A stretch of DNA of 64,000 bases, taken from assembly GCA_003605035.1 (NCBI GenBank), contig QZKJ01000039.1, positions 1 through 64,000 on the forward strand. The letters run 5' to 3'. Each line of letters begins with the position of its first letter. Positions within the stretch are counted from its first letter, which is position 1. Of the stretch, positions 1-64,000 are shown in pieces. Below the pieces are notes generated by a model that had not been told where the DNA came from, ran no database searches, and worked only from the letters and a program-made list of their open reading frames with translations. Source of the stretch: Desulfurivibrio sp. GTDB taxonomy: Bacteria; Desulfobacterota; Desulfobulbia; Desulfobulbales; SURF-16. Made by a program: the position numbers and the translations under genes.

Positions 1-197
1 AAAAATATTTATCTTTAATTCAAGAACTTATGCTGAAAGTCGGCCGGGTTCGCCTCCGGTTGTCTCATCTGCAAAAGCGTTCGCGAAAATCGGTGATTAA
101 GGATTGAAGTCTGGCTGACGTTGACCGATAATATACGTGATAACCAGAATTATTTTCAGATTTCCTTTCACCTGAAAAGGCATTGTCATCTGTAGCC

Positions 198-1139
198 ATG
201 GCTGGACTGAACGCGATCCTTACCCAGATTTATACGCCGGTTGGCACGGTGGCGGGGACTCCTCCTGCCGGCGCTTCCCAGCCTCTGCCCCGGCAGAGCC
301 CGAACCCGGCGGAAGAAGAAAAAGACCGCTTTCAAGCCGGCCAGCCCTGGCTGAACAGGGCGGCCGGGGGAAAAGAAACGCCTGCCGGCACGGATTGCCG
401 CTGCGGCAGCTGCGCCGCGTGTGGCGCCAGGGTCTATGCCACCAGTCAGGGAAAGGTGCAGGCTTCTTCGGTCAGCCCCGCAGGCAGGCAGGAAGAGGGC
501 GGTGAGGCAGCGGCCGGTGCGGCAGGCGATGAACAGGAGCAGGCGACGGAAAATACGCAAGCTGCCGGCAGTACAGGTGGTTCTCAGGTCAAAGGCATGG
601 ACGGCCAGCCGCTCGATCCAGCCGAAGTGGCCCGGCTGGGGGAACTGAAAAAAGCGGATGCCGCGGTCCGGGCCCATGAACAGGCGCATCTTGCCGCCGC
701 AGGAGGGCTGGCCAAGGGCGGGGCCTCCTTTGCCTATCAGAAAGGCCCGGACGGCCGGAACTACGCGGTGGCGGGCGAGGTGCAGATCGATACCTCCAAG
801 GGAACAACCCCGGCGGAAACCGTGGCCAAGATGATGCGGGTCAGGGCCGCGGCCCTGGCCCCGGCCAACCCCTCGCCCCAGGACAGGAAGGTTGCCCAGG
901 CGGCTGCCCTGACCATGTCCGAAGCCAGACTGGAGCTCAATACCGAAAAGACCAGGCCGGCGGCAGAGCAGCAGGAAACCCGGGAAGAAGCGGCGGAGGT
1001 TGACAATGGGGCAGGCGAGGGGGAAAAGAACACTGCCGGGACAACGGCTGACAGCGGCAAACCCGCTGGGGCAGCCCGGGCCGCGTCCCGCTATCTGTCC
1101 GCTGCCAGGGGGCAGGGTTCCTGGCATCTCGCCGTTTAG
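198..1139 (+). CDS. SprA-related putative metalloprotease
   Basis: About 313 aa. The first ~130 residues are low-complexity, rich in Ala, Gly, Glu and Gln. The conserved part (roughly 135-255) starts with ELKKADAAVRAHEQAH and continues with an AGEVQIDTS segment, as in the SprA-related family of putative metalloproteases. H160-E-Q-A-H164 fits a zincin HExxH motif; catalysis is inferred from the motif, not known for this protein. Its substrate is unknown. The start is uncertain: ATG at 198 is taken here, but an in-frame TTG at 183 is possible and neither has a well-spaced ribosome binding site. The C-terminus is again low-complexity. No obvious operon partner. Confidence 0.75.
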   Translation: MAGLNAILTQIYTPVGTVAGTPPAGASQPLPRQSPNPAEEEKDRFQAGQPWLNRAAGGKETPAGTDCRCGSCAACGARVYATSQGKVQASSVSPAGRQEEGGEAAAGAAGDEQEQATENTQAAGSTGGSQVKGMDGQPLDPAEVARLGELKKADAAVRAHEQAHLAAAGGLAKGGASFAYQKGPDGRNYAVAGEVQIDTSKGTTPAETVAKMMRVRAAALAPANPSPQDRKVAQAAALTMSEARLELNTEKTRPAAEQQETREEAAEVDNGAGEGEKNTAGTTADSGKPAGAARAASRYLSAARGQGSWHLAV

Positions 1140-1264
1140 GGGCCGTTAGGAAATAACCATTACTTTTCTGACTATTTCGTTACGGCCCCTTATGCCGTTC
1201 ACAGCATAGCGCTGTTACAGATATTTTTGTACAACGGCTTAGAAGCGGCCGTTACCAAATAACG
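1139..1264. repeat. Imperfect palindromic repeat, copy 1, plus partial copy
   Basis: Positions 1139-1197 form an imperfect stem (GGGGCCGT.. against ..ACGGCCCC) right after the stop of the SprA-like gene. A related partial motif lies at 1245-1264. The reverse complement of 1139-1197 closely matches 3920-3976, including a 23-nt block with one mismatch. The stem may double as a transcription terminator, but no T-run follows it. Confidence 0.55.
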
Positions 1265-1382
1265 TGCACCATTCCTGCCGTGTTGGTTTTCAGAATGATC
1301 AGGTTATTCTTGCAACGGTCAGCAGGCGAAGGGCAAAAGGCCCGCTGATCCGGGCAAGTCTTCATGGCCCGTTCCGGGCCTC

Positions 1383-1595
1383 TCAGAGGCTGCCGCACAT
1401 CGCTTTGTAATTGTCACATTCGCGGCGATTGATAAATGGACAGGGTTCCTTACGGAACCATTGGCATTTCGGGCACCAGTAACGGTCCTTGAAGGGTTCG
1501 TTGCAGCCGTTGCGTGAAATCTGTCGCCGCTGTTTCCTGCCGCTGCGCACCGTATCGTCTTGCACTGTAAATCGCCAGATGTTGTCAGCCATCAT
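1383..1595 (-). CDS. Small Cys-rich hypothetical protein
   Basis: 70 aa, with a strong ribosome binding site (GGAGGGAAG directly before two ATG codons). Six cysteines (C31, C41, C44, C52, C60, C67), including a CPKC pair, suggest a structural metal site. The protein is otherwise basic. I recognise no named family. It stands alone, divergent from the aminotransferase downstream. That it is real rests on the ribosome binding site and the patterned cysteines, not on homology. Confidence 0.6.
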   Translation of the reverse strand: MMADNIWRFTVQDDTVRSGRKQRRQISRNGCNEPFKDRYWCPKCQWFRKEPCPFINRRECDNYKAMCGSL

Positions 1596-1750
1596 CTTCC
1601 CTCCCTGGAAAACTTGGTCTTACCTCTCTCATCGGCATCATGCCGGGATAGATTAACGGTTAGTTGACTATCTTTTGGCGGTGTGGTAGTAGGAGTGTTT
1701 GTTCATTTTTTAATCTCTTTTTTCCCCGAGCGGGGCAGAGGAACAGTCAG

Positions 1751-3067
1751 ATGCGTACGGACATAGTGCATATCGGTGCAGGCGAGCTGACCTACGAGAT
1801 TCGAAATATTGTCAGTGTCGGCGAGAAATTACAGGAACTGGGCATTAAAACATACTGGGAAAATATCGGCGATCCGGTGGCCAAGGGCGAGAAGATCCCC
1901 ACCTGGATGAAGGAGATCGTGGCGGAACTGGTCATGGAAGACGCCACCTACGGCTATTCGCCGACCCGGGGCATGCTGGAAACCAGACAGTTTATCGCCG
2001 AGCGGCGCAACAAGCGGGGCGGCGCCCAGATCAGCCCCAATGATATTCTTTTCTTCAATGGTCTGGGAGACGCGATCACCAAGGTTTTCGGCTTTCTGCG
2101 GCCTACCGCCCGGGTGGTGGTGCCCACCCCGAGTTACACCACCCACTCATCCGCGGAGGCGGCCCATGCCGGCGACCGGCCGGTCACCTATATCCTTGAT
2201 CCGGAAAACAACTGGTACCCTGATCTTGACGATCTGGAAAAAAGGATCAAATATAACCCGGCGGTGGCCGGCATTCTCATTATCAACCCGGACAACCCCA
2301 CCGGCGCGGTGTACCCTGAGGCCATCCTGCGCGGCATGATTGAACTGGCCCGCCGCTATGATCTGTTTATCATCTGTGACGAGGTGTACCATAATATCGT
2401 TTATAACGGCAAAAGGACCGTGCCGATTTCCGATATCGTCGGCGAGGTGCCGGCCATTGCCATGCGCGGCATTTCCAAGGAGATGCCCTGGCCCGGTTCG
2501 CGCTGCGGCTGGATTGAGGTGTATAACGGTCATCGGGACCCGATGTTTGAGAAATACGTGCAGTCGATTCTCAATTCAAAGATGGTGGAGGTCTGCTCGA
2601 CCACCCTGCCCCAGCGGGCCTATCCCCGCATTGTCAGCCATCCGGAGTACGGCAACTACCTGGCTGAACGGGTGGAACGGTATGAGAAGTATTCCAACAT
2701 CGCCTATGAGGCCCTGAAGGATATTGACGGCGTCATTGTCAACCGCACCAACGGCGCCTTTTATATGAGCGTGGCCTTCCAGGAAGGCGCTCTGACCCAC
2801 AAGCAGACCCTGGAGATTGAGAACAGTCAGGTGCGCGCGGAAATTGAAAGGCTGGTCAGCCCGGCCAATGTTTCCCCGGACAAGCGGTTTGTCTATTACC
2901 TTCTCGGCGCAACGGGCATCTGCGTGGTGCCCCTCTCCTCATTTGCCACGCCGATGCAGGGATTCAGGGTCACCCTGCTGGAAAGAGACGAGGACACCCT
3001 GCGCATGATTTTTGCCACCCTGGCGGAAAATATCAAAAAATATCTCGCCTCGGAAGCAGGTTGTTAG
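1751..3067 (+). CDS. Class I/II pyridoxal-phosphate aminotransferase
   Basis: 438 aa. Fold-type I aminotransferase that should transfer an amino group between an amino acid and a 2-oxo acid in the cytosol. The N-terminal YGYSPTRG substrate segment, the NPDNPTG motif near residue 179 and the PLP-binding lysine K243 in SKEMPWPGSRCGW are all present, so it looks active. It is close to the aspartate/alanine aminotransferase group, but the substrate cannot be told from sequence. ATG at 1751 is preferred, with GAGG about 10 nt upstream; an in-frame TTG at 1664 would add 29 residues unlike the family. It ends 5 bp before the convergent carbonic-anhydrase-like gene. Confidence 0.88.
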   Translation: MRTDIVHIGAGELTYEIRNIVSVGEKLQELGIKTYWENIGDPVAKGEKIPTWMKEIVAELVMEDATYGYSPTRGMLETRQFIAERRNKRGGAQISPNDILFFNGLGDAITKVFGFLRPTARVVVPTPSYTTHSSAEAAHAGDRPVTYILDPENNWYPDLDDLEKRIKYNPAVAGILIINPDNPTGAVYPEAILRGMIELARRYDLFIICDEVYHNIVYNGKRTVPISDIVGEVPAIAMRGISKEMPWPGSRCGWIEVYNGHRDPMFEKYVQSILNSKMVEVCSTTLPQRAYPRIVSHPEYGNYLAERVERYEKYSNIAYEALKDIDGVIVNRTNGAFYMSVAFQEGALTHKQTLEIENSQVRAEIERLVSPANVSPDKRFVYYLLGATGICVVPLSSFATPMQGFRVTLLERDEDTLRMIFATLAENIKKYLASEAGC

Positions 3068-3072
3068 GGTTT

Positions 3073-3849
3073 TTAAGGCTCCGAAGCTGCCGGCCTGCCG
3101 ACGTTGGCCAGCAGCTTCGGGTCAACTGTCCGTAGCAGCTGCATCTTTCTGATTGTTTCCCCGTCCGTCTCGCCGTTGATGTTGATGATGATCAGCTGAT
3201 TGGCGCCCCTGCCATAGTAATTGGCGATGTCCAGCACGCTGCCCACCACCACCAGCCGGCTCCTGTTGATTCTGTCTCGGTAGCGTTCCATGGCCTGCCG
3301 GACCTGATAATCGACATTCTTTTCAATCAGCCTGAGCTCTTTTTTTTTCTCTTCCTTTTTTGCATCGTTGCCCGGATAGCCAAGCGGCAGATTGAGATGA
3401 TCCAGGTCCCGGCGAATGGTCTGGTCCAGGTCCCCATAGCCGGCGGTGAAAAGGCGGATGGCTTCGCTGTCGGTATTGCCGGTGATGAGCAGGACGGGAC
3501 TGTGCAGATAGAGCACGCCGTAATCAACGGGACCGAGGGAGGTGTCGAGCTGATTGGCCAGGTTGCGCACGGTGTAAATCTTCCCGGCGGCCTGGGCGAG
3601 GATGAATTCCGGCTGTACCCTGGCATCGGCATCGGCCAGCCAGGTGATGTAGGGTGCGGCGGAGCTGCCGGCAAGAATCGTTGCCGCAGGTTTTATCCGG
3701 CTGCCGGTGGCAAGAATTTCCCTGAGGATAGCAAACGGCGGGGTTCCGGCCCGGTGTTTGAGCACCGGCCGCATGTCGGCGCGGGCCTCTGGATTGAAGA
3801 AGAGGGCGCTGCAAAGAACAAGGAAAGAGAGAATTTTTTTGGGCCCCAT
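3073..3849 (-). CDS. Exported degenerate beta-carbonic anhydrase-like protein
   Basis: 258 aa with a signal peptide (hydrophobic residues 5-18, ending near ARA-D25). The middle aligns with beta-carbonic anhydrase: WLADADARV (70-78) matches the family's CxDSRV block, VRNLANQ (94-100) matches the conserved RN-x-AN segment, and ITGNTDSEAI (122-131) matches the GHxxCG block. All three zinc ligands are replaced: Cys to Asp73, His to Asn125, Cys to Ser128. The catalytic pair D75/R77 remains. The C-terminal part (NVDYQVRQAM, VVGSVLDI) also follows the family. It is therefore probably not a zinc carbonic anhydrase; it may bind another ligand or metal in the periplasm. Real function unknown. Confidence 0.7.
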   Translation of the reverse strand: MGPKKILSFLVLCSALFFNPEARADMRPVLKHRAGTPPFAILREILATGSRIKPAATILAGSSAAPYITWLADADARVQPEFILAQAAGKIYTVRNLANQLDTSLGPVDYGVLYLHSPVLLITGNTDSEAIRLFTAGYGDLDQTIRRDLDHLNLPLGYPGNDAKKEEKKKELRLIEKNVDYQVRQAMERYRDRINRSRLVVVGSVLDIANYYGRGANQLIIININGETDGETIRKMQLLRTVDPKLLANVGRPAASEP

Positions 3850-4290
3850 GCTGAAGATCCTGCGGCGATGGTTAATAAGCCGTTGAATAAAATAATATCG
3901 CCGTCCTTCTTGTAAGAGACGGCATAAGGAGCCGTAACGAAAGACTCAAAATGAAGAGGTTATTTCGTAGCGGCGCTAAAGATGAACAGAAAACATTCTG
4001 ACCATCAGACTAGCAGATAATTTCCCGGGAAATCAAGGAGTAGTGCCTGCTGGCGGTAAATAATCAGGAAAGTCAACTATATTCCCAGTTTACTTGACAA
4101 CGAAAAAGAGCATACTTATTGTTCCTCAAAACGAAGGCTCCCCTGTCCGCCAGCCATCGGCAGACCGGGTGGAGCGCGAAATCGTTTGCCTGACATGAAT
4201 TTCTGTTCGCGTTGTTTATTGTAAATTTGGCCGGTCCCTTGGATTTCATCAGGGATGCGGCATGCTTTCGGGAGAGGAAAGGAGGAACTG
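3850..4290. other. Intergenic region upstream of grpE
   Basis: 441 bp without a gene. It holds repeat copy 2 (3920-3976) and a perfect -35-like TTGACA at 4094-4099. The sequence 16-17 nt downstream (around 4116-4122) is a poor -10, so the grpE promoter is not settled. No CIRCE inverted repeat (TTAGCACTC/GAGTGCTAA) is visible. Confidence 0.5.
3920..3976 (+). repeat. Imperfect palindromic repeat, copy 2
   Basis: Begins CGGCATAAGGAGCCGTAACG and ends near GGTTATTTCGTAGCGGC. It matches the reverse complement of 1139-1197 at both ends, with a diverged middle. The two copies bracket the aminotransferase and carbonic-anhydrase-like genes in inverted orientation. Confidence 0.55.
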
Positions 4291-4860
4291 GTGGCGGAAA
4301 AAGAGGAAATCGTCGACAGGGCCCTTGATCCGGATGCGCAGGCGGCTGCGCAGGTCGAGGTTGCTGTGGAAGAGGGAGCTGGGGAAAAATCAGAATCTGC
4401 TGAAATTGATGAGCTTGCAAAGGCCCGAGCGGAAACAGCCGAGGTGACGGATAAATTGTTAAGACTGGCCGCGGAGTTTGAAAATTATAAAAAGAGGATG
4501 GAACGTGAGCGGGCCATCTCCTTGAAATATGCCGAAGAGCAGGTTTTCAAGGAGCTGCTGCCCAGCATTGATAATCTGGAGCGGGCCATTGAGCAGGGCC
4601 GGAAAACGGACAAGGCGGGTGATCTGCTGGCCGGCGTGGAGCTGACCTACAAGGGATTGCTGGCTGCCCTGGAAAAATTTGAGCTGGTTCCCCTGCAGTG
4701 CATCGGCGCCCCGTTTGATCCGAATATCCACGAGGCCCTGGCCATGGAAGCAAGTGGCGAGGTTGATGCCAACTGCGTTCTGCGGGAATTCGAGAAGGGA
4801 TATATGTATAAAGACAGGTTAATCCGTCCGGCAAAGGTTGTCGTGGCGAAAAAGAACTGA
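4291..4860 (+). CDS. grpE: GrpE nucleotide exchange factor
   Basis: 189 aa from GTG at 4291, chosen because AAAGGAGG stands 5 nt upstream; the ATG at 4255 has no such site. GrpE releases ADP from DnaK and resets the Hsp70 cycle in the cytosol. An acidic N-terminus is followed by a long helix (AEFENYKKRMERE) that dimerises, then the beta-wing domain ending in GYMYKDRLIRPAKVVVAKK, a GrpE signature. dnaK follows after 47 bp and is presumably co-transcribed. Neither hrcA nor dnaJ is adjacent. Confidence 0.95.
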   Translation: MAEKEEIVDRALDPDAQAAAQVEVAVEEGAGEKSESAEIDELAKARAETAEVTDKLLRLAAEFENYKKRMERERAISLKYAEEQVFKELLPSIDNLERAIEQGRKTDKAGDLLAGVELTYKGLLAALEKFELVPLQCIGAPFDPNIHEALAMEASGEVDANCVLREFEKGYMYKDRLIRPAKVVVAKKN

Positions 4861-4907
4861 AACAGCAGGCGATCGCCGGTGAAAAATAGATTTTTTGGAG
4901 ATTTATC

Positions 4908-6845
<1,938 letters not shown>

Positions 6846-6875
6846 CCTCTGACCGGTCCGGCAGTTTGAGGGATG

Positions 6876-6905
6876 AAAAAGGGAGCAGGTTTGCTCCCTT
6901 TTTTT
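6876..6905 (+). terminator. Rho-independent terminator of grpE-dnaK
   Basis: Perfect 7-bp stem GGGAGCA/TGCTCCC (6881-6887 and 6892-6898) with a 4-nt loop, preceded by A5 and followed by eight T. Confidence 0.92.
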
Positions 6906-7078
6906 ATTGTCCTTCTCGCCCAGGCTGGGTATAAACAACAGTTCAGGGTTTGCAACGAAGACAAGAATGCAGAAGGCAGGAACTCCGCAGCCAGGAACCG
7001 GAATAAAAAGAAATAAATTAAGTATGCTGATTTCTAACTCCTGCCTCCTGCATGCCAATAACGAATGAACCAGGTATC

Positions 7079-8044
7079 ATGAAAATTCTCTCAGGTATCC
7101 AGCCGTCTGGAAAACTTCACATAGGTAATTATTTCGGCATGATGCAGCCCATGATCAACAACATGGACCGGGGCGAGCTCTATGCCTTCATCGTCAACCT
7201 GCATGCCTTGACCTCGGTAAGCGACAGCAAGGCCCTGGCCACAGACACCCTGGAGGCGGCGGCCGATTTTCTCGCCCTGGGGCTTGACCCGGACCGCTGC
7301 ATCTTCTGGGTGCAGTCGGATGTGCCGGAGGTGACCGAGCTGACCTGGATCCTGTCAACCATTACACCGCTCGGCCTGCTGGAGCGCTGCCATTCCTACA
7401 AGGACAAGGTTGCCAAGGGCATCGCCGCCAGCCATGGCCTGTTCTCCTACCCGGTGCTCATGGCGGCGGACATTCTGCTCTACCAGGCTGACCTGGTGCC
7501 GGTGGGCAAGGACCAGAAGCAGCATCTCGAGGTGGCCCGGGACATTGCCATCAAGTTCAACAACCACTATGGCGAGACCTTTGTGGTGCCGGAACCGGCC
7601 ATTGAGGAGAATGTGGCAACGGTGCCCGGGCTGGACGGCCAGAAAATGTCCAAATCCTACGGCAATACCATCGGCATTTTCCTGGATGCCAAGACCCTGA
7701 AAAAAAGGGTGATGGCCATTGTCACCGATGCCGCGCCGGTGGAGGCCCCGAAAGACCCGGACAAGTGCAACCTCTATAACATCCTCAAACTCTTCGCCCC
7801 TGCTGAACGCCTGCAGGAGGTGCATGATCTTTATGTGAACGGCGGCGCCGCCTATGGCTATCTGAAGCTCGAACTGGTTGATCTGCTCTGGGAATATTTC
7901 CGGCCGGCCCGCGAAAAAAGAGAAAAGCTTGCCGCCGAACCCGGCTATCTGCGCCAGGTGCTGGCCCGAGGGGCCGACAAGGCCAGGGAAAAGGCGGTCG
8001 CCACCCTGGATCAGGTCCGCGCCAAGGTCGGACTGAAATATTAA
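7079..8044 (+). CDS. trpS: Tryptophan--tRNA ligase
   Basis: 321 aa, class I aminoacyl-tRNA synthetase that charges tRNA-Trp. ATG at 7079 gives MKILSGIQPSGKLHIGNYFG, with the HIGN signature near residue 18; KMSKSYGNT is the second catalytic signature. The Rossmann segment with PVLMAADILLYQAD and PVGKDQKQHLE is typical. A start 27 bp upstream is possible, but the family begins at the chosen Met. An imperfect inverted repeat (6967-6984 against 7035-7053) precedes the gene; I see no T-box features. A terminator follows at 8057. Confidence 0.96.
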   Translation: MKILSGIQPSGKLHIGNYFGMMQPMINNMDRGELYAFIVNLHALTSVSDSKALATDTLEAAADFLALGLDPDRCIFWVQSDVPEVTELTWILSTITPLGLLERCHSYKDKVAKGIAASHGLFSYPVLMAADILLYQADLVPVGKDQKQHLEVARDIAIKFNNHYGETFVVPEPAIEENVATVPGLDGQKMSKSYGNTIGIFLDAKTLKKRVMAIVTDAAPVEAPKDPDKCNLYNILKLFAPAERLQEVHDLYVNGGAAYGYLKLELVDLLWEYFRPAREKREKLAAEPGYLRQVLARGADKAREKAVATLDQVRAKVGLKY

Positions 8045-8450
8045 ATCTCCCCTGTTTGCCGCTCCCACGTTCCTTGCCGGGAGCGGCATGTTTTTCCCGC
8101 CCCTTATCCTCCTTCCTCCTTTGTCTGTGTCAGGTTGTTGTTGCTCTAACAGGCTGATTTTGAAGAGAATAATTAAATTGTCCGGCAGAAAATGCCGCTG
8201 CAGGTGTTATAAAAATGACACCTGACCGGATACTTTCGCCTATTTGTCTGCATCGACTCGGCAGGCACTAGGCAAAATTTGCCGGGCGGCCCTGACGACC
8301 CGGGCGAAAATTCCTAAAAAATATGTTTAATATAAAGTATTTAGCAAATAAGTAAAACGGCGGCTGCGGTACGCTGCGTGGCGATGGCATGGAAATAGCT
8401 TCTGAGACTGACCAAGGATTGTTATTATTGGAAAAAAAGGAGCCAGGTAC
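8045..8450. other. Intergenic region between trpS and the GGDEF gene
   Basis: 406 bp. It holds the trpS terminator and an AT-rich stretch around 8316-8350 (including TATAAA at 8331) that could be a promoter, but no matching -35 was found. I see no other gene or structured RNA. Confidence 0.4.
8057..8095 (+). terminator. Rho-independent terminator of trpS
   Basis: Perfect 10-bp stem TGCCGCTCCC/GGGAGCGGCA (8057-8066, 8079-8088), 12-nt loop, followed by TGTTTTT. Confidence 0.88.
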
Positions 8451-9467
8451 ATGAGTCAATCAGTCTCTTTCTCGCAAGCGGAAAATATGGGGCGCGACTT
8501 CCGTCATCTTGACATGATGAATCTCATGGCGGAACTTGATCAGTTCAAGAAGAAAACCGAGCAGCTGCTGCTGCTCAATGAGCTGCATGCCCGTCTTGCC
8601 GGGGCGGTTGATCTGCCGAGCATGATCGAGGCCTTCTCGGTCTGGCTGATGCCGCTGGTGGAGCATGATCTGGTGGCCTATCATAATCCGGACAGAAAGC
8701 GCAGCTATATGTACAGCTCCTGCCATGGCCCGGATCGCCAGCGGATATTCAAGCTGGCTGAGAAGCTTTTCCAGTCCCGGGCGGAAAAGGCTGCGCATGG
8801 CTGGCATGAACAAGATTTTTATGTGCGGAACTGGCATCTGGGGTCAATGGATTCCAGTGGCCTGGTGCTTGTCCTGCGGCAGACGAAAGTGATTGATGCC
8901 GAGGAGGCTTCCCTCATCAGCCAGGGTCTGGAGGTCCTGCGGGAACCCCTGCAGCGGGCCCTTGATTACGAAGACCTGTTTATCATCGCCCGGCGCGATG
9001 TCCTGACCGGACTTGCCAACCGGCGGGTATTTGAAGAACGTATCGGCCCGCTGATGGATAACAGCAAACGCCATCATCATCCGCTGACCCTGGCCTGCAT
9101 GGATCTGGACCATTTCAAGCAGATAAACGACAAGCTGGGCCATGCCGAAGGCGACCGCGTTTTAAAAAAGGTGGCGGACACCTTTAAAGGCATGGTGCGC
9201 AGCAGTGATCTGCTGGTCCGCATGGGCGGCGATGAATTTTTTCTGGTCCTGCCGGAAACCTGTCTTGAGTCGGCCAAGGTGCTGGCCGAGAGGCTCTGCA
9301 AGGCCGTTGATGATCTGGCGATCTATTCGGCGCCAGGCCAGAAACTCGGGGTGAGCATCGGCCTGAGCCAGTGGCAGCCGGGCATGACCATCGAACAGTG
9401 GCTGCAGGACACGGATGAGCTGCTCTATCAGGCCAAGGATAACGGCCGGTGCCAGGTTTGCCTGTGA
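8451..9467 (+). CDS. Diguanylate cyclase with N-terminal sensor region
   Basis: 338 aa, soluble. The C-terminal GGDEF domain (about 175-338) has the intact active site G259-G-D-E-F263, with MDLDHFKQIND for metal and GTP binding and the RxxD inhibitory site (RSSD) five residues before it, so it should make c-di-GMP with product inhibition. The N-terminal half (about 25-165) resembles a GAF-like sensor but I cannot name its ligand. No membrane segment. Start ATG follows AAAAAGGAGCCAGGTAC. It seems monocistronic, with a hairpin terminator candidate after the stop. Confidence 0.9.
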   Translation: MSQSVSFSQAENMGRDFRHLDMMNLMAELDQFKKKTEQLLLLNELHARLAGAVDLPSMIEAFSVWLMPLVEHDLVAYHNPDRKRSYMYSSCHGPDRQRIFKLAEKLFQSRAEKAAHGWHEQDFYVRNWHLGSMDSSGLVLVLRQTKVIDAEEASLISQGLEVLREPLQRALDYEDLFIIARRDVLTGLANRRVFEERIGPLMDNSKRHHHPLTLACMDLDHFKQINDKLGHAEGDRVLKKVADTFKGMVRSSDLLVRMGGDEFFLVLPETCLESAKVLAERLCKAVDDLAIYSAPGQKLGVSIGLSQWQPGMTIEQWLQDTDELLYQAKDNGRCQVCL

Positions 9468-9508
9468 TGCTGTAAGTTTTTCGAGCTGACGATAGCCTCC
9501 TGAAAGGG

Positions 9509-9560
9509 TAAGGGGAAATGTTTTTCGTTGAAATGCGAAGACATTTCCCCTTATTGTTTT
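9509..9560 (+). terminator. Hairpin terminator after the GGDEF gene
   Basis: Perfect 13-bp stem TAAGGGGAAATGT/ACATTTCCCCTTA (9509-9521, 9541-9553), 19-nt loop, then TTGTTTT. The T-run is interrupted, so termination is probable rather than certain. Confidence 0.55.
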
Positions 9561-9561
9561 G

Positions 9562-9690
9562 TGAGAAGTGAGAAGTGAGAAGTGAGGAGTGTAGGGGCGG
9601 GTTTTATGCCCGCCCTCTAAGGCAGGCGGCAGAAGGCAAAAATGAGAGCAGGGGCGGTTCTCGAACCGCCCCAATGAGGCGAAAGGGGGC
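9562..9690. repeat. Heptamer repeats with GC palindromes, copy 1
   Basis: Tandem 7-mers of the GTGAGAA/GTGAGGA type are followed by GGGCGGGTTTTATGCCCGCC and, at 9651-9672, a GGGGCGGTTC..GAACCGCCCC palindrome. The same components recur at 25085-25321. No coding sequence. Confidence 0.7.
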
Positions 9691-9695
9691 AGGGG

Positions 9696-10877
9696 ATGGA
9701 AAAGTGGCGCATCAGGCTGGTCAATAAAATCGACCGGGCCGGACTGGTCCTGCTGGGCGAGGGGTATCAGGTCTCGGCTGACGAAAAGGACCCCCAGGGC
9801 ATCATTGTCAGAAGCAGCAAGATAGATACGGACAAATTCCCCTCCCTGCTGGCCGTGGCCAGGGCCGGGGCAGGTGTCAATAATATAACGGTTGAGCGGG
9901 CCACCCGGGCCGGCATCTGCGTGTTCAACACCCCGGGGGCAAACGCCAATGCGGTGGCGGAACTGGTTTTTGTCATGGCCGGCATCGGGGCCCGCAATAT
10001 TCATCACGGTATTGCTTTCTGCCGGGGGCTTGCCTCTCTGACCGATGAGGTGCTGGGCAAGGAGGTGGAGGGCAAGAAATCCGCTTTCCGCGGTTTTGAG
10101 CTGGCCGGCAAAACCCTGGGCGTGCTGGGACTCGGGCAGATCGGCGTCAGGGTGGCCAACGGCGGGGCGCGACGGGAGATGCGCACCATCGGTTTTGATC
10201 CCAATCCCACCCTGGGAAATATCCATATGCTCTCCGCCAGGGTCATTCTCGCCCGGTCGCTGGCCGAGGTGGTGGAGCATGCCCATATCCTCTCCCTGCA
10301 CATGCCCTATAACGACAAGACCAGGGGCTTTGTCAACCGGGACCTGCTGGCCCGCATGCCGGACGGCGCCATGCTGATCAACTATGCCCGGGGCGGCGTG
10401 GTGGTTGTTGAGGACGTGAGGGCCGCACTCGATGCCGGCAGACTCGGCTGCTACATCACCGATTTTCCCTCCACCGCCCTCATCGACCATCCCAGGGTGA
10501 TCACCACTCCCCATCTCGGGGCCAGCACCGAGGAATCCGAAGAACACTGCGCCACCATGGCGGTGCGGGAGCTGATGGGCTATCTTGAGCATGGTTCGGT
10601 CAGTCACAGTGTGAATTTTCCCAATGTGGAATCCATTCCCGGCGACACGGTGCATACCCGGCTGATCATGATCAACCGGGATATCCCCGGCATGATCGGC
10701 TTCGCCTCACAGACCATCGGTGCCCACGGCATCAACATCGCAAGTTACCTCAACGAGAGCAACGGCACGATCGGCTATAACATCATTGATCTGGAAGACG
10801 CCATCTCCGACGAGGTGCTCGCCGTCATCACGGCCCATCCGGACGTGATCCGCACCCGCAGGATCTGTTACCGGTGA
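9696..10877 (+). CDS. serA: D-3-phosphoglycerate dehydrogenase-like protein
   Basis: 393 aa. NAD-dependent 2-hydroxyacid dehydrogenase with a C-terminal ACT domain, as in the short form of SerA, which oxidises 3-phosphoglycerate in the first step of serine synthesis. The sequence shows the substrate-binding ARAGAGVNNI, the Rossmann motif GVLGLGQIGVRVAN, the catalytic Arg in NYARGGVV and the catalytic His in TPHLGASTEES. The last ~75 residues (INRDIPGMIGFASQTIG) are the ACT domain, probably serine-sensing. GGGGGCAGGGG precedes the ATG. Other 2-hydroxyacid dehydrogenases share these motifs, so the substrate is inferred. Confidence 0.88.
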   Translation: MEKWRIRLVNKIDRAGLVLLGEGYQVSADEKDPQGIIVRSSKIDTDKFPSLLAVARAGAGVNNITVERATRAGICVFNTPGANANAVAELVFVMAGIGARNIHHGIAFCRGLASLTDEVLGKEVEGKKSAFRGFELAGKTLGVLGLGQIGVRVANGGARREMRTIGFDPNPTLGNIHMLSARVILARSLAEVVEHAHILSLHMPYNDKTRGFVNRDLLARMPDGAMLINYARGGVVVVEDVRAALDAGRLGCYITDFPSTALIDHPRVITTPHLGASTEESEEHCATMAVRELMGYLEHGSVSHSVNFPNVESIPGDTVHTRLIMINRDIPGMIGFASQTIGAHGINIASYLNESNGTIGYNIIDLEDAISDEVLAVITAHPDVIRTRRICYR

Positions 10878-11011
10878 TGGCGGATCTGCAGGGCATGACT
10901 CATTGAGGGCTGCGCTGCGCAATAAGTATGGGGCGGGGTTGCTCGATCCCGCTTGCCGGTTCTCCGGGGCCGCCCGGCAGATTGGTTGCCCAGGCAACCA
11001 AAGGAGGCTGA

Positions 11012-12052
11012 ATGGCTGATGCAGACACGGCAGAAAAGAACACCCTCACCGGGAAGGCTGAACTCGTCATCAAACTGTTGACCTTTGTCCTGGGCGTCCT
11101 CTATGTTCTGGGCCTGCTGGTTTCAAACATGCACCTGATGAAGCTCGGCATCGCCGACTTCAGCTCTTTGCAGGCGCGCAACATCATGACCGGATTTCTC
11201 TTCCTCATCTTCCTCACTTTTCTTCTGCTGGTTGTCGCACCGATTCCAATCGGGCTCTACTTCTGCGGCCGCAGCCTGGCATCGTCGGCTCATCGGCCCC
11301 CCGGCAGATTGGCGAGGTGTCTGGGCATCGTTCTTCTGGTGCTTCTCGCCACCGGAACAATTTCGTGGTTTGCCGGGATTTTGTTCGGTTACATGTACCC
11401 CTGGGGCAGGGCCTGGGATGTCGGTTTCACCCGGGGCGCCTGGACGTGGAAATTCATGGTGTCTGACCTCAGGACCGGCTATATCCAGTTTGCGGAAACC
11501 TTCAGGCATGCGAAAATCATCGCCGCCAGTTGCGCGATGATTTTTGCCCTGCTGCCGCTGGTATTCCTTCTGGTGCGGCGCTACGGCGGTGACCGGGCGG
11601 AGGGCTCCCCGGACAGGTTCGTCTATGCCGCCGCTGCGTTTCCGCTCTTATTAAAGCCTGTGATGTCGATCAGTTATCTGTTTATTGCCCTGCCTCTGCT
11701 GGTGGTTGGCTTTGCTCAGGAGGTCTATCCGAATATCCCGGGCAACTTCGGGGGCGGACAGCCGGACATCGCGGAACTGCAGATCGGGGCTGTTGACCCC
11801 GCCGCCATCCGCCTGCCCGGCATCGATGCGGTCAGCGCGGCGGCCGGGCCGCAGGACCCGCTGATCACCCCTCCGGTGGTGATCTGGTATCAGTCCGACA
11901 AGTTCCTCTACCTGGCGCCCCTCACCACTGATGATCAGGGGATGGCGCGGCTGGTCGCCCTGGACCTCAATCTGGTGCGCACGATCCGGTATCTTCCCAA
12001 GTATGTGCGGGTGGCGTCAGGTGGCCGGATCCTGAGCGTTCATGACGAGTGA
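11012..12052 (+). CDS. Multi-pass membrane protein, unknown function
   Basis: 346 aa. Four or five probable membrane segments (about 18-42, 54-80, 100-130, 170-190 and a weaker one near 210-235) are followed by a ~100-residue C-terminal region with a hydrophilic, beta-rich look. Excellent ribosome binding site (AAGGAGG, 7 nt from ATG). I do not recognise the family. The next gene, 230 bp downstream, also encodes a membrane protein, and the two may form a unit. Confidence 0.7.
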   Translation: MADADTAEKNTLTGKAELVIKLLTFVLGVLYVLGLLVSNMHLMKLGIADFSSLQARNIMTGFLFLIFLTFLLLVVAPIPIGLYFCGRSLASSAHRPPGRLARCLGIVLLVLLATGTISWFAGILFGYMYPWGRAWDVGFTRGAWTWKFMVSDLRTGYIQFAETFRHAKIIAASCAMIFALLPLVFLLVRRYGGDRAEGSPDRFVYAAAAFPLLLKPVMSISYLFIALPLLVVGFAQEVYPNIPGNFGGGQPDIAELQIGAVDPAAIRLPGIDAVSAAAGPQDPLITPPVVIWYQSDKFLYLAPLTTDDQGMARLVALDLNLVRTIRYLPKYVRVASGGRILSVHDE

Positions 12053-12281
12053 CCAGGATTTGCTGCGGCCTTGGCAATACGCTGAGGACCAGTCGCTATT
12101 GAGCCGAAACGATAAAACTTGCCTGGCAAGGATATCCGGAAATCGATCCCCTTCTTTTTATCCGAGGAAACCACGAGCATGCCAGCAACGGTAAAGCACA
12201 GATTCAGCACCATCAAAGCCAATCTCACCAGCCTTGACAGCCTGCCGCTGGGCAAGGCCTCGCTGATTATCATTCTCTGGC

Positions 12282-12767
12282 ATGCAGCTGATCTTCCTGC
12301 TGCCGCTCTTTGCCGTCTTCGCCCTGTGGAACAACGCCAGCATCAGGAAGAACCGGGGCACGCAGAAGCTGGTTTCCTCGCATCTGCTGGTAGTTGCGTT
12401 TATCCCGATTTTTTTTAAGATCATCGAAACCGTTTACGACATCATCCCGAAAAAGCTGCTGAAGAGACTCATTGAACTGCTGGAGTCACTGAAGCTGGTG
12501 GGCGTATGGCATTACCTGGTGATCGCGGCTGCCGTGGCGCTGGCGCTTTTCCTCATTTACATTTTCCAGAAGAAGCTCTTTTCGCGGGACAAACTGATGG
12601 AGCGGCGGATCGCCAAAGGCCTTTGCCAGCAGTGCGGCAAACACCTTCCTCCGGGCTCAACGGCCTGCCCGTTCTGCGGATTTCTCCAGTGTACGCCCTG
12701 CGGCTCCTGCGGGCAGCCGACCCCGGTATACGGCAGGTACTGCAGGGCCTGCGGCAAAAAACAGTGA
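12282..12767 (+). CDS. Zinc-ribbon membrane protein, probably frameshifted at its 5' end
   Basis: 161 aa as read: a membrane segment at the N-terminus, another at about 72-92, then a double zinc ribbon (CQQCGK, CPFCG, CTPCGSCG, CRACGKK). The ATG at 12282 has no ribosome binding site. In another frame, ATG at 12179 follows CGAGGA and reads 34 codons ending KASLIIILW just before 12281. Removing one base there would join the two frames into one longer hydrophobic helix. The gene therefore probably began at 12179, and this copy has a frameshift or a sequencing error. Function unknown. Confidence 0.6.
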   Translation: MQLIFLLPLFAVFALWNNASIRKNRGTQKLVSSHLLVVAFIPIFFKIIETVYDIIPKKLLKRLIELLESLKLVGVWHYLVIAAAVALALFLIYIFQKKLFSRDKLMERRIAKGLCQQCGKHLPPGSTACPFCGFLQCTPCGSCGQPTPVYGRYCRACGKKQ

Positions 12768-12934
12768 GCGGGGATGGCGCTTCTGCCGGGTACCACAAAA
12801 AAATACGGCAAAATCAGCCGGTCAGCTTGACAGGCAAACAAGCTGTACTTAATTATATTTCCTAAGCCTCACATGTTTTTTTCCTCCTCTTTTTTCTGCT
12901 CATGGAAATGAGCCCAGCAGTAAAATAGTCGACC

Positions 12935-12965
12935 GGCAGCCCGGGTCCAGTCAACCCGGGCTGCC
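12935..12965. other. Strong GC hairpin upstream of clpB
   Basis: Perfect 12-bp stem GGCAGCCCGGGT/ACCCGGGCTGCC with a 7-nt loop and further GTCG/CGAC pairing outside. No T-run follows, so it could be a weak terminator of the preceding gene or an upstream structural element. Confidence 0.5.
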
Positions 12966-12997
12966 AGCCGACTGTTTGCGCATCCTCCACCATCCCT

Positions 12998-13026
12998 TTG
13001 AGAGAATGAATTTTGGTAAATTTAAT
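12998..13026 (+). promoter_or_regulatory. Candidate sigma-70-type promoter of clpB
   Basis: TTGAGA, 17-bp spacer, TTTAAT (5 of 6 to TATAAT), 37 bp before the clpB start. It does not resemble a sigma-32 heat-shock promoter. Confidence 0.5.
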
Positions 13027-13063
13027 GATATGAGCCGTTTACGCGGTTTTTGGAGATACGGAT

Positions 13064-15655
<2,592 letters not shown>

Positions 15656-15705
15656 CAGCGGGGGCTTGCCGCCGTTGGCGGCAGCTTGTCAAGGCAGGAA
15701 AAGTG

Positions 15706-16236
15706 ATGATGGCGGAAACCGCAGGCGGCAGGGAGCGGGAAACGGAAGAGCTGGTGCAGCTTGCCGTGGAGCGGGCGGCACATTTTTATGGCGTCCATAA
15801 GCTGTGCTGCTCCGAAGCGGTAATCGTCACCATAAACCAGGGGTTTGGCGGCGGTCTCTCGCCAGAGGCCGCTCTGCAGCTGGGCGCCGGTTTCTGCCAC
15901 GGCATGGGCGGGGCGGGCTGCACCTGCGGCGCGCTCGGCGGCGCGGTGGCTGCCATGGGGCTGCTCATGGGGCCCCACGGCAAGGATGGCTGCAAAAAAA
16001 AGAAGTTCCGGGCTTTGGTGCGGGAGATGCATGACCGTTTCCGCGAGCGGTTTGGCGCCACCTGCTGCCGGGTGTTATCGAAAAAGGTGAAGCACGATGC
16101 CAAGGCCCACTGGGCCAACTGTCTGCAGCTGACCAGCGGAGGGGCGGAAATTGCGGTGCGGCTGCTGCTGGCCGCCCGTCCCGATCTGGTCGACACGGCG
16201 GACCGGGATTTCCTGACCGGCGGGAACCGCCTGTAA
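15706..16236 (+). CDS. C_GCAxxG_C_C family redox protein
   Basis: 176 aa. Members of this family carry a conserved cysteine pattern and occur with redox or metal-handling genes in anaerobes; their biochemical role is unknown. Visible here are CC in KLCCSEAV, CHGMGGAGCTCGALGGA (the family signature, G-C-T-C-G-A-L-G), then a C at GKDGCKKKK and CC in GATCCRVL. There is no signal peptide. ATG at 15706 follows AGGA with 6-nt spacing; GTG 15703 and ATG 15709 are neighbours. It is 50 bp downstream of clpB on the same strand. Confidence 0.78.
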   Translation: MMAETAGGRERETEELVQLAVERAAHFYGVHKLCCSEAVIVTINQGFGGGLSPEAALQLGAGFCHGMGGAGCTCGALGGAVAAMGLLMGPHGKDGCKKKKFRALVREMHDRFRERFGATCCRVLSKKVKHDAKAHWANCLQLTSGGAEIAVRLLLAARPDLVDTADRDFLTGGNRL

Positions 16237-16281
16237 CGCTGCTGCAAAAGGCTGCAGCAGGCGAAAGAGTTTTCTCTTTTG

Positions 16282-17508
16282 TTAATTTTCCACGGCGAAT
16301 TTGAGAGATTTTTCAGCCGATAGCCCGGCAATGGGCAGGATGATGGTGAAAACAGCGCCATGGCCTTCCTCGGAGTTTACCTCGATCCTGCCATGGTGAC
16401 TTTTGATGATGCCGTAACTCACGGATAAGCCGAGCCCTACCCCCTTAACCTGGGGTTTGGTGCTGAAAAAAGGCTCGAAGATGTGGGGCATGTTTTTGGC
16501 GCTGATGCCCTTGCCGGAATCCTGGATGCGGATGGCTACTTCCTGATCCAGCACGGCCGTGCTGATGTTGATTATCCCCCCTCCCTCACAGGCATCCGCC
16601 GCATTGGTGAGCAGATTGAGGATCACCTGCTTGAGCAGGTCATCCACCCCCTGAATATGGGGCATGTTTCCCGCATATTTTTTCTCCACCGCAATCCCTT
16701 TTGACCTGAAGTCTTCCTTGGTCATCAGCAGCATGACGTCGATGAGTTCATGCAGATCAACAAAGGAAACCCTGCCGGTGGTGGGGCGATTAAAATTCTG
16801 CAGCTGCATGATCAGATCTCTGATCCGGTGGCATTCCTTGAGAGCCAGTTCCAGCAGCAGGGCATCCTCTTCGTTGGTCTGCGCTCTGTCGTGAACTCCG
16901 GAAAGGACATTCATGATGCCCTGCAGCGGGTTATTGAATTCATGGGCAATGGAGGCTGACAGCTTGCCCACCGCGCTCAGCTTCTCTGAGTGGAGCAATT
17001 GCCGGTGGGTCCTTTCCAGGGCTTTGGTCCGTTCCTGCACCCGATGATCAAGTTCATCATTGATTCGCCTCAGCTCTTCCTCCGCTTGCCGGCGCGCCTC
17101 GATCTGGTTCTGCAGCCTGTTGGTGTAAGTGAAGACCGCGGCAAAGAGAATGGCGGTAAGCAGACCGGTGGTGCCGCCTACGATCAGGTGCTCCTCGTCA
17201 AAATAGGGGATGTCAGGGTGTTGCACAAAGTCGACCATGGCATTCAGGTTGGCCATGAAAAGGACAATAATTATATAGATCCCCGGGAGAAGATATTCTT
17301 TTTTCACTGTCACGGTTCCGGTTAAATCAAACTGGCTGCCAGCGCCAGCGATAAAGCTCTTTTTAGCTGTCGATGCTGGTGCTGCCCGCCGTTCCCTTAA
17401 TAGCAACCTGGGGATGGAGTAAATACCCCGGCATTCCTGCAGGGCAAGGGGGCAGACCGCAGCTTCGGTCTTTCCCCTGTCTGCCATCGTGTCTCGTACC
17501 ATACACAA
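16282..17508 (-). CDS. Membrane-bound sensor histidine kinase
   Basis: Up to 408 aa. Two hydrophobic helices (about 72-92 and 110-130) frame a short outside loop; a coiled linker (QIEARRQAEEELRRINDELD) follows, then the phospho-acceptor helix with HEFNNPLQG and an ATPase domain with NLLTNAADA, DSGKGI, FEPFFSTK and GVGLGLSV. All catalytic boxes are intact. The input domain is small, so sensing may involve the membrane. No response regulator is adjacent. The start is uncertain; none of the candidate codons upstream of the first helix has a clear ribosome binding site, and the first ~65 residues may not be translated. Confidence 0.85.
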   Translation of the reverse strand: MCMVRDTMADRGKTEAAVCPLALQECRGIYSIPRLLLRERRAAPASTAKKSFIAGAGSQFDLTGTVTVKKEYLLPGIYIIIVLFMANLNAMVDFVQHPDIPYFDEEHLIVGGTTGLLTAILFAAVFTYTNRLQNQIEARRQAEEELRRINDELDHRVQERTKALERTHRQLLHSEKLSAVGKLSASIAHEFNNPLQGIMNVLSGVHDRAQTNEEDALLLELALKECHRIRDLIMQLQNFNRPTTGRVSFVDLHELIDVMLLMTKEDFRSKGIAVEKKYAGNMPHIQGVDDLLKQVILNLLTNAADACEGGGIINISTAVLDQEVAIRIQDSGKGISAKNMPHIFEPFFSTKPQVKGVGLGLSVSYGIIKSHHGRIEVNSEEGHGAVFTIILPIAGLSAEKSLKFAVEN

Positions 17509-17637
17509 CTTCTATATATTATTCACATTTTTTCCCTGGCGCTGTCAATTAAATTCTGACAGCAGACCGAGGGGAATGCGGGGGCGCTTTGCCTGACGTA
17601 TTGTATAAGTAGAATTGCCCTGTGACAATTTGCCGCA

Positions 17638-17666
17638 TTGATTTGCCAGGTTTCCTAGTGTATAAA
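17638..17666 (+). promoter_or_regulatory. Candidate promoter of the DUF2202 gene
   Basis: TTGATT, 17-bp spacer, TATAAA, 90 bp before the start codon. Confidence 0.5.
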
Positions 17667-17756
17667 TGGAGTCAAAGAGTAGTAATAATAATTAATACTG
17701 GAAAAAAGGCTGTCAACTGACACAACGTCAAACAAAAAACAAAAGGAGACCTACCA

Positions 17757-18419
17757 ATGAAAAAGATCGTAACAACACTTGCTTTCGGCGCCATGGCACT
17801 TGCTTCACCTCTCTGCAGCGTTGCAGGAACCCTGGATCTCGGAGAAGAGACCCATCTCATCTTCATGCGGGAAGAGGAGAAACTGGCCCGGGATGTCTAC
17901 ATGACGCTGGGCGAACTCTATCCCGATGATCCGACCTTCACCAATATCGGTGATGACTCCGAACAGACCCATACCGATACCGTGCGCGACATGCTGGCCG
18001 TCTACGGCATCGCTGACCCGAATCCGACCGCCAATGATCTGCCCGACAGCATCGGTGTCTTCACCGGTGAAGATTACGGCTGGTATTTTACGGAAAAATT
18101 CAATCTGCTGGTGAGCTGGGGTTCGCAAAGCCAGCTGGATGCCTGGTATGTCGGAGCCTTTATCGAAGAGCTCGACATGATAGATATCATCGGCTGCCCG
18201 AAGGTTATTGTTGAGACGGATAACGGCATTGATGCCGGCGAATGCGGCATGGAGTATACGGATGAGGCGCAGCTGAAGACCATGTACGGTCATCTGGTGG
18301 CCGGTTCGGAAAATCACCTCAGGGCGTATGTGCAGAACATCGAGAACGTGATCGGCGCAGGAAATTACGTGGCCCAGGTCCTTACCCAGGAGCAGGTGGA
18401 CGCTATCTTAGGCCGTTAA
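17757..18419 (+). CDS. Exported DUF2202 (ferritin-like) protein
   Basis: 220 aa with a signal peptide (MKKIVTTLAFGAMALASPLC.., cleavage near VAG). The mature part matches DUF2202: FMREEEKLARDVYMTLGELY near its start and an EQTH motif in the second helix, then an H in GSENHLRAYVQNIE. These Glu/His positions suggest a four-helix, ferritin-like di-metal site, although the family has no established reaction. Ribosome binding site AAAGGAGACC. It has its own promoter candidate and a strong terminator, so it is probably a single-gene unit. Confidence 0.88.
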   Translation: MKKIVTTLAFGAMALASPLCSVAGTLDLGEETHLIFMREEEKLARDVYMTLGELYPDDPTFTNIGDDSEQTHTDTVRDMLAVYGIADPNPTANDLPDSIGVFTGEDYGWYFTEKFNLLVSWGSQSQLDAWYVGAFIEELDMIDIIGCPKVIVETDNGIDAGECGMEYTDEAQLKTMYGHLVAGSENHLRAYVQNIENVIGAGNYVAQVLTQEQVDAILGR

Positions 18420-18446
18420 CCGCCCATTTTTACAGAAAGTACAAAG

Positions 18447-18481
18447 AACCGGGAAGTGCCCTGCGGCACTCCCGGTTTTTT
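18447..18481 (+). terminator. Rho-independent terminator of the DUF2202 gene
   Basis: Stem CCGGGAAGTGCC/GGCACTCCCGG with one internal mismatch and CTGC loop, followed by a run of six T. Confidence 0.9.
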
Positions 18482-18557
18482 ATGGCAGGGGGCCTGGGAA
18501 CAGAGGCCCTGCGGCCCTGTTGCGCGCTCACCATGGGCGCTCATGGGCAAATATGCT

Positions 18558-19790
18558 TTATTTTTTTTTGAACAGGGAAAGAAAACCGGGATTTCTGGTT
18601 TTGCCGGGCACAAAACTGAGCTGTTTGATGGTGTCATTGAGCACATTTTTCATGTCACTGATGATTTTGTCTTTTTCCACCGAATTTTTCGGATATCGCT
18701 GCACATATTCGAGAACCTTGTCAATCTCCTGGATAATATCATAGACCTCATGCTGCGCGGCCAGAGGAATGGTTTGCGCAAGCAGGAGATGGCAGAGGCC
18801 GTTGAAGCTGTCAATGAGCAGCAGGCACTGCCGTTCCCTGTCGCCCCCTGTTTTCCGGCAGGAGGCGGTGACTGCCTGGCGGTTGACGGCTGCCGCGCTG
18901 CTCAGGTGAAAATCCTGCAGTACCTTGGCCTGGACTTTGGGCAGGTGTTCTTTGGCCTTTCTGATGAGGAGGTTTATCCGCTCTCCGGATTGCGCAGCCA
19001 GGGTCCGGGTGATAATCTTCAGGATATCCGTGTAGATTGACAGAATAAAATTGGGGCCAAGCCCGTCGGTTGCCTCGTTTTTTCCCGGGAAGTTTTCAAT
19101 CAGGCCGGAGGAGATCAGCGCATACAGGGTTTTGTAAACGGTGAATTCATCGTAACTGCTGTGCTCGATGATGTCGCGCACTGTGCGGTTTGCATCGATC
19201 AGGCTGAGGATATGCCGCTCGGTGCTGCTGAAGCTGAATTCCTCTGCCCCCTTTTTTTTGCGGCCTGCCAATTTATAGACCAGTTCGTCGCTGGTGATCA
19301 TCGCGGTCAGCAGGGACATTTCATCAATGCGGCGCGAGGCCTCCAGGATCAGTTTCATCGGATTGAGCCTGGTAATGATTTTGTTGTCTAAATTGACCGG
19401 GCCATCCGTGTATTCGAATTTTCCCTTTTTCCAGAAAAGAATGCTGTAAAGGATTTCCTCAATCTGCTTCTGGCTGTATTCCTGCAGGACTTCCAGGGTA
19501 ATGCAGCCCTTGCCGAGCAGGATTTTGCCGATGGAGTCGCTGCTGTTGTCCAGGGCAGTGACCGCCTCTTTGAGCTGGAGAGCGGAGATCAGTCCATCTC
19601 TGCGCAGCAGGGCACCCAGGCGGGCCCTTTTTCGGGAGCTCTGGGCATAGACAATTGTCCCTTCCTTGAAAATGACTTTGCACTCTTTCCTGCCACAGGA
19701 TACATGCAGAATGCCGGTGTTCTGGTCATCACACAGCAACTGCAGGATGCTGGTCAGAAAAGAGCCGTCAAACTCCCCTTGTAGATTCAT
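18558..19790 (-). CDS. DUF4388 domain protein
   Basis: 410 aa, cytosolic. The N-terminus (MNLQGEFDGSFLTSILQLL then TGILHVSCGRKECKVIFKEG) is a DUF4388/PATAN-like domain found in signalling proteins, often beside receiver domains, in Deltaproteobacteria. It is followed by a region like GSPII_E N-terminal repeats (LGALLRRDGLISALQLKEA; IGKILLGKGCITLEVLQ) and a winged-helix-like segment near 195-235. The C-terminal ~170 residues are unrecognised helices. Ribosome binding site GGAGACAGG abuts the ATG. Probably a signalling or regulatory scaffold; partner unknown. Confidence 0.75.
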   Translation of the reverse strand: MNLQGEFDGSFLTSILQLLCDDQNTGILHVSCGRKECKVIFKEGTIVYAQSSRKRARLGALLRRDGLISALQLKEAVTALDNSSDSIGKILLGKGCITLEVLQEYSQKQIEEILYSILFWKKGKFEYTDGPVNLDNKIITRLNPMKLILEASRRIDEMSLLTAMITSDELVYKLAGRKKKGAEEFSFSSTERHILSLIDANRTVRDIIEHSSYDEFTVYKTLYALISSGLIENFPGKNEATDGLGPNFILSIYTDILKIITRTLAAQSGERINLLIRKAKEHLPKVQAKVLQDFHLSSAAAVNRQAVTASCRKTGGDRERQCLLLIDSFNGLCHLLLAQTIPLAAQHEVYDIIQEIDKVLEYVQRYPKNSVEKDKIISDMKNVLNDTIKQLSFVPGKTRNPGFLSLFKKK

Positions 19791-19985
19791 CCTGTCTCCA
19801 TTTGTACAGGGATATTATCATAAACTTCATAGAGATAATAATGGAAGTAAGTCAAAGTCACAACGGCAATCACCTGGAAAACTGACGGATGAGGCCGGGA
19901 CCTCAACGGGATGGACTTTCACGGGCAGTTGCGCTATGCTCAGAAAAAATTGATGGTCAAGAGCAAACTCCCCTGCAGGGAACCT

Positions 19986-21020
19986 ATGGAAATCCTTCTG
20001 CCTATAGCATCTTACAGTCGGGCCGGACACGGGCTGCTCCTGGTTCTGCTGGTCTTTGCCGGTCTGCTCGGCCTTGCCGGCGCGCTCAACCTCTGCCGGC
20101 CTGCACCGCTGCTTGCGCGGACAAGCACGTTTCTGCTGGCCGTGCTGGTCCTGCTTTTTGCTGCCGGTTTTCTGGGAATCTGCTGGTTTCATTATCAGAT
20201 CTTTCAGCGGATCGCCCTGGAACTGCCGCCGCCTTTTGCCGAAATGCTCAATCAGCAGCTCACCGCCATGAACCAGGGGGCGGCATATGGCCTGCCCCTG
20301 TACAGGGCGGATGCCCCGCCCCGCTACATGCTGCCCCTCTGGCTCGAAAACGAGAAATATTATTTCTGGTTCATGTGCTATGCGGGCATGGCTCTGGCCG
20401 GCCACCTGCGGCTTGCGCACCACCGCTTCCGCGCCGCTCTCCATCTGCTGCTGACCGCGCAGGTGGGCATCCTGTTTTTTTATGCCGATCCCTTCCAGCC
20501 GCCGCTGCCCGGATTCTTCGGCGAGATTGGCCCCTGGTTCACGGCGAACCTGAGCGACGGGGAGCGTTTCGGCTTTTTCATGCGCCTGTATCCGCGCATG
20601 GTTTTTTATTACAACGCCCACTACATGTGGTTTCATCCGCCGCTGCTGTTTCTCTCCTATGCCTGCATCACCATGACCTTTGCGGCTTCGGTGTTCATGC
20701 TGGCCAGGCGTGATCTGGACATCGAGGTGCTGGGCTATGATTTCGCCAAACTCGGGTTTTTTCTGCTCACCCTGGGCATGCTGCTGGGTTACCCCTGGGC
20801 GCTCAAGGCCTGGGGGCCGAACTGGTGGTGGGACCCGAAGATCTGCAGTTCGATCATGATGTGGGCCATCTACAGCACCTATCTGCATACCAGGCTGTAT
20901 GCCAACAAACCAGCCATGTGGTATTTCACCTCTGTTCTCGGCGTTGTCTGTTTTCTGGCCATGCTCTTTACCTTCGCGAGTTCGTTCTTTTTCCCGGGCG
21001 AACATACCTTTGGCGGCTGA
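19986..21020 (+). CDS. CcsA-like cytochrome c assembly membrane protein
   Basis: 344 aa, about eight membrane helices. The tryptophan-rich heme-binding motif WGPNWWWDPK (from W276), an upstream His at 217 (MWFHPPLLFLSYA) and H301 (STYLHTRL) match the heme-handling family of CcsA/CcmC/CcmF, in which flanking histidines and the Trp-rich loop hold heme on the outer face. Here it would present heme or act in a c-type cytochrome pathway. The first ~130 residues (LELPPPFAEML, PPRYMLPLW) are unlike ordinary CcsA. ATG at 19986 follows AGGGA. The next gene begins 11 bp downstream; no ResB partner is next to it. Confidence 0.78.
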   Translation: MEILLPIASYSRAGHGLLLVLLVFAGLLGLAGALNLCRPAPLLARTSTFLLAVLVLLFAAGFLGICWFHYQIFQRIALELPPPFAEMLNQQLTAMNQGAAYGLPLYRADAPPRYMLPLWLENEKYYFWFMCYAGMALAGHLRLAHHRFRAALHLLLTAQVGILFFYADPFQPPLPGFFGEIGPWFTANLSDGERFGFFMRLYPRMVFYYNAHYMWFHPPLLFLSYACITMTFAASVFMLARRDLDIEVLGYDFAKLGFFLLTLGMLLGYPWALKAWGPNWWWDPKICSSIMMWAIYSTYLHTRLYANKPAMWYFTSVLGVVCFLAMLFTFASSFFFPGEHTFGG

Positions 21021-21031
21021 GGAGGCAGGTT

Positions 21032-21637
21032 ATGAAGAAAAAGGGCTCCCTGGATTTTTATCTGCTGCTGGCCACGGTTGCCGTGCTTTTTGTCATTTCG
21101 ATAATCTGCATTTATGGCATGTTTTATTTCAAACTTGCCCAGCTCCAGCAGCTTGATCCGGCTGCCAAGCTCGCCTACATGAACCGGATGAACAGTGTGA
21201 TGGCCCCCTTTGTCATCGCCCTGATTCTGCTGCTGGGCGTCTGCGTGCCCAAGCGGCTGCTGCCGGTGGTCTGGTTGAACCGTTTTGCCCTGGTGCTGAC
21301 GCTTGCGGCCGGCGGGGTTTGCCTGTGGTTCGGGGTCAGGGCCGGGCTCGCGCTGGTGCTGGCCGCCTCGCTTCTGCTGCAGCTTATCGTGCTGGCGCTG
21401 GCCGCAGGCGGCAGTGAACTGCTCCATTTTGAAAAGAGCGGCTACTGGGTACGGCTGGGCTCATCGCTTATCCATCTTGGCATTATTCTTTTTGTGCTTG
21501 ATCTCTTTTTTTATCAGTATCAGTCCCTGCATCTCCTGCTTTTCTGGATCACCACCGGGTCGGTGGTGCTGGGCATGATTTTTTGCTTTTATGCCCAGAG
21601 TGTCGTGCAGTTCATCCGTTCCATCAGGGGCGGCTGA
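21032..21637 (+). CDS. Membrane protein next to the CcsA-like gene
   Basis: 201 aa from ATG 21032 (GAGGAGGCAGGTT upstream). About five or six hydrophobic helices: 8-33, 53-72, 77-96, 99-125, 140-160 and 165-185. I recognise no family. The tight spacing suggests co-translation with the CcsA-like protein and a shared role in heme or cytochrome handling; this is inference from position only. It lacks a large soluble domain as in ResB. Confidence 0.68.
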   Translation: MKKKGSLDFYLLLATVAVLFVISIICIYGMFYFKLAQLQQLDPAAKLAYMNRMNSVMAPFVIALILLLGVCVPKRLLPVVWLNRFALVLTLAAGGVCLWFGVRAGLALVLAASLLLQLIVLALAAGGSELLHFEKSGYWVRLGSSLIHLGIILFVLDLFFYQYQSLHLLLFWITTGSVVLGMIFCFYAQSVVQFIRSIRGG

Positions 21638-21716
21638 CCGGGGAAAACCGGCGGAACCCTTGCCTGCCGCCGGTTGTCTTATAAATAATGAATTTTGGTC
21701 TGTCAGGGAGGATGGC

Positions 21717-22013
21717 ATGGGCTGCTGTCGAAGATTAATGCCGATAACCAGAAGCGGGACCCGGGCGGTCATCTGTTTGCACTATGTGGCCCCGCTGCGG
21801 CTGGTGACCGTGATCAGCATCTGGGCGGATCTGTTATTTGCTCTGCTGTATCGCGATGCCCTTACCCTCCCTATCAAGCTTTTTATGCTCATCCACCTTG
21901 TCCTGGCCGCCTCAATCCTGCTCGAATGCCGTCGCAGCGAGAGTTACCACAGGATTTACGGAACCTCCCGGGAAAATGACCGCAATCGTGACAAGAGTTC
22001 CCTGGTGGAGTGA
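21717..22013 (+). CDS. Small membrane protein
   Basis: 98 aa. ATG 21717 follows GGGAGGATGGC. Two hydrophobic stretches (about 27-43 and 50-68) and a basic, Cys-containing N-terminus (MGCCRRLMP). No family recognised. It lies between the CcsA-like pair and the feo genes on the same strand. The start was chosen because it gives a good ribosome binding site and a sensible membrane topology. Confidence 0.5.
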   Translation: MGCCRRLMPITRSGTRAVICLHYVAPLRLVTVISIWADLLFALLYRDALTLPIKLFMLIHLVLAASILLECRRSESYHRIYGTSRENDRNRDKSSLVE

Positions 22014-22103
22014 GCTGAACCGGGAACGCCGGCCAGCCTCCTTTTACCGGCCAGCTGCCGGTCCGGGAGGAAGCTTCCCGGGAAGAAAAATCAGGAAAAA
22101 GCA

Positions 22104-22132
22104 TTGACAGGCGGGCAGGTATTCATTAATTT
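22104..22132 (+). promoter_or_regulatory. Candidate promoter of the feo cluster
   Basis: Perfect TTGACA, 17-bp spacer, then a weak TAATTT. It stands 13 bp before the palindrome at 22145, a natural place for a repressor site. Confidence 0.4.
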
Positions 22133-22144
22133 TTAATCATGGTG

Positions 22145-22166
22145 AAAATTAGGGTTATCTAATTTT
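22145..22166. promoter_or_regulatory. Palindromic operator candidate before the feo genes
   Basis: AAAATTAG-GGTTAT-CTAATTTT: perfect 8-bp arms around a 6-bp centre, between the promoter candidate and the first feo-cluster gene. It resembles sites for metal regulators of the Fur or DtxR/MntR type, but I cannot say which. Confidence 0.45.
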
Positions 22167-22203
22167 GTTTTGGTCGATTAATATATTGCTGCGGGGTAAT
22201 TGC

Positions 22204-22449
22204 ATGCAGTTTTTTGATACGGGATTGGCACTTTTTATTGTAGCGCTTGCCGCCGTTTTTCTGCTAAGAAGATTTTTTTCCGGGACTGGCTGTTCCGGCT
22301 GTTCAGCCGGCTGCCAGGAGAGCCACCCTGGGAAGGATGCCACGGGAAATACGCTTTCCTCAGGCTCGGCAGCCTCATCCTGCTGTGGACCTGATGGCGG
22401 GAAGGCGGCTCACTATAATTGTTCGGGATGTAAATGTTCAGGAGAGTGA
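22204..22449 (+). CDS. FeoB-associated Cys-rich membrane protein
   Basis: 81 aa: one N-terminal membrane helix (about 5-22), then a Cys-rich tail (CSGCSAGC, SCCGPDG, CSGCKC). This is the usual layout of the small FeoB-associated Cys-rich membrane proteins found next to feoA/feoB. Its exact role is unknown; the cysteines could receive iron as it leaves FeoB. The stop is 4 bp from the feoA start, so the two are translated together. Confidence 0.82.
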   Translation: MQFFDTGLALFIVALAAVFLLRRFFSGTGCSGCSAGCQESHPGKDATGNTLSSGSAASSCCGPDGGKAAHYNCSGCKCSGE

Positions 22450-22453
22450 AGGT

Positions 22454-22690
22454 ATGTCTCGGATGATGTTGCGCAATATGCGTAAAAATCAGAAAGGTAT
22501 TATTACGGCTGTCAAGAAAAATGGGGAGCTGGGCAGACGCATACGTGATATGGGTCTGGTGCCGGGCACGGAGATTACCGTCCAGGGCAGGGCTCCCCTG
22601 TATGATCCGGTGGCCCTGCGGGTGATGGGCAGTGTCATCTCCCTGCGCAACAATGAGGCCGATTTCATTGAAGTTGAGGTACAGCCGTAG
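22454..22690 (+). CDS. feoA: Ferrous iron transport protein FeoA
   Basis: 78 aa, SH3-like fold. The motif RRIRDMGLVPGTEITVQGRAPLYDPVAL is characteristic (residue segments RIRDMGLVPGTEI and DPVALRVMG). FeoA supports FeoB during Fe(II) uptake at the inner membrane. ATG 22454 follows GAAGG. Earlier in-frame codons overlap the previous gene and are unlikely starts. Confidence 0.93.
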   Translation: MSRMMLRNMRKNQKGIITAVKKNGELGRRIRDMGLVPGTEITVQGRAPLYDPVALRVMGSVISLRNNEADFIEVEVQP

Positions 22691-22700
22691 CGAGGTTACA

Positions 22701-22725
22701 AAGAGGGGACCTGTTCCCCTCTTTT
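22701..22725 (+). terminator. Terminator or attenuator between feoA and feoB
   Basis: Stem AGAGGGGA/TCCCCTCT (22702-22709, 22715-22722) with 5-nt loop and TTTTATTTG after it. It sits inside the feo cluster, so some transcripts should end before feoB. Confidence 0.75.
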
Positions 22726-22882
22726 ATTTGTTGGTAAACTATCTGCCCGGACTGCTTGCAAATTATCCTATCCAGCCGTACAATCAATGAACAGAAGAGC
22801 AATCCTGTCCGCCATGGCGTATCTCCCGGGAGCGGCCTGCTGTCCTTGCTGCGTCCGCCTGCACTGAGAAGATAACAAGAGA

Positions 22883-25084
22883 ATGACCGCACAATTCAGA
22901 ATAGCCCTGGCCGGCAATCCCAATTCCGGCAAGACAACCCTGTTCAATGCCCTGACCGGTTCCCGCCAGCATGTGGGGAATTATCCCGGGGTGACGGTGG
23001 AAAAAAAAGAGGGTGTTTACCGGCTGGAGAACACCACGATCGATATTGTCGATCTGCCCGGCACTTACTCGCTCACCGCCTATTCGGAAGAGGAGGTGGT
23101 GGCCCGGGATTTTCTCATCTTTGAAAAACCGCAGGTCATCGTCAATATTATTGACGCGGCCAACCTGGAAAGAAATCTCTACCTGACCACCCAGTTTTTA
23201 GAACTGGGCATCCCGGTGGTCATTGCCCTGAACATGATTGACGCAGCCCGGGATCGGGGGATCGAGATCAAGGAAGACCGGCTGGCCGAATACCTTGGCG
23301 TGCCGGTGGTGCCGATTATCGCCCGCACCGGATTCGGCACCCGGAAACTCATGGAGGAAACCGTCCGCCAGGCCGCCAAAAAAAAGGAGTGGAAACCCAA
23401 ATCCATTTCCTACGGCGAGGATATCGATTCCACCCTGCTTGTGCTGGAAGAAAAAATCATTGCCAGCAACTTTCTCACCGATACCTATCCCGGCCGCTGG
23501 GTGGCCATCAAATACCTGGAGAGTGACCAGCAGATCATCAGCCGGGGCAGAAAGGAAAATGCGGCGCTGTCCGCTGAACTGGAGAAAGAGGTCGAGGCGG
23601 TTTCCCGCCATCTCCTGGAAACCATGGAGACCTATCCCGAGGCCATGGTGGCGGATCACCGCTACGGCTATATCAAGGGCATCCTGCAGAAAGGGGTTAT
23701 TTCCCACAAGTATGACAAAGACCGGCTCTATACCTCGGACCGCATTGACAAGGTATTGACCAATCGCTTCCTGGGGCCGCTCTTCATGGGCCTGGTCCTG
23801 TTCGGCCTGTACACCTTTACCTTCAATTACAGTGAACTCCCGGTCACCTGGCTGGAGAGCCTGTTCGGTCAGCTCAGCCTGCTGGCGGACCATCTGCTGC
23901 CGGACGGGCAGGTGAAATCCCTGGTGATCTCCGGCATTATCGACGGCGTGGGCGGGGTGCTCGGCTTTGTGCCGCTCATCATGTTCATGTTCTTCGGCAT
24001 CGCCATCCTGGAAGATTCCGGCTACCTGGCCAGGGTGGCCTTCATGCTGGACCGGATTTTCAGAATCTTCGGCCTCAACGGCAGTTCGGTGATGGCTTAT
24101 ATCCTTTCCGGCGGCATTGCCGGCGGCTGCGCCGTGCCGGGCGTGATGGCCACCCGCACCCTGCGCTCGCCCAAGGAGAGGATGGCCACCCTGCTCACCG
24201 CGCCCTTCATGAACTGCGGGGCCAAGCTGCCGGTGCTGGCCCTGTTCATCGGCGCCTTTTTTTCCGAGAACAAGGCGCAATACATGTTCTTCTTCACCAT
24301 CCTCTCCTGGACCGTGGCCCTGGTGCTGGCCAAGCTGCTGCGGGTAACCGTGCTGCGCGGCGAGAGCACCCCCTTTGTGCTGGAACTGCCCCCCTACCGT
24401 TTCCCCACCCTGAAGGGACTCATCATTCATACCTGGGAAAAGACCTGGCAGTATATCAAGAAGGCCGGCACGGTGATCCTGGGCATTTCCATCATCATCT
24501 GGGCCATGATGACCTACCCCGGGCTGCCTGCCAAGGATAAGGAGAGATTTGCCCTGCAGCGGCAGGAGATTGAGGCGGCCTATCCGGCCCAGAGCGTTGC
24601 CGGCGGCAACATGGCGGTCTCCGAGCAAGAGGTCGCGGAGCGGGCGCGACTATTGGCAGAGATCAACCGGGCGGAGGCCGGGATGGCCCTGCGCTATTCC
24701 ATGGCCGGCCGCATCGGCATTGCCCTGGAAAAGGTCAGCTTCCTGGCCGGCTTCGACTGGCGCACCAATATCGCCCTGATCGGCGGGGTGGCGGCAAAAG
24801 AGGTGATCCTTTCCACTCTGGGCACCGCCTACTCCCTGGGCGGCGATCAGGAGGGGAACGTCTCCCTGGGCCAGGTCCTGGCCGCGGACCCTGACTGGAA
24901 CCCGGTGAAGGCCTTAAGTGTACTGCTTTTTATTTCCTACTATGCCCCCTGTTTTGTCACGGTCATCTGCATCACCCGTGAGGCCGGCTCCTGGAAATGG
25001 GGGGCCTTTTCCATGATTTTCAATACTGTTTTCGCCTTTCTGCTGGCCATCCTGGTTTACCAGCTCGGCTCGCTGTTTTATTGA
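22883..25084 (+). CDS. feoB: Ferrous iron transporter FeoB
   Basis: 733 aa. N-terminal G domain: P-loop GNPNSGKTT (11-19), DLPGTYSLTAYS as the G3 region and NMIDAA as G4. A helical spacer domain follows, then the membrane part with two Gate segments (including GGIAGGCAVPGVMATRT and NCGAKLPVLALF). It imports Fe(II) across the inner membrane. Length is normal for the family. The 192-bp gap after feoA with a terminator is unusual for an feoAB pair. The ribosome binding site is weak (AAGAGA). No C-terminal FeoC-like gene follows. Confidence 0.96.
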   Translation: MTAQFRIALAGNPNSGKTTLFNALTGSRQHVGNYPGVTVEKKEGVYRLENTTIDIVDLPGTYSLTAYSEEEVVARDFLIFEKPQVIVNIIDAANLERNLYLTTQFLELGIPVVIALNMIDAARDRGIEIKEDRLAEYLGVPVVPIIARTGFGTRKLMEETVRQAAKKKEWKPKSISYGEDIDSTLLVLEEKIIASNFLTDTYPGRWVAIKYLESDQQIISRGRKENAALSAELEKEVEAVSRHLLETMETYPEAMVADHRYGYIKGILQKGVISHKYDKDRLYTSDRIDKVLTNRFLGPLFMGLVLFGLYTFTFNYSELPVTWLESLFGQLSLLADHLLPDGQVKSLVISGIIDGVGGVLGFVPLIMFMFFGIAILEDSGYLARVAFMLDRIFRIFGLNGSSVMAYILSGGIAGGCAVPGVMATRTLRSPKERMATLLTAPFMNCGAKLPVLALFIGAFFSENKAQYMFFFTILSWTVALVLAKLLRVTVLRGESTPFVLELPPYRFPTLKGLIIHTWEKTWQYIKKAGTVILGISIIIWAMMTYPGLPAKDKERFALQRQEIEAAYPAQSVAGGNMAVSEQEVAERARLLAEINRAEAGMALRYSMAGRIGIALEKVSFLAGFDWRTNIALIGGVAAKEVILSTLGTAYSLGGDQEGNVSLGQVLAADPDWNPVKALSVLLFISYYAPCFVTVICITREAGSWKWGAFSMIFNTVFAFLLAILVYQLGSLFY

Positions 25085-25321
25085 GTGAAAAGTGAAAAGT
25101 GAAAAGTGAGGAGTAAGGAGTAAGGAGTGAGGAGTGAGGAGTGAGGAGTGAGGAGGAGTAGGGGCGGTTCGCGAACCGCCCTGTGCGGGAGATGGGTAAG
25201 GGCTGGCCTTGTGCCCGCCCTGTGAGGGAGTAAGGAGTAAGGAGTGAGCAAGGAGTGAGGAGAGGGGGCTGCAGCTTCTTTTTCTCTTCTTTTCACTTCT
25301 AACTTTTCACTTTTCACTCCT
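25085..25321. repeat. Heptamer repeats with GC palindromes, copy 2
   Basis: Long run of 7-mers (GTGAAAA, GTAAGGA, GTGAGGA) on both sides of a perfect 20-bp palindrome GGGCGGTTCGCGAACCGCCC at 25162-25181, then more 7-mers, ending in inverted-orientation copies (TTTTCAC). It matches the components at 9562-9690. Confidence 0.75.
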
Positions 25322-25328
25322 CCCTCTA

Positions 25329-27014
<1,686 letters not shown>

Positions 27015-27127
27015 GGGTTGCTCCTTGTTGCTCTGTGGGTAATTGCCATTTTTCCCCCCGACCGACGGCGGAGAACTCGCTAAAATAGCATAGCGGCGCA
27101 ATTAATACCAGCGGGAAATGGATGCTG

Positions 27128-28831
27128 TCAATCCGTCTGTTGGGTGTCGCACCAGCAGACGCTGCGGTTGCGCCCCCTGGCCTTGGCGTGATACAGGGCC
27201 TGGTCCGCCTTTTTGATGAGATCGTCTTTGTTTTTGGCATCCTCGGGAAAGGAGGCCAGACCGAAGGACATGGAAATCCTGATGATGTTGCCGTTCTGGT
27301 GAAATTCCAGGGCGCTGATGGCCCGGCGCACCCGCTCCACCTGCTTGCGCGCTCCGCTGATGCCTGAATCTTCGAGCAGCAGGGCAAATTCCTCTCCACC
27401 ATAACGGGCCGCCAGGTCCACCTTGCGGATGGCGCCGGCCAGCACCCTGGCCACCTCCTGCAGCACGGCATCGCCGAAGGGGTGGCCGAAGCTGTCGTTG
27501 ATCTTTTTGAAGTGATCCAGATCGCAGAGTACCATGGTCAGCGGGATGGACTGGCGCAGGGCCCGGTGCAGCATGTTGTCAAAGGCATGCTGGAAGGTGC
27601 GGTGATTGGCCAGCCCGGTCAGGCCGTCGGTGGTGGCCAGCTGGCAGATTTTTTCGTGGGCCCGTGCCAGTTCGATCTTGGTGGCCACCTGGCAGGCGAT
27701 GACCTCCAGGATTTCCCGCCGTTCCCGCGGGAACATCGCCGGCTTTCTGCCGGCCACGGTCAGGGCGCCAATGGCCTCCTGCTCCCCTTTCAGCAGGGGC
27801 AGGATGAGCAGGGATTCCAGGCCGGCGATGCGCATGCTGTTGCTGAAAACCGGGTAATCCTCCTGATGGCTGGCATGGGTGGGCATCCAGCGGCGCAGTT
27901 TGATGGCCTGCCCCACCAGTCCGTCATCGGCCGGGAAGCAGAGGTCTTTAAAACGGTCGGCCTTGGGGCCGCTGGCAATGGCGATGCGGTGCTCCTCGCC
28001 TTCCAGCAGGCTGATGGCGATGAAATCGGCTGCGGTCAGCTGTTTGACGGTTTTCATGGTGGTCTCAAACACCGCCTGCAGCCCCAGCACCTGGTTCAGT
28101 TCCAGCATGCCCGTGCAGATCTGATGGATGGCCTCCATGTGGCGGTTGGTTTCCTCCATCTTATGGGTAAAGCGCAGATCGTGGGAGAGCTTGCGGCAGG
28201 TGAGCTCCACCACCTCGCGTTCCTGCTCCGTCCAGGCCGACTCGCTCTCCCGGTCGAGGCAGAGAATGGCCGCGGCGGGAAGTTCATTTTCCTCAGCGCT
28301 TTCCCCGCCGGCGGCAGCGGGGATGGACAGGGCAAGCAGGCTGCCGGTCTGGCGGTTGGCCGCATAGTAGGGGATGGCGAGATGCTGCGGCACCGGGCAG
28401 ACACTGATCTCCGGGCAGCCCTGGCGCAGGCCGCCGATAATGCCGCTGCCCCGCGGGAAGGGCTGCCGGACAATATCGTCGCGCTGGCTGGCCGCGCTGA
28501 GTATCTGCAGGTTTTTGTCCCCCGGGCCGGCCCATAACAGGATGGCGGTGGTCAGATCAAGGGTCTGCCGCAGGATCTCCAGCTGCAGATGGATATTGTC
28601 GCCCGAGGGCAGCGATGGGGGCCTGGGGGAGAACTGCAGATCATTCTGGCCCGCTACCGGGGACGGGGACGGGGCAGGCTCAGCCGCGCGTGGCGGAGCA
28701 ACCCGGGGCGCAGCAGCTTTTCTTTTTTTCCTGAGCCGCCATCCTGCCAGCAGCAGAACGGCAAGGCCTACGAGCCCCAGGCCGAGCCACACAAGGAGAT
28801 TTTCCATATGGTCAATGACTGATGAAATCAT
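27128..28831 (-). CDS. Membrane-anchored GAF-GGDEF diguanylate cyclase
   Basis: About 567 aa. One N-terminal membrane helix (about 12-30), a Pro/Ala-rich linker, a first sensor domain (about 70-215), a GAF domain (about 235-390) and a GGDEF domain. The active site G478-G-E-E-F and the preceding RKVD inhibitory site are intact. It should make c-di-GMP in response to a cytosolic signal; the ligand is unknown. The start may be at 28831 or at the internal Met 24 bp later; neither has a strong ribosome binding site. It follows recQ by 47 bp on the same strand. Confidence 0.87.
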   Translation of the reverse strand: MISSVIDHMENLLVWLGLGLVGLAVLLLAGWRLRKKRKAAAPRVAPPRAAEPAPSPSPVAGQNDLQFSPRPPSLPSGDNIHLQLEILRQTLDLTTAILLWAGPGDKNLQILSAASQRDDIVRQPFPRGSGIIGGLRQGCPEISVCPVPQHLAIPYYAANRQTGSLLALSIPAAAGGESAEENELPAAAILCLDRESESAWTEQEREVVELTCRKLSHDLRFTHKMEETNRHMEAIHQICTGMLELNQVLGLQAVFETTMKTVKQLTAADFIAISLLEGEEHRIAIASGPKADRFKDLCFPADDGLVGQAIKLRRWMPTHASHQEDYPVFSNSMRIAGLESLLILPLLKGEQEAIGALTVAGRKPAMFPRERREILEVIACQVATKIELARAHEKICQLATTDGLTGLANHRTFQHAFDNMLHRALRQSIPLTMVLCDLDHFKKINDSFGHPFGDAVLQEVARVLAGAIRKVDLAARYGGEEFALLLEDSGISGARKQVERVRRAISALEFHQNGNIIRISMSFGLASFPEDAKNKDDLIKKADQALYHAKARGRNRSVCWCDTQQTD

Positions 28832-28878
28832 ATAGGTGCGAGTTCTTCGGGTTCAGTCTGTTGACGGATAATGCACAA

Positions 28879-30336
28879 TTATTTTTGCGCAACGGCTTGC
28901 CGGCTGCGCCGGCAGTTGTCGCATGCCCCGCAACGCCCGGCATGATCCATGCCGAAATAATCGTGGATGAGCGCCTTGCGGCACCCATCCGTTTTAATAT
29001 AACCGACCAGGAAATGCAGTCTTTTTTGTTCAGCCAGCAGCTTCGCCGCAATTTTTTTTGGGCAGCGCTCTTCGGGAAATGGTCCTGCAATCCGCAGATC
29101 GTGGTCTTCCAGACTGCCCTCGGTGGTGCCGTAACGGTCAAACAGGGAAAGCGCCGTCTCCAGCCGGAAATCAAACCTGTTTTTAAAGAGCAGTCTTTCC
29201 TTCAGCCATTCGACCCCGCCGCTGTTTACCGCCTCAGGATCGTCAGCCAGCAGCTGATAAAGACGGTGGTAAAAGTCGGCGTCCGGATTGTTCCATTTGA
29301 TGAAATCCATCTGGATGAGCAGATCCTGCTCATCATAGAGCAGGGTGCAGTCAGCGGGGTCGCCGTCCCGCCCGGCCCGGCCGATTTCCTGGTAATAGGC
29401 CTCCATGGAGCCCGGCACCTCGGCATGGATGACATGGCGGATATCGGCCTTGTCAATGCCCATGCCAAAGGCGTTGGTGGCGAGAATCAGCCGGGCGCCG
29501 CCGCTCATGAACAGGTTCTGGATGCGGCGGCGCTCCTCCTTGTCCAGCCCGCCATGGTAACGGCAATGGGCAAGGCCCCTGTGCTCAAGCAGGGAGCTGA
29601 ACCGTTCCAGGGTCTTGATCAGGGAAAAGTAGACAATGGTGCTGCCCGGCTGACCCTGGTACTGGCTGCAAATCGCCGCAAGCTTGCTGCCGTCGCCGTG
29701 CAGGTCCTTGACGCAGAGCTGGAGGTTGGGCCGGTTGATCCCTTCGTGGAAGATTTTGATGGCCGCGGGCTGCAGGCCGAGCTGGGTGATGATGTCCTGC
29801 TGCACCTCAGGGGTTGCCGTGGCGGTCAGGGCGATGGTGCGGGGACTGCCCAGCAGCTGGCGGAACTCCCTGATCCGGGTGTAGTCCGGCCGGAAATCAT
29901 GGCCCCACTGGCTGATGCAGTGAGCTTCATCTATGGCCAGCAGGCTGACGGGACGCCGGTCGATGAGCGCGGCAAACTCCGGCTGGCGGAAACGCTCCGG
30001 GGTGACGTACAGGAGCTGATACGCCCCGTCCCCCAAGGCCCGCAGTCTTTTTTCCCGCTCTGCCCTGGAAAGTGATGAGTTGATAAAGGCCGCATCGATA
30101 TTTTTGGCGCGCAGGCGGTCCACCTGATCTTTCATCAGGGCGATCAGCGGCGAGATCACCAGGGTGAGGCCGGGCAGCATGAGGGCCGGGATCTGATAAC
30201 AAACGGATTTGCCCATGCCGGTGGGCATGAGCACCAGGGCGTGGTTGCCCGCCAGGAGATGGTCAATGATTTCCTGCTGGCGCCCCCGGAAGGAGCGGTG
30301 GCCGAAATATTTCTGCAGAATCTGCACGGAGGTCAT
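28879..30336 (-). CDS. recQ: ATP-dependent DNA helicase RecQ
   Basis: 485 aa from ATG 30336. Superfamily 2 helicase: PTGMGKSVCYQIP (motif I), DEAHCISQWGHDFRPDY (DEAH and the aromatic loop), TATATPEV (III) and QEIGRAGRDGDP (VI). A zinc-binding Cys cluster (CGACDNC) ends the protein. It unwinds DNA 3'-5' during repair and replication restart. It stops after the zinc domain, so the winged-helix RQC and HRDC domains of long RecQ forms are missing; short RecQ proteins of this type are known. The ribosome binding site is poor. Confidence 0.93.
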   Translation of the reverse strand: MTSVQILQKYFGHRSFRGRQQEIIDHLLAGNHALVLMPTGMGKSVCYQIPALMLPGLTLVISPLIALMKDQVDRLRAKNIDAAFINSSLSRAEREKRLRALGDGAYQLLYVTPERFRQPEFAALIDRRPVSLLAIDEAHCISQWGHDFRPDYTRIREFRQLLGSPRTIALTATATPEVQQDIITQLGLQPAAIKIFHEGINRPNLQLCVKDLHGDGSKLAAICSQYQGQPGSTIVYFSLIKTLERFSSLLEHRGLAHCRYHGGLDKEERRRIQNLFMSGGARLILATNAFGMGIDKADIRHVIHAEVPGSMEAYYQEIGRAGRDGDPADCTLLYDEQDLLIQMDFIKWNNPDADFYHRLYQLLADDPEAVNSGGVEWLKERLLFKNRFDFRLETALSLFDRYGTTEGSLEDHDLRIAGPFPEERCPKKIAAKLLAEQKRLHFLVGYIKTDGCRKALIHDYFGMDHAGRCGACDNCRRSRQAVAQK

Positions 30337-30397
30337 GGGGGGCAATCTACCATCTTTATGGCCGGCAAACGAATGAAAAAGGTTTTTTGTATAATTC

Positions 30398-30426
30398 TTG
30401 ACACGGATATAGCAAATATCGATAAT
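30398..30426 (+). promoter_or_regulatory. Strong promoter of the selenobiotic locus
   Basis: TTGACA, 17-bp spacer, GATAAT (5 of 6). The 5' leader to the precursor start is about 75 nt. Confidence 0.65.
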
Positions 30427-30509
30427 GGTGGTATTGTTAGGCAGCAGGGGCTTCACCTGGATTGGCAGCGAGAAGCCTGCTGAAATCGTCAAAAGAAAAG
30501 GAGGAACCA

Positions 30510-30812
30510 ATGGACGCCAAGGAAATGAAGAAGATTCTGACAGGGTTGGGCATCGCCGGTCTGCTGAGCGGCGCGCCCTTGGCTGGCGGTGTCGCTTTCG
30601 GCGGCAGCGGCTGAGGCGGCGGCAGCGCTAGCGGCTGAGGCGGCAGCAAAGGGAGTGCGGTCAGTACTCCGGAAAAAAAGATGGACAAGGGTGAGGCAGC
30701 GGTAGGCAGTGAGGAGCAGGCAACCGTTGACCCGGAAGAAGAGAAAAAGAAGGCGGAGGAGGAGGGGAAGAAGGCCCCGACCGGCGCCAGCAGCTGCAGC
30801 GGCAGCAAATAG
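30510..30812 (+). CDS. sbtA: Selenocysteine-containing RiPP precursor (SbtA-like)
   Basis: 100 codons if two in-frame UGA are read as Sec (codons 35 at 30612 and 43 at 30636); stop TAG at 30810. AAAAGGAGGAACCA gives a near-perfect ribosome binding site, and the frame stays open after both UGA. The leader (MDAKEMKKILTGLGIAGLLS) fits the selenobiotic/thio(seleno)oxazole precursor family, and the core is a repeated SGUGG-type Gly/Ser-rich segment. A Lys/Glu-rich tail ends in SSCSGSK. A radical SAM maturase follows, as known for SbtA/SbtM pairs. Read conventionally, it would be a 34-residue peptide. Sec insertion and modification are inferred; a SECIS-like hairpin follows the second UGA. Confidence 0.8.
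30652..30670 (+). promoter_or_regulatory. Candidate bacterial SECIS hairpin for Sec43
   Basis: GGAGTGC-GGTCA-GTACTCC: 7 pairs (one G-U) and a 5-nt loop starting GG(U), 20 nt after the UGA at 30636. Bacterial SECIS elements have a GGU-type loop at about this distance. No equally good hairpin follows the first UGA. Confidence 0.5.
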
Positions 30813-30878
30813 CAGCGCGGCCGGCACTGTAGCAATTTCCCAGTAAATCAAGTAATCTCCGATTTAACACCACATGTT

Positions 30879-30920
30879 CAGGGGCGGAATGAACTGCTCA
30901 TTCCTGCCCCTGCATTTTTA
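30879..30920 (+). terminator. Terminator between precursor and maturase
   Basis: Stem CAGGGGCGGAATGA/TCATTCCTGCCCCTG with one bulge and a 5-nt loop, followed by CATTTTTATT. It should let the precursor be made in excess of the maturase. Confidence 0.75.
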
Positions 30921-30945
30921 TTGATTTCCACCACGGTTTCTGCGC

Positions 30946-32550
30946 ATGCGACCTGAACTCATTTTCCCGGTATGTTTTTCTTCTCTCAGCCCAGGACAGC
31001 GGCAGCTGCTGACGACAAGCGACGAGACCTTTGTGCCGGGCCGTTTCCCGGCAACAGTGGCGGCACTGCAGGAAAGTCTGCAGCTCCCCGCCTATTTTGC
31101 CGAACTGGCCAGGCTTGAGTTCGCCCTTTTTCAGGTGCGGGAAACCGGTGTTGCCGCCATGCCGGCCCAGGTTGACCGCCTCACCATTAATCCCACCCTG
31201 CAGCTGCTGCAGCTCGGCTGGAAAAATCTGCTGTCCCTGCTGCCGGAGGCCGGGCAAGCGGGTGAGGGGGCGCTGCGGCCGGAGGAGGAACTGGTCCTGA
31301 TCTATCGCCAGCCCGCCGACGGCCGGCTGGTCCTGCGGCCGGCCAATGATGGGGACCTGCTGGCCCTCAAAATCGTGGTGGAGCAGATCCCGCCTGAGGC
31401 GGCGGCGAGCGAAGGTCAGGTGACGGTGGGCAGGATCGACCGGGTGCTGGACCTGGCGACGGCAGAGGGGCTGCTGCTTAAACCGCCGTCCGCCATTTGC
31501 CGCAACCCGCAGACCTTCCCCCGCGGGGAGCAGATCCCAGCCGCCTATTTTGCCGCCCCGGTTTTCACCCTGCAGTGGCACATCACCCAGGTCTGCGATC
31601 TGCACTGCAAACACTGTTATGACCGCAGCGACCGGATGGCCCTGCCCCTGGACCGGGGGCTGGCCATTCTCGATGATCTGCGCGGTTTCTGCCGCGCGCA
31701 CCAGGTGCAGGGCCAGGTTTCCTTTTCCGGCGGCAATCCCCTGCTCTACCCCCATTTTCTGGAACTCTACCAGGGGGCGGTGGATCGCGGTCTGCTGGCG
31801 GCCATTCTCGGCAATCCCGCCCCGCGGGCGGTCATGGAAAAGATCCTTGCCATCCATAAACCGGAATTTTTCCAGGTCAGCCTGGAAGGACTGCCGGAAC
31901 ATAATGACTACATCCGCGGTAAGGGCCATTTTGCCAGGGTGCTGGATTTTCTCGAGCTGCTGCAGGAACTCGGCATCTACTCCATGGTGATGCTGACCCT
32001 GACCCGGGACAACCTGGAGCAGGTGCTGCCGCTGGCCGAGCTGCTGCGGGACCGGGTGGACCTGTTCACCTTCAACCGGCTGGCCATGGTGGGGGAGGGG
32101 GCCAGCCTGCAGTCCGTGCAGCCGCAGGATTATGCCGGTTTCCTCAGCAAGTACCTGGCGGCGGCCCGGCAGAATCCCTGTATGAGCCGCAAGGACAATC
32201 TCATGAATATCATCCTGCGCCGGGAAAACCTGCCCCTGTTCGGCGGTTGCGCCGGCTACGGCTGCGGCGCGGCCTTCAACTTCTTTACCATCCTGCCGGA
32301 TGGCGAGGCCCATGCCTGCCGTAAATTTCCTTCCTACATCGGCAATGCTTTTGAGCAGGGCATCAGCGCCATCTACCATGGCGAGCCGGCCCGGCGATAT
32401 CGCGCCGGCTCGGCGGCCTGCGCTCCGTGTCCGATCAGGCCGGTGTGCGGCGGCTGCCTGGCGGTGGTCCACGGCTTCGGTCTTGACGTCTGCCAAGACA
32501 AGGACCCCTACTGTTTTTTTGCGGAGGCGCCTGCCGGGCAGGGCCGCTGA
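30946..32550 (+). CDS. sbtM: Selenobiotic-family radical SAM/SPASM maturase (SbtM-like)
   Basis: 534 aa. An N-terminal domain of ~200 residues precedes a radical SAM core with C217-DLHC221-KHC224 binding the SAM [4Fe-4S] cluster. The C-terminal third has SPASM-type cysteines (GGCAGYGCG, HACRKFP, CAPCPIRPVCGGC, CQDKDPYC) for auxiliary clusters. This layout and the precursor upstream fit the SbtM maturases that modify SbtA peptides. The likely chemistry is a radical change at the Sec/Cys core; the product is not known from sequence. ATG 30946 has no strong ribosome binding site, but a stop at 30922 leaves no earlier ATG. Confidence 0.85.
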   Translation: MRPELIFPVCFSSLSPGQRQLLTTSDETFVPGRFPATVAALQESLQLPAYFAELARLEFALFQVRETGVAAMPAQVDRLTINPTLQLLQLGWKNLLSLLPEAGQAGEGALRPEEELVLIYRQPADGRLVLRPANDGDLLALKIVVEQIPPEAAASEGQVTVGRIDRVLDLATAEGLLLKPPSAICRNPQTFPRGEQIPAAYFAAPVFTLQWHITQVCDLHCKHCYDRSDRMALPLDRGLAILDDLRGFCRAHQVQGQVSFSGGNPLLYPHFLELYQGAVDRGLLAAILGNPAPRAVMEKILAIHKPEFFQVSLEGLPEHNDYIRGKGHFARVLDFLELLQELGIYSMVMLTLTRDNLEQVLPLAELLRDRVDLFTFNRLAMVGEGASLQSVQPQDYAGFLSKYLAAARQNPCMSRKDNLMNIILRRENLPLFGGCAGYGCGAAFNFFTILPDGEAHACRKFPSYIGNAFEQGISAIYHGEPARRYRAGSAACAPCPIRPVCGGCLAVVHGFGLDVCQDKDPYCFFAEAPAGQGR

Positions 32551-32603
32551 GCTGGTCCGCCCAGGACCTGCTGCAGGGTATGTCCGGGGCGCGGAAAGGA
32601 GAA

Positions 32604-33578
32604 ATGATGAAGGTCGGGATTATCGGCACGGGCAGGCATGGCTCCCGCTATGCCACCCATATCAGCAGGGATATCGCCGGTCTGGAGCTGGCCGCCATCT
32701 CCAGAAGATCGGTTGCCGGCCTGGAGCAGGCGAAAAAGTGGCAGGTGCGCTATCATGCCGACTGGCATGATCTGGTGCACGATCCTGAGGTGGAGGCGGT
32801 GATCTCGGTCACTCCCCCGACGGTCAATCTGGCCATTGCCCGCTACTGCGCCGTGCTGGGCAAGCCGCTGCTGGTGGAAAAACCCCTGGCGGCTGACAGC
32901 AGGAGCGGGGCCGAGATAGTCGCCCTGTTCAGGGAGGCCGGGCTACCCCTCACCGTGGGCCAGACCCTGCGCTATAACAGCGTCATCCGGGATCTGCGCC
33001 GCAATCTGGCCAGCGTCGGCCGTCTGTTCAGTTTTTCCGCCTGTCATCGGCTGGAACCCTCATCGCTGCCCTGGCTGGAGGATGCGGCCACTGCCGGGGC
33101 GGGGGTCATCCTGCACACCGCAGTGCACATGTTTGATGCCCTGCGCTATATCACCGGCCTGGAAATCAGGCGGGTGCGGGCATCCCGCTATCAGATCCAC
33201 AACCCCAACCTGGAGGACCTGTTCACCGCCCAGCTGGAAATGGCCGACGGGGTGGTGGGCACGGTGGATTCGAGCAAGGTCGGCCGGGGCAGATGCGGCC
33301 GCTATGAGTTTGTCGGCCTGGACGGCGAGCTGCACGGCGACCAGGTGCATGGCAGGCTGGAGTTGCTCCAGGGCGCCACCATCACCCCCCTTGGCCATGC
33401 GCCGCCGACCCCCACCCTGGTGCCGCTGCTTACTGACTGGCTGGCCTTTCTCCGGGGAGAGGGGACCAATCCGGTCAGCGGCGAGGCGGGACTCGCCGCA
33501 CTGGCCGTCTGTGAAGCGTGTCTGCGATCAGCGCGGCAGGGCGGGTGGGTGGAGGTGGGCTCTCCTGCTAGGCCTTGA
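32604..33578 (+). CDS. Gfo/Idh/MocA-family oxidoreductase
   Basis: 324 aa. NAD(P)-binding Rossmann fold with VGIIGTGRHGSRYA at the N-terminus, the catalytic-lysine motif LLVEKPLAA and an H-x3-D in TAVHMFDALRYI. Such enzymes oxidise or reduce sugars and related hydroxy or imino compounds. It lies 53 bp after the maturase with its own AAAGGAG, so it may be co-transcribed and act on the modified peptide; this is inferred from position. Its 3' end overlaps the convergent FMN reductase by 11 bp. Confidence 0.83.
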   Translation: MMKVGIIGTGRHGSRYATHISRDIAGLELAAISRRSVAGLEQAKKWQVRYHADWHDLVHDPEVEAVISVTPPTVNLAIARYCAVLGKPLLVEKPLAADSRSGAEIVALFREAGLPLTVGQTLRYNSVIRDLRRNLASVGRLFSFSACHRLEPSSLPWLEDAATAGAGVILHTAVHMFDALRYITGLEIRRVRASRYQIHNPNLEDLFTAQLEMADGVVGTVDSSKVGRGRCGRYEFVGLDGELHGDQVHGRLELLQGATITPLGHAPPTPTLVPLLTDWLAFLRGEGTNPVSGEAGLAALAVCEACLRSARQGGWVEVGSPARP

Positions 33579-34143
33579 TTTTTTTGATCAGCCAGGCCAT
33601 GTTGCGGCCAAGGTCCTGCATGGTCTTGAGCCCTTCCTGGTCGTTTAACACCTCGCCGGGATCGCGGCCGATGCCGATGTTCCAGTAGGATGAGCCGACA
33701 ATGATCATCTGGCCGATGGTGAAAAAATTGTTGAGGGAATTGAAGACATGGGAGGCGCCGGCCCGGCGCACCGCCACCACGCCGGCACCCGCCTTTCTTT
33801 TGAACATGTCGCCGTTGGCGCGGGATACCATGCCGCAGCGCTCGATCAGCCCTTTCATGGAGGCGGAAACATCGGCAAAGTAGGTGGGCGAGCCCAGCAG
33901 GATGCCGTCTGCCTCGCTCATCCTGGCAATGGCCTCATTGATGATATCGTTATCAACGGCGCACTGCTGGTTTTTCCGTTCAAAACACTTGTAGCAGGCG
34001 ATGCAGCCCGGCACCGGCCGGCCGGCCAGCTCGATCAGCTCCGTCTCGATGCCCTCTCTGGCGATTTCCTCAAGCACCTGCTGCAGCAGGGTGGCGGTAT
34101 TGCCGCCCTTGCGGGCGCTTCCGTTGAATGCGACAACTTTCAT
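33568..34143 (-). CDS. NADPH-dependent FMN reductase / flavodoxin-family protein
   Basis: 191 aa. Flavodoxin-like fold with the FMN phosphate loop FNGSARKGGNT near residue 6, GSPTYFADVSASMKG for the isoalloxazine ring, and a Cys cluster (CIACYKC .. C) typical of the iron-sulfur flavoprotein and FMN reductase group in anaerobes. It probably reduces small acceptors or quinones in the cytosol. The ribosome binding site is GAGGAG. It is convergent with the oxidoreductase gene and so not part of that transcript. Confidence 0.85.
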   Translation of the reverse strand: MKVVAFNGSARKGGNTATLLQQVLEEIAREGIETELIELAGRPVPGCIACYKCFERKNQQCAVDNDIINEAIARMSEADGILLGSPTYFADVSASMKGLIERCGMVSRANGDMFKRKAGAGVVAVRRAGASHVFNSLNNFFTIGQMIIVGSSYWNIGIGRDPGEVLNDQEGLKTMQDLGRNMAWLIKKIKA

Positions 34144-34242
34144 GGTGTAGTCTCCTCAGAAAAATTTCTCGGTGTTACTGCTGATTATGGGTAAATGATC
34201 ACCGGGTTGCCACGTCTGGCCGGGGAAATCAGGCAAGACACG

Positions 34243-34839
34243 TCATGCCCGCTTTTTCATCAGGCAGACCCAGTTGCGGTGGGCGCTATCACGGTTGGTG
34301 TCAAAGAAGTTGGACTTGAGCAGCTGTATTTCGAAAAAGGGTTCCACCGCGCTGATGATATCCAGGGCCGAACGCTGGGGCGGGCCGGAGCTCTCGCGGA
34401 TTTCATCACGGTTGCCCACCAGCGAGAGCCACAGGCCTTCCTGGCTCAGCAGGGAGGCCGCTTTTTCCGCGAAACGCCGGCGATCCCCGGCGCTGTCAAA
34501 GGAATGGAAGCAGCCCCGGTCAAAGAGAAAGGCAAAAGGGCCGCCGGTTACCGCATCCTTGAGGAAGTCGAGGCGCAGGAAGGTGCAGGAGACCTGCGCC
34601 TCCGCCGCCTTGGCCATGGCCTGCCTGACGGCGATTTCCGTCACATCGCAGCCGGTGGCGGTAAAGCCGTGCCGGGCCAGCCAGATGGTGTTGTTGCCGG
34701 TGCCGCAGCCGATATCCAGGACCGGTCCGGGGGCAATGTGGTAATCCCGGACCATCTCGATCAGATTGCAATCCGGCCGGTGCAGCTCCCAGGGGGTATC
34801 CCCTGCTTCGTACATTGCTCTGAACGTCTCTTCCATCAT
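34243..34839 (-). CDS. Class I SAM-dependent methyltransferase
   Basis: 198 aa. Motif I VLDIGCGTGNNTIWLA binds SAM; GCDVTEIAV and LRLDFLKD are the following motifs, and FDRGCFHSFD lies at the active face. It is close to the thiopurine/tellurite-type small-molecule methyltransferases; the acceptor is unknown. Two adjacent ATG codons follow GAGGAT. It begins 4 bp after the BatE-like gene, so the two are translated together. Confidence 0.85.
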   Translation of the reverse strand: MMEETFRAMYEAGDTPWELHRPDCNLIEMVRDYHIAPGPVLDIGCGTGNNTIWLARHGFTATGCDVTEIAVRQAMAKAAEAQVSCTFLRLDFLKDAVTGGPFAFLFDRGCFHSFDSAGDRRRFAEKAASLLSQEGLWLSLVGNRDEIRESSGPPQRSALDIISAVEPFFEIQLLKSNFFDTNRDSAHRNWVCLMKKRA

Positions 34840-34843
34840 ATCC

Positions 34844-35635
34844 TCACACCAGTTCGCAGCTCTGCGCCGGCAGCCAGCACTGTCTGCCGTCGTTTAATTC
34901 CACCCGCAGCCAGTTGCTCCGTTGCTCCAGCAGCCGGAATTCCGTGCCGGCATGCAGGGGCGCGGTAAAACTCGGCTGGTAATTGCGGCCGTCGCCCTGG
35001 CGGGCCACCACCTCGGCGGTGACGATCACCCCGCTGGCCTGACCGGCCGCCAGCTGCTCAACAGCAAGGGAGACCGCCAGCAGCAGGCTCAGCGCGAGCA
35101 GCGAGCCGGCCAGCCATCTGGGCAGCGGCAGGGGGGTAAAGGCGATAAGGCCGGCCGCCAGCCAGAACAGCACATAACAGCCGGCAAAAAGCAGCTGCCG
35201 GGTGGGGTGAGACAGGTCATAATGCCAGAAGAAGAGGGTTTGCAGCAGCTTCTCCCCCTGCCGGGCGGGGATGACGTCCTGCCGTTTACTTAAGACATAG
35301 CCGAGGTTCTGTGCCAGGTTTTCATCGCCCGGCAGCAGTTTTTCCGCCCGCCGGTAATTGACGATGGCCCGGCCGATATCATCAAGGGCGGCATAGGTGT
35401 TGCCGATATTATAGTACAGCCTGCCGCTCTGCACCTCCCTGGCAAGCTGTTCATAGCGGAGCAGGGCCTTTTCATAAAGCTGCCTGGCCTGTCCGGCATC
35501 ATCGGCCGAGCCGGCCTGGTGGAAAAAAGAATTGGCCTGGGCGAAAATCTCGCTCTCTGGCTGGCCGGCAAAACCGGTTGCCGCCCCCTGGAAAAGGCAG
35601 GACAGCAGGATAAGGTGCAGGACAAATATCTTCAT
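34844..35635 (-). CDS. BatE-like exported TPR and SH3 protein
   Basis: 263 aa. Signal peptide (1-23, ending GFAG), two TPR-like helical pairs (about 30-110, including LYYNIGNTYAALDD and IVNYRRAEKLLPGD), two membrane helices (about 148-165 and 173-196) and a C-terminal SH3 domain (WLRVELNDGRQCWLPAQS). This matches the BatE component of Bat systems, whose other genes lie at 45.5-53 kb here. It may work with them at the inner membrane, but it is in another operon with a methyltransferase. Confidence 0.75.
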   Translation of the reverse strand: MKIFVLHLILLSCLFQGAATGFAGQPESEIFAQANSFFHQAGSADDAGQARQLYEKALLRYEQLAREVQSGRLYYNIGNTYAALDDIGRAIVNYRRAEKLLPGDENLAQNLGYVLSKRQDVIPARQGEKLLQTLFFWHYDLSHPTRQLLFAGCYVLFWLAAGLIAFTPLPLPRWLAGSLLALSLLLAVSLAVEQLAAGQASGVIVTAEVVARQGDGRNYQPSFTAPLHAGTEFRLLEQRSNWLRVELNDGRQCWLPAQSCELV

Positions 35636-35771
35636 TAAAGGGATGCTAACTATTTCATTAAAGGGGAAAGCCGACCTGGCCGAAAAGGCAGCAGATCAAT
35701 ATGTTGCAGGCCGGCAGGCAGGTGAAGTCGGCAAAAAAAACCTGCAGCGGCAGCCCTTTTGCCGTCTTCAC

Positions 35772-35799
35772 TTGACACGGGGAAAAAGCCCGTGATAAT
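35772..35799 (+). promoter_or_regulatory. Promoter candidate cut off by the MITE
   Basis: TTGACA, 16-bp spacer, GATAAT (5 of 6). The MITE-like element starts 10 bp downstream, so transcripts would enter it before reaching the diguanylate cyclase gene at 36043. Confidence 0.55.
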
Positions 35800-35805
35800 C
35801 AATTA

Positions 35806-35990
35806 GATAGAGCCTCTTGCAAAATGAACGTCGTAGCGAGATCGAGAGAAAAATATTCTGGGCAAGGATGAGTGGTGAAATCGCCCGGAAGCATAGCAGT
35901 GCTACGTTGAGGACGATTTCGCCATGAAGACGCCGCACAGGTTATTTTTAGCCGATCGGAGTAGATGTTCATTTTGCAAGAGGCTCGATA
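35806..35990. mobile_element. MITE-like element with GATA target duplication
   Basis: 177 bp (35810-35986) with 20-bp perfect terminal inverted repeats (GAGCCTCTTGCAAAATGAAC), flanked by a 4-bp direct repeat GATA at 35806-35809 and 35987-35990. It has no room for a transposase, so it is non-autonomous. The interior has further partial symmetry (TGAAATCG.. against ..CGATTTCG). The GAGCCTCTTGCAAAA end resembles ends of IS5-type elements; that family assignment is tentative. Confidence 0.85.
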
Positions 35991-36042
35991 GGTAAAAAAT
36001 TCGCAACGTTGTTTTCTTCATCAATCATACCCGGATTATTTT

Positions 36043-37989
36043 ATGTCTTCATCAGAAAAAATTCGCAGGGACGGGAATAAGTTCTCCCTTTTCGGCCTGT
36101 ATGAATGCCCGAGCGAAAGCATTCTCGGCTGTTTTTTTCAGCGCTGCCTGGATACCAGCGTTGCCGGCAAATTGATCGGCATGCTGGTGGTTTCCCTGGC
36201 CGGCTTTGCCATCCTCATCATGCTCAATATCACCGCGCTGCAGCAAATCGCCGAGCGCAATCATGACATCAGGGACATCTCCATTCCCCAGTACAAAGTG
36301 GGGCAATACATTCTGCGCAGCATCAACGGTTTCAAGATTTCCCTGCTGCATATTCTCTATACCCCCGATATCACCAAGGATGACCGCAATGTGCTGGCCA
36401 ACCAGCAGCGCCTGGCCGACATGGGCCGCATGATCAGCTCACTGCAGCATGGCGGGCCGGTCTTTGACGTGGCCAAGGTGGCCGGCAACACCCTTGACGT
36501 ATTCACCGTTGCCCTTGACAGCGATCCCGCGCTGATCGCGGTCATCGCCGATATCAATGAGGAGTACCGGCTGGTTGATAGGACCTATCAGAATTTCATA
36601 AGTTCCCTGGAAAATGCCGGGGCCGCTGATGAGAGCAATGAACGGCTTGACGATCTGCTGGCCAGTCTTGATGACATGTACGAACTGGTGGTGGGCATGA
36701 CGGTGGCGGTCAATAAGCGGCATAATGCGCAGTTCGAGGATCTGGGCGATATCATCAACACCTCCATGTCGCGCTCCCTGGGCATAGGCGTGGCCATTGC
36801 CGCGGTGCTCACCGTGGCCACCCTGCTCTACATCCTGATTATCGTCATGCCGCTGCGCAGTATTCTGGAAAAAATCAGATTCATCGCCAAGGGAGAGGGG
36901 GAGAGGGCCCAGCGCATCGAGGTGAAAAGCAATGACGAGGTGGGACAGCTGGCCCTGCAGCTCAACACCCTGGTGGACAATATCTTCAGCCTGAACTCGT
37001 TCAAGGCCATCATTGAGGAGGAGGAATCCACCACCGAGGTCAATCAGCGCCTGGCTGCCCTGCTGAAGGAACGTTACCGCCTGGAGAGAACCTTCATCTA
37101 TGAATTGAGCGGCAACAAGAACCGCATGACCGTGGCCTTTTCCTCCCAGATTGATGACGTGTGCAGCCCGGAGATCCTGGAGGATGCCAATTTCTGCCGG
37201 GCCAAGCGCACCGGCCATGACATTTCCTCCCTGGAATTCCCCCACATCTGCAAACAGTTCCCCCACAAGGACAGGCTTGAGCATCACTGCATCCCCATGA
37301 TCGCCAACGGCCGGGTGGTGGGCGTGGTACAGTTTCTTCACGACAAGGAGAGCACGCCGGAAAACCTGGAGCGTTTTGAGCATATGGTGAAAAGGGCGGC
37401 CCGCTACATCAAGGAGGCCACCCCGGTCATCGAGGCCAAGCGTTTTGCCTCGGCCCTGCACGAGACCACCATGCGGGATCCCATGACCGATCTCTATAAC
37501 CGCCGTTTCCTCGAGTCCTACACCGATACCCTGGTGGCCAGCACCATGCGCCGCAAGACCAAGGTCGGCGTCCTCATGTGCGACATGGATTTTTTCAAGG
37601 AGGTCAATGACACCTATGGCCATGAAACCGGGGATATCGTGCTGATCAAGACCGCCGAGGTGCTGAAGAGCTGCGTCCGGGCCTCGGATATGGTCATCCG
37701 CTACGGAGGCGAGGAGTTCATCGTGCTGCTCATTGATGTGAAGAGCAGGCAGGAGATTATCGATCTGGCCGAACGAATCCGCCGGAAGATGGAGGATACG
37801 GTGATTAATGTGCCGGACGGTTCCCTGAAAAAAACCATGAGCATCGGCGCCAGCGAATTCCCGGCGGACAGCACCGGCTTCTGGGAGGCAATCAAGTATG
37901 CGGACGTTGCCCTCTACCGGGCCAAGGACGAGGGGCGAAACCGGGTGGTGGCCTTCAGTCCCGAGATGTGGACCGAGGAAAAGTACTGA
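36043..37989 (+). CDS. Transmembrane HAMP-GGDEF diguanylate cyclase
   Basis: 648 aa. First membrane helix about 45-63, a ~180-residue periplasmic sensor, second helix about 248-270, HAMP domain (PLRSILEKIRFIAKGEGE..), a GAF-like domain with several Cys and His (CRAKRTGHD .. HICKQF) about 330-460, then GGDEF. G555-G-E-E-F559 and the RASD inhibitory site are intact. It converts an outside signal into c-di-GMP. The ribosome binding site is weak, and the MITE separates the gene from its best promoter. Confidence 0.9.
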   Translation: MSSSEKIRRDGNKFSLFGLYECPSESILGCFFQRCLDTSVAGKLIGMLVVSLAGFAILIMLNITALQQIAERNHDIRDISIPQYKVGQYILRSINGFKISLLHILYTPDITKDDRNVLANQQRLADMGRMISSLQHGGPVFDVAKVAGNTLDVFTVALDSDPALIAVIADINEEYRLVDRTYQNFISSLENAGAADESNERLDDLLASLDDMYELVVGMTVAVNKRHNAQFEDLGDIINTSMSRSLGIGVAIAAVLTVATLLYILIIVMPLRSILEKIRFIAKGEGERAQRIEVKSNDEVGQLALQLNTLVDNIFSLNSFKAIIEEEESTTEVNQRLAALLKERYRLERTFIYELSGNKNRMTVAFSSQIDDVCSPEILEDANFCRAKRTGHDISSLEFPHICKQFPHKDRLEHHCIPMIANGRVVGVVQFLHDKESTPENLERFEHMVKRAARYIKEATPVIEAKRFASALHETTMRDPMTDLYNRRFLESYTDTLVASTMRRKTKVGVLMCDMDFFKEVNDTYGHETGDIVLIKTAEVLKSCVRASDMVIRYGGEEFIVLLIDVKSRQEIIDLAERIRRKMEDTVINVPDGSLKKTMSIGASEFPADSTGFWEAIKYADVALYRAKDEGRNRVVAFSPEMWTEEKY

Positions 37990-38034
37990 AAGTACTTGAA
38001 GTGCCTGAAGTGCCTGAAATACTTGAAGTTGCGG
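37986..38034. repeat. 9-bp tandem repeats between convergent genes
   Basis: About five imperfect copies of TGAAGTGCC/TGAAATACT between the two stop codons. No clear terminator stem. Confidence 0.6.
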
Positions 38035-38043
38035 TGCTTCCTG

Positions 38044-39969
<1,926 letters not shown>

Positions 39970-40024
39970 GGGCAAGGACTCGCGGTGGAAGTGTGGTACG
40001 GCGGGAGCATGGCGGGCATGGCTG

Positions 40025-40873
40025 TTACTGGCAGGCCAGCTGTCTGTCTGCGCCGCTCTGCCCATGGACCAGCGGCAGCCCTTCCGTCTGCCAGCGCGAC
40101 GTCCCTCCCTTCAGGATGCCGAGCACCTCATAGCCGTGCATGGCGAGAAATTTCGCGGCAATGATTGACTCCTTCATGATCCAGTCGGTGACAATGATCT
40201 TGCGGTCCTTGGGAATGAGGGCTAGGTTTTCCTCAAGAAAAACCAGGGGGCAGTGCAGCGCCCCTTTGATATAATCGCCGGCCAGCAGGGCATTGTCCAT
40301 GGTGAAGACCAGGTCCTCCCTGCTTAAGGTGCCATTGTCCAGGCTCCTTGCATCCAGCAGGAAGATGTCGTTGTTCTCTTTCAGCATTTTTCGGCATTCC
40401 CGGGGCGGCAGCTTGGCGACCTTGACCTTCTGCCATTTTTCGCCAACCGTCAGCGGATAATTGAAATACCGCCATTCCGGGATGCCGCCCCGGAAATAGG
40501 AGACATTGCTGTAGCCCTTTGCCACCGCAATCCTTGCGGCGCGTTTACTGTATGCTCACCTGTCGCTCAGGCAATAAAAGACCAGCGGGGTGTTTTTGTC
40601 CCGCGGAAGCCTGCTGGTGTTCTTCATGTTGATAATCGGGATGTTGATTGAGCCCGGGATGTGCTGGCTGTCATACTCGATTGCACTGAGGACATTGATG
40701 ATCAGCGCCTGCTGATCGCTGTCGGCCAGCTGCTTCAGCTCAAAGGCGCTGATCTCCTTGTAGCCTTCCAGGGACGGCTCGGCCTCCGCGGCATGGGCGC
40801 TCCAGGGGAGCATGAGCAGGCTGAGCAGCAGGAGCGCGACCAGAATTCTATTTGGGGATGTTGTTCCTGTCAT
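40025..40873 (-). CDS. Exported tandem-rhodanese selenoprotein A
   Basis: 282 aa if the in-frame UGA at 40556-40558 (codon 106) is Sec. Signal peptide ends near SAHA. The first rhodanese domain has YC101-LSDR-U106 in the active-site loop followed by [13 protein letters not shown] and FRGGIPEWR, continuous with the domain fold across the UGA. The second domain has Asp in place of the active Cys (VTDWIMKES) and is probably inactive. Stopping at UGA would cut the first domain in half. The family has a Cys form with C-x4-C in this loop. It likely moves sulfur or disulfide/selenylsulfide states in the periplasm. It starts 12 bp after its paralogue. Confidence 0.8.
40525..40539 (-). promoter_or_regulatory. 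Candidate SECIS hairpin of selenoprotein A
   Basis: On the coding strand CCGCA-AGGAT-TGCGG; the GG of the loop lies 22 nt after the UGA. Selenoprotein B has the same spacing and loop letters on a different stem sequence. Confidence 0.6.
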
Positions 40874-40885
40874 TATTTTAATGGG

Positions 40886-41704
40886 TTATTCGGCGCAGAG
40901 CGCGGGATCGGTGGCCGGCGAATTCTCAACGCGGGCAACCGGCAGTTTCTCGGCACGCCAGCGGACAAGGCCGCCTTTCAGCACGCCGAGCACCTGATAC
41001 CCCTTGCTGCGCAGAAATTTGCCGGCCAGGATGGCTTTTTTATTGGTCCAGTCGGTGATGACGATTCTGGCCTCCCGGGGGATCTGGTGATACCACTCAT
41101 CCAGGTAGACCATGGGGCAGATGTTTGCTCCCCTGATGAAGATGTTTTCCCTGCTGCAGTCAATGGGCCGGACATCGAGGACATAGACGCCGGAGTCCGA
41201 CTCGAGCAGATCATAAACCTGCCTGGGGCTCAGTTTGTCAATTTTAATGGCCGCATACTCTTCACTCACCGTCAGCGGATAGTTGAAGGCCCGCCACTCG
41301 GGGATGCCGCCCTTAAAGCAGTATACGCTGGTATATCCCATTTCCACTGCGATCCTGGCAGCTCTGGGGCTGTACGGTCAGTCCTGGCCCATGCAGTAAA
41401 GAATGAGCGGGGTTGATTTGTCTATGGGCAGCAGCCTGGAGGTACGGAAGTTGATAACCGGGATATTGATGGAGCCGGTGATGTGCAGCCCGTTGTATTC
41501 GATCCTGCTCAGGGTGTTGATCACCATCACTCTGGGATCGTTTTCCATCATGTTCTTGACCTCCGGAGCGGTGATGAACTGCACTCCCTGGCCGGCCACG
41601 GGGGAAGAGAAAAAGAGCAGCAGCAGGGGAAGCCAGGGCATGAGTCGGCGCGGCAGAGAAGAGAAGACCAGCGCCGCGCTGAACGGACAGCAGGCGCGGG
41701 TCAT
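40886..41704 (-). CDS. Exported tandem-rhodanese selenoprotein B
   Basis: 272 aa if the UGA at 41378-41380 (codon 109) is Sec. A hydrophobic signal segment (about 22-34, LMPWLPLLLLFF) ends near VAG. First rhodanese domain: YC104-MGQD-U109 with SPRAARIAVEMGY and FKGGIPEWRAFNYPLT after it; the second domain again has Asp for the catalytic Cys (VITDWTNKKA). It is a close paralogue of protein A over the whole first domain. ATGA overlaps the stop of the response regulator (41701-41704), so the two are coupled. Upstream GGGGGCAG is a fair ribosome binding site. A role as periplasmic sulfur or redox sensor is inferred. Confidence 0.8.
41347..41361 (-). promoter_or_regulatory. Candidate SECIS hairpin of selenoprotein B
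   Basis: On the coding strand CTGC-CAGGATC-GCAG; the GG lies 22 nt after the UGA, exactly as in selenoprotein A. The stem is short. Confidence 0.5.
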
Positions 41705-42078
41705 TTATCTGCCCCCATGAGCACCCGTACCTGCTTGGCAAAGCTGCGGGTGTCGATGGGCTTGCTGATATGGCCGACGCAGCCGGCCTCCAGGGCCTTT
41801 CTGCTGTCGCTTTCCATGGCAAAGGAGGTCACGGCGATGACCGGGATGCCCTGCAAAAGCGGGTCCTGTTTGATCATTTTCGTGGCGGTCAGGCCGTCAA
41901 GCCCGGGAAGCTGGATATCCATGAGGATGCTGTCCGGCCGCTCCCGGCGGGCGATGCTGATGCCCTGCTCGGCGTCAAGGGCCTCCAGTACGGCAAAATC
42001 GGCGAGTTCGAGCAGGGTGCGTACGAGCTTCAGGTTGAGCTCGTTGTCCTCGATAACCAGAATCTTTTTCCCTGTCAT
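41701..42078 (-). CDS. Single-domain response regulator
   Basis: 125 aa, receiver domain only. Phospho-acceptor D54 in LMDIQLPG, acidic pair E10-D11 (VIEDNE) and K in HISKP are all present. With no output domain it probably passes phosphate to another protein or acts by binding, as CheY-like proteins do. It is the first gene of the Sec-rhodanese operon, with ribosome binding site GAAGGAC and a 4-bp ATGA overlap with the next gene. The histidine kinase at the end of the operon is the obvious partner. Confidence 0.9.
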   Translation of the reverse strand: MTGKKILVIEDNELNLKLVRTLLELADFAVLEALDAEQGISIARRERPDSILMDIQLPGLDGLTATKMIKQDPLLQGIPVIAVTSFAMESDSRKALEAGCVGHISKPIDTRSFAKQVRVLMGADK

Positions 42079-42113
42079 GTCCTTCAGATCCGTTGATTGT
42101 CTAACCTGCTGAT

Positions 42114-42142
42114 ATCATGTTGATTTGCCGTTTGCCTGTCAA
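42114..42142 (-). promoter_or_regulatory. Promoter of the Sec-rhodanese/two-component operon
   Basis: On the minus strand TTGACA, 17-bp spacer, CATGAT (4 of 6), 36 bp before the response regulator start. Confidence 0.55.
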
Positions 42143-42275
42143 TAATCAGCCGATTATCGCATATTTTGGGGCAGAATTCAATATCAGCGGGAGAAATAAC
42201 AGTGGCGGCTGCCGACCTTGCCGGCCCGGTCCGGCATGCGCCTCTGCAGAGTTGAATGATGAAAAGGGTGAAAAA

Positions 42276-42326
42276 GCAAAGCCGGGTTGCCTGTGAAGGG
42301 GGCAGCCCGGCTTTGCCTGTTTTTTG
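42276..42326 (-). terminator. Bidirectional terminator after the toxin gene
   Basis: 16-bp stem GCAAAGCCGGGTTGCC/GGCAGCCCGGCTTTGC with one G-T and a 9-nt loop; T-runs on both strands (TTTTT after the minus-strand stem, TTTTTT on plus). Confidence 0.85.
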
Positions 42327-42409
42327 GGGGGGCACCAGGTGACTGGTTTCGAGGTGGAGACAGATGATTTTCTGATTTTATGGACGTCCCATCCCCATTC
42401 CATTTCTTG

Positions 42410-42820
42410 TTACGAAAGGATAATTTTGAATTTTCTTCTCCCCTGTATTCGATATATTGTAAAATCCCGATCAATTGTGGCAATGGTGTTGATATCGAGT
42501 TTTTCTGCTAAATATACAAGGCAGGAGTCAGCAAAATCCATTGGTAGATCACGATATTTTTCCGTAAGCTCTTTTAATCGTCCAAAATCCTCATTTCCGA
42601 TGTTATGGATTTCAACCGCACCTCGGTGTACCCACTCCAGAAAATCTATCTGGGCACCTCGGTTGAAATCCAATAAATGGAGAGTCTCGGTTACGGATGC
42701 AAGGGTTGTGAGCAGGGTGAATTTGTTCGCTTTGATAAAATTGACCGCCTCAGCATGATGCTTGTCGGACGCGTCAAAGAGAGCTATTAACGGACCAGAG
42801 TCAATAAGGATTTTTTTCAT
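42410..42820 (-). CDS. PIN-domain toxin (VapC-like)
   Basis: 136 aa. PIN-domain ribonuclease fold: D7 in ILIDSGPLIALFD, a central acidic residue near TETLHLL and DFADSCLVYLAE plus TIDRDF near the C-terminus give the usual set of metal-binding acids. PIN toxins cut RNA and are silenced by the adjacent antitoxin. It overlaps the antitoxin gene by 4 bp (ATGA). The base composition is visibly more AT-rich than its neighbours, suggesting acquisition. Confidence 0.87.
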   Translation of the reverse strand: MKKILIDSGPLIALFDASDKHHAEAVNFIKANKFTLLTTLASVTETLHLLDFNRGAQIDFLEWVHRGAVEIHNIGNEDFGRLKELTEKYRDLPMDFADSCLVYLAEKLDINTIATIDRDFTIYRIQGRRKFKIILS

Positions 42821-43059
42821 TTCCTTTTGGCCCTGATTTTATCTTTCACTATCTCTTTTCTGTCTGAAGATAAATTGCCCTGCCCGCTTGAATACTTTCC
42901 AAATAAATCTTCGCCGGCACTCCATGCAGTTGCTTTGGCAAGCTTCCCAAGATAGGCATCAATGCTTTTACGTATCAACTCTGACTTTGTCAGGCCTAGA
43001 TCTTTTGCTGCATTGTTAATGGTTTGTTCTAGCTTAGGGTCGAGTCGCAATGTGATCAT
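42817..43059 (-). CDS. Ribbon-helix-helix antitoxin
   Basis: 80 aa. The N-terminal ribbon-helix-helix (MITLRLDPKLEQTINNAA.. then TKSELIRKSIDAYL) binds operator DNA; the basic C-terminus should wrap the PIN toxin. It is encoded first, as is usual, and would repress its own operon. AT-rich like its partner. Confidence 0.85.
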   Translation of the reverse strand: MITLRLDPKLEQTINNAAKDLGLTKSELIRKSIDAYLGKLAKATAWSAGEDLFGKYSSGQGNLSSDRKEIVKDKIRAKRK

Positions 43060-43227
43060 CCCGGCACCTCCGTATTACGGATGGTAATACATAGCTGGTG
43101 TGCTGTCAATTTTCTTTCACATAGCGACAGAAAGGCTGTGGGGACGTCCATCAGATTATAAAATGGGGCGAGTGGCAACATGAGAAATTTTATTATTTAA
43201 TGGACGTCCCCATGGTTCTAATCTCTT

Positions 43228-44232
43228 TCACCCCTGTTTCCCGGCCCGTTTGCGGCGCAGCCCGAGCAGCCCGAGCAGGCCGGAGCCGAGCAGCGGCAGT
43301 GCGCCGGGCAGGGGCACAGGATGCGGGTCGATCTCCCAGTCGAGCTCCACCCCTGGGGCCTGGGACGTCACCCCAAAGGCAAGGGTGTTGTAGAAATCGG
43401 CCCCGCCCCTCGCCTCTTCGCTAGTGGCAACATGAGTATTCAGGGAAGCGTCGATAACCAGGGTCTGGCCGATAAGGGTCTCGAATTCCAAGGTCAGCCA
43501 GCCGGTGTTGAAGTAATGACTGTCCACCTTTTCGCCTCCGCCGGATTGGCTGAGCTTGTCCGAATCAGTGTGGGACAGGATGGTGCCGGAGCTGTTACTG
43601 GTTTGCCAATTTTCCTCCCAGCCGCTGGAAAAGAGAAAATCCCCAGTGCTAATCATCCATGAAGTTATGCCCCACATTTTGCCGGAGGCGCCAAACCCGG
43701 CTATCTGGTTACTGTTCGCATCGCGTATGGCGAGGCCTGCGCTCATGTCAGCGGAGCTGCTGCCGCTTGTCCCGGGATGGGGGGTTCCCGCAACGAAAAA
43801 CGAGCCGTCTAACCCGATTGCGAGCTCCAGGGTCACGGCGTCGCCGTCCGAAAGTCCGGAGGTTCCGGGGGAAACGGTAAAGCGGTTCGAGGCCTTGGTG
43901 AGCATGCTGCCTTCCGCCCTGTAGGTGTCCTGCATGGAAATGGCCCAGGTATGGGCACCCAGGTTCAGATTGGCTGCGTCTGCACGCCCTGAGGATGCAG
44001 CGTACCCCTCCCCCCTTTCAAGGGACGGGCCTATCAGCCAGTCCCCGCTTACTCCGGAGTCATAATCCACGTAGGCAACGTCGGTGCCGGATGATTCACG
44101 GGACACATAATCCGGCGTGTCATACTTATAATAGCTTCTCGTGTAGTAATATGCAGAACCGAAGACCTGCGAGCTCTGGCCCAGCAGGATGACCAGGGCT
44201 GTCGCGCCCGCCGTTAAACAGGATCTTTTCAT
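43228..44232 (-). CDS. PEP-CTERM-like secreted protein
   Basis: 334 aa. Signal peptide (MKRSCLTAGATALVILLG.., ending near VFG). The bulk is a beta-rich, low-complexity secreted domain. The C-terminus is a sorting signal: PVPLPGALPLLGSG, a hydrophobic helix, then RRKRAGKQG. This is the PEP-CTERM type with the VPLPG variant, normally processed by an exosortase, which is not in this window. Ribosome binding site GAGGAG. Likely an extracellular or surface protein; specific role unknown. Confidence 0.85.
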   Translation of the reverse strand: MKRSCLTAGATALVILLGQSSQVFGSAYYYTRSYYKYDTPDYVSRESSGTDVAYVDYDSGVSGDWLIGPSLERGEGYAASSGRADAANLNLGAHTWAISMQDTYRAEGSMLTKASNRFTVSPGTSGLSDGDAVTLELAIGLDGSFFVAGTPHPGTSGSSSADMSAGLAIRDANSNQIAGFGASGKMWGITSWMISTGDFLFSSGWEENWQTSNSSGTILSHTDSDKLSQSGGGEKVDSHYFNTGWLTLEFETLIGQTLVIDASLNTHVATSEEARGGADFYNTLAFGVTSQAPGVELDWEIDPHPVPLPGALPLLGSGLLGLLGLRRKRAGKQG

Positions 44233-44734
44233 CGTTGTTTTCTCCTCAAGTAAATGGAAATAAGTAAATCGCCCATTTCCGGCAGTGGCGCCGATAAGGT
44301 TGCGACATTCCGCGCTCTTCCTGTCGGTTTCCGCCCTGTGTCAGAAAGGAGAGGGCGGCTCGGACCGTATGGGGCAAAATTTCTCGGGTTTATTTTCAGC
44401 AATTAATATGCCGTTCGGTTGTCAGCAGTTAACAAGGCGATAATTCAGAAAGTTCTGTGATGATTGGACGTCATAATGTTTTTAACAGGATAATTATTAC
44501 AGATTTCCGAACGTTTTGTCCGGAATTCCGGACGTGCAACCGCTCTGGCTCGATAGCAAAGAGGCTGGCAACCCCCCTGGCTGATCATCCGCAGCCGATC
44601 ATAAGGGTAGCGGCAGGACCTGCTCTACCTCTGTTCCCCTTGAAATGCGGCGCCGGGGCTGTTACTGTGTCGGCATGTGCATGACGTATTTATCCTTATC
44701 CTTGCTTTTTACTCTAACCTGAAGGAACGACACC
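44233..44734. other. Intergenic region between two divergent genes
   Basis: 502 bp. It contains a perfect 16-bp palindrome GTCCGGAATTCCGGAC at 44518-44533, a possible operator. I found no convincing promoter hexamers and no gene. Confidence 0.45.
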
Positions 44735-45385
44735 ATGTTCAATCCGGAAAAAATGTTGGGCAGTCTGCTGAAAGGAGGTCTTTCCAGCGGCGGGAAGGGC
44801 AGCAACATGAAGGCCCAGGTGGGCCTGGGGCTGCTGGGCCTGGCCATCGGGGCGGTGGAACATTATACCAGTAAATCCCAGGCAAGGCCGCCGTCTGCCC
44901 AGTATGGAGGCACGGTTCCTCCGCCTTCACCGGCAATGACCGGAGCAGTGCCGCCGGAGATGCCGCCGTCCCCTCCGCCGATACAGCCGGTCATGGCCGC
45001 GCCGCCCCCGCCTCCGGTCCAGGCCGGCGATGCCGCCCGGCCAAACGATGCGGTGCTGCTGATCCGGGCCATGATCGCCGCGGCCAGCGCGGACGGGGTG
45101 ATCGACCAGCAGGAGCGGCAACGGATTCTGGAGAAGTATCGCGGCGCCAATCTGAGCCCGGAGGAGCAGAATTTTCTGGCCGGGGAACTGCTCTGTCCGG
45201 CCGGCATCGAGCAGTTGGCCGCCGAGGCTCGTTCCGTGGAGACGGCCAGGCGGATGTATGCGGTTTCCCTGCTGGCCGTAACTGTTGATACCGAGGCGGA
45301 GCGGGTCTATCTGCAGACCCTTGGGGAAAGGCTTGGTCTGTCCGCCGGGGAACGCGACGCCATCCACGGAACCCTGGGGCTTTAG
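44735..45385 (+). CDS. DUF533 (TerB-like) protein
   Basis: 216 aa. The first ~45 residues include a glycine-rich hydrophobic helix (VGLGLLGLAIGAVEHY), followed by a Pro-rich linker and a C-terminal TerB-like helical domain (MIAAASADGVIDQQERQRIL..) typical of DUF533 inner membrane proteins. The acidic SADGVID motif could bind metal. Function unknown. Ribosome binding site GAAGGAACG. Confidence 0.85.
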   Translation: MFNPEKMLGSLLKGGLSSGGKGSNMKAQVGLGLLGLAIGAVEHYTSKSQARPPSAQYGGTVPPPSPAMTGAVPPEMPPSPPPIQPVMAAPPPPPVQAGDAARPNDAVLLIRAMIAAASADGVIDQQERQRILEKYRGANLSPEEQNFLAGELLCPAGIEQLAAEARSVETARRMYAVSLLAVTVDTEAERVYLQTLGERLGLSAGERDAIHGTLGL

Positions 45386-45489
45386 GGCCGGCAGCCGGGG
45401 CAAGGAATTGCCGGCTAACGGAATGGGGATTTGCCAATCGCGGAATTGCTGTTTTCCCGCATGGGGTTTTGCAGCGGGCTGTTGCCTCT

Positions 45490-47391
45490 TCAGGGCAGAC
45501 AAGCGTCCAGCCGGCGGGCCACCTCAAGGGTTTTGCTTCTGATCCGCTCAATGTCGGGTGCGGTGCCGTTCGGCCCCGCGTACTGCCAGGTCTCGAAGCG
45601 GGCCAGCAGTTCCCGGACCTCCTGCCGCAGGGTTTCGTCAACCCGCAGGGCGGCGAGCGCCGGCTCCACGTCGAGGTAGGTGAGGGCCCCGGCCTTTTTG
45701 TCCAGTTTCACCGCCAGATACTCTTTCAGGGCAGAGGCAAGGCCCTCCGGGGTAAGGGACGCAGCGGCAAGCTGCCTTTCCAGCCTGGCCAGAGCGTGCC
45801 TGGTCTGGCGCTGTTCGCGGTTGTTCTCGCGCCTGCTTTTCAGCAGGCGGAGCAGGCCGGTCAGCAAAAAGAGCAGAGGCGGCGCGGCAAACAGCAGCAG
45901 CCACTGATCGAGTTGAAAAGCACCGTGCCGCTGGTCAATGAGCGCCTCTTCCCCTTCATAATTGGGGGCCAGCCCTTTTTCCGCCGCCTGCAGCTCCTTT
46001 TGCCCGGCCGGCGCCGCCTTGCCTTCGGCGTCAACGGCGGTGACCACCCTGGCCGCCTGCACGGTCAGCGGGATCGGCTCGGTGCTGGCCAGCCGGTAGC
46101 TCTGGCTGGCCGGATCAAAATAGCTCAGTTCAATAGGCGGGATGGCGGTGACCGCGGTCTCTTTCACCCGGATGGTCTGGGTGAAGATCTTGTTGTTGTC
46201 CCGGAGGTCGCCTGCCGCGATCTCCTCCGGGATCTTGAAGGATGAGGCGGGCAGAAAGCGGGCGAGATCAGGAAGTTTGGCCTGCCTGGCAGAGGGGCCG
46301 CTGATGGTCACGGTCAGCGTCACCGGATCGCCGATATGCACCTGGCGGGGAGCGGCATCGGCCTGGATGGCATAATTCCCCACCAGGCCGGAAAAGTCCG
46401 GCGGGCGGCCCTGCTCGGGCAGCGGCAGCACGGTCAGCTGGGGTGTATTGGCGGGCACCACCTGGGTGCGGTAGACCGGCTGGCTGCTGCTGCCGAAGAA
46501 ATCATCAAAATTGCCGTAACCCTTGAAGGGCGCCCGCCGCGGCACCTGGCGGAAGGTGGAAACGGTCTGGCAGGCCACGGTGGCCCGGGGCAGGGTAAAG
46601 CTGCCCGCCTCCCTGGGCAGCAGCAGATACTGGAAGGTGACGGTGAGAAAGTCCCGGCCGGCGAATTCGCCGCGGCCCTTGACGGCCACCACCGCGCTGC
46701 TGCCGATGGGGATCTTGAGCGCCTCCTGGCCGGCGCCGGTGGTTTTGCTGTCCAGCGGCACGGCCTCGAAGCGGGGATCATCGACCACCGGCAGCTGAAA
46801 CTCAAAGCCGTTGACATCCAGGCCGACAAACCAGGTGACGGTCATGGTCACCGCTTCGCCCACGTAGCAGGTGGCCTGGGAGAGGAAGATCCGCAGTTTG
46901 AGATCATCCGTCTCTTCAGGCTCAGTGGCCGTGATGGTCACCGGTTCGGTGTGAAAGGTGCTGCCTTCGACCTCAACGGCAATGGCCGGGATGGTCAGCC
47001 GGCCGGCCCTTTTGGGGGTGATGGTGTAGTTGAAAAAGTAGGTATGCTGCGTGATGCGCTCCCATTTGCCGTTGACATTGGAGACCGAGGTGCTGCTGGT
47101 GCCCTGGCCGCCCCGCTCCTGCACCTTGAAATCAGCAAGCTGGGAGAGATCCGGCGGCTGGGCCTCCTTGGCGCCGTTGACCCGGATCTGCATGGCGAGC
47201 GGCTCGCCGATGGTGGCTTCCTGCCGGTCCAGCAGGGTTTCCACCGAGATGTCCGCGGCGGCTGCGGCGAGCGTTGCGGCGGCCCCCAGCTGCAGGCTGA
47301 GAAAAATGAAGATAAGAAAAAGGGTTTGGCCGATTTTTTCCGGGTAGTTTTTCATCATCGTGTCTGTCGCTATGCGGGCCGGGCCGCTCAC
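45490..47391 (-). CDS. BatD-like protein (oxygen tolerance family)
   Basis: About 633 aa. A signal peptide is followed by a large exported beta-sandwich region (to ~430) as in BatD, one membrane helix (about 485-505) and a cytosolic C-terminal helical domain. BatD works with the VWA proteins of this operon in envelope stress or aerotolerance. A GTG at 47391 overlaps the previous stop (GTGA); ATG at 47358 or 47355 is an alternative. It is the last gene of the six-gene Bat operon. Confidence 0.82.
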   Translation of the reverse strand: MSGPARIATDTMMKNYPEKIGQTLFLIFIFLSLQLGAAATLAAAAADISVETLLDRQEATIGEPLAMQIRVNGAKEAQPPDLSQLADFKVQERGGQGTSSTSVSNVNGKWERITQHTYFFNYTITPKRAGRLTIPAIAVEVEGSTFHTEPVTITATEPEETDDLKLRIFLSQATCYVGEAVTMTVTWFVGLDVNGFEFQLPVVDDPRFEAVPLDSKTTGAGQEALKIPIGSSAVVAVKGRGEFAGRDFLTVTFQYLLLPREAGSFTLPRATVACQTVSTFRQVPRRAPFKGYGNFDDFFGSSSQPVYRTQVVPANTPQLTVLPLPEQGRPPDFSGLVGNYAIQADAAPRQVHIGDPVTLTVTISGPSARQAKLPDLARFLPASSFKIPEEIAAGDLRDNNKIFTQTIRVKETAVTAIPPIELSYFDPASQSYRLASTEPIPLTVQAARVVTAVDAEGKAAPAGQKELQAAEKGLAPNYEGEEALIDQRHGAFQLDQWLLLFAAPPLLFLLTGLLRLLKSRRENNREQRQTRHALARLERQLAAASLTPEGLASALKEYLAVKLDKKAGALTYLDVEPALAALRVDETLRQEVRELLARFETWQYAGPNGTAPDIERIRSKTLEVARRLDACLP

Positions 47392-49283
47392 CAGTCCTTG
47401 TCCACCGTGTCGGGCGCCAGGCGCAGCCGCTGCCGGCGCATTTCCTGCAGTTTCTTTTCCGCGTTCAGGATGGCCTCAACCATCTGCTCCGTGCCTGCCC
47501 GGTCCTGCTCCGGCTGTTGGCCGGCCATGGGCTGCTGCCGGCCGGCTGTTTCGCCCTGCTTCTGCTGCTTCATCTCGCCGCCTGCCTGCTGCTCCTGGCC
47601 CTGCGGCGGGGATGGTTCCTGTCTGTCCTGGCCCTGCTGCCTGTCTTGCTGGTCAGCGGGTTGCTGCTGCTCAGGCCCCTGCCCGGGCTGCTGCTCCTGT
47701 TGCTGCTGTTCGGCATTCTGCGGATTCTCCTGCTGCTGCTCCTCCCGCTGTTGCGGGGGCTGCTGGTTTTCCGGTTTCTCTTCCTGCTGCTTTTTTTGCT
47801 GCTCGTCACGCTGGCGTTCCAGGTCCTTGATCTTGCGGCGGCAGATTTCCAGATTGCGACCGGCCCCGGCAAGCTGCGGGTCAAGCTGCAGGGCCTTCTG
47901 GAAAAAGCCGGCGCTCTCCCTGAGATCGGCGAGTTTGGCCTCTGGATCCTGCTGCTGCCCGGCAGTCTGAAAACGGGCGTTGCCCCGGTTGAACCAGCTT
48001 TTGGCCAGCAGCTGCGGATCTTTCCCCTTGGCAATGGCCTGCATAAAGGCGTCCTCCGCCTCGGCGAACTTGCCCTGGCGGTAGAGGCTGTCCCCGCGGT
48101 TGAAGGCGGCGGCCGGCTGATCGGGCCTCTCTGCCAGGGCCTGTTCATACAGGGTCTGCGCCTCAGCGAAATTGCCGCTGTGGTAAGCCGCATTGCCGCT
48201 GTTGACCAGCGCGCGGCCTGATGCCAGGCAGGGGTCCGGCTGCAGCACGGGCAGCAGGGTGAGCGCACAGATAAGCAGCAGCCGGCCGAGTATGCCTTCC
48301 ATGGCCAGCAGGACAATGGCTGCGGCCAGAAAGATCTGGAATTTCTCCTCAAAGCGTTTGATGGTTTTTGCGGCCAGCTCCTTCTGCTCGGCGCCGGCAA
48401 CCAGATCAAGATAGACCTCGCCCAGATCCACGGCGCCGGTCGCCACCGGCAGGTAGCGGCCGCCCGGGGTGGCCTCCGCCATCCTGCGCAGGGTCTGGCC
48501 GTCCAGCCTGCTCCATACCTCCCGGCCCTGGTATTTGAGAAAGCCTGTCTGGCCGTCCGCCGTGCTGACCGGGATGCGCTGCCCCTCCTGTTCGTCGCCG
48601 AGACCGATGATGAGCAGCCTGATGCCGGCCTCGCCGATCTGCTCGGCGGCCTGCACCGGAAAGCTCTCGTGATCCTCGCCGTCGGTGATCAGGATAATAT
48701 CCTTAAACTGTTTTTCCTGATCGTCAAAGACCTGATTGAAGGTGGTGCGCAGGGCATCGCCGATCAGGGTGCCGCCCCGGCCCACGCTGTCCGTGTCAAT
48801 GGCGTCAAGCATCAGCAGGAAAAAACCGTAATCCTGGGTCAGCGGACATTTTACCACGGCGCTGCCGGCAAAGGCCACCAGGGCGATGCGGTCGCCCTGC
48901 AGTTTTTCCACGCAGTCGCGGATGGCCAGTTTGGCCCGTTCCAGGCGGTTGGGCATGAGATCCGCGGCCAGCATGCTTTTCGAGACGTCGAGCATGAAGA
49001 CCAGGTCCCGTCCGGAGCGTTTGATGGCAGTCTCCTGCAGGTTCCAGGCCGGCCGGGCCAGGGCGATGATCAGGCAGGCCACGGCCAGGCAGAAGAGCAG
49101 AAAGCGGCTGCCCCGTCTGGCCGGCCGGCCGGTCTTGCCGCAGCGGCCGGCCAGGGCCGGGTTGATAAAGGCGGCCATGGCCGCCCGCCGCCTGCCCGCG
49201 GCATGGAGAAAGAGCAGTCCCAGCAGCGGCAGCAGCCACAGCAGCAGCAACAGGTGGATGTCGGTAAAATGGATGTCGTTCAT
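47388..49283 (-). CDS. batB: BatB/BatC fusion: VWA domain, TPR and Gln-rich tail
   Basis: 631 aa. Two N-terminal membrane helices (about 10-28, 60-76), a VWA domain with intact metal-ion site D99-V-S-K-S, then a third helix (about 325-345), TPR repeats (ALVNSGNAAYHSGNFAEAQ; AFNRGDSLYRQGKFAEAE) and a long Gln/Glu-rich low-complexity region before the C-terminus. In many genomes BatB and BatC are separate; here one protein contains both. It probably sits in the membrane and binds a partner through the VWA domain. Overlaps batA by 4 bp. Confidence 0.86.
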   Translation of the reverse strand: MNDIHFTDIHLLLLLWLLPLLGLLFLHAAGRRRAAMAAFINPALAGRCGKTGRPARRGSRFLLFCLAVACLIIALARPAWNLQETAIKRSGRDLVFMLDVSKSMLAADLMPNRLERAKLAIRDCVEKLQGDRIALVAFAGSAVVKCPLTQDYGFFLLMLDAIDTDSVGRGGTLIGDALRTTFNQVFDDQEKQFKDIILITDGEDHESFPVQAAEQIGEAGIRLLIIGLGDEQEGQRIPVSTADGQTGFLKYQGREVWSRLDGQTLRRMAEATPGGRYLPVATGAVDLGEVYLDLVAGAEQKELAAKTIKRFEEKFQIFLAAAIVLLAMEGILGRLLLICALTLLPVLQPDPCLASGRALVNSGNAAYHSGNFAEAQTLYEQALAERPDQPAAAFNRGDSLYRQGKFAEAEDAFMQAIAKGKDPQLLAKSWFNRGNARFQTAGQQQDPEAKLADLRESAGFFQKALQLDPQLAGAGRNLEICRRKIKDLERQRDEQQKKQQEEKPENQQPPQQREEQQQENPQNAEQQQQEQQPGQGPEQQQPADQQDRQQGQDRQEPSPPQGQEQQAGGEMKQQKQGETAGRQQPMAGQQPEQDRAGTEQMVEAILNAEKKLQEMRRQRLRLAPDTVDKDW

Positions 49284-50347
49284 GGAATTTTCCGCAGCAC
49301 CGTGGACCGCAGGGTCATTTCCAGCACCAGCAGGGCCAGGGCGGTGAGGACGAACACGGGAAAATGCTCAGCATAGTCAATGTGGCGGACACTCTCCATC
49401 TCGCTTTTTTCCAGCCGGTCGATCTCCGCGTAAATGGTGCGCAGGCTGTCGGCATCGGCGGCCAGGCGGAAGATGCCGCCGGTGGTCTTGGCAATTTCCG
49501 CAAGCGTCTTCTTGTCCACCCCCTGGGCCAGCCGGTTCAGCCGGGCAAAAAAGCCCTGGATGCCGCTGGTATCAACATCTTCGCCGATGCCGATGGTGTA
49601 GATCCTGATGCCCCAGCTGGCGGCAAGCCGGGCCGCCTCAAGCGGGGTGAGATTGCCGGCATTGTGCGCCCCGTCGGTGAGCAGGATGATGATCTTGCTT
49701 TTTATCTCGTAATGGCCGGCGCTGTCCGTTTTATCCTGTTTATTCTGCCTGGACAGCTGTTCTTCCGCCTTCTGCAGACGGGCGGCGGCGAGCGCGATGC
49801 CGTCGCCGATGCTGGTGCCGTCCTCGGCACGGCTGGTGACCAGCTGGACTTTTTCCATGAAGCCGGAGAGCGCCTCGTGGGCCAGGGTCAGCGGGCAGAC
49901 GGTTTCCGGGTAGCGGGCAAAGCTCACCAGGCCGATGAGATCATTGGGCCGGCCGGCCAGCTCCCTGCCGTTGCCGCTGACAAACTCGGCAAAGACCTTT
50001 TTGACCACCTCCAGGCGGCTGGTGGCGTTGTTGTTGAAGACCATCTCTTCCCCCATGCTGCTGGAGCGGTCGATGACCATTTCAATGGCAATGCCGTGGC
50101 TGATGTCATAGGTCTTCTCAATGCCCTGCTGGGGCCGGGCCAGGCCGGTGACCAGCAGGATGAGGGCCAGCGCACGCAGGACAAGGGGCAGGCTGGCCAG
50201 CCGCTGCCGCCAGGTGCCGCCCAGCGGCCGGAAGAGGGCGATGGCGGAATAGGTCAGGGCCGGGTGCCGCCGGCGGCGAAATTGGTAATAGAGCAGCAGC
50301 GGGATGAGCAGCAGGGCCAGCAGGGCCCAGGGCGTGGCAAATCTCAT
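49280..50347 (-). CDS. batA: BatA: membrane VWA protein
   Basis: 355 aa. Two N-terminal hydrophobic helices, a VWA domain with the metal site DRSSSM and conserved T and D downstream (LTDGAHNAG), and a C-terminal helix (about 330-347). Standard BatA layout: MoxR-type ATPases are thought to act on VWA proteins like this. It overlaps both neighbours by 4 bp. Confidence 0.88.
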   Translation of the reverse strand: MRFATPWALLALLLIPLLLYYQFRRRRHPALTYSAIALFRPLGGTWRQRLASLPLVLRALALILLVTGLARPQQGIEKTYDISHGIAIEMVIDRSSSMGEEMVFNNNATSRLEVVKKVFAEFVSGNGRELAGRPNDLIGLVSFARYPETVCPLTLAHEALSGFMEKVQLVTSRAEDGTSIGDGIALAAARLQKAEEQLSRQNKQDKTDSAGHYEIKSKIIILLTDGAHNAGNLTPLEAARLAASWGIRIYTIGIGEDVDTSGIQGFFARLNRLAQGVDKKTLAEIAKTTGGIFRLAADADSLRTIYAEIDRLEKSEMESVRHIDYAEHFPVFVLTALALLVLEMTLRSTVLRKIP

Positions 50348-51351
50348 GGCGCGCCCTCCGTGCCCGCCCTGCTTTCCCCGCCGGCCCGGATGAAATCACG
50401 GCACAGCACGACGGCGGCCTCCATCTCCTGGGGGTCAGGGATCAGGCGGGCGAATTTGATCAGGTCGCAGCGGCTGAGAAAGTCCCGCAGCAGCGCCTTC
50501 TGTTCTTCCGTAAAAACCGGGGACCGGCGCAGGGAGTCGAGGAATTCCTCGGTGGTCTGCTCCGGGGCCTTGAGGCCGAAGCGCGCCTCGATATAGTGGC
50601 GCAGGATGCCGGTCAGTCCGGCGTAGAAAAGGGCGGGGTCGCTGCCAGCGGCCTGATCCCGCAGCAGCTGGTCAATGGCCGCCAGCGCCGTTGCATGGGG
50701 CGGCAGCGGTGGGGGCGGGGCTTGCTGCCGCCGGCTCCTGCGCCAGAAAAAATAGAGCAGGGCGCAAAGCAGCATCACGGCGGCGCCTCCGGCCAGCAGG
50801 TAGTAAAGGGTCGGCGCAGGCTGGGTAAGCGGGGCGTAGATGTCGGCCAGCTGCGGGTCTTTTTCGTTTTGGTCCAGCAGGGAGGTGACCGCGATGGTGC
50901 GGGCCGGCATGGTCACCGTGGCCTTTTGATCCGGGTGCCGGCTGTCCGTGGCGCTGACCGTCATAGCCGGAATGGTGTACTCACCGGGCAGAAAAGGGGC
51001 CAGGGTCAGCGTGCGGCCCTGGCTGAGCCGGCCCCCGGTCAGGGTCTTGGGCGACGCCGTGGTGTTGGTCAGGGTGAAATCGCCGACGCTCTCGGTAAAT
51101 TCCGGCAGGCTGACCGTGAAATCCTCGGGCGCCATGGCGGTCAGGGTGAGCTGCAGCTGCTCGGCAATGGAGATCTGCGGGCTGGAAAGGGTGAGCTGCA
51201 CGCGCAACTCTCCGCTTGCCAGCTCCTCGCTGACCGCAGAGGCGGCAGGACTGCCCTGGTCCGGGGCCTGGCCGGTCCGGCAGCCGGCCGGCAGCAGCCA
51301 AAGGGTGCAGATAAGGGCAAGAAGTGGCAGGAAGATCGATTTTCGTAACAT
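50344..51351 (-). CDS. BatD-like lipoprotein with membrane helix
   Basis: 335 aa. Signal peptide with lipobox LPAGC (Cys near 24). An exported beta-sandwich region (about 45-155) resembles a short BatD; a membrane helix (about 185-205) and a cytosolic helical domain (QAAGSDPALFYAGLTGILRHYIEARFG) follow. The operon thus carries two BatD-like proteins, a short lipoprotein and a long one. Role beyond partnership with BatA/B is unknown. Confidence 0.75.
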   Translation of the reverse strand: MLRKSIFLPLLALICTLWLLPAGCRTGQAPDQGSPAASAVSEELASGELRVQLTLSSPQISIAEQLQLTLTAMAPEDFTVSLPEFTESVGDFTLTNTTASPKTLTGGRLSQGRTLTLAPFLPGEYTIPAMTVSATDSRHPDQKATVTMPARTIAVTSLLDQNEKDPQLADIYAPLTQPAPTLYYLLAGGAAVMLLCALLYFFWRRSRRQQAPPPPLPPHATALAAIDQLLRDQAAGSDPALFYAGLTGILRHYIEARFGLKAPEQTTEEFLDSLRRSPVFTEEQKALLRDFLSRCDLIKFARLIPDPQEMEAAVVLCRDFIRAGGESRAGTEGAP

Positions 51352-51356
51352 GGCAA

Positions 51357-52231
51357 TCAGCGCCGCCGCCGTTCACGCATTCGGAAAAAACGGACCAGGT
51401 CGAGCACATAATCCTCATCGGTCTGCAGCGGTATATGGTCCACCCCCATGGCGGCGAACTGGCCGGCCAGCTCTTTTAATCGCCTGGCGGCTGCGGCGGC
51501 AAAGGCGCGGCGCACCGCAGGGCTGCTGCTGTCGATCAGCAGCCGGCCGCCGCTTTCCGCGTCTTCCAGCTCAATGAGCCCGGCCGCGGGCAGCTCACGC
51601 TCCCTGGGATCGGTGATCGACACGGCGATCAGGTCATGGCGGCGGGCGATGATGCGCATGGGGGTGGAAAAATCCTCATCAAGAAAGTCCGAGACCAGGA
51701 AGGCCACCGCCCGCTTATGGCTGATCCGGCCGAAGAAGTGCAGGCTGGCCGCGATGCTGGTGCGGCCCCGCTCCGGAGAAAAACTCAAGATCTCCCGGAT
51801 CAGGCGCAGCACATGGGTGGGCCCCTTTTTGGGGGGGATGAACAGTTCCACCGTGTCGGTAAAGGCGATCAGCCCCACCTTGTCATTGTTTTTGATGGCG
51901 GAAAAGGCCAGCAGGGCGCACAGCTCGGCCGCGACCTCGTTTTTGAGGCGCTGGCCGCTGCCAAAGGCGCCGGAGGCGGAAAGATCGACCAGAAAGAAAA
52001 TGGTCAGCTCACGCTCCTCCACATACTGCTTGACAAAGGGGTGGCCGGTGCGGGCGGTGACGTTCCAGTCTATGGCGCGGATGTCGTCGCCGGGCTGGTA
52101 GGCCCGCACCTCGTCGAACTCCATGCCCCGGCCCTTGAAGACGCTTTCGTACTCGCCGGCCAGGATGTCGTTCACCGCCTTGCTGGTGTAGATGCGGATG
52201 GTGCGGATTTTGGCGGCCAGTTCACTGCTGA

Positions 52232-52235
<4 letters not shown>
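51357..52235 (-). CDS. DUF58 protein
   Basis: 292 aa. The motif EFDEVRAYQPGDDIRAIDWNVTAR is the DUF58 signature (residue segment VRAYQPGDDIRAIDW), followed by a degenerate VWA fold (LVDLSASGAFG). It always accompanies MoxR and is presumably an adaptor. Start overlaps moxR by 4 bp; ribosome binding site GAGGTGCC. It ends 5 bp before the BatD-like lipoprotein. Confidence 0.93.
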
Positions 52236-53221
<986 letters not shown>

Positions 53222-53547
53222 GGCCTCTCCTCATCCCTGGTGTTTTGTTACGGATAGACAGTGTAATCTTGAAAAGGTTGCAGATTTTGCAATTATCCAG
53301 CAGCACCGCATCGGGGCGAATCGAACGTTTTCGTCCCAAGCCGGATAATTACCAGATTTTTTAGCAAAGGAACATGTTCGGTGTCAAACTGCAAGTGTCA
53401 TGGCGGTATATTCTGGCGAGAAAAAAATAACACATCACGTTTTATTCATGCTAGTATCTTGATTATTATGTTAGGAATGTGCTGCTTTTACCCTCATGGC
53501 CGGCTGGAACTGGACATGATTTTTTTCTGCATGGTATGGGGAGCTGC
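53222..53547. other. Intergenic region upstream of moxR
   Basis: 326 bp between divergent genes. AT-rich stretch around 53430-53470 without a clear pair of promoter hexamers. Nothing else recognised. Confidence 0.35.
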
Positions 53548-53958
53548 ATGGGATCAGACAGCAACAACGGGCAGGTTTACGATCTGCGCCGCATTGAAGA
53601 TGTTTTTGCCTGCCTGGAAATTATCAGTATCGCCCGCGGCATGCTGTTCGGCGTTGATCCGGCCCTGGCCAGGCGGATGGAAAAGGTGAGTGATGCACTG
53701 GGCGCCTTTTCCCAGCTGGTGCTGGAGGGCGACCTGGCTGAGCTTGCGGATGAACCGGCCGTTGAGGCGGGGGCGGCTGAGAAAAGTGCGGTGCGTGAGG
53801 CGCCGGCAGACATCTTTGCCGATCTGACCATGAAGGTGAAAACCACGCCGGCTGCGCCCGGCGTAAAAGAAACACCCCGGTCCGACAGCAAAAAGGCGGA
53901 GGCCGGGGCCAGGGAAAACGGTATTGTTGATATCCTGACCGGGGAGAGAATCAAGTAG
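53548..53958 (+). CDS. Hypothetical protein
   Basis: 136 aa from ATG 53548 (GGGGAGCTGC upstream). A helical N-terminal half (VYDLRRIEDVFACLEIISIA) and an Ala/Glu/Pro-rich second half ending in DILTGERIK. No family recognised. It precedes the response regulator on the same strand by 93 bp. An earlier start is possible but would add residues unlike a normal protein. Confidence 0.5.
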   Translation: MGSDSNNGQVYDLRRIEDVFACLEIISIARGMLFGVDPALARRMEKVSDALGAFSQLVLEGDLAELADEPAVEAGAAEKSAVREAPADIFADLTMKVKTTPAAPGVKETPRSDSKKAEAGARENGIVDILTGERIK

Positions 53959-54051
53959 CTGCCTGCCAGCCGGTAGCCCCGGCAGGCTCTCGCCGGTCCG
54001 TCCCGGCAGCATTGATTGATTTACAACTTCCTATGGTAGGTTGGAGTGTGT

Positions 54052-54429
54052 ATGGCTAAGATCCTCGTCATTGACGATGAAGAGCAGATCCGCGGGTTAC
54101 TCAAGCGTATATTTCAAGGTCTTGGGCATATGGTGATCACTGCCGACAACGGGGCGGTGGGACTCAAGATGATGGCCCAGGAGTCGTTTGATCTGGTTAT
54201 TACCGATATTTTCATGCCGGAAAAGGAAGGCATGGAAACAATCATCGAGATAAAACGTGATTTTCCCGCCGTAAAAATCCTGGCCGTTTCCGGCGGCAAC
54301 AGTCAGGGGTGTGATTACCTGCCCATGACCAGGCCGCTGGGCGCCGACGCCAGCCTGACCAAACCTTTTAGCAGAGAGGATATCGTCAGTGTGGTCAACG
54401 GCCTGCTTGGGGTGCATGTGTCTGGCTGA
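54052..54429 (+). CDS. Single-domain response regulator
   Basis: 125 aa receiver domain: D8-D9, phospho-acceptor D52 in VITDIFMPE and K in SLTKPF are present. CheY-like with no output domain. ATG 54052 follows GGAGTGTGT. No kinase is adjacent. Confidence 0.88.
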   Translation: MAKILVIDDEEQIRGLLKRIFQGLGHMVITADNGAVGLKMMAQESFDLVITDIFMPEKEGMETIIEIKRDFPAVKILAVSGGNSQGCDYLPMTRPLGADASLTKPFSREDIVSVVNGLLGVHVSG

Positions 54430-54512
54430 ACATGGACCCCGCAGGGCGGATCAGCCAGCTCCATGATCTGTTCCGCCTTGCGGTATCGTTTGCGTCTCCT
54501 GTTCAGCTGACC

Positions 54513-55454
54513 TCAGACCGTCCGGCAGAGCCTGCCAAACCCGCCGGGGATGGTGCCGGAGGCCCAGTAGACCGTGCCCTGTATGTAATCGCAGAACCAG
54601 AAGCCGCCGGGATCGCGTCTTCCCGCCAGGAAGATAAAGGGCTCATTGGCGGAAAAGCAGCGGTGCAGGTAAAGCCCCTTGTCGTTTCGTTCCGCTTCCA
54701 TCAGCGAGAGCGCCTCTTCCATGGAGGGCAGCCGCCAGTCGTCGTAGCCGGCAAAGCTACTGTCGTTCATCTTCCTGATATAGCCCTGTATTTTGCGGAT
54801 GCTGGTGATGTCGCAGCCGCCCCGCTGCCACATGATGCCGGTAACATTGTCGGTCACTGTCAGCCCGTCAAGGTTGTCTACCAGGAAATTGGTGAATCTC
54901 CCCTTGATGTTGTACTGGCTGTCGAAAAAATCACCCTGCCGGATGAGGGCGTCCACTTCGGCTTCCCGCAGGTCCCGGGGAGCGCTGTTCAGGGCGATCC
55001 TGGCAAGCCCTGCCGGCAGTTCGGCATCCCGGCCCGGCAGGCCGGTCACCAGATCCTCCTGGGCCAGGACATTTGTCACCAGGATCACTTTGGAGTCGTC
55101 ATCAGTATTGATGACATGAGCCAGCAGCCATTGCTTCAGGGTGTCGTCAATGGCATAGCTTTTATCGAGGCCCAGGGTTTTCCCCTGGGATTTTACCGCG
55201 TTGTCGATCAGTTCCTGGGGCGCGTCAATGCGGGCCAGGACGCGGGCATATTTGATGCCCCGTTCCATCAGACAGAGGATGGCCGGTTCCTGCCAGGTGT
55301 CAATGAAAAAATAGTAGAATCGCTCACTATTGCTCTTGATCCGCAGCCGACCGCCCCAGCTTTCAAAGATAGCGAAGGTTTCCGCCGGGATAAGCTGCCA
55401 GTCAATGGTGGGCGTAACATCTGCCGTGAAGCCGAGTTTTTCAAATAATCCCAT
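54513..55454 (-). CDS. DUF1566 domain protein
   Basis: 313 aa, no signal peptide. The last ~120 residues are a DUF1566/Lcl domain (TVTDNVTGIMWQRGG, AGYDDWRLPSMEEALSL, FWFCDYIQG), which is usually found in secreted or signalling proteins. The N-terminal ~180 residues are unrecognised. Strong ribosome binding site (CCAAGGAGGAGATC). Function unknown. Confidence 0.78.
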   Translation of the reverse strand: MGLFEKLGFTADVTPTIDWQLIPAETFAIFESWGGRLRIKSNSERFYYFFIDTWQEPAILCLMERGIKYARVLARIDAPQELIDNAVKSQGKTLGLDKSYAIDDTLKQWLLAHVINTDDDSKVILVTNVLAQEDLVTGLPGRDAELPAGLARIALNSAPRDLREAEVDALIRQGDFFDSQYNIKGRFTNFLVDNLDGLTVTDNVTGIMWQRGGCDITSIRKIQGYIRKMNDSSFAGYDDWRLPSMEEALSLMEAERNDKGLYLHRCFSANEPFIFLAGRRDPGGFWFCDYIQGTVYWASGTIPGGFGRLCRTV

Positions 55455-55707
55455 GATCTCCTCCTTGGATAAGGTTAACGGGCCATATGGTCAAAGACGT
55501 GTCCGTGATTTTTTAATGGTCTTTAGTGGGTAACATAATCAAATTCCGTTGCTAAGTAAATAGTAATTATTATCTTTATAGTTGCCGCGGCCAAAATAAA
55601 TCCGCGGCAGCGCCATGGCTGATAAACTGTTGCTGCCGCGCTTCATTCGGTTATAATGATTGACAGGAAGATGTGATTCGCAAATGTGCCGGAGGTTGCC
55701 GCATCCC

Positions 55708-56232
55708 ATGCAAAGAACAGAGACAGTACTGCTGCTGGGCGATTCCCTGGTTGAATTTTTTGACTGGCAGGCCCGTTTCCCGGAGATGACCATGTCCAAC
55801 CGCGGGGTGGCCGGGGAAAGGGTCAGGGGGCTGCTCGCCCGGCTCGCCGATGAACTGGCCGCTGCCGGCAGGGTGGAGGTGGTGGTCATCATGATCGGCG
55901 CCAACAATCTGGCCGGCGGGGACTATGCCTTTCTGCGGGATTACGAGAAGATCCTGCACAGGGTGCGCCAGGTCCTGCCCGGGGCGCGCATCGCCGTAAC
56001 CAGTCTGCTGCCCTTTGCCTTTCCCTGGCTGGCGGCCGATGCCATCAGCCGGCTCAATGGCTCGCTGCGCTCCCTGGCAGGTCTCGCCGCTGCCGATTAT
56101 CTTGACGTGCATGCCGCCTTTGCAGCGGCCCGGCAGGCCGGGCAAAGCTGCTTTCTGCCGGACGGCGTGCATCTGACCGGCAGGGGATATCAAACCTGGG
56201 CAGAGGTGCTGGCGGCGTATCTGGCCCGCTGA
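55708..56232 (+). CDS. SGNH/GDSL hydrolase
   Basis: About 174 aa. Block I LLLGDSLVEFF has the nucleophile Ser; GANNLAGGDYAF is block III with the oxyanion Asn; LPDGVHLTGRGYQTWAE carries the catalytic Asp and His. These enzymes cut ester bonds of lipids or carbohydrates. No signal peptide from this start, so it is probably cytosolic. The start is not certain: GGAGG lies 12 nt before ATG 55708, and ATG 55684 is in frame. Confidence 0.82.
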   Translation: MQRTETVLLLGDSLVEFFDWQARFPEMTMSNRGVAGERVRGLLARLADELAAAGRVEVVVIMIGANNLAGGDYAFLRDYEKILHRVRQVLPGARIAVTSLLPFAFPWLAADAISRLNGSLRSLAGLAAADYLDVHAAFAAARQAGQSCFLPDGVHLTGRGYQTWAEVLAAYLAR

Positions 56233-56382
56233 TGTAAAAAAAAGAAAATATGTGCCCGGTTTTTTGCCGGGAGATTGCTTGCTATTTGCAGAAGGCGATG
56301 ATATTGTTTTATAAAGTTGCATTGTCAGGGCCGTGTCCGTCATACATTTGCCTGTTTACAGTTCGTCTATCCCGGAGTGCTT

Positions 56383-56640
56383 ATGTACGTAAAAATCGAC
56401 AAGGATTCATTTGAAGTCATCATCCTGACCGCCAACCTGAAGATCGTTGGCATAGTACACACTCTTCCCCAGGAGAGATTAACGGATTTCATGGCTGAGG
56501 CAACCTCCGATTATCTGCCGGTCACGGATGCGGCAATCTATTATCTGGAGGATGACAAGCTGATTGCCCGGACAAAGTTTTTGAGTCTGAGCAGAAAAGA
56601 TGTGACCCTCATCTTCCCCACCTCGGAAATGATGAAATAA
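56383..56640 (+). CDS. Small conserved-type hypothetical protein
   Basis: 85 aa from ATG 56383 (CGGAGTGCTT upstream). Regular beta/alpha composition (MYVKIDKDSFEVIILTANLK, then YLPVTDAAIYYLEDDK). I do not recognise a function. It stands alone between the SGNH hydrolase and the NifA-like gene. Confidence 0.6.
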   Translation: MYVKIDKDSFEVIILTANLKIVGIVHTLPQERLTDFMAEATSDYLPVTDAAIYYLEDDKLIARTKFLSLSRKDVTLIFPTSEMMK

Positions 56641-56979
56641 CCCCGCCGTCCCTGCCCCGGCTGTCTGTCGCCTGATCCGCCGCTGCTGCACGAAAAGTGT
56701 GCCATGGGGCGGCGTCTCAATTTTTTTTGCGCAACATCAAATTGTCTTTTTCCCGCTTATCGTTTACCTTGCAGGCATGACCTGCCGCCGTTACAGGCGT
56801 TCAGACAGCGGAACCGATTGCTCCGCAACGTCGTAAACAGATGGCGGATCAGCCGGCCAGGCCGATTTCCCATTGCTGCCGTCTGATTTTGCTGCCCTAA
56901 GGAAACGAACAGGCTGGCAGTGGCCACCTTATCCTGCTTTCGACAGGGGGCGCCTGCGCGCATGGAAATAAAAAGGCCA
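56641..56979. other. Intergenic region upstream of the NifA-like gene
   Basis: 339 bp. TTGTCT at 56742 is a possible -35 but the downstream -10 (TACCTT) is weak. Nothing else seen. Confidence 0.35.
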
Positions 56980-58533
56980 ATGGATCAGAACACAGCAGAA
57001 TACGAATTAGCCGAAATCACCACCCTCTACGAGATAACCAGGGTGCTTGCCTCGACCATGGATCTGCGCGACTGCCTGCAGCAGGTGATGGCCATCCTGG
57101 ACGAGAAGAAGGGCATGCATAACGGCACGGTCAGCATTGTTAATCCCGCCACCGCCATTCTGGAAATAGAGGTGGCCCACGGCATGACCGCCGAGGCCAG
57201 AAAGCGCGGCAAATATCAGGTGGGCGAGGGGATTACCGGCCGGGTGGTGGCCAGCGGCGCCCCCATCGTCGTGCCGCAGATCAGCGAGGAGCCGCTTTTT
57301 CTGAACCGCACCCGTTCCCGGGGCGATCTCAGGCAGAAGATGGTCTCCTTTATCTGTGTGCCCATCAAGCATGGCCTGCAGTCCATCGGCGCCTTGAGCG
57401 TGGACCGGGAATACCGGGAAGGGCTCGATTTTGACAAGGATCTCCGCTTCCTCACCATTATCTCCGGACTGATCGCCCAGTCGGTTACCCGCATTCTGGC
57501 GGTCAATGAGGAGAAAAAGAGGCTGGAGCGGGAAAACACCCTGCTGAAAAAGGAGCTGCGCGGCAAATACCAGATCGGCAACATCGTCAGCAACAGCAGC
57601 CGCATGCAGGAGGTGTTCGAGATGATCTACCGGGTGGCGGACTCCAATGCCACCGTGCTGCTGCGCGGCGAATCGGGCACCGGCAAGACCCTGGTCGCCA
57701 AGGCCATCCATTACAACAGCAAGCGGGAGAAGAAGCCGTTCGTGGTGGTCAACTGCTCGGCCCTGCCGGAAACCCTGCTGGAGAGCGAACTGTTCGGCCA
57801 TGAAAAGGGGGCCTTTACCGGGGCCAACACCATGAAGAAGGGGCGTTTCGAGCAGGCGGAGGGCGGCACCATCTTCCTCGATGAGATCGGCGATCTCAGC
57901 CACGCGGTGCAGGTCAAGCTGCTCAATGTGGTGCAGGACCGGGAATTCCAGCGGCTGGGCGGGGTGAAACCGCTCAAGTGCAATGTGCGGCTGATCGCCG
58001 CAACCCACAAGGACCTGGAAAAGGCGGTGGAGAGCGGCCAGTTCCGGGAAGATTTCTATTACCGCCTCAACGTCTTTCCGGTCTATCTGCCGCCGCTGCG
58101 GGAAAGGCGCACCGATGTGCTGCTTTTGGCCGAGTATTTCCTGAAAAAGTTCTGCGAGGAAAATCAGAAGAATATCTCCCGCATCTCAACCCCGGCCATT
58201 GATCTGCTCATGCAGTATCACTGGCCCGGCAATGTGCGGGAACTGCAGAACTGCATGGAGAGGGCGGTGCTGATCTGCGATGAGGACGCCATCAAGAGCT
58301 ACCATCTGCCGCCCACCCTGCAGAGCGCGGAAAGCACCAGTGAGCGCAACCCGCTGTCGCTTGCCGCCGCGGTGGAGAACTTTGAAAAGGAACTTATCGT
58401 CGAGGCGCTGAAAAAGGCCAACGGCAACCAGACCAGGACCGCCGAGCTGCTCGACACCAGCCTGCGCATCATCAATTACAAGATCCACAAGTATCATATC
58501 GATGTGCAGGATTACAAGGTGCGCAACCAGTGA
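56980..58533 (+). CDS. NifA-like sigma-54-dependent activator
   Basis: 517 aa. GAF domain at the N-terminus (GEGITGRVVASGAPIVVPQI then EEPLFLNRTRS, very like NifA), then a sigma-54 AAA+ domain with GESGTGKTLVAKAI, the GAFTGA loop that touches sigma-54, DEIGDL and the R-finger region, and a Fis-type helix-turn-helix (NGNQTRTAELLDTSLRIINYKIHKY). It would activate -24/-12 promoters; nitrogen fixation targets are suggested by similarity only, no nif gene is here. The last codons overlap queH (ATGA), so the two are co-translated. ATG 56980 follows AAAAAGGCC; ATG 56962 is an alternative. Confidence 0.88.
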   Translation: MDQNTAEYELAEITTLYEITRVLASTMDLRDCLQQVMAILDEKKGMHNGTVSIVNPATAILEIEVAHGMTAEARKRGKYQVGEGITGRVVASGAPIVVPQISEEPLFLNRTRSRGDLRQKMVSFICVPIKHGLQSIGALSVDREYREGLDFDKDLRFLTIISGLIAQSVTRILAVNEEKKRLERENTLLKKELRGKYQIGNIVSNSSRMQEVFEMIYRVADSNATVLLRGESGTGKTLVAKAIHYNSKREKKPFVVVNCSALPETLLESELFGHEKGAFTGANTMKKGRFEQAEGGTIFLDEIGDLSHAVQVKLLNVVQDREFQRLGGVKPLKCNVRLIAATHKDLEKAVESGQFREDFYYRLNVFPVYLPPLRERRTDVLLLAEYFLKKFCEENQKNISRISTPAIDLLMQYHWPGNVRELQNCMERAVLICDEDAIKSYHLPPTLQSAESTSERNPLSLAAAVENFEKELIVEALKKANGNQTRTAELLDTSLRIINYKIHKYHIDVQDYKVRNQ

Positions 58534-59096
58534 AGATCCTGCTGCATGTCTGCTGCGGACCCTGCACCGTCTATCCCCTTGACCTCCTGCGCCGGGAAGG
58601 GCTGGAGGTGCACGGCCTTTTCTATAATCCCAACATCCATCCCTTCCGGGAGTTCAGGCAGAGAATCCAGGCCCTGGAGGAGCTGGCCGGCCGGACGGGT
58701 TTTCAGGTGGAGATCAGGCGGGACTACGGTCTGCGCTATTTCCTGCGCCAGGTGGTCTTTCATGAGGACGAGCGCTGCGGTCTCTGCTACGAAATGCGTC
58801 TTGCCGCCGCCGCGGAGTATGCCGCCGCCGTCAGGGCGGATGCCTTCACCACCACCTTGCTCTACAGCCGCTACCAGAACCACGAGTTGATCCGGCAGCA
58901 GGGGGAGGACCTGGGCAGACAGTACGGGGTGCCCTTTTATTACCGGGACTTCCGGCAGGGATGGCAGGAGGGAATAGACGGAGCGATCGCCATGGGACTC
59001 TACCGCCAGCCCTACTGCGGCTGCATCTACAGCGAGCAGGAGCGCTATGACCGGCGCTGGCAAAAGAGCAATAAAAAAGGCGGCAGCCGAACTTAG
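58530..59096 (+). CDS. queH: Epoxyqueuosine reductase QueH
   Basis: 188 aa. Cys pattern C8-C9-G-P-C12 and C83-GLC86 with a later CGC match QueH (formerly DUF208), which reduces epoxyqueuosine to queuosine in tRNA using iron-sulfur chemistry without cobalamin. The length is normal. It is coupled by a 4-bp overlap to the NifA-like regulator, an unusual pairing. Confidence 0.9.
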   Translation: MKILLHVCCGPCTVYPLDLLRREGLEVHGLFYNPNIHPFREFRQRIQALEELAGRTGFQVEIRRDYGLRYFLRQVVFHEDERCGLCYEMRLAAAAEYAAAVRADAFTTTLLYSRYQNHELIRQQGEDLGRQYGVPFYYRDFRQGWQEGIDGAIAMGLYRQPYCGCIYSEQERYDRRWQKSNKKGGSRT

Positions 59097-59118
59097 GCCG
59101 TTTTTTGCGGGCCAGCCC

Positions 59119-59955
59119 TTAATCAGCCGGTTTACTACTACCGCTGCTGGACGGTTGATTGGGCGACACCCGGCCGAAATCGCTGAAGATGGACCAGTCA
59201 GGCAGGCCGATCTCCGGAATCCAGTCGCGCCATTTGCTTTTCGGCGGCTCGCCCGCCTGCAGCTGGGCCAGCAGCTCCTGCGCCTCCGGAGCCACCGAGC
59301 TGTCCGGGTAGTTATCCAGCAGAAACTCCAGCCGGGAGATGCTCTGTTCCAGTTTCTCCGTTTTCATATAGAATCTGGCCACATAGAGTTCATGGCCGGC
59401 CAGGAAATCACGGCAGTCCCTGATTCTGGCCCTGGCCTCTTCCGAATATGGCGAGGCAGGGTAGAGGCGGATCAGTTTGGCAAAGGCGGTCTCCGCATCC
59501 ACGGCGCTGCCCGGGTCCCGGTCAATGGTGTCTATCCTGCGGAAGTGGCACATGCCGATCTGAAAGTAGATATAGGGGATGGCCTCGTTGGTGGGATGGT
59601 TTTTGACAAAATCCTCATAGGCGCCCAGCGCCTCGGTGTAATGGCCGAGATAGAAATGGCAGTCGGCTGATTTGAGTTCGGCCATCAGGCTGTAACTGCT
59701 GAAGGGGAAACGCTCCTGGATCTCCCGGAAAATCTTCAGGGCGCTGGAGTATTCGGCGTGGCTGAATTCATCCAGCCCCTCGATGGCCAGCGCTTCAGGC
59801 CCTGCCTGCACGGTCTCCGAGTCGTCGCTGAACATCGACTTGATGTCCTTGTATATCGAGCAGCCGGGCAGCAGGAACAGAGCCGCGCCCAGGAAAACCA
59901 GGGTAAGTTTTACGCCGAGATTACCCATGGGGTGCTTGGTAAAAAGAAGTTTCAT
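59119..59955 (-). CDS. bamD: Outer membrane assembly lipoprotein BamD
   Basis: 278 aa. Lipobox LLPGC near residue 30, then TPR helices (EYSSALKIFREIQERFPFSSY, GHYTEALGAYEDFVKNHPTNE) of the BamD/YfiO family, which helps BamA insert outer membrane proteins. It confirms a Gram-negative envelope. ATG 59955 is chosen; ATG 59928 also leaves a usable signal peptide, and neither has a clear ribosome binding site. Confidence 0.9.
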   Translation of the reverse strand: MKLLFTKHPMGNLGVKLTLVFLGAALFLLPGCSIYKDIKSMFSDDSETVQAGPEALAIEGLDEFSHAEYSSALKIFREIQERFPFSSYSLMAELKSADCHFYLGHYTEALGAYEDFVKNHPTNEAIPYIYFQIGMCHFRRIDTIDRDPGSAVDAETAFAKLIRLYPASPYSEEARARIRDCRDFLAGHELYVARFYMKTEKLEQSISRLEFLLDNYPDSSVAPEAQELLAQLQAGEPPKSKWRDWIPEIGLPDWSIFSDFGRVSPNQPSSSGSSKPAD

Positions 59956-60030
59956 GTGCGTCCGGGAGGCTGTGTTTAAAAACAAAAGGCAGGGACGCCA
60001 TGTTTCCGGCGTTGCCATGCCCCGCTGGTT

Positions 60031-60960
60031 TCATTTGAGGTTGCCCAGATAATTTTCCGCAGCAACGCAGGCGACCGCGCCTTCTCCTGTTGCGTTGACA
60101 ATCTGTCTCACTTCCTTGCTGCAGATATCGCCGGCCGCCATGACGCCGGGCAGTGATGTCCGCATTTCCTTGTCAGTGACAATAAAGCCGCCTTCGCTGG
60201 CCAGCTGATCAAGCGGCAGCATTTCGTTGTTCGGATACAGGCCGATCAGCACGAAACAGCCCTTGACCGCAAGCGTCGTCTCCTCACCGCTCTTGACATT
60301 CTTCAGCCGCAGCCCTTCGACTTCCTTACTGCCGAGCACCTCGGTGACCACGGTGTCCCAGATGTAATCGATCCTGGCGTTGGCAAAGGCCTTTTCCTGG
60401 AGGATCCGCTCCGCCCGCAGCTCGTTGCGGCGGTGAATGACCGTGACCCTGGTGGCAAACTTGGTCAGATGCATCGCCTCCTGGACGGCGGTGTCGCCGC
60501 CGCCGATGACGGCTATCTCCAGGCCCCGGTAAAAGGGGCCGTCACAGGTGGCGCAGTAGGAAACGCCCTTGCCGGTCAGTTCCTTTTCGCCGGGAATGCC
60601 AAGCTTGTTGGGCCGGGCGCCGGTGGCCAGGATCACGGTCCGGCTGGTCAGGGTTTCGCCCCCTTCCAGAAAGATCTTCTTGACCGGACCGGCCAGGTCC
60701 ATGGATGTCACTTCGCAGACTTTGGTGGGCAGTCCAAAACGCTGAACCTGGGCCGCCATCTTCTCGGCCAGCTCAAAGCCGGAAATCCCTTCAGGAAAAC
60801 CGGGATAGTTGTCTATCCAGTCGGTGTTCATCACCTGGCCGCCGGGGGCGCCTTTTTCCAGCAGGATGGCGTGCAGTTTGGCCCGGGCCGCATAAAGGCC
60901 GGCGGTGAGCCCGGCAGGGCCGCCACCCACGATAATCAGCTGATAGTCGGTTTCGGACAT
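60031..60960 (-). CDS. trxB: Thioredoxin reductase
   Basis: 309 aa. FAD-binding GGGPAGLTAGLYAARA, redox-active C136-ATC139, NADPH-binding GGGDTAVQEAMHL and C-terminal GDICSKEVRQ all fit TrxB. It reduces thioredoxin with NADPH in the cytosol. ATG 60960 follows the trxA stop by 2 bp, so the pair forms an operon. Confidence 0.96.
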   Translation of the reverse strand: MSETDYQLIIVGGGPAGLTAGLYAARAKLHAILLEKGAPGGQVMNTDWIDNYPGFPEGISGFELAEKMAAQVQRFGLPTKVCEVTSMDLAGPVKKIFLEGGETLTSRTVILATGARPNKLGIPGEKELTGKGVSYCATCDGPFYRGLEIAVIGGGDTAVQEAMHLTKFATRVTVIHRRNELRAERILQEKAFANARIDYIWDTVVTEVLGSKEVEGLRLKNVKSGEETTLAVKGCFVLIGLYPNNEMLPLDQLASEGGFIVTDKEMRTSLPGVMAAGDICSKEVRQIVNATGEGAVACVAAENYLGNLK

Positions 60961-60962
60961 TA

Positions 60963-61286
60963 CTACTTGTCAAGCATGGCCGCGAGCTGGGTCTTGCCCA
61001 CTGCTCCGGTGATCTGATCCGCAACTTTGCCGTTTTTGAAGAAAATAAGGGTGGGAATGGCGCGAATACCGTACTTGCCGGGGGTTTCCGGGTTCTCGTC
61101 CACGTTCATCTTGGCGATTTTCACCTTGCCTTCGTATTCGCCGGCAAGTTCGTTGATCATGGGGCCGATTGCCTTGCATGGACCACACCAGGGAGCCCAG
61201 AAGTCCACCAAGGCCGGAATGTCGGATTTTAGAATTTTTTCCTGAAAATCTCCATCTGTTACTTGCATAACTCTATCATCAGCCAT
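60963..61286 (-). CDS. trxA: Thioredoxin
   Basis: 107 aa. Active site W-A-P-W-C34-GPC37-K and the conserved cis-Pro segment (IRAIPTLIFF) are intact. Disulfide reductant, recycled by the adjacent trxB. Ribosome binding site GGGAGGAG 6 nt from ATG. Confidence 0.97.
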   Translation of the reverse strand: MADDRVMQVTDGDFQEKILKSDIPALVDFWAPWCGPCKAIGPMINELAGEYEGKVKIAKMNVDENPETPGKYGIRAIPTLIFFKNGKVADQITGAVGKTQLAAMLDK

Positions 61287-61497
61287 ATTTTTCTCCTCCC
61301 GGATTAAGTATATCGAAATAACTGTTAACGTTCGATGGGTGCGGTGGATGGTAACATTAAATGTACGCAGAATATCGTCACCATTGTAACGGGACTTCCC
61401 CGTGATGACAAGAGAATTCTGCCTGCCCGCCGGACTTTGTCAGGATTGCCGCGGCTGTCCGGGCAGCGTTGCGTTCTAACAGATATATTCTTGTTTC

Positions 61498-61525
61498 TTG
61501 ACAAGAGCATACTTCCTGCTATTGT
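61498..61525 (+). promoter_or_regulatory. Candidate promoter of the RACo-like gene
   Basis: TTGACA, 16-bp spacer, TATTGT (4 of 6), 42 bp before the start codon. Confidence 0.45.
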
Positions 61526-61567
61526 GTCAGCAAAAGGCCATGGCGTCACTTCATACAGGATACGAAA

Positions 61568-63496
61568 ATGAGCAAAAATATTACCTTTCTGCCGGATAAA
61601 ACCACGATCAGCGTCGATGACGGCGAAAATCTGCTGACGGCCGCCGCTTCGGCGGGCGTCTATATTCATGCCTTCTGCGGCGGCGAGGGGGTGTGCGGCA
61701 AGTGCAAGGTGAAAATCAAGGAAGGGCATGTCGCCTCGGCGCGGTCCCATCTCAAGGCCGCGGAATATGAGGACGGGGTCAGGCTGGCCTGCCAGACCAG
61801 GGTGGTTTCCGATCTGCTGGTGGAAATCCCGGAGGCCATGGGCAAGGACGGCCGGGCCCTGAAGCGCAAGCCGAAGACCACCCGGGCCATCTCCGCCCGC
61901 GCCCTGGAAGCGCTGATCGGTAAATGGGACGTGGACCCGCCGGTGGAAAAGCGCTTTATCAGGCTCGATCCGCCCAGCCTGGACGACAATGCCCCTGACC
62001 TGCAGCGTCTGCTGCGGGGCATCAGGAAAGGCTGTTTTGATTGCAAGGAGCCGACCTACGATCATCCGGAGATGCTGCGGGAGCTGCCCTTCATCCTCCG
62101 GGAGGCCCACTGGGAGATTACCGCCATCCTGCTGCGCGGCAAGCGCGAGGAAGAACCTGACAGGATCATCGCCGTGGAGCCGGGCAACACCACCGACCGC
62201 CTGTACGGGCTGGCGGTGGATATCGGCACCACCACGGTGAGCGGCATCCTCATTGATCTCAATAACGGCAAGGTGCTGGCCGAGGCCTCGGCCTACAACG
62301 GCCAGATCCGCTACGGCGAGGATGTCATCTCCCGCATCATTTATTCCCAGCGGCCCGGCGGCCTGCGCACCCTGCAGGAAAGAGTGGTGCACACCATCAA
62401 TGAGATCATCGAGTCGGTCTGCCGCAATGTGATGATCAGCCCCAGCGACATCAGTTATATCATGGCGGCCGGCAACACGGTGATGTCCCATCTGCTGCTC
62501 GGCATTGATCCGAAGTTCGTGCGGGAGACCCCTTATGTGCCGGCCTGCAGCCAGTTCCCCTTGACCCGCGCCGCTTCCCTGGGGGTCATGGCCCATCCCT
62601 CGGTCCGTCTTTTTCTCTACCCGTCCGTTGCCAGCTACGTGGGCGGCGATATCGTTTCCGGGGTGCATGCCTGCCAGATGCACCAGAGCCCGGAGCTGAC
62701 CCTGTTCATTGACATCGGCACCAACGGCGAGATCGTGGTGGGCAACATGGACTGGATGATGTGCACCGCCTGTTCCGCCGGCCCGGCCTTTGAGGGCGGC
62801 GGCATCCGCTTCGGCATGCGGGCCAGCAGCGGCGCCATCGAGAATTTCCAGATCCACCCGGTCACTTTTGACCCGATGATCGTCACCATTGACCGCAGCA
62901 AACCGCGGGGCATCTGCGGCTCGGGTCTGATCAGCATTGTCGCCGAACTGCTGGAGGCGGGCGTGATCGACCAGCAGGGCAAATTCAACCGCAGCATCGA
63001 GCATCCCCGCATCAGAAGCGGCCATGACGGCTACGAGTATGTGCTGGCCTGGTCCAAGGACTCGCTGATCGGCGAGGACATCGTCATCACCGAGGTGGAC
63101 ATCGACAACCTGATCCGGGCCAAGGGCGCCATGTACGCGGGCTACCAGACCCTGCTCGAATCGGTGGGCATGGCCTTCACCGATCTGGACCGCATCATCC
63201 TGGCCGGCAATTTCGGGGCCTATCTTGATCTGGAACGGGCCATCAGCATCGGCCTGCTGCCTGATCTTGATCGCAACAAGTTCTTTTATCTCGGCAACGG
63301 CTCCCTGCTGGGGGCCCAGATCAGTCTCAATGATCACAAGCGCTTCCGGCAGCGCAACGAGGTGAGCAGGCTGATCACCAACATGGAACTCAGCGAGAAT
63401 CCGCAGTTCATGAACCATTACATGGCCGCCCTGTTCCTGCCGCACACCGATCTCAACCTTTTCCCCTCGGTCGCAAGCAAGCTGGCGGAGATCTGA
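61568..63496 (+). CDS. RACo-like [2Fe-2S] ASKHA activator of corrinoid proteins
   Basis: 642 aa. N-terminal plant-type ferredoxin domain with C37, C43, C46 and C75 (FCGGEGVCGKC .. LACQ), a linker, then an ASKHA-fold ATPase region (GLAVDIGTTTVSG; FIDIGTNGEI). This is the layout of RACo, which uses ATP to restore Co(I) in corrinoid methyltransferases or the corrinoid iron-sulfur protein of the Wood-Ljungdahl path. The target is not in this window. No strong ribosome binding site (ATACGAAA before ATG). Confidence 0.88.
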   Translation: MSKNITFLPDKTTISVDDGENLLTAAASAGVYIHAFCGGEGVCGKCKVKIKEGHVASARSHLKAAEYEDGVRLACQTRVVSDLLVEIPEAMGKDGRALKRKPKTTRAISARALEALIGKWDVDPPVEKRFIRLDPPSLDDNAPDLQRLLRGIRKGCFDCKEPTYDHPEMLRELPFILREAHWEITAILLRGKREEEPDRIIAVEPGNTTDRLYGLAVDIGTTTVSGILIDLNNGKVLAEASAYNGQIRYGEDVISRIIYSQRPGGLRTLQERVVHTINEIIESVCRNVMISPSDISYIMAAGNTVMSHLLLGIDPKFVRETPYVPACSQFPLTRAASLGVMAHPSVRLFLYPSVASYVGGDIVSGVHACQMHQSPELTLFIDIGTNGEIVVGNMDWMMCTACSAGPAFEGGGIRFGMRASSGAIENFQIHPVTFDPMIVTIDRSKPRGICGSGLISIVAELLEAGVIDQQGKFNRSIEHPRIRSGHDGYEYVLAWSKDSLIGEDIVITEVDIDNLIRAKGAMYAGYQTLLESVGMAFTDLDRIILAGNFGAYLDLERAISIGLLPDLDRNKFFYLGNGSLLGAQISLNDHKRFRQRNEVSRLITNMELSENPQFMNHYMAALFLPHTDLNLFPSVASKLAEI

Positions 63497-63499
63497 CAA

Positions 63500-64000
63500 G
63501 TGGCGGAGCCGCGGCCGGATCTGACCCTCTGTCTGGCGGGTTGCGGCCCGCCGGCGGCCGCCCGTCGTTTCCTGCGCGCCGTGCATGACACGGCCGATCA
63601 TGTCAGCCTGGAAATTTTTCTCATCTGCCGCGCTGACCGGCGGGATCTGGCCGCGCTGCAGGCGGAATTTCCCGGGCTGGCCGTGCTGGCCCTGCATTCC
63701 GGCAGTTATGTGAACGGCGCCGTCAACCGGGCCATTGCCGCCTCCCGCGGCCGCTACTTCTCGGTGTGGGACGACGGCGCCAAGGTGGCGGGCGGCTGTC
63801 TGCCGGCCCTGGTTGATTTTCTCGATGAGGTGCCGGACGCAGGCATCGCCGGCCCGAAATTGCGCGATGAACGGGGCGAGATTCAGCAGGTGGCCCGCCG
63901 CTTCCCTTCCTTTTTTTCCCTGCTGGCGCCATCTGGGCCGCTGCCGGGCCGCCCGGCCGCGGGCTGGCATGAATTTGCCGGCGGCGAGGCGGACTGGTTC
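63500..64000 (+). CDS. Glycosyltransferase family 2-like protein, cut by window end
   Basis: First 167 codons of a longer protein. GTG at 63500 lies 3 bp after the RACo-like stop. The Rossmann-like domain has NRAIAASRGRYFSVWDDG, a substitute for the usual DxD (here D-D in WDDG), then a DEVPDAGIAGPKL segment. This resembles family 2 glycosyltransferases that pass a sugar from a nucleotide sugar. The rest lies beyond 64000. Confidence 0.75.
   Translation, partial: MAEPRPDLTLCLAGCGPPAAARRFLRAVHDTADHVSLEIFLICRADRRDLAALQAEFPGLAVLALHSGSYVNGAVNRAIAASRGRYFSVWDDGAKVAGGCLPALVDFLDEVPDAGIAGPKLRDERGEIQQVARRFPSFFSLLAPSGPLPGRPAAGWHEFAGGEADWF

Follow-up and report, generated by a model that had tools for sequence, protein, structure and literature searches.

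What does a carbonic anhydrase fold do once every ligand of its zinc ion has gone? The question is raised by an open reading frame in the 64,000-nucleotide stretch of Desulfurivibrio sp. DNA analysed here (the window; contig QZKJ01000039.1), which a first-pass annotation had described as an exported beta-carbonic anhydrase fold with all three zinc ligands replaced. The frame was recovered at the same place, on the same strand and with the same length as in that annotation (Table 1).

Table 1 Coordinates of the ligand-less gene, its parts and its neighbours in the window
Feature	Position	Strand	Basis and remarks
Zinc-less beta-carbonic-anhydrase-like ORF	3073..3849	-	258 aa, ATG start; PF00484 49.9 bits; fold model
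Predicted signal peptide, residues 1-24 (MGPKK..ARA/D)	3778..3849	-	Sequence and hydropathy of relatives
N-terminal motif K31-x-R33-x-G35-x-P37-P38	3736..3759	-	Clade-specific; K31, G35, P37, P38 64/64; R33 59/64
Block 1, TWLADADARV	3616..3645	-	Asp73 in place of first Cys ligand; W70 invariant in the clade; D75/R77 dyad retained
Block 2, VRNLANQL (R95, Q100)	3547..3570	-	Profile alignment and clade conservation
Block 3, VLLITGNTDSEAIR	3454..3495	-	Asn125 at His ligand, Ser128 at second Cys ligand
Basic residues R189, R193, R198	3256..3285	-	Clade-specific; R193, R198 63/63 readable; R189 60/63
C-terminal G251-R252	3094..3099	-	G 63/63, R 61/63 readable
Candidate promoter of ligand-less gene, CCTTGATTT-N-TATCTGCTAGTCT	4006..4038	-	Inferred
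grpE-dnaK promoter, TTGACA-N11-CATACTTATTGT	4094..4122	+	Promoter scan; shared divergent region
PLP-dependent aminotransferase	1664..3067	+	NF005334 748 bits, residues 30-463; convergent neighbour
grpE	4255..4860	+	PF01025 162.8 bits; head-to-head with ligand-less gene
dnaK	4908..6845	+	PF00012 920.7 bits

The Pfam family Pro_CA (PF00484) covers residues 69-209 of the window protein with an E-value of 5.5e-13 and a score well clear of the curated cut-off of 25.7 bits; a whole-genome scan recovered the same stretch at 51.4 bits. It is the sole Pfam match of this single-domain protein, for which NCBIfam holds no matching family. Every PDB match found with phmmer is a carbonic anhydrase (top match 1ddz, E 3e-10). 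An AlphaFold2 model built from 15 sequences is of moderate quality (mean pLDDT 73.4, pTM 0.73), with pLDDT below 50 at residues 52-63 and at residues 21-36, where most of the N-terminal motif falls. Its top Foldseek match is the Mycobacterium tuberculosis enzyme Rv3588c (E 3e-9). In VIA-align, which covers Foldseek matches only, the model superposes on 4o1j with Z 15.8 and an rmsd of 3.9 Å over 162 residues, and all rows shown are beta-carbonic anhydrases except the last, a COS hydrolase of the same fold. The structure prediction that the first-pass annotation had suggested as a check thus bears out the fold, together with the Pro_CA and PDB matches. Sequence and predicted fold establish the window protein as a descendant of beta-carbonic anhydrases.

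When a clade profile is aligned to the Haemophilus beta-carbonic anhydrase, W70-L-A-D73-A-D75-A-R77-V falls on W39-I-G-C-S-D-S-R-V and, residue by residue, T-G-N125-T-D-S128 on C-G-H-T-N-C. Asp73, Asn125 and Ser128 therefore stand at the Cys, His and Cys ligands, and D75 and R77 at the Asp-Arg dyad, in agreement with the replacements and the retained dyad read at first pass. Cys13, within the signal peptide, is the sole Cys of the window protein; the mature protein has none, and its only His residues are at 32, 116 and 151.

We followed these positions through 64 ligand-less proteins from 63 Desulfobulbales genomes, taking one best protein per locus (one genome, G245, gives two copies; the protein of G052 is truncated at a contig edge). 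Cys73, His125 and Cys128 each occur in 0/64 of them. Position 73 is Asp in 62 proteins, with one Glu (Asp/Glu 63/64) and one Pro. Asn occupies position 125 in 45/64, a polar residue (N/S/D/Q/T) in 58/64, and V, P, I or A in the remaining six; position 128 is Ser in 45/64 and Asn in 17/64 (S/N/D 63/64). The expectation that Asp, Asn and Ser would be conserved is therefore borne out for Asp73, the only near-fixed residue among the former ligand positions, and fails for Asn125 and Ser128. The dyad is kept as D75 in 62/64 and R77 in 56/64. An alternative metal site made of other Cys or His residues was rejected: the mature window protein is Cys-free, and no Cys/His column of the clade exceeds 37/64. 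Two short ligand-less forms (L057, 647-1324, minus strand, and L058, 4953-5621, minus strand; genomes G035 and G022) have lost the Asp-Arg dyad and also lack the stretch that links block 3 to the long helix.

The oxygen-bearing residues at the former ligand positions could still form a site of another kind, in which Asp73, Asn/Ser/Asp125, Ser/Asn128 and Asp/Asn127 would hold a hard cation of the calcium or magnesium type, or an oxyanion. The counts for Asp/Glu at 73, polar residues at 125 and S/N/D at 128 speak for such a site; however, residues 125, 127 and 128 vary, six proteins carry V, P, I or A at 125, and we consider it unlikely.

In beta-carbonic anhydrases the nucleophile is the zinc-bound hydroxide, so CO2 hydration by this route is not expected of the ligand-less protein. 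This counts against a metal-free enzyme that would use the remodelled cleft to hydrate CO2 or to carry out another hydrolysis, in the manner of the iota class with its different fold, and so do the absence of an evident invariant new nucleophile at the former ligand positions and the loss of the dyad in the two short forms. The dyad is nevertheless retained in most of the clade, where a dead site would not need it, and metal-free carbonic anhydrase activity exists in the iota class (PMC8132391). On balance, such an enzyme appears quite improbable. The protein itself does not belong to the iota class, a cone-shaped alpha+beta barrel (COG4337), as its model has the beta-carbonic anhydrase fold.

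A scan of genome contigs returned at least 16 loci. Among the matches listed, six are close ligand-less relatives from metagenome-assembled genomes, one of them from Desulfobulbaceae, a family that NCBI places in Desulfobulbales; the ten others come from Gallionellaceae or Nitrosomonadales (seven), Legionella (two) and Halorhabdus (one). The family, zinc-type paralogues included, is found in 49/58 near-relative genomes at E <= 1e-3. Across the order, 67/257 genomes match at E <= 1e-15, and 63 of these 67 carry the ligand-less form, the other four (G009, G023, G053 and G233) giving zinc-type scores only. In a partial sample of 395 genomes drawn from the larger phylum, 17 match at E <= 1e-30, seven of them in Desulfobulbales; the ten outside the order have Cys/His/Cys forms only, so the ligand-less form is known here solely from Desulfobulbales. 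No plasmid-borne relatives were found. These genome counts are not counts of independent events.

For comparison with zinc-type relatives, 145 matches were reduced by identity of their last 200 residues, and frames shorter than 180 aa were excluded, leaving 82 unique rows, 56 ligand-less and 26 zinc-type; the set of 64 proteins adds seven genomes absent from these rows. The nearest relatives are zinc-type beta-carbonic anhydrases of Gallionellaceae and of the same phylum (L011-L017, L098-L102 and L061), which share a C-terminal NINGE-like stretch, mostly have signal-peptide-like starts, and retain Cys/His/Cys without exception in the 26 unique rows. A quick IQ-TREE run, with the ligand columns and N-terminus masked out, groups the 56 ligand-less rows together beside these relatives (SH-aLRT 100); the run has SH-aLRT support only, a single model without mixture, and long-branch warnings. 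Loss of the zinc triad is therefore best read as having happened once, in the ancestor of the clade. Over the mature part, dN/dS is 0.09-0.43 in nine pairs, which shows purifying selection. A functionless, decaying remnant of a carbonic anhydrase is hard to reconcile with dN/dS far under 1, with invariants kept across the order and with reading frames that stay open in 63 genomes, one of them truncated at a contig edge. Although 194/257 order genomes, incomplete ones included, have no ligand-less match and some former ligand positions change readily, we regard decay as highly improbable. On this evidence, the clade of predicted exported beta-carbonic anhydrase pseudoenzymes is real, of single origin and spread across the order.

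Two minor observations concern gene copies and distant relatives. One genome carries the ligand-less gene twice; the contig of the additional copy (L136, G245:C11:1-8286) ends on its grpE side. The Legionella genes L018 (151-867) and L019 (4803-5519) encode beta-carbonic anhydrases with signal-peptide-like starts and intact Cys/His/Cys, in which Pro stands in for the dyad Arg (TCSDSPV) and Lys for the Gly that follows the second Cys ligand.

Defining a clade-specific position as one fixed in 90% or more of the 56 ligand-less rows and present in less than 20% of the 26 zinc-type rows, we found twelve: K31, R33, G35, P37, W70, L71, D73, T123, R189, R193, R198 and R252. K31, R33, G35 and P37 are rare at those positions in the zinc-type relatives; P38 is not among them. 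Seven invariants (K31, G35, P37, P38, W70, R193 and R198) mark the ligand-less clade, and W70 (64/64), T123 (62/64) and R95 (59/64) are likewise conserved. In the AlphaFold2 model, R189, R193 and R198 lie close to where the long helix (164-189) ends and the fourth strand (200-207) begins.

A crude hydropathy test, used in place of SignalP, agrees with the signal peptide noted at first pass: the window protein has a predicted signal peptide, and 55/56 ligand-less relatives have a hydrophobic stretch before the mature motif, with a small-x-small site in 54/56. None of the 56 has a lipobox, so the protein should, as far as its sequence tells, be a soluble periplasmic or secreted one. The remark that such a signal is rare among beta-class enzymes did not hold for this lineage. 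Besides the ligand-less gene, the genome has three Pro_CA genes, two of which (C38 and C108) have signal-peptide-like starts, as do the zinc-type forms of Gallionella; PMC5746736 reports signal peptides on some beta-carbonic anhydrases, so export is nothing special here. In another genome of the same genus (G004), two exported zinc-type beta-carbonic anhydrase genes of different types lie about 4 kb apart (L064, 4770-5579, plus strand, and 9634-10410, minus strand).

Beta-carbonic anhydrases function as dimers. The ligand-less protein might accordingly be a regulatory or structural subunit that pairs with an exported zinc-bearing beta-carbonic anhydrase of the same cell and tunes or stabilises it. 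Its fold would suit this role, the C38 and C108 proteins of the same genome are possible partners, and the zinc-less domain of CsoSCA does the equivalent in cis (PMC12646314). The C38-type exported enzyme, however, occurs in just 28/63 gene-bearing genomes at E <= 1e-15, a search below whose threshold C108-type enzymes score and so go uncounted, and it was not found in genomes such as G005, G024, G046 and G054, whose listed completeness is 98-100%. We therefore rejected obligatory pairing with the C38-type enzyme, and hold the subunit role in general to be rather unlikely.

Among known systems, the beta-class Pro_CA enzymes (Haemophilus HICA, Rv3588c) share with the ligand-less protein the fold, the order of the blocks and the Asp-Arg dyad; unlike them, it has no zinc ligand, is exported and carries new N- and C-terminal motifs. 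The non-catalytic bicarbonate site of the Haemophilus enzyme consists of Trp39, Gly41, Val47, Arg64 and Tyr181 (PMC3230598). The W39 and R64 equivalents are present as W70 (64/64) and R95 (59/64). The Gly is replaced, by A72 in 52/64 with no Gly in any, V78 is found in 30/64 (otherwise mostly I/L, a conservative exchange for Val47), and the Y181 equivalent is Leu, Ile or Phe (L206 in the window protein, Tyr in 1/63 readable), its placement resting on the G-x-V-Y-D motif and not on a printed alignment. With Gly and Tyr lost and only two of the five residues near-constant, we do not claim this bicarbonate site.

Acatalytic carbonic anhydrases are familiar from the alpha class of animals, where CA VIII, whose fold is unrelated to that of the beta class, has lost one of three His. 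The ligand-less protein, probably likewise acatalytic within its class, has lost all three ligands; PMC13253706 describes CA VIII as an acatalytic alpha-class carbonic anhydrase-related protein. The closest parallel in print is the C-terminal domain of CsoSCA, also a beta-carbonic anhydrase domain without a zinc site that is retained for a non-catalytic role: RuBP binds near the defunct site (PMC11086599), and the domain is required for hexamer formation (PMC12646314). In CsoSCA, a carboxysome protein, the zinc-less domain is fused to an active one, whereas the ligand-less protein is free-standing and secreted; it has a single domain of 258 aa, and its neighbours are grpE-dnaK and an aminotransferase, not a carboxysome locus. 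In the open-access literature searched, this fused domain is the only acatalytic beta-class case found, and searches there on cable bacteria, Desulfobulbaceae, grpE and pseudo-beta-carbonic anhydrases turned up nothing on the ligand-less protein.

As the zinc site is wholly lost yet the gene is kept by selection, a different, non-enzymatic job is most likely. We favour an exported, probably periplasmic pseudoenzyme that would bind or scaffold in the envelope without catalysis, and give this reading a probability of roughly 0.55. The first-pass idea of a periplasmic binding or regulatory protein derived from carbonic anhydrase is thereby supported in part, as to ancestry, loss of the triad, export and retention under constraint; its binding or regulatory role would be a proposal. 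The protein would have given up CO2 hydration. Its former zinc cleft, as the alignment suggests, may be a small polar pocket formed by Asp73 and polar residues at 125 and 128, with Trp70 near Arg95, and the new basic residues K31, R33, R193, R198 and R252 may bind a partner or an anion. Envelope binding or scaffolding is what the retained fold and dyad, the nearly constant Asp73, the residues Trp70 and Arg95 and the newly acquired basic residues point to, and a binding function of the clade is plausible. As Asn125 and Ser128 reach only 45/64 and the dyad is lost in G022 and G035, the pocket itself may be merely degenerate and the function located elsewhere in the protein. A more specific and decidedly speculative version would have the former metal site rebuilt from oxygen donors as a periplasmic sensor of a hard cation or an oxyanion, with the basic face signalling to or anchoring a partner; the oxyanion might be bicarbonate or a sulfur oxyanion, the hosts being sulfur-metabolising bacteria.

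A free-standing, secreted, order-wide clade of this kind would be a natural case of a metalloenzyme turned binding protein, and its 64 sequences indicate the residues on which the new role depends. Such genes are likely to be labelled "carbonic anhydrase" by automatic annotation, which would mislead metabolic reconstructions of Desulfobulbales.

The genomic position is steady. The ligand-less gene is divergent from grpE-dnaK in 59/62 testable loci (exceptions G231, G037 and G029), two of the 64 loci ending at a contig edge on the grpE side. The aminotransferase, whose listed start is probably too early, is kept as a neighbour in 32/58 loci, and the dnaK-trpS link in 34/45. In 9/16 order genomes without the gene the site appears empty, the aminotransferase lying directly upstream of grpE, and a divergent homologue beside grpE was found in 0/16 flanks of these genomes (best score 3.8 bits). 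The grpE-dnaK promoter pattern is conserved, with up to three mismatches, in all 48 shared intergenic stretches; its conservation extends past the usual -35/-10 hexamers, and within its own genome the exact pattern occurs at grpE only. It is found with no mismatch in 5/16 genomes without the ligand-less gene; the promoter is thus equally good in several such genomes and lends no support to co-regulation. On the opposite strand, the sigma-70 scan did not pick the candidate promoter of the ligand-less gene; CTGCTAG occurs in 9/48 intergenic stretches, with the longer CCTTGATTT element alongside in eight of those nine. The 48 stretches contain no match to the CIRCE consensus, and CTTGAAA-type strings are merely scattered. 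Shared heat-shock control as an explanation of the grpE linkage was rejected on the lack of CIRCE and on the presence of the grpE promoter in several gene-lacking genomes too. We read the linkage as a stable position; a functional link is possible. A SprA-related protein (183-1139, plus strand; PF12118) recurs in the same gene neighbourhood in 22 loci.

Follow-up and report, generated by a model that had tools for sequence, protein, structure and literature searches.

Probable bacterial SECIS elements behind in-frame UGA codons of a tandem rhodanese gene pair in a Desulfurivibrio sp. signalling operon

Introduction

Bacterial SECIS (bSECIS) elements and rhodanese selenoproteins as such are already known. 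In the consensus model of Zhang and Gladyshev, as summarized in a 2026 review (PMC13188914), a bSECIS element has an apical loop of 3 to 9 nt whose first or second base is a G, an upper stem of 4 to 16 bp, a distance of 16 to 37 nt between the UGA and the apical loop, and a minimum free energy (MFE) of -7.5 kcal/mol or lower. A rhodanese-like selenoprotein, termed "form 1," is listed with the domain PF00581, the motif UxxS, and the accession WP_010941598.1 (PMC13188914, PMC9312934); the listing gives one motif only, and a tandem gene pair, a C-x4-U motif, and a linkage to sensors are absent from it. Further points of comparison are TsoB (NF045694), a rhodanese/DsbD fusion selenoprotein with the motif U-x4-U, the family rhodanese_LYCAU (NF041203) with C-x-U, and ExtH of Geobacter (PMC5877670). 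For the proposed function, the LuxP-LuxQ system, in which a periplasmic binding protein is the partner of a sensor kinase, may serve as an analogy of working principle.

Here we describe two tandem genes, A and B, in a 64,000-nucleotide stretch of Desulfurivibrio sp. DNA (contig QZKJ01000039.1, referred to as the window). Compared by listed domain and motif, both products resemble form 1 in having PF00581 and U-x-x-S. As in TsoB, position +5 of the loop is taken by selenocysteine (Sec), but unlike TsoB both products have a Cys at the first position and lack the DsbD part. Membership in either named family was rejected, as both proteins scored 58.8 bits with the TsoB model (cut-off 805) and 71.3 and 51.4 bits with the rhodanese_LYCAU model (cut-off 115), whose C-x-U differs from the C-x4-U found here. 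Like bSECIS elements, the hairpins of A and B are short intragenic stem-loops with a G-rich apical loop, located 16 to 37 nt past an in-frame UGA. Unlike the general model, the hairpin of this family is very compact (5 bp and 5 nt), keeps one fixed register, and lies in the codons for the peptide A-A-(R/G)-x-A, and in copy B the closing pair is mismatched.

Results

Genes A and B lie in tandem on the minus strand, at positions 40025..40873 and 40886..41704 of the window, respectively, and their full frames are open only if one UGA is read through in each, at 40556..40558 in A and at 41378..41380 in B. Gene A then codes for 282 amino acids with a signal-peptide-like N-terminus, two rhodanese domains (PF00581), and Sec at residue 106, and its paralogue B (47% identical) for 272 amino acids with Sec at residue 109. 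The active-site motifs are Y-C101-x4-U106-A-Y-S in A and Y-C104-x4-U109-P-Y-S in B, and the post-Sec peptide R-A-A-R-I-A-V is identical in both. Judged from the sequence, both N-termini appear hydrophobic and resemble a signal peptide, and the two double-rhodanese proteins are probably periplasmic. A confident fold model of B (mean pLDDT 90.9) matched rhodaneses, and alignment to 6mxv identified Cys104 as the canonical rhodanese cysteine; Sec109 lies five residues past it, where the active-site loop ends. Both Cys104 and Sec/Cys at position 109 were invariant in 45 aligned proteins. Because Asp (in ITDW) replaces the catalytic Cys expected in the second rhodanese domain, this domain is probably not a sulfurtransferase.

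The original prediction had placed a GG in the loop of a small hairpin 22 nt after each of the two UGA codons, and both this spacing and the coordinates proved to be exact. On the minus strand, the core of hairpin A (CCGCA-AGGAT-TGCGG) occupies positions 40525..40539 and is part of a larger hairpin (8-bp stem, GGA loop) over 40523-40541, and the core of hairpin B (CTGC-CAGGATC-GCAG) occupies 41347..41361. The register is the same in both, and the fifth pair, A-U in A, is a C.C mismatch in B. Folded alone, hairpin A formed 8 bp and the GGA loop at -10.1 kcal/mol, and hairpin B, the weaker of the two, formed 5 bp and a 7-nt loop at -5.2 kcal/mol, compared to the bSECIS cut-off of -7.5 kcal/mol; when B was folded with its flanks (47 nt), a lower stem added stability and the value reached -12.1 kcal/mol. 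The loop and stem sizes (8 bp/3 nt or 5 bp/5 nt in A, 5 bp/7 nt in B) lie within the ranges of the bSECIS model, and so does the position of the apical loop, about 20-22 nt past the UGA in each copy. The required G is present in the loop of A, in the form of GGA or AGGAT. In B, it stands early only in the family register AGGAT and is the third base of the minimum-energy loop CAGGATC; the minimum-energy fold of this copy formally departs from the model in two respects.

Taken alone, the two copies in the window were not statistically significant. When synonymous codons were drawn at random according to the codon usage of the window, at least as many pairs as observed were obtained with P = 0.08 for A and P = 0.49 for B. 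The equal spacing in A and B is inherited, because the two genes are paralogues with the same peptide. The original argument that a preserved position and loop indicate a selected structure was thus too weak for these two copies, which are not independent; as described below, the pattern does exceed chance across the family. The folding-energy z-scores of the 42-47-nt regions were not unusual (z -0.4 to -1.0), so that folding energy alone gives no support, and a scan of the window with Rfam at gathering thresholds gave no match.

A homologue search covering GTDB contigs and whole genomes of the order, class, and phylum yielded 69 reliable family copies. The codon at the site was UGA in 38 of them and a Cys codon (UGC or UGU) in 31, and neither UAA, UAG, nor any other codon occurred. 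We tested a fixed register in which nt 17-21 after the UGA pair with nt 27-31 and the first or second loop base is a G. All five pairs and the loop G were found in 35 of the 38 UGA copies versus 1 of the 31 Cys copies, counts that refer to homologues which are not independent of each other. Sec homologues devoid of the pairing, named in the original prediction as the observation that would speak against it, did not appear, since at least four of the five pairs were kept in all 38. A Cys paralogue in the same genome (L019), which served as an internal control, had neither the full five pairs nor the loop G. Five UGA homologues fetched later from a Geobacteraceae-like family (L190-L194), two of which share an identical sequence around the site, were fully paired (CAGCC-AGTTT/AGTGT-GGCTG).

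Two further observations concern related genes. One Cys (UGC) homologue, near position 1944 on the minus strand of L126, carries CCGCC-GGCAA-GGCGG at the SECIS position, possibly a relic of a gene that once encoded Sec, or a chance match. In a Geobacteraceae-like genome (G637), two more distant rhodaneses (L188 and L189) have a UGA at the aligned site and a hairpin in another register.

It could be argued that codon bias and the conserved peptide A-A-R-I-A produce the hairpins as a side effect, with no selection on the RNA structure. Part of each stem (GC.../...GC) is indeed dictated by the peptide, and hairpins such as those in the window easily arise by chance, as the P values given above show. 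In a first set of homologues, however, the five pairs and the loop G were present in 33 of 37 UGA copies and in 1 of 26 Cys homologues, although only 3.6 (sd 1.8) of the 37 UGA copies were expected to have them under synonymous recoding. Moreover, synonymous third positions covary. Pair 2, which joins two Ala codons at their third positions, was C-G in 18 cases, U-A in 13, U-G in 4, A-U in 1, and G-C in 1, with no mismatch. The covariation score was 0.369 compared to 0.136 in shuffles, of which none out of 500 scored as high, and it dropped sharply once the pairing partners were slid; the covariation analysis of homologues that had been proposed as a check therefore came out in favour of the pairing. 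On the protein tree, at least seven switches between C-G and U-A were counted. A tree-aware sign test contained only 6 independent pairs, too few for significance, and in none of them did the partner change in the wrong direction. The loop behaved in the same manner, as its G-G or G-U was preserved in the Sec rows when the amino acid changed (AGG for Arg, GGU for Gly, AGU for Ser, CGU for Arg), and AGG accounted for 29 of 32 loop Arg codons compared to 14.6% of the Arg codons in the window. The pairing and loop G are also nearly confined to UGA copies. An origin as a side effect is refuted at the family level by the covariation, and we consider it highly improbable overall.

Pair 5 was A-U in 25 cases, C-G in 8, and U-G in 1, and the 3 mismatches all belong to copy B in the genus of the window, with C.C in the window and U.U in two relatives of the same genus. 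These mismatches and the low stability of hairpin B when folded alone might mean that only the hairpin of copy A works well and that of copy B is a decaying or inefficient SECIS element. We regard this as unlikely, as the UGA and the reading frame of B are conserved in all relatives, copy B retains its four outer pairs as well as the spacing and a GGA loop, and the lower stem increases the stability of its fold.

The distribution of codons at the site also bears on the question of whether the UGA codons are true stops, either within broken or split frames or upstream of a second half that starts at its own GTG. GTG start codons are in fact present shortly past each UGA, and UGA is the most used stop codon in the window, ending 22 of 40 long ORFs including that of the response regulator gene in the same operon. 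If the codons were stops, the alternation of UGA with Cys codons, to the exclusion of UAA and UAG, would be hard to explain, and so would the purifying, codon-position-biased substitution pattern that persists downstream of the UGA and the pairing preserved there. We therefore judge true stops to be extremely improbable. The use of UGA as an ordinary stop codon in this organism argues for recoding and not for a changed genetic code.

The genome (4.22 Mb, 94% complete) encodes SelB (362.9 bits), SelA (620 bits), SelD (379.6 bits), and a tRNA-Sec with the anticodon uca. Thus, selA, selB, selC, and selD are all present, as required of a Sec-decoding organism, and the selD gene itself carries an in-frame UGA. 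Readthrough of the UGA codons by other means, such as a near-cognate tRNA for Trp or a changed code, has nothing in its favour except the open frame. It is at odds with the complete Sec machinery, with the predominance of UGA among the stop codons, and with the alternation of the residue with Cys and not with Trp, and we assign it a negligible probability.

Since the homologues keep the pairing, the Cys control lacks it, and the Sec machinery is complete, we conclude with a probability of roughly 0.9 that A and B code for genuine selenoproteins and that their hairpins are bacterial SECIS elements, in support of the Sec decoding originally proposed for both sites. What the computations show is the location of the hairpins, their pairing and its covariation, the lack of the pairing in Cys homologues, the complete Sec machinery, and the alternation of UGA with Cys codons; compensatory pairing in Sec homologues combined with absence from Cys homologues is also what the bSECIS criteria call for. 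Presumably, SelB binds and Sec is inserted in vivo at both sites. The complex of SelB and Sec-tRNA would bind the GG-loop hairpin about 22 nt past the UGA, and the ribosome would insert selenocysteine at the UGA and continue into the double-rhodanese proteins (C-x4-U-x-x-S). The hairpin would be encoded by the codons for A-A-(R/G)-x-A, with the synonymous third positions under RNA selection.

The two rhodanese genes form part of an operon on the minus strand (38044-42078) with the order response regulator (RR), B, A, histidine kinase (HK). The first gene (41701..42078, minus strand) encodes a single-domain response regulator (PF00072), and its UGA stop codon shares the sequence AUGA with the start codon of gene B. 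Directly downstream of A, the last gene (38044..40065, minus strand) encodes a sensor histidine kinase of 673 amino acids with a periplasmic sensor domain, HisKA, and HATPase_c. The sensor domain was modelled with a mean pLDDT of 84.7 as a dCache-type fold, and the best crystal matches of this model were LuxQ periplasmic domains (TM 0.70 by target); the predicted LuxQ/dCache fold is not specific, as many dCache sensors match too. A thiol relay via a conserved Cys of the sensor domain was considered and rejected, as the domain has no conserved Cys and the best column contained Cys in 12 of 27 sequences.

A signalling receptor is encoded on the same strand 3' of the rhodanese gene in 59 of the 69 family copies (kinase in 39, chemoreceptor in 16, GGDEF protein in 4), beside Sec and Cys homologues alike, and the identity of the receptor was confirmed by Pfam in 14 of 15 examples. 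When only contig loci with sufficient flanking sequence were counted, a receptor neighbour was present in 19 of 21 family loci versus 5 of 31 loci of more distant rhodaneses. The type of partner differs by clade and comprises kinases, hybrid kinases, methyl-accepting chemotaxis proteins (MCPs), and GGDEF-EAL proteins.

Discussion

The SECIS assignment started from a visual impression of two copies and has become a family-wide element backed by covariation. It represents a clean case of an RNA signal that constrains synonymous sites, and even the choice of amino acids, within a coding region.

The signalling neighbourhood is the less expected result and suggests a link between selenium/sulfur chemistry and sensing that is unreported so far. 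In the open-access literature surveyed, mostly titles and abstracts and including PMC5093147, we found no description of a link between a rhodanese and a kinase or a chemoreceptor. We infer the signalling role of the rhodaneses from gene order, and neighbourhood does not prove interaction. Together with the Sec at +5, the canonical rhodanese Cys (C101 in A, C104 in B) might form a redox or persulfide centre based on sulfur and selenium, and the protein might assist in sensing as an accessory partner of the transmembrane kinase and the response regulator encoded alongside it. We slightly favour this combination of a Cys/Sec centre with an accessory sensing role. More tentatively, and at somewhat less than even odds, we propose that the two Sec-rhodaneses act in the periplasm as the sensing partner of the two-component system encoded by the RR-B-A-HK operon and that the Sec/Cys family as a whole serves kinases, chemoreceptors, and c-di-GMP enzymes. 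The LuxQ-like sensor fold of the kinase model is consistent with an accessory mode like that of LuxP-LuxQ, without being proof of it. The likeness would lie in the pairing of a periplasmic partner protein with a sensor kinase; unlike LuxP, the partner here has a rhodanese fold and not that of a periplasmic binding protein.

A less probable, though still credible, explanation is that the sulfur/selenium chemistry of the rhodanese is unrelated to signalling and that the adjacency of the sensor genes reflects history. Neighbouring genes descend together, and 10 of the 69 copies have no receptor neighbour, although some of the contigs concerned end too soon. On the other hand, shared descent would not readily account for a signalling output that is kept while the partner differs by clade, nor for the rarity of signalling neighbours among other rhodaneses. 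If the rhodaneses are indeed sensing partners, selenocysteine would act in signal detection (of sulfane sulfur, selenium, or the redox state), and UGA decoding might tie the expression of the downstream kinase to the selenium supply. A selenoprotein class that is already listed but functionally uncharacterized would thereby gain a tie to sensory transduction and a testable role.

The same genome (G000) contains further UGA-bearing rhodanese genes on contig C66. L021:1384-3102 encodes a TsoB protein (928.8 bits, cut-off 805) with two UGA codons (U-x4-U); past the second of these, CAGCC-CGGGT-GGCTG occupies the same register. L020:187-1512, located about 6 kb away from this gene, encodes a UGA rhodanese of about 441 amino acids with the motif U-G-M-S, and CGCC-GGTCT-GGCG is found past its UGA. 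By its size and its lone U-x-x-S, it is this protein, and not the products of the window genes, that looks comparable to ExtH of Geobacter.

Two other features were observed upstream of the operon on the minus strand. Positions 43228-44232 encode a secreted protein that gave no Pfam match and whose C-terminal end, VPLPGALPLLGSGLLGLLGLRRKR, resembles a PEP-CTERM/VPLPA-like sorting tail. The region adjoining the operon (42410-43059) encodes a PIN-domain protein and, upstream of its gene, an RHH protein; the two are likely a toxin-antitoxin pair.
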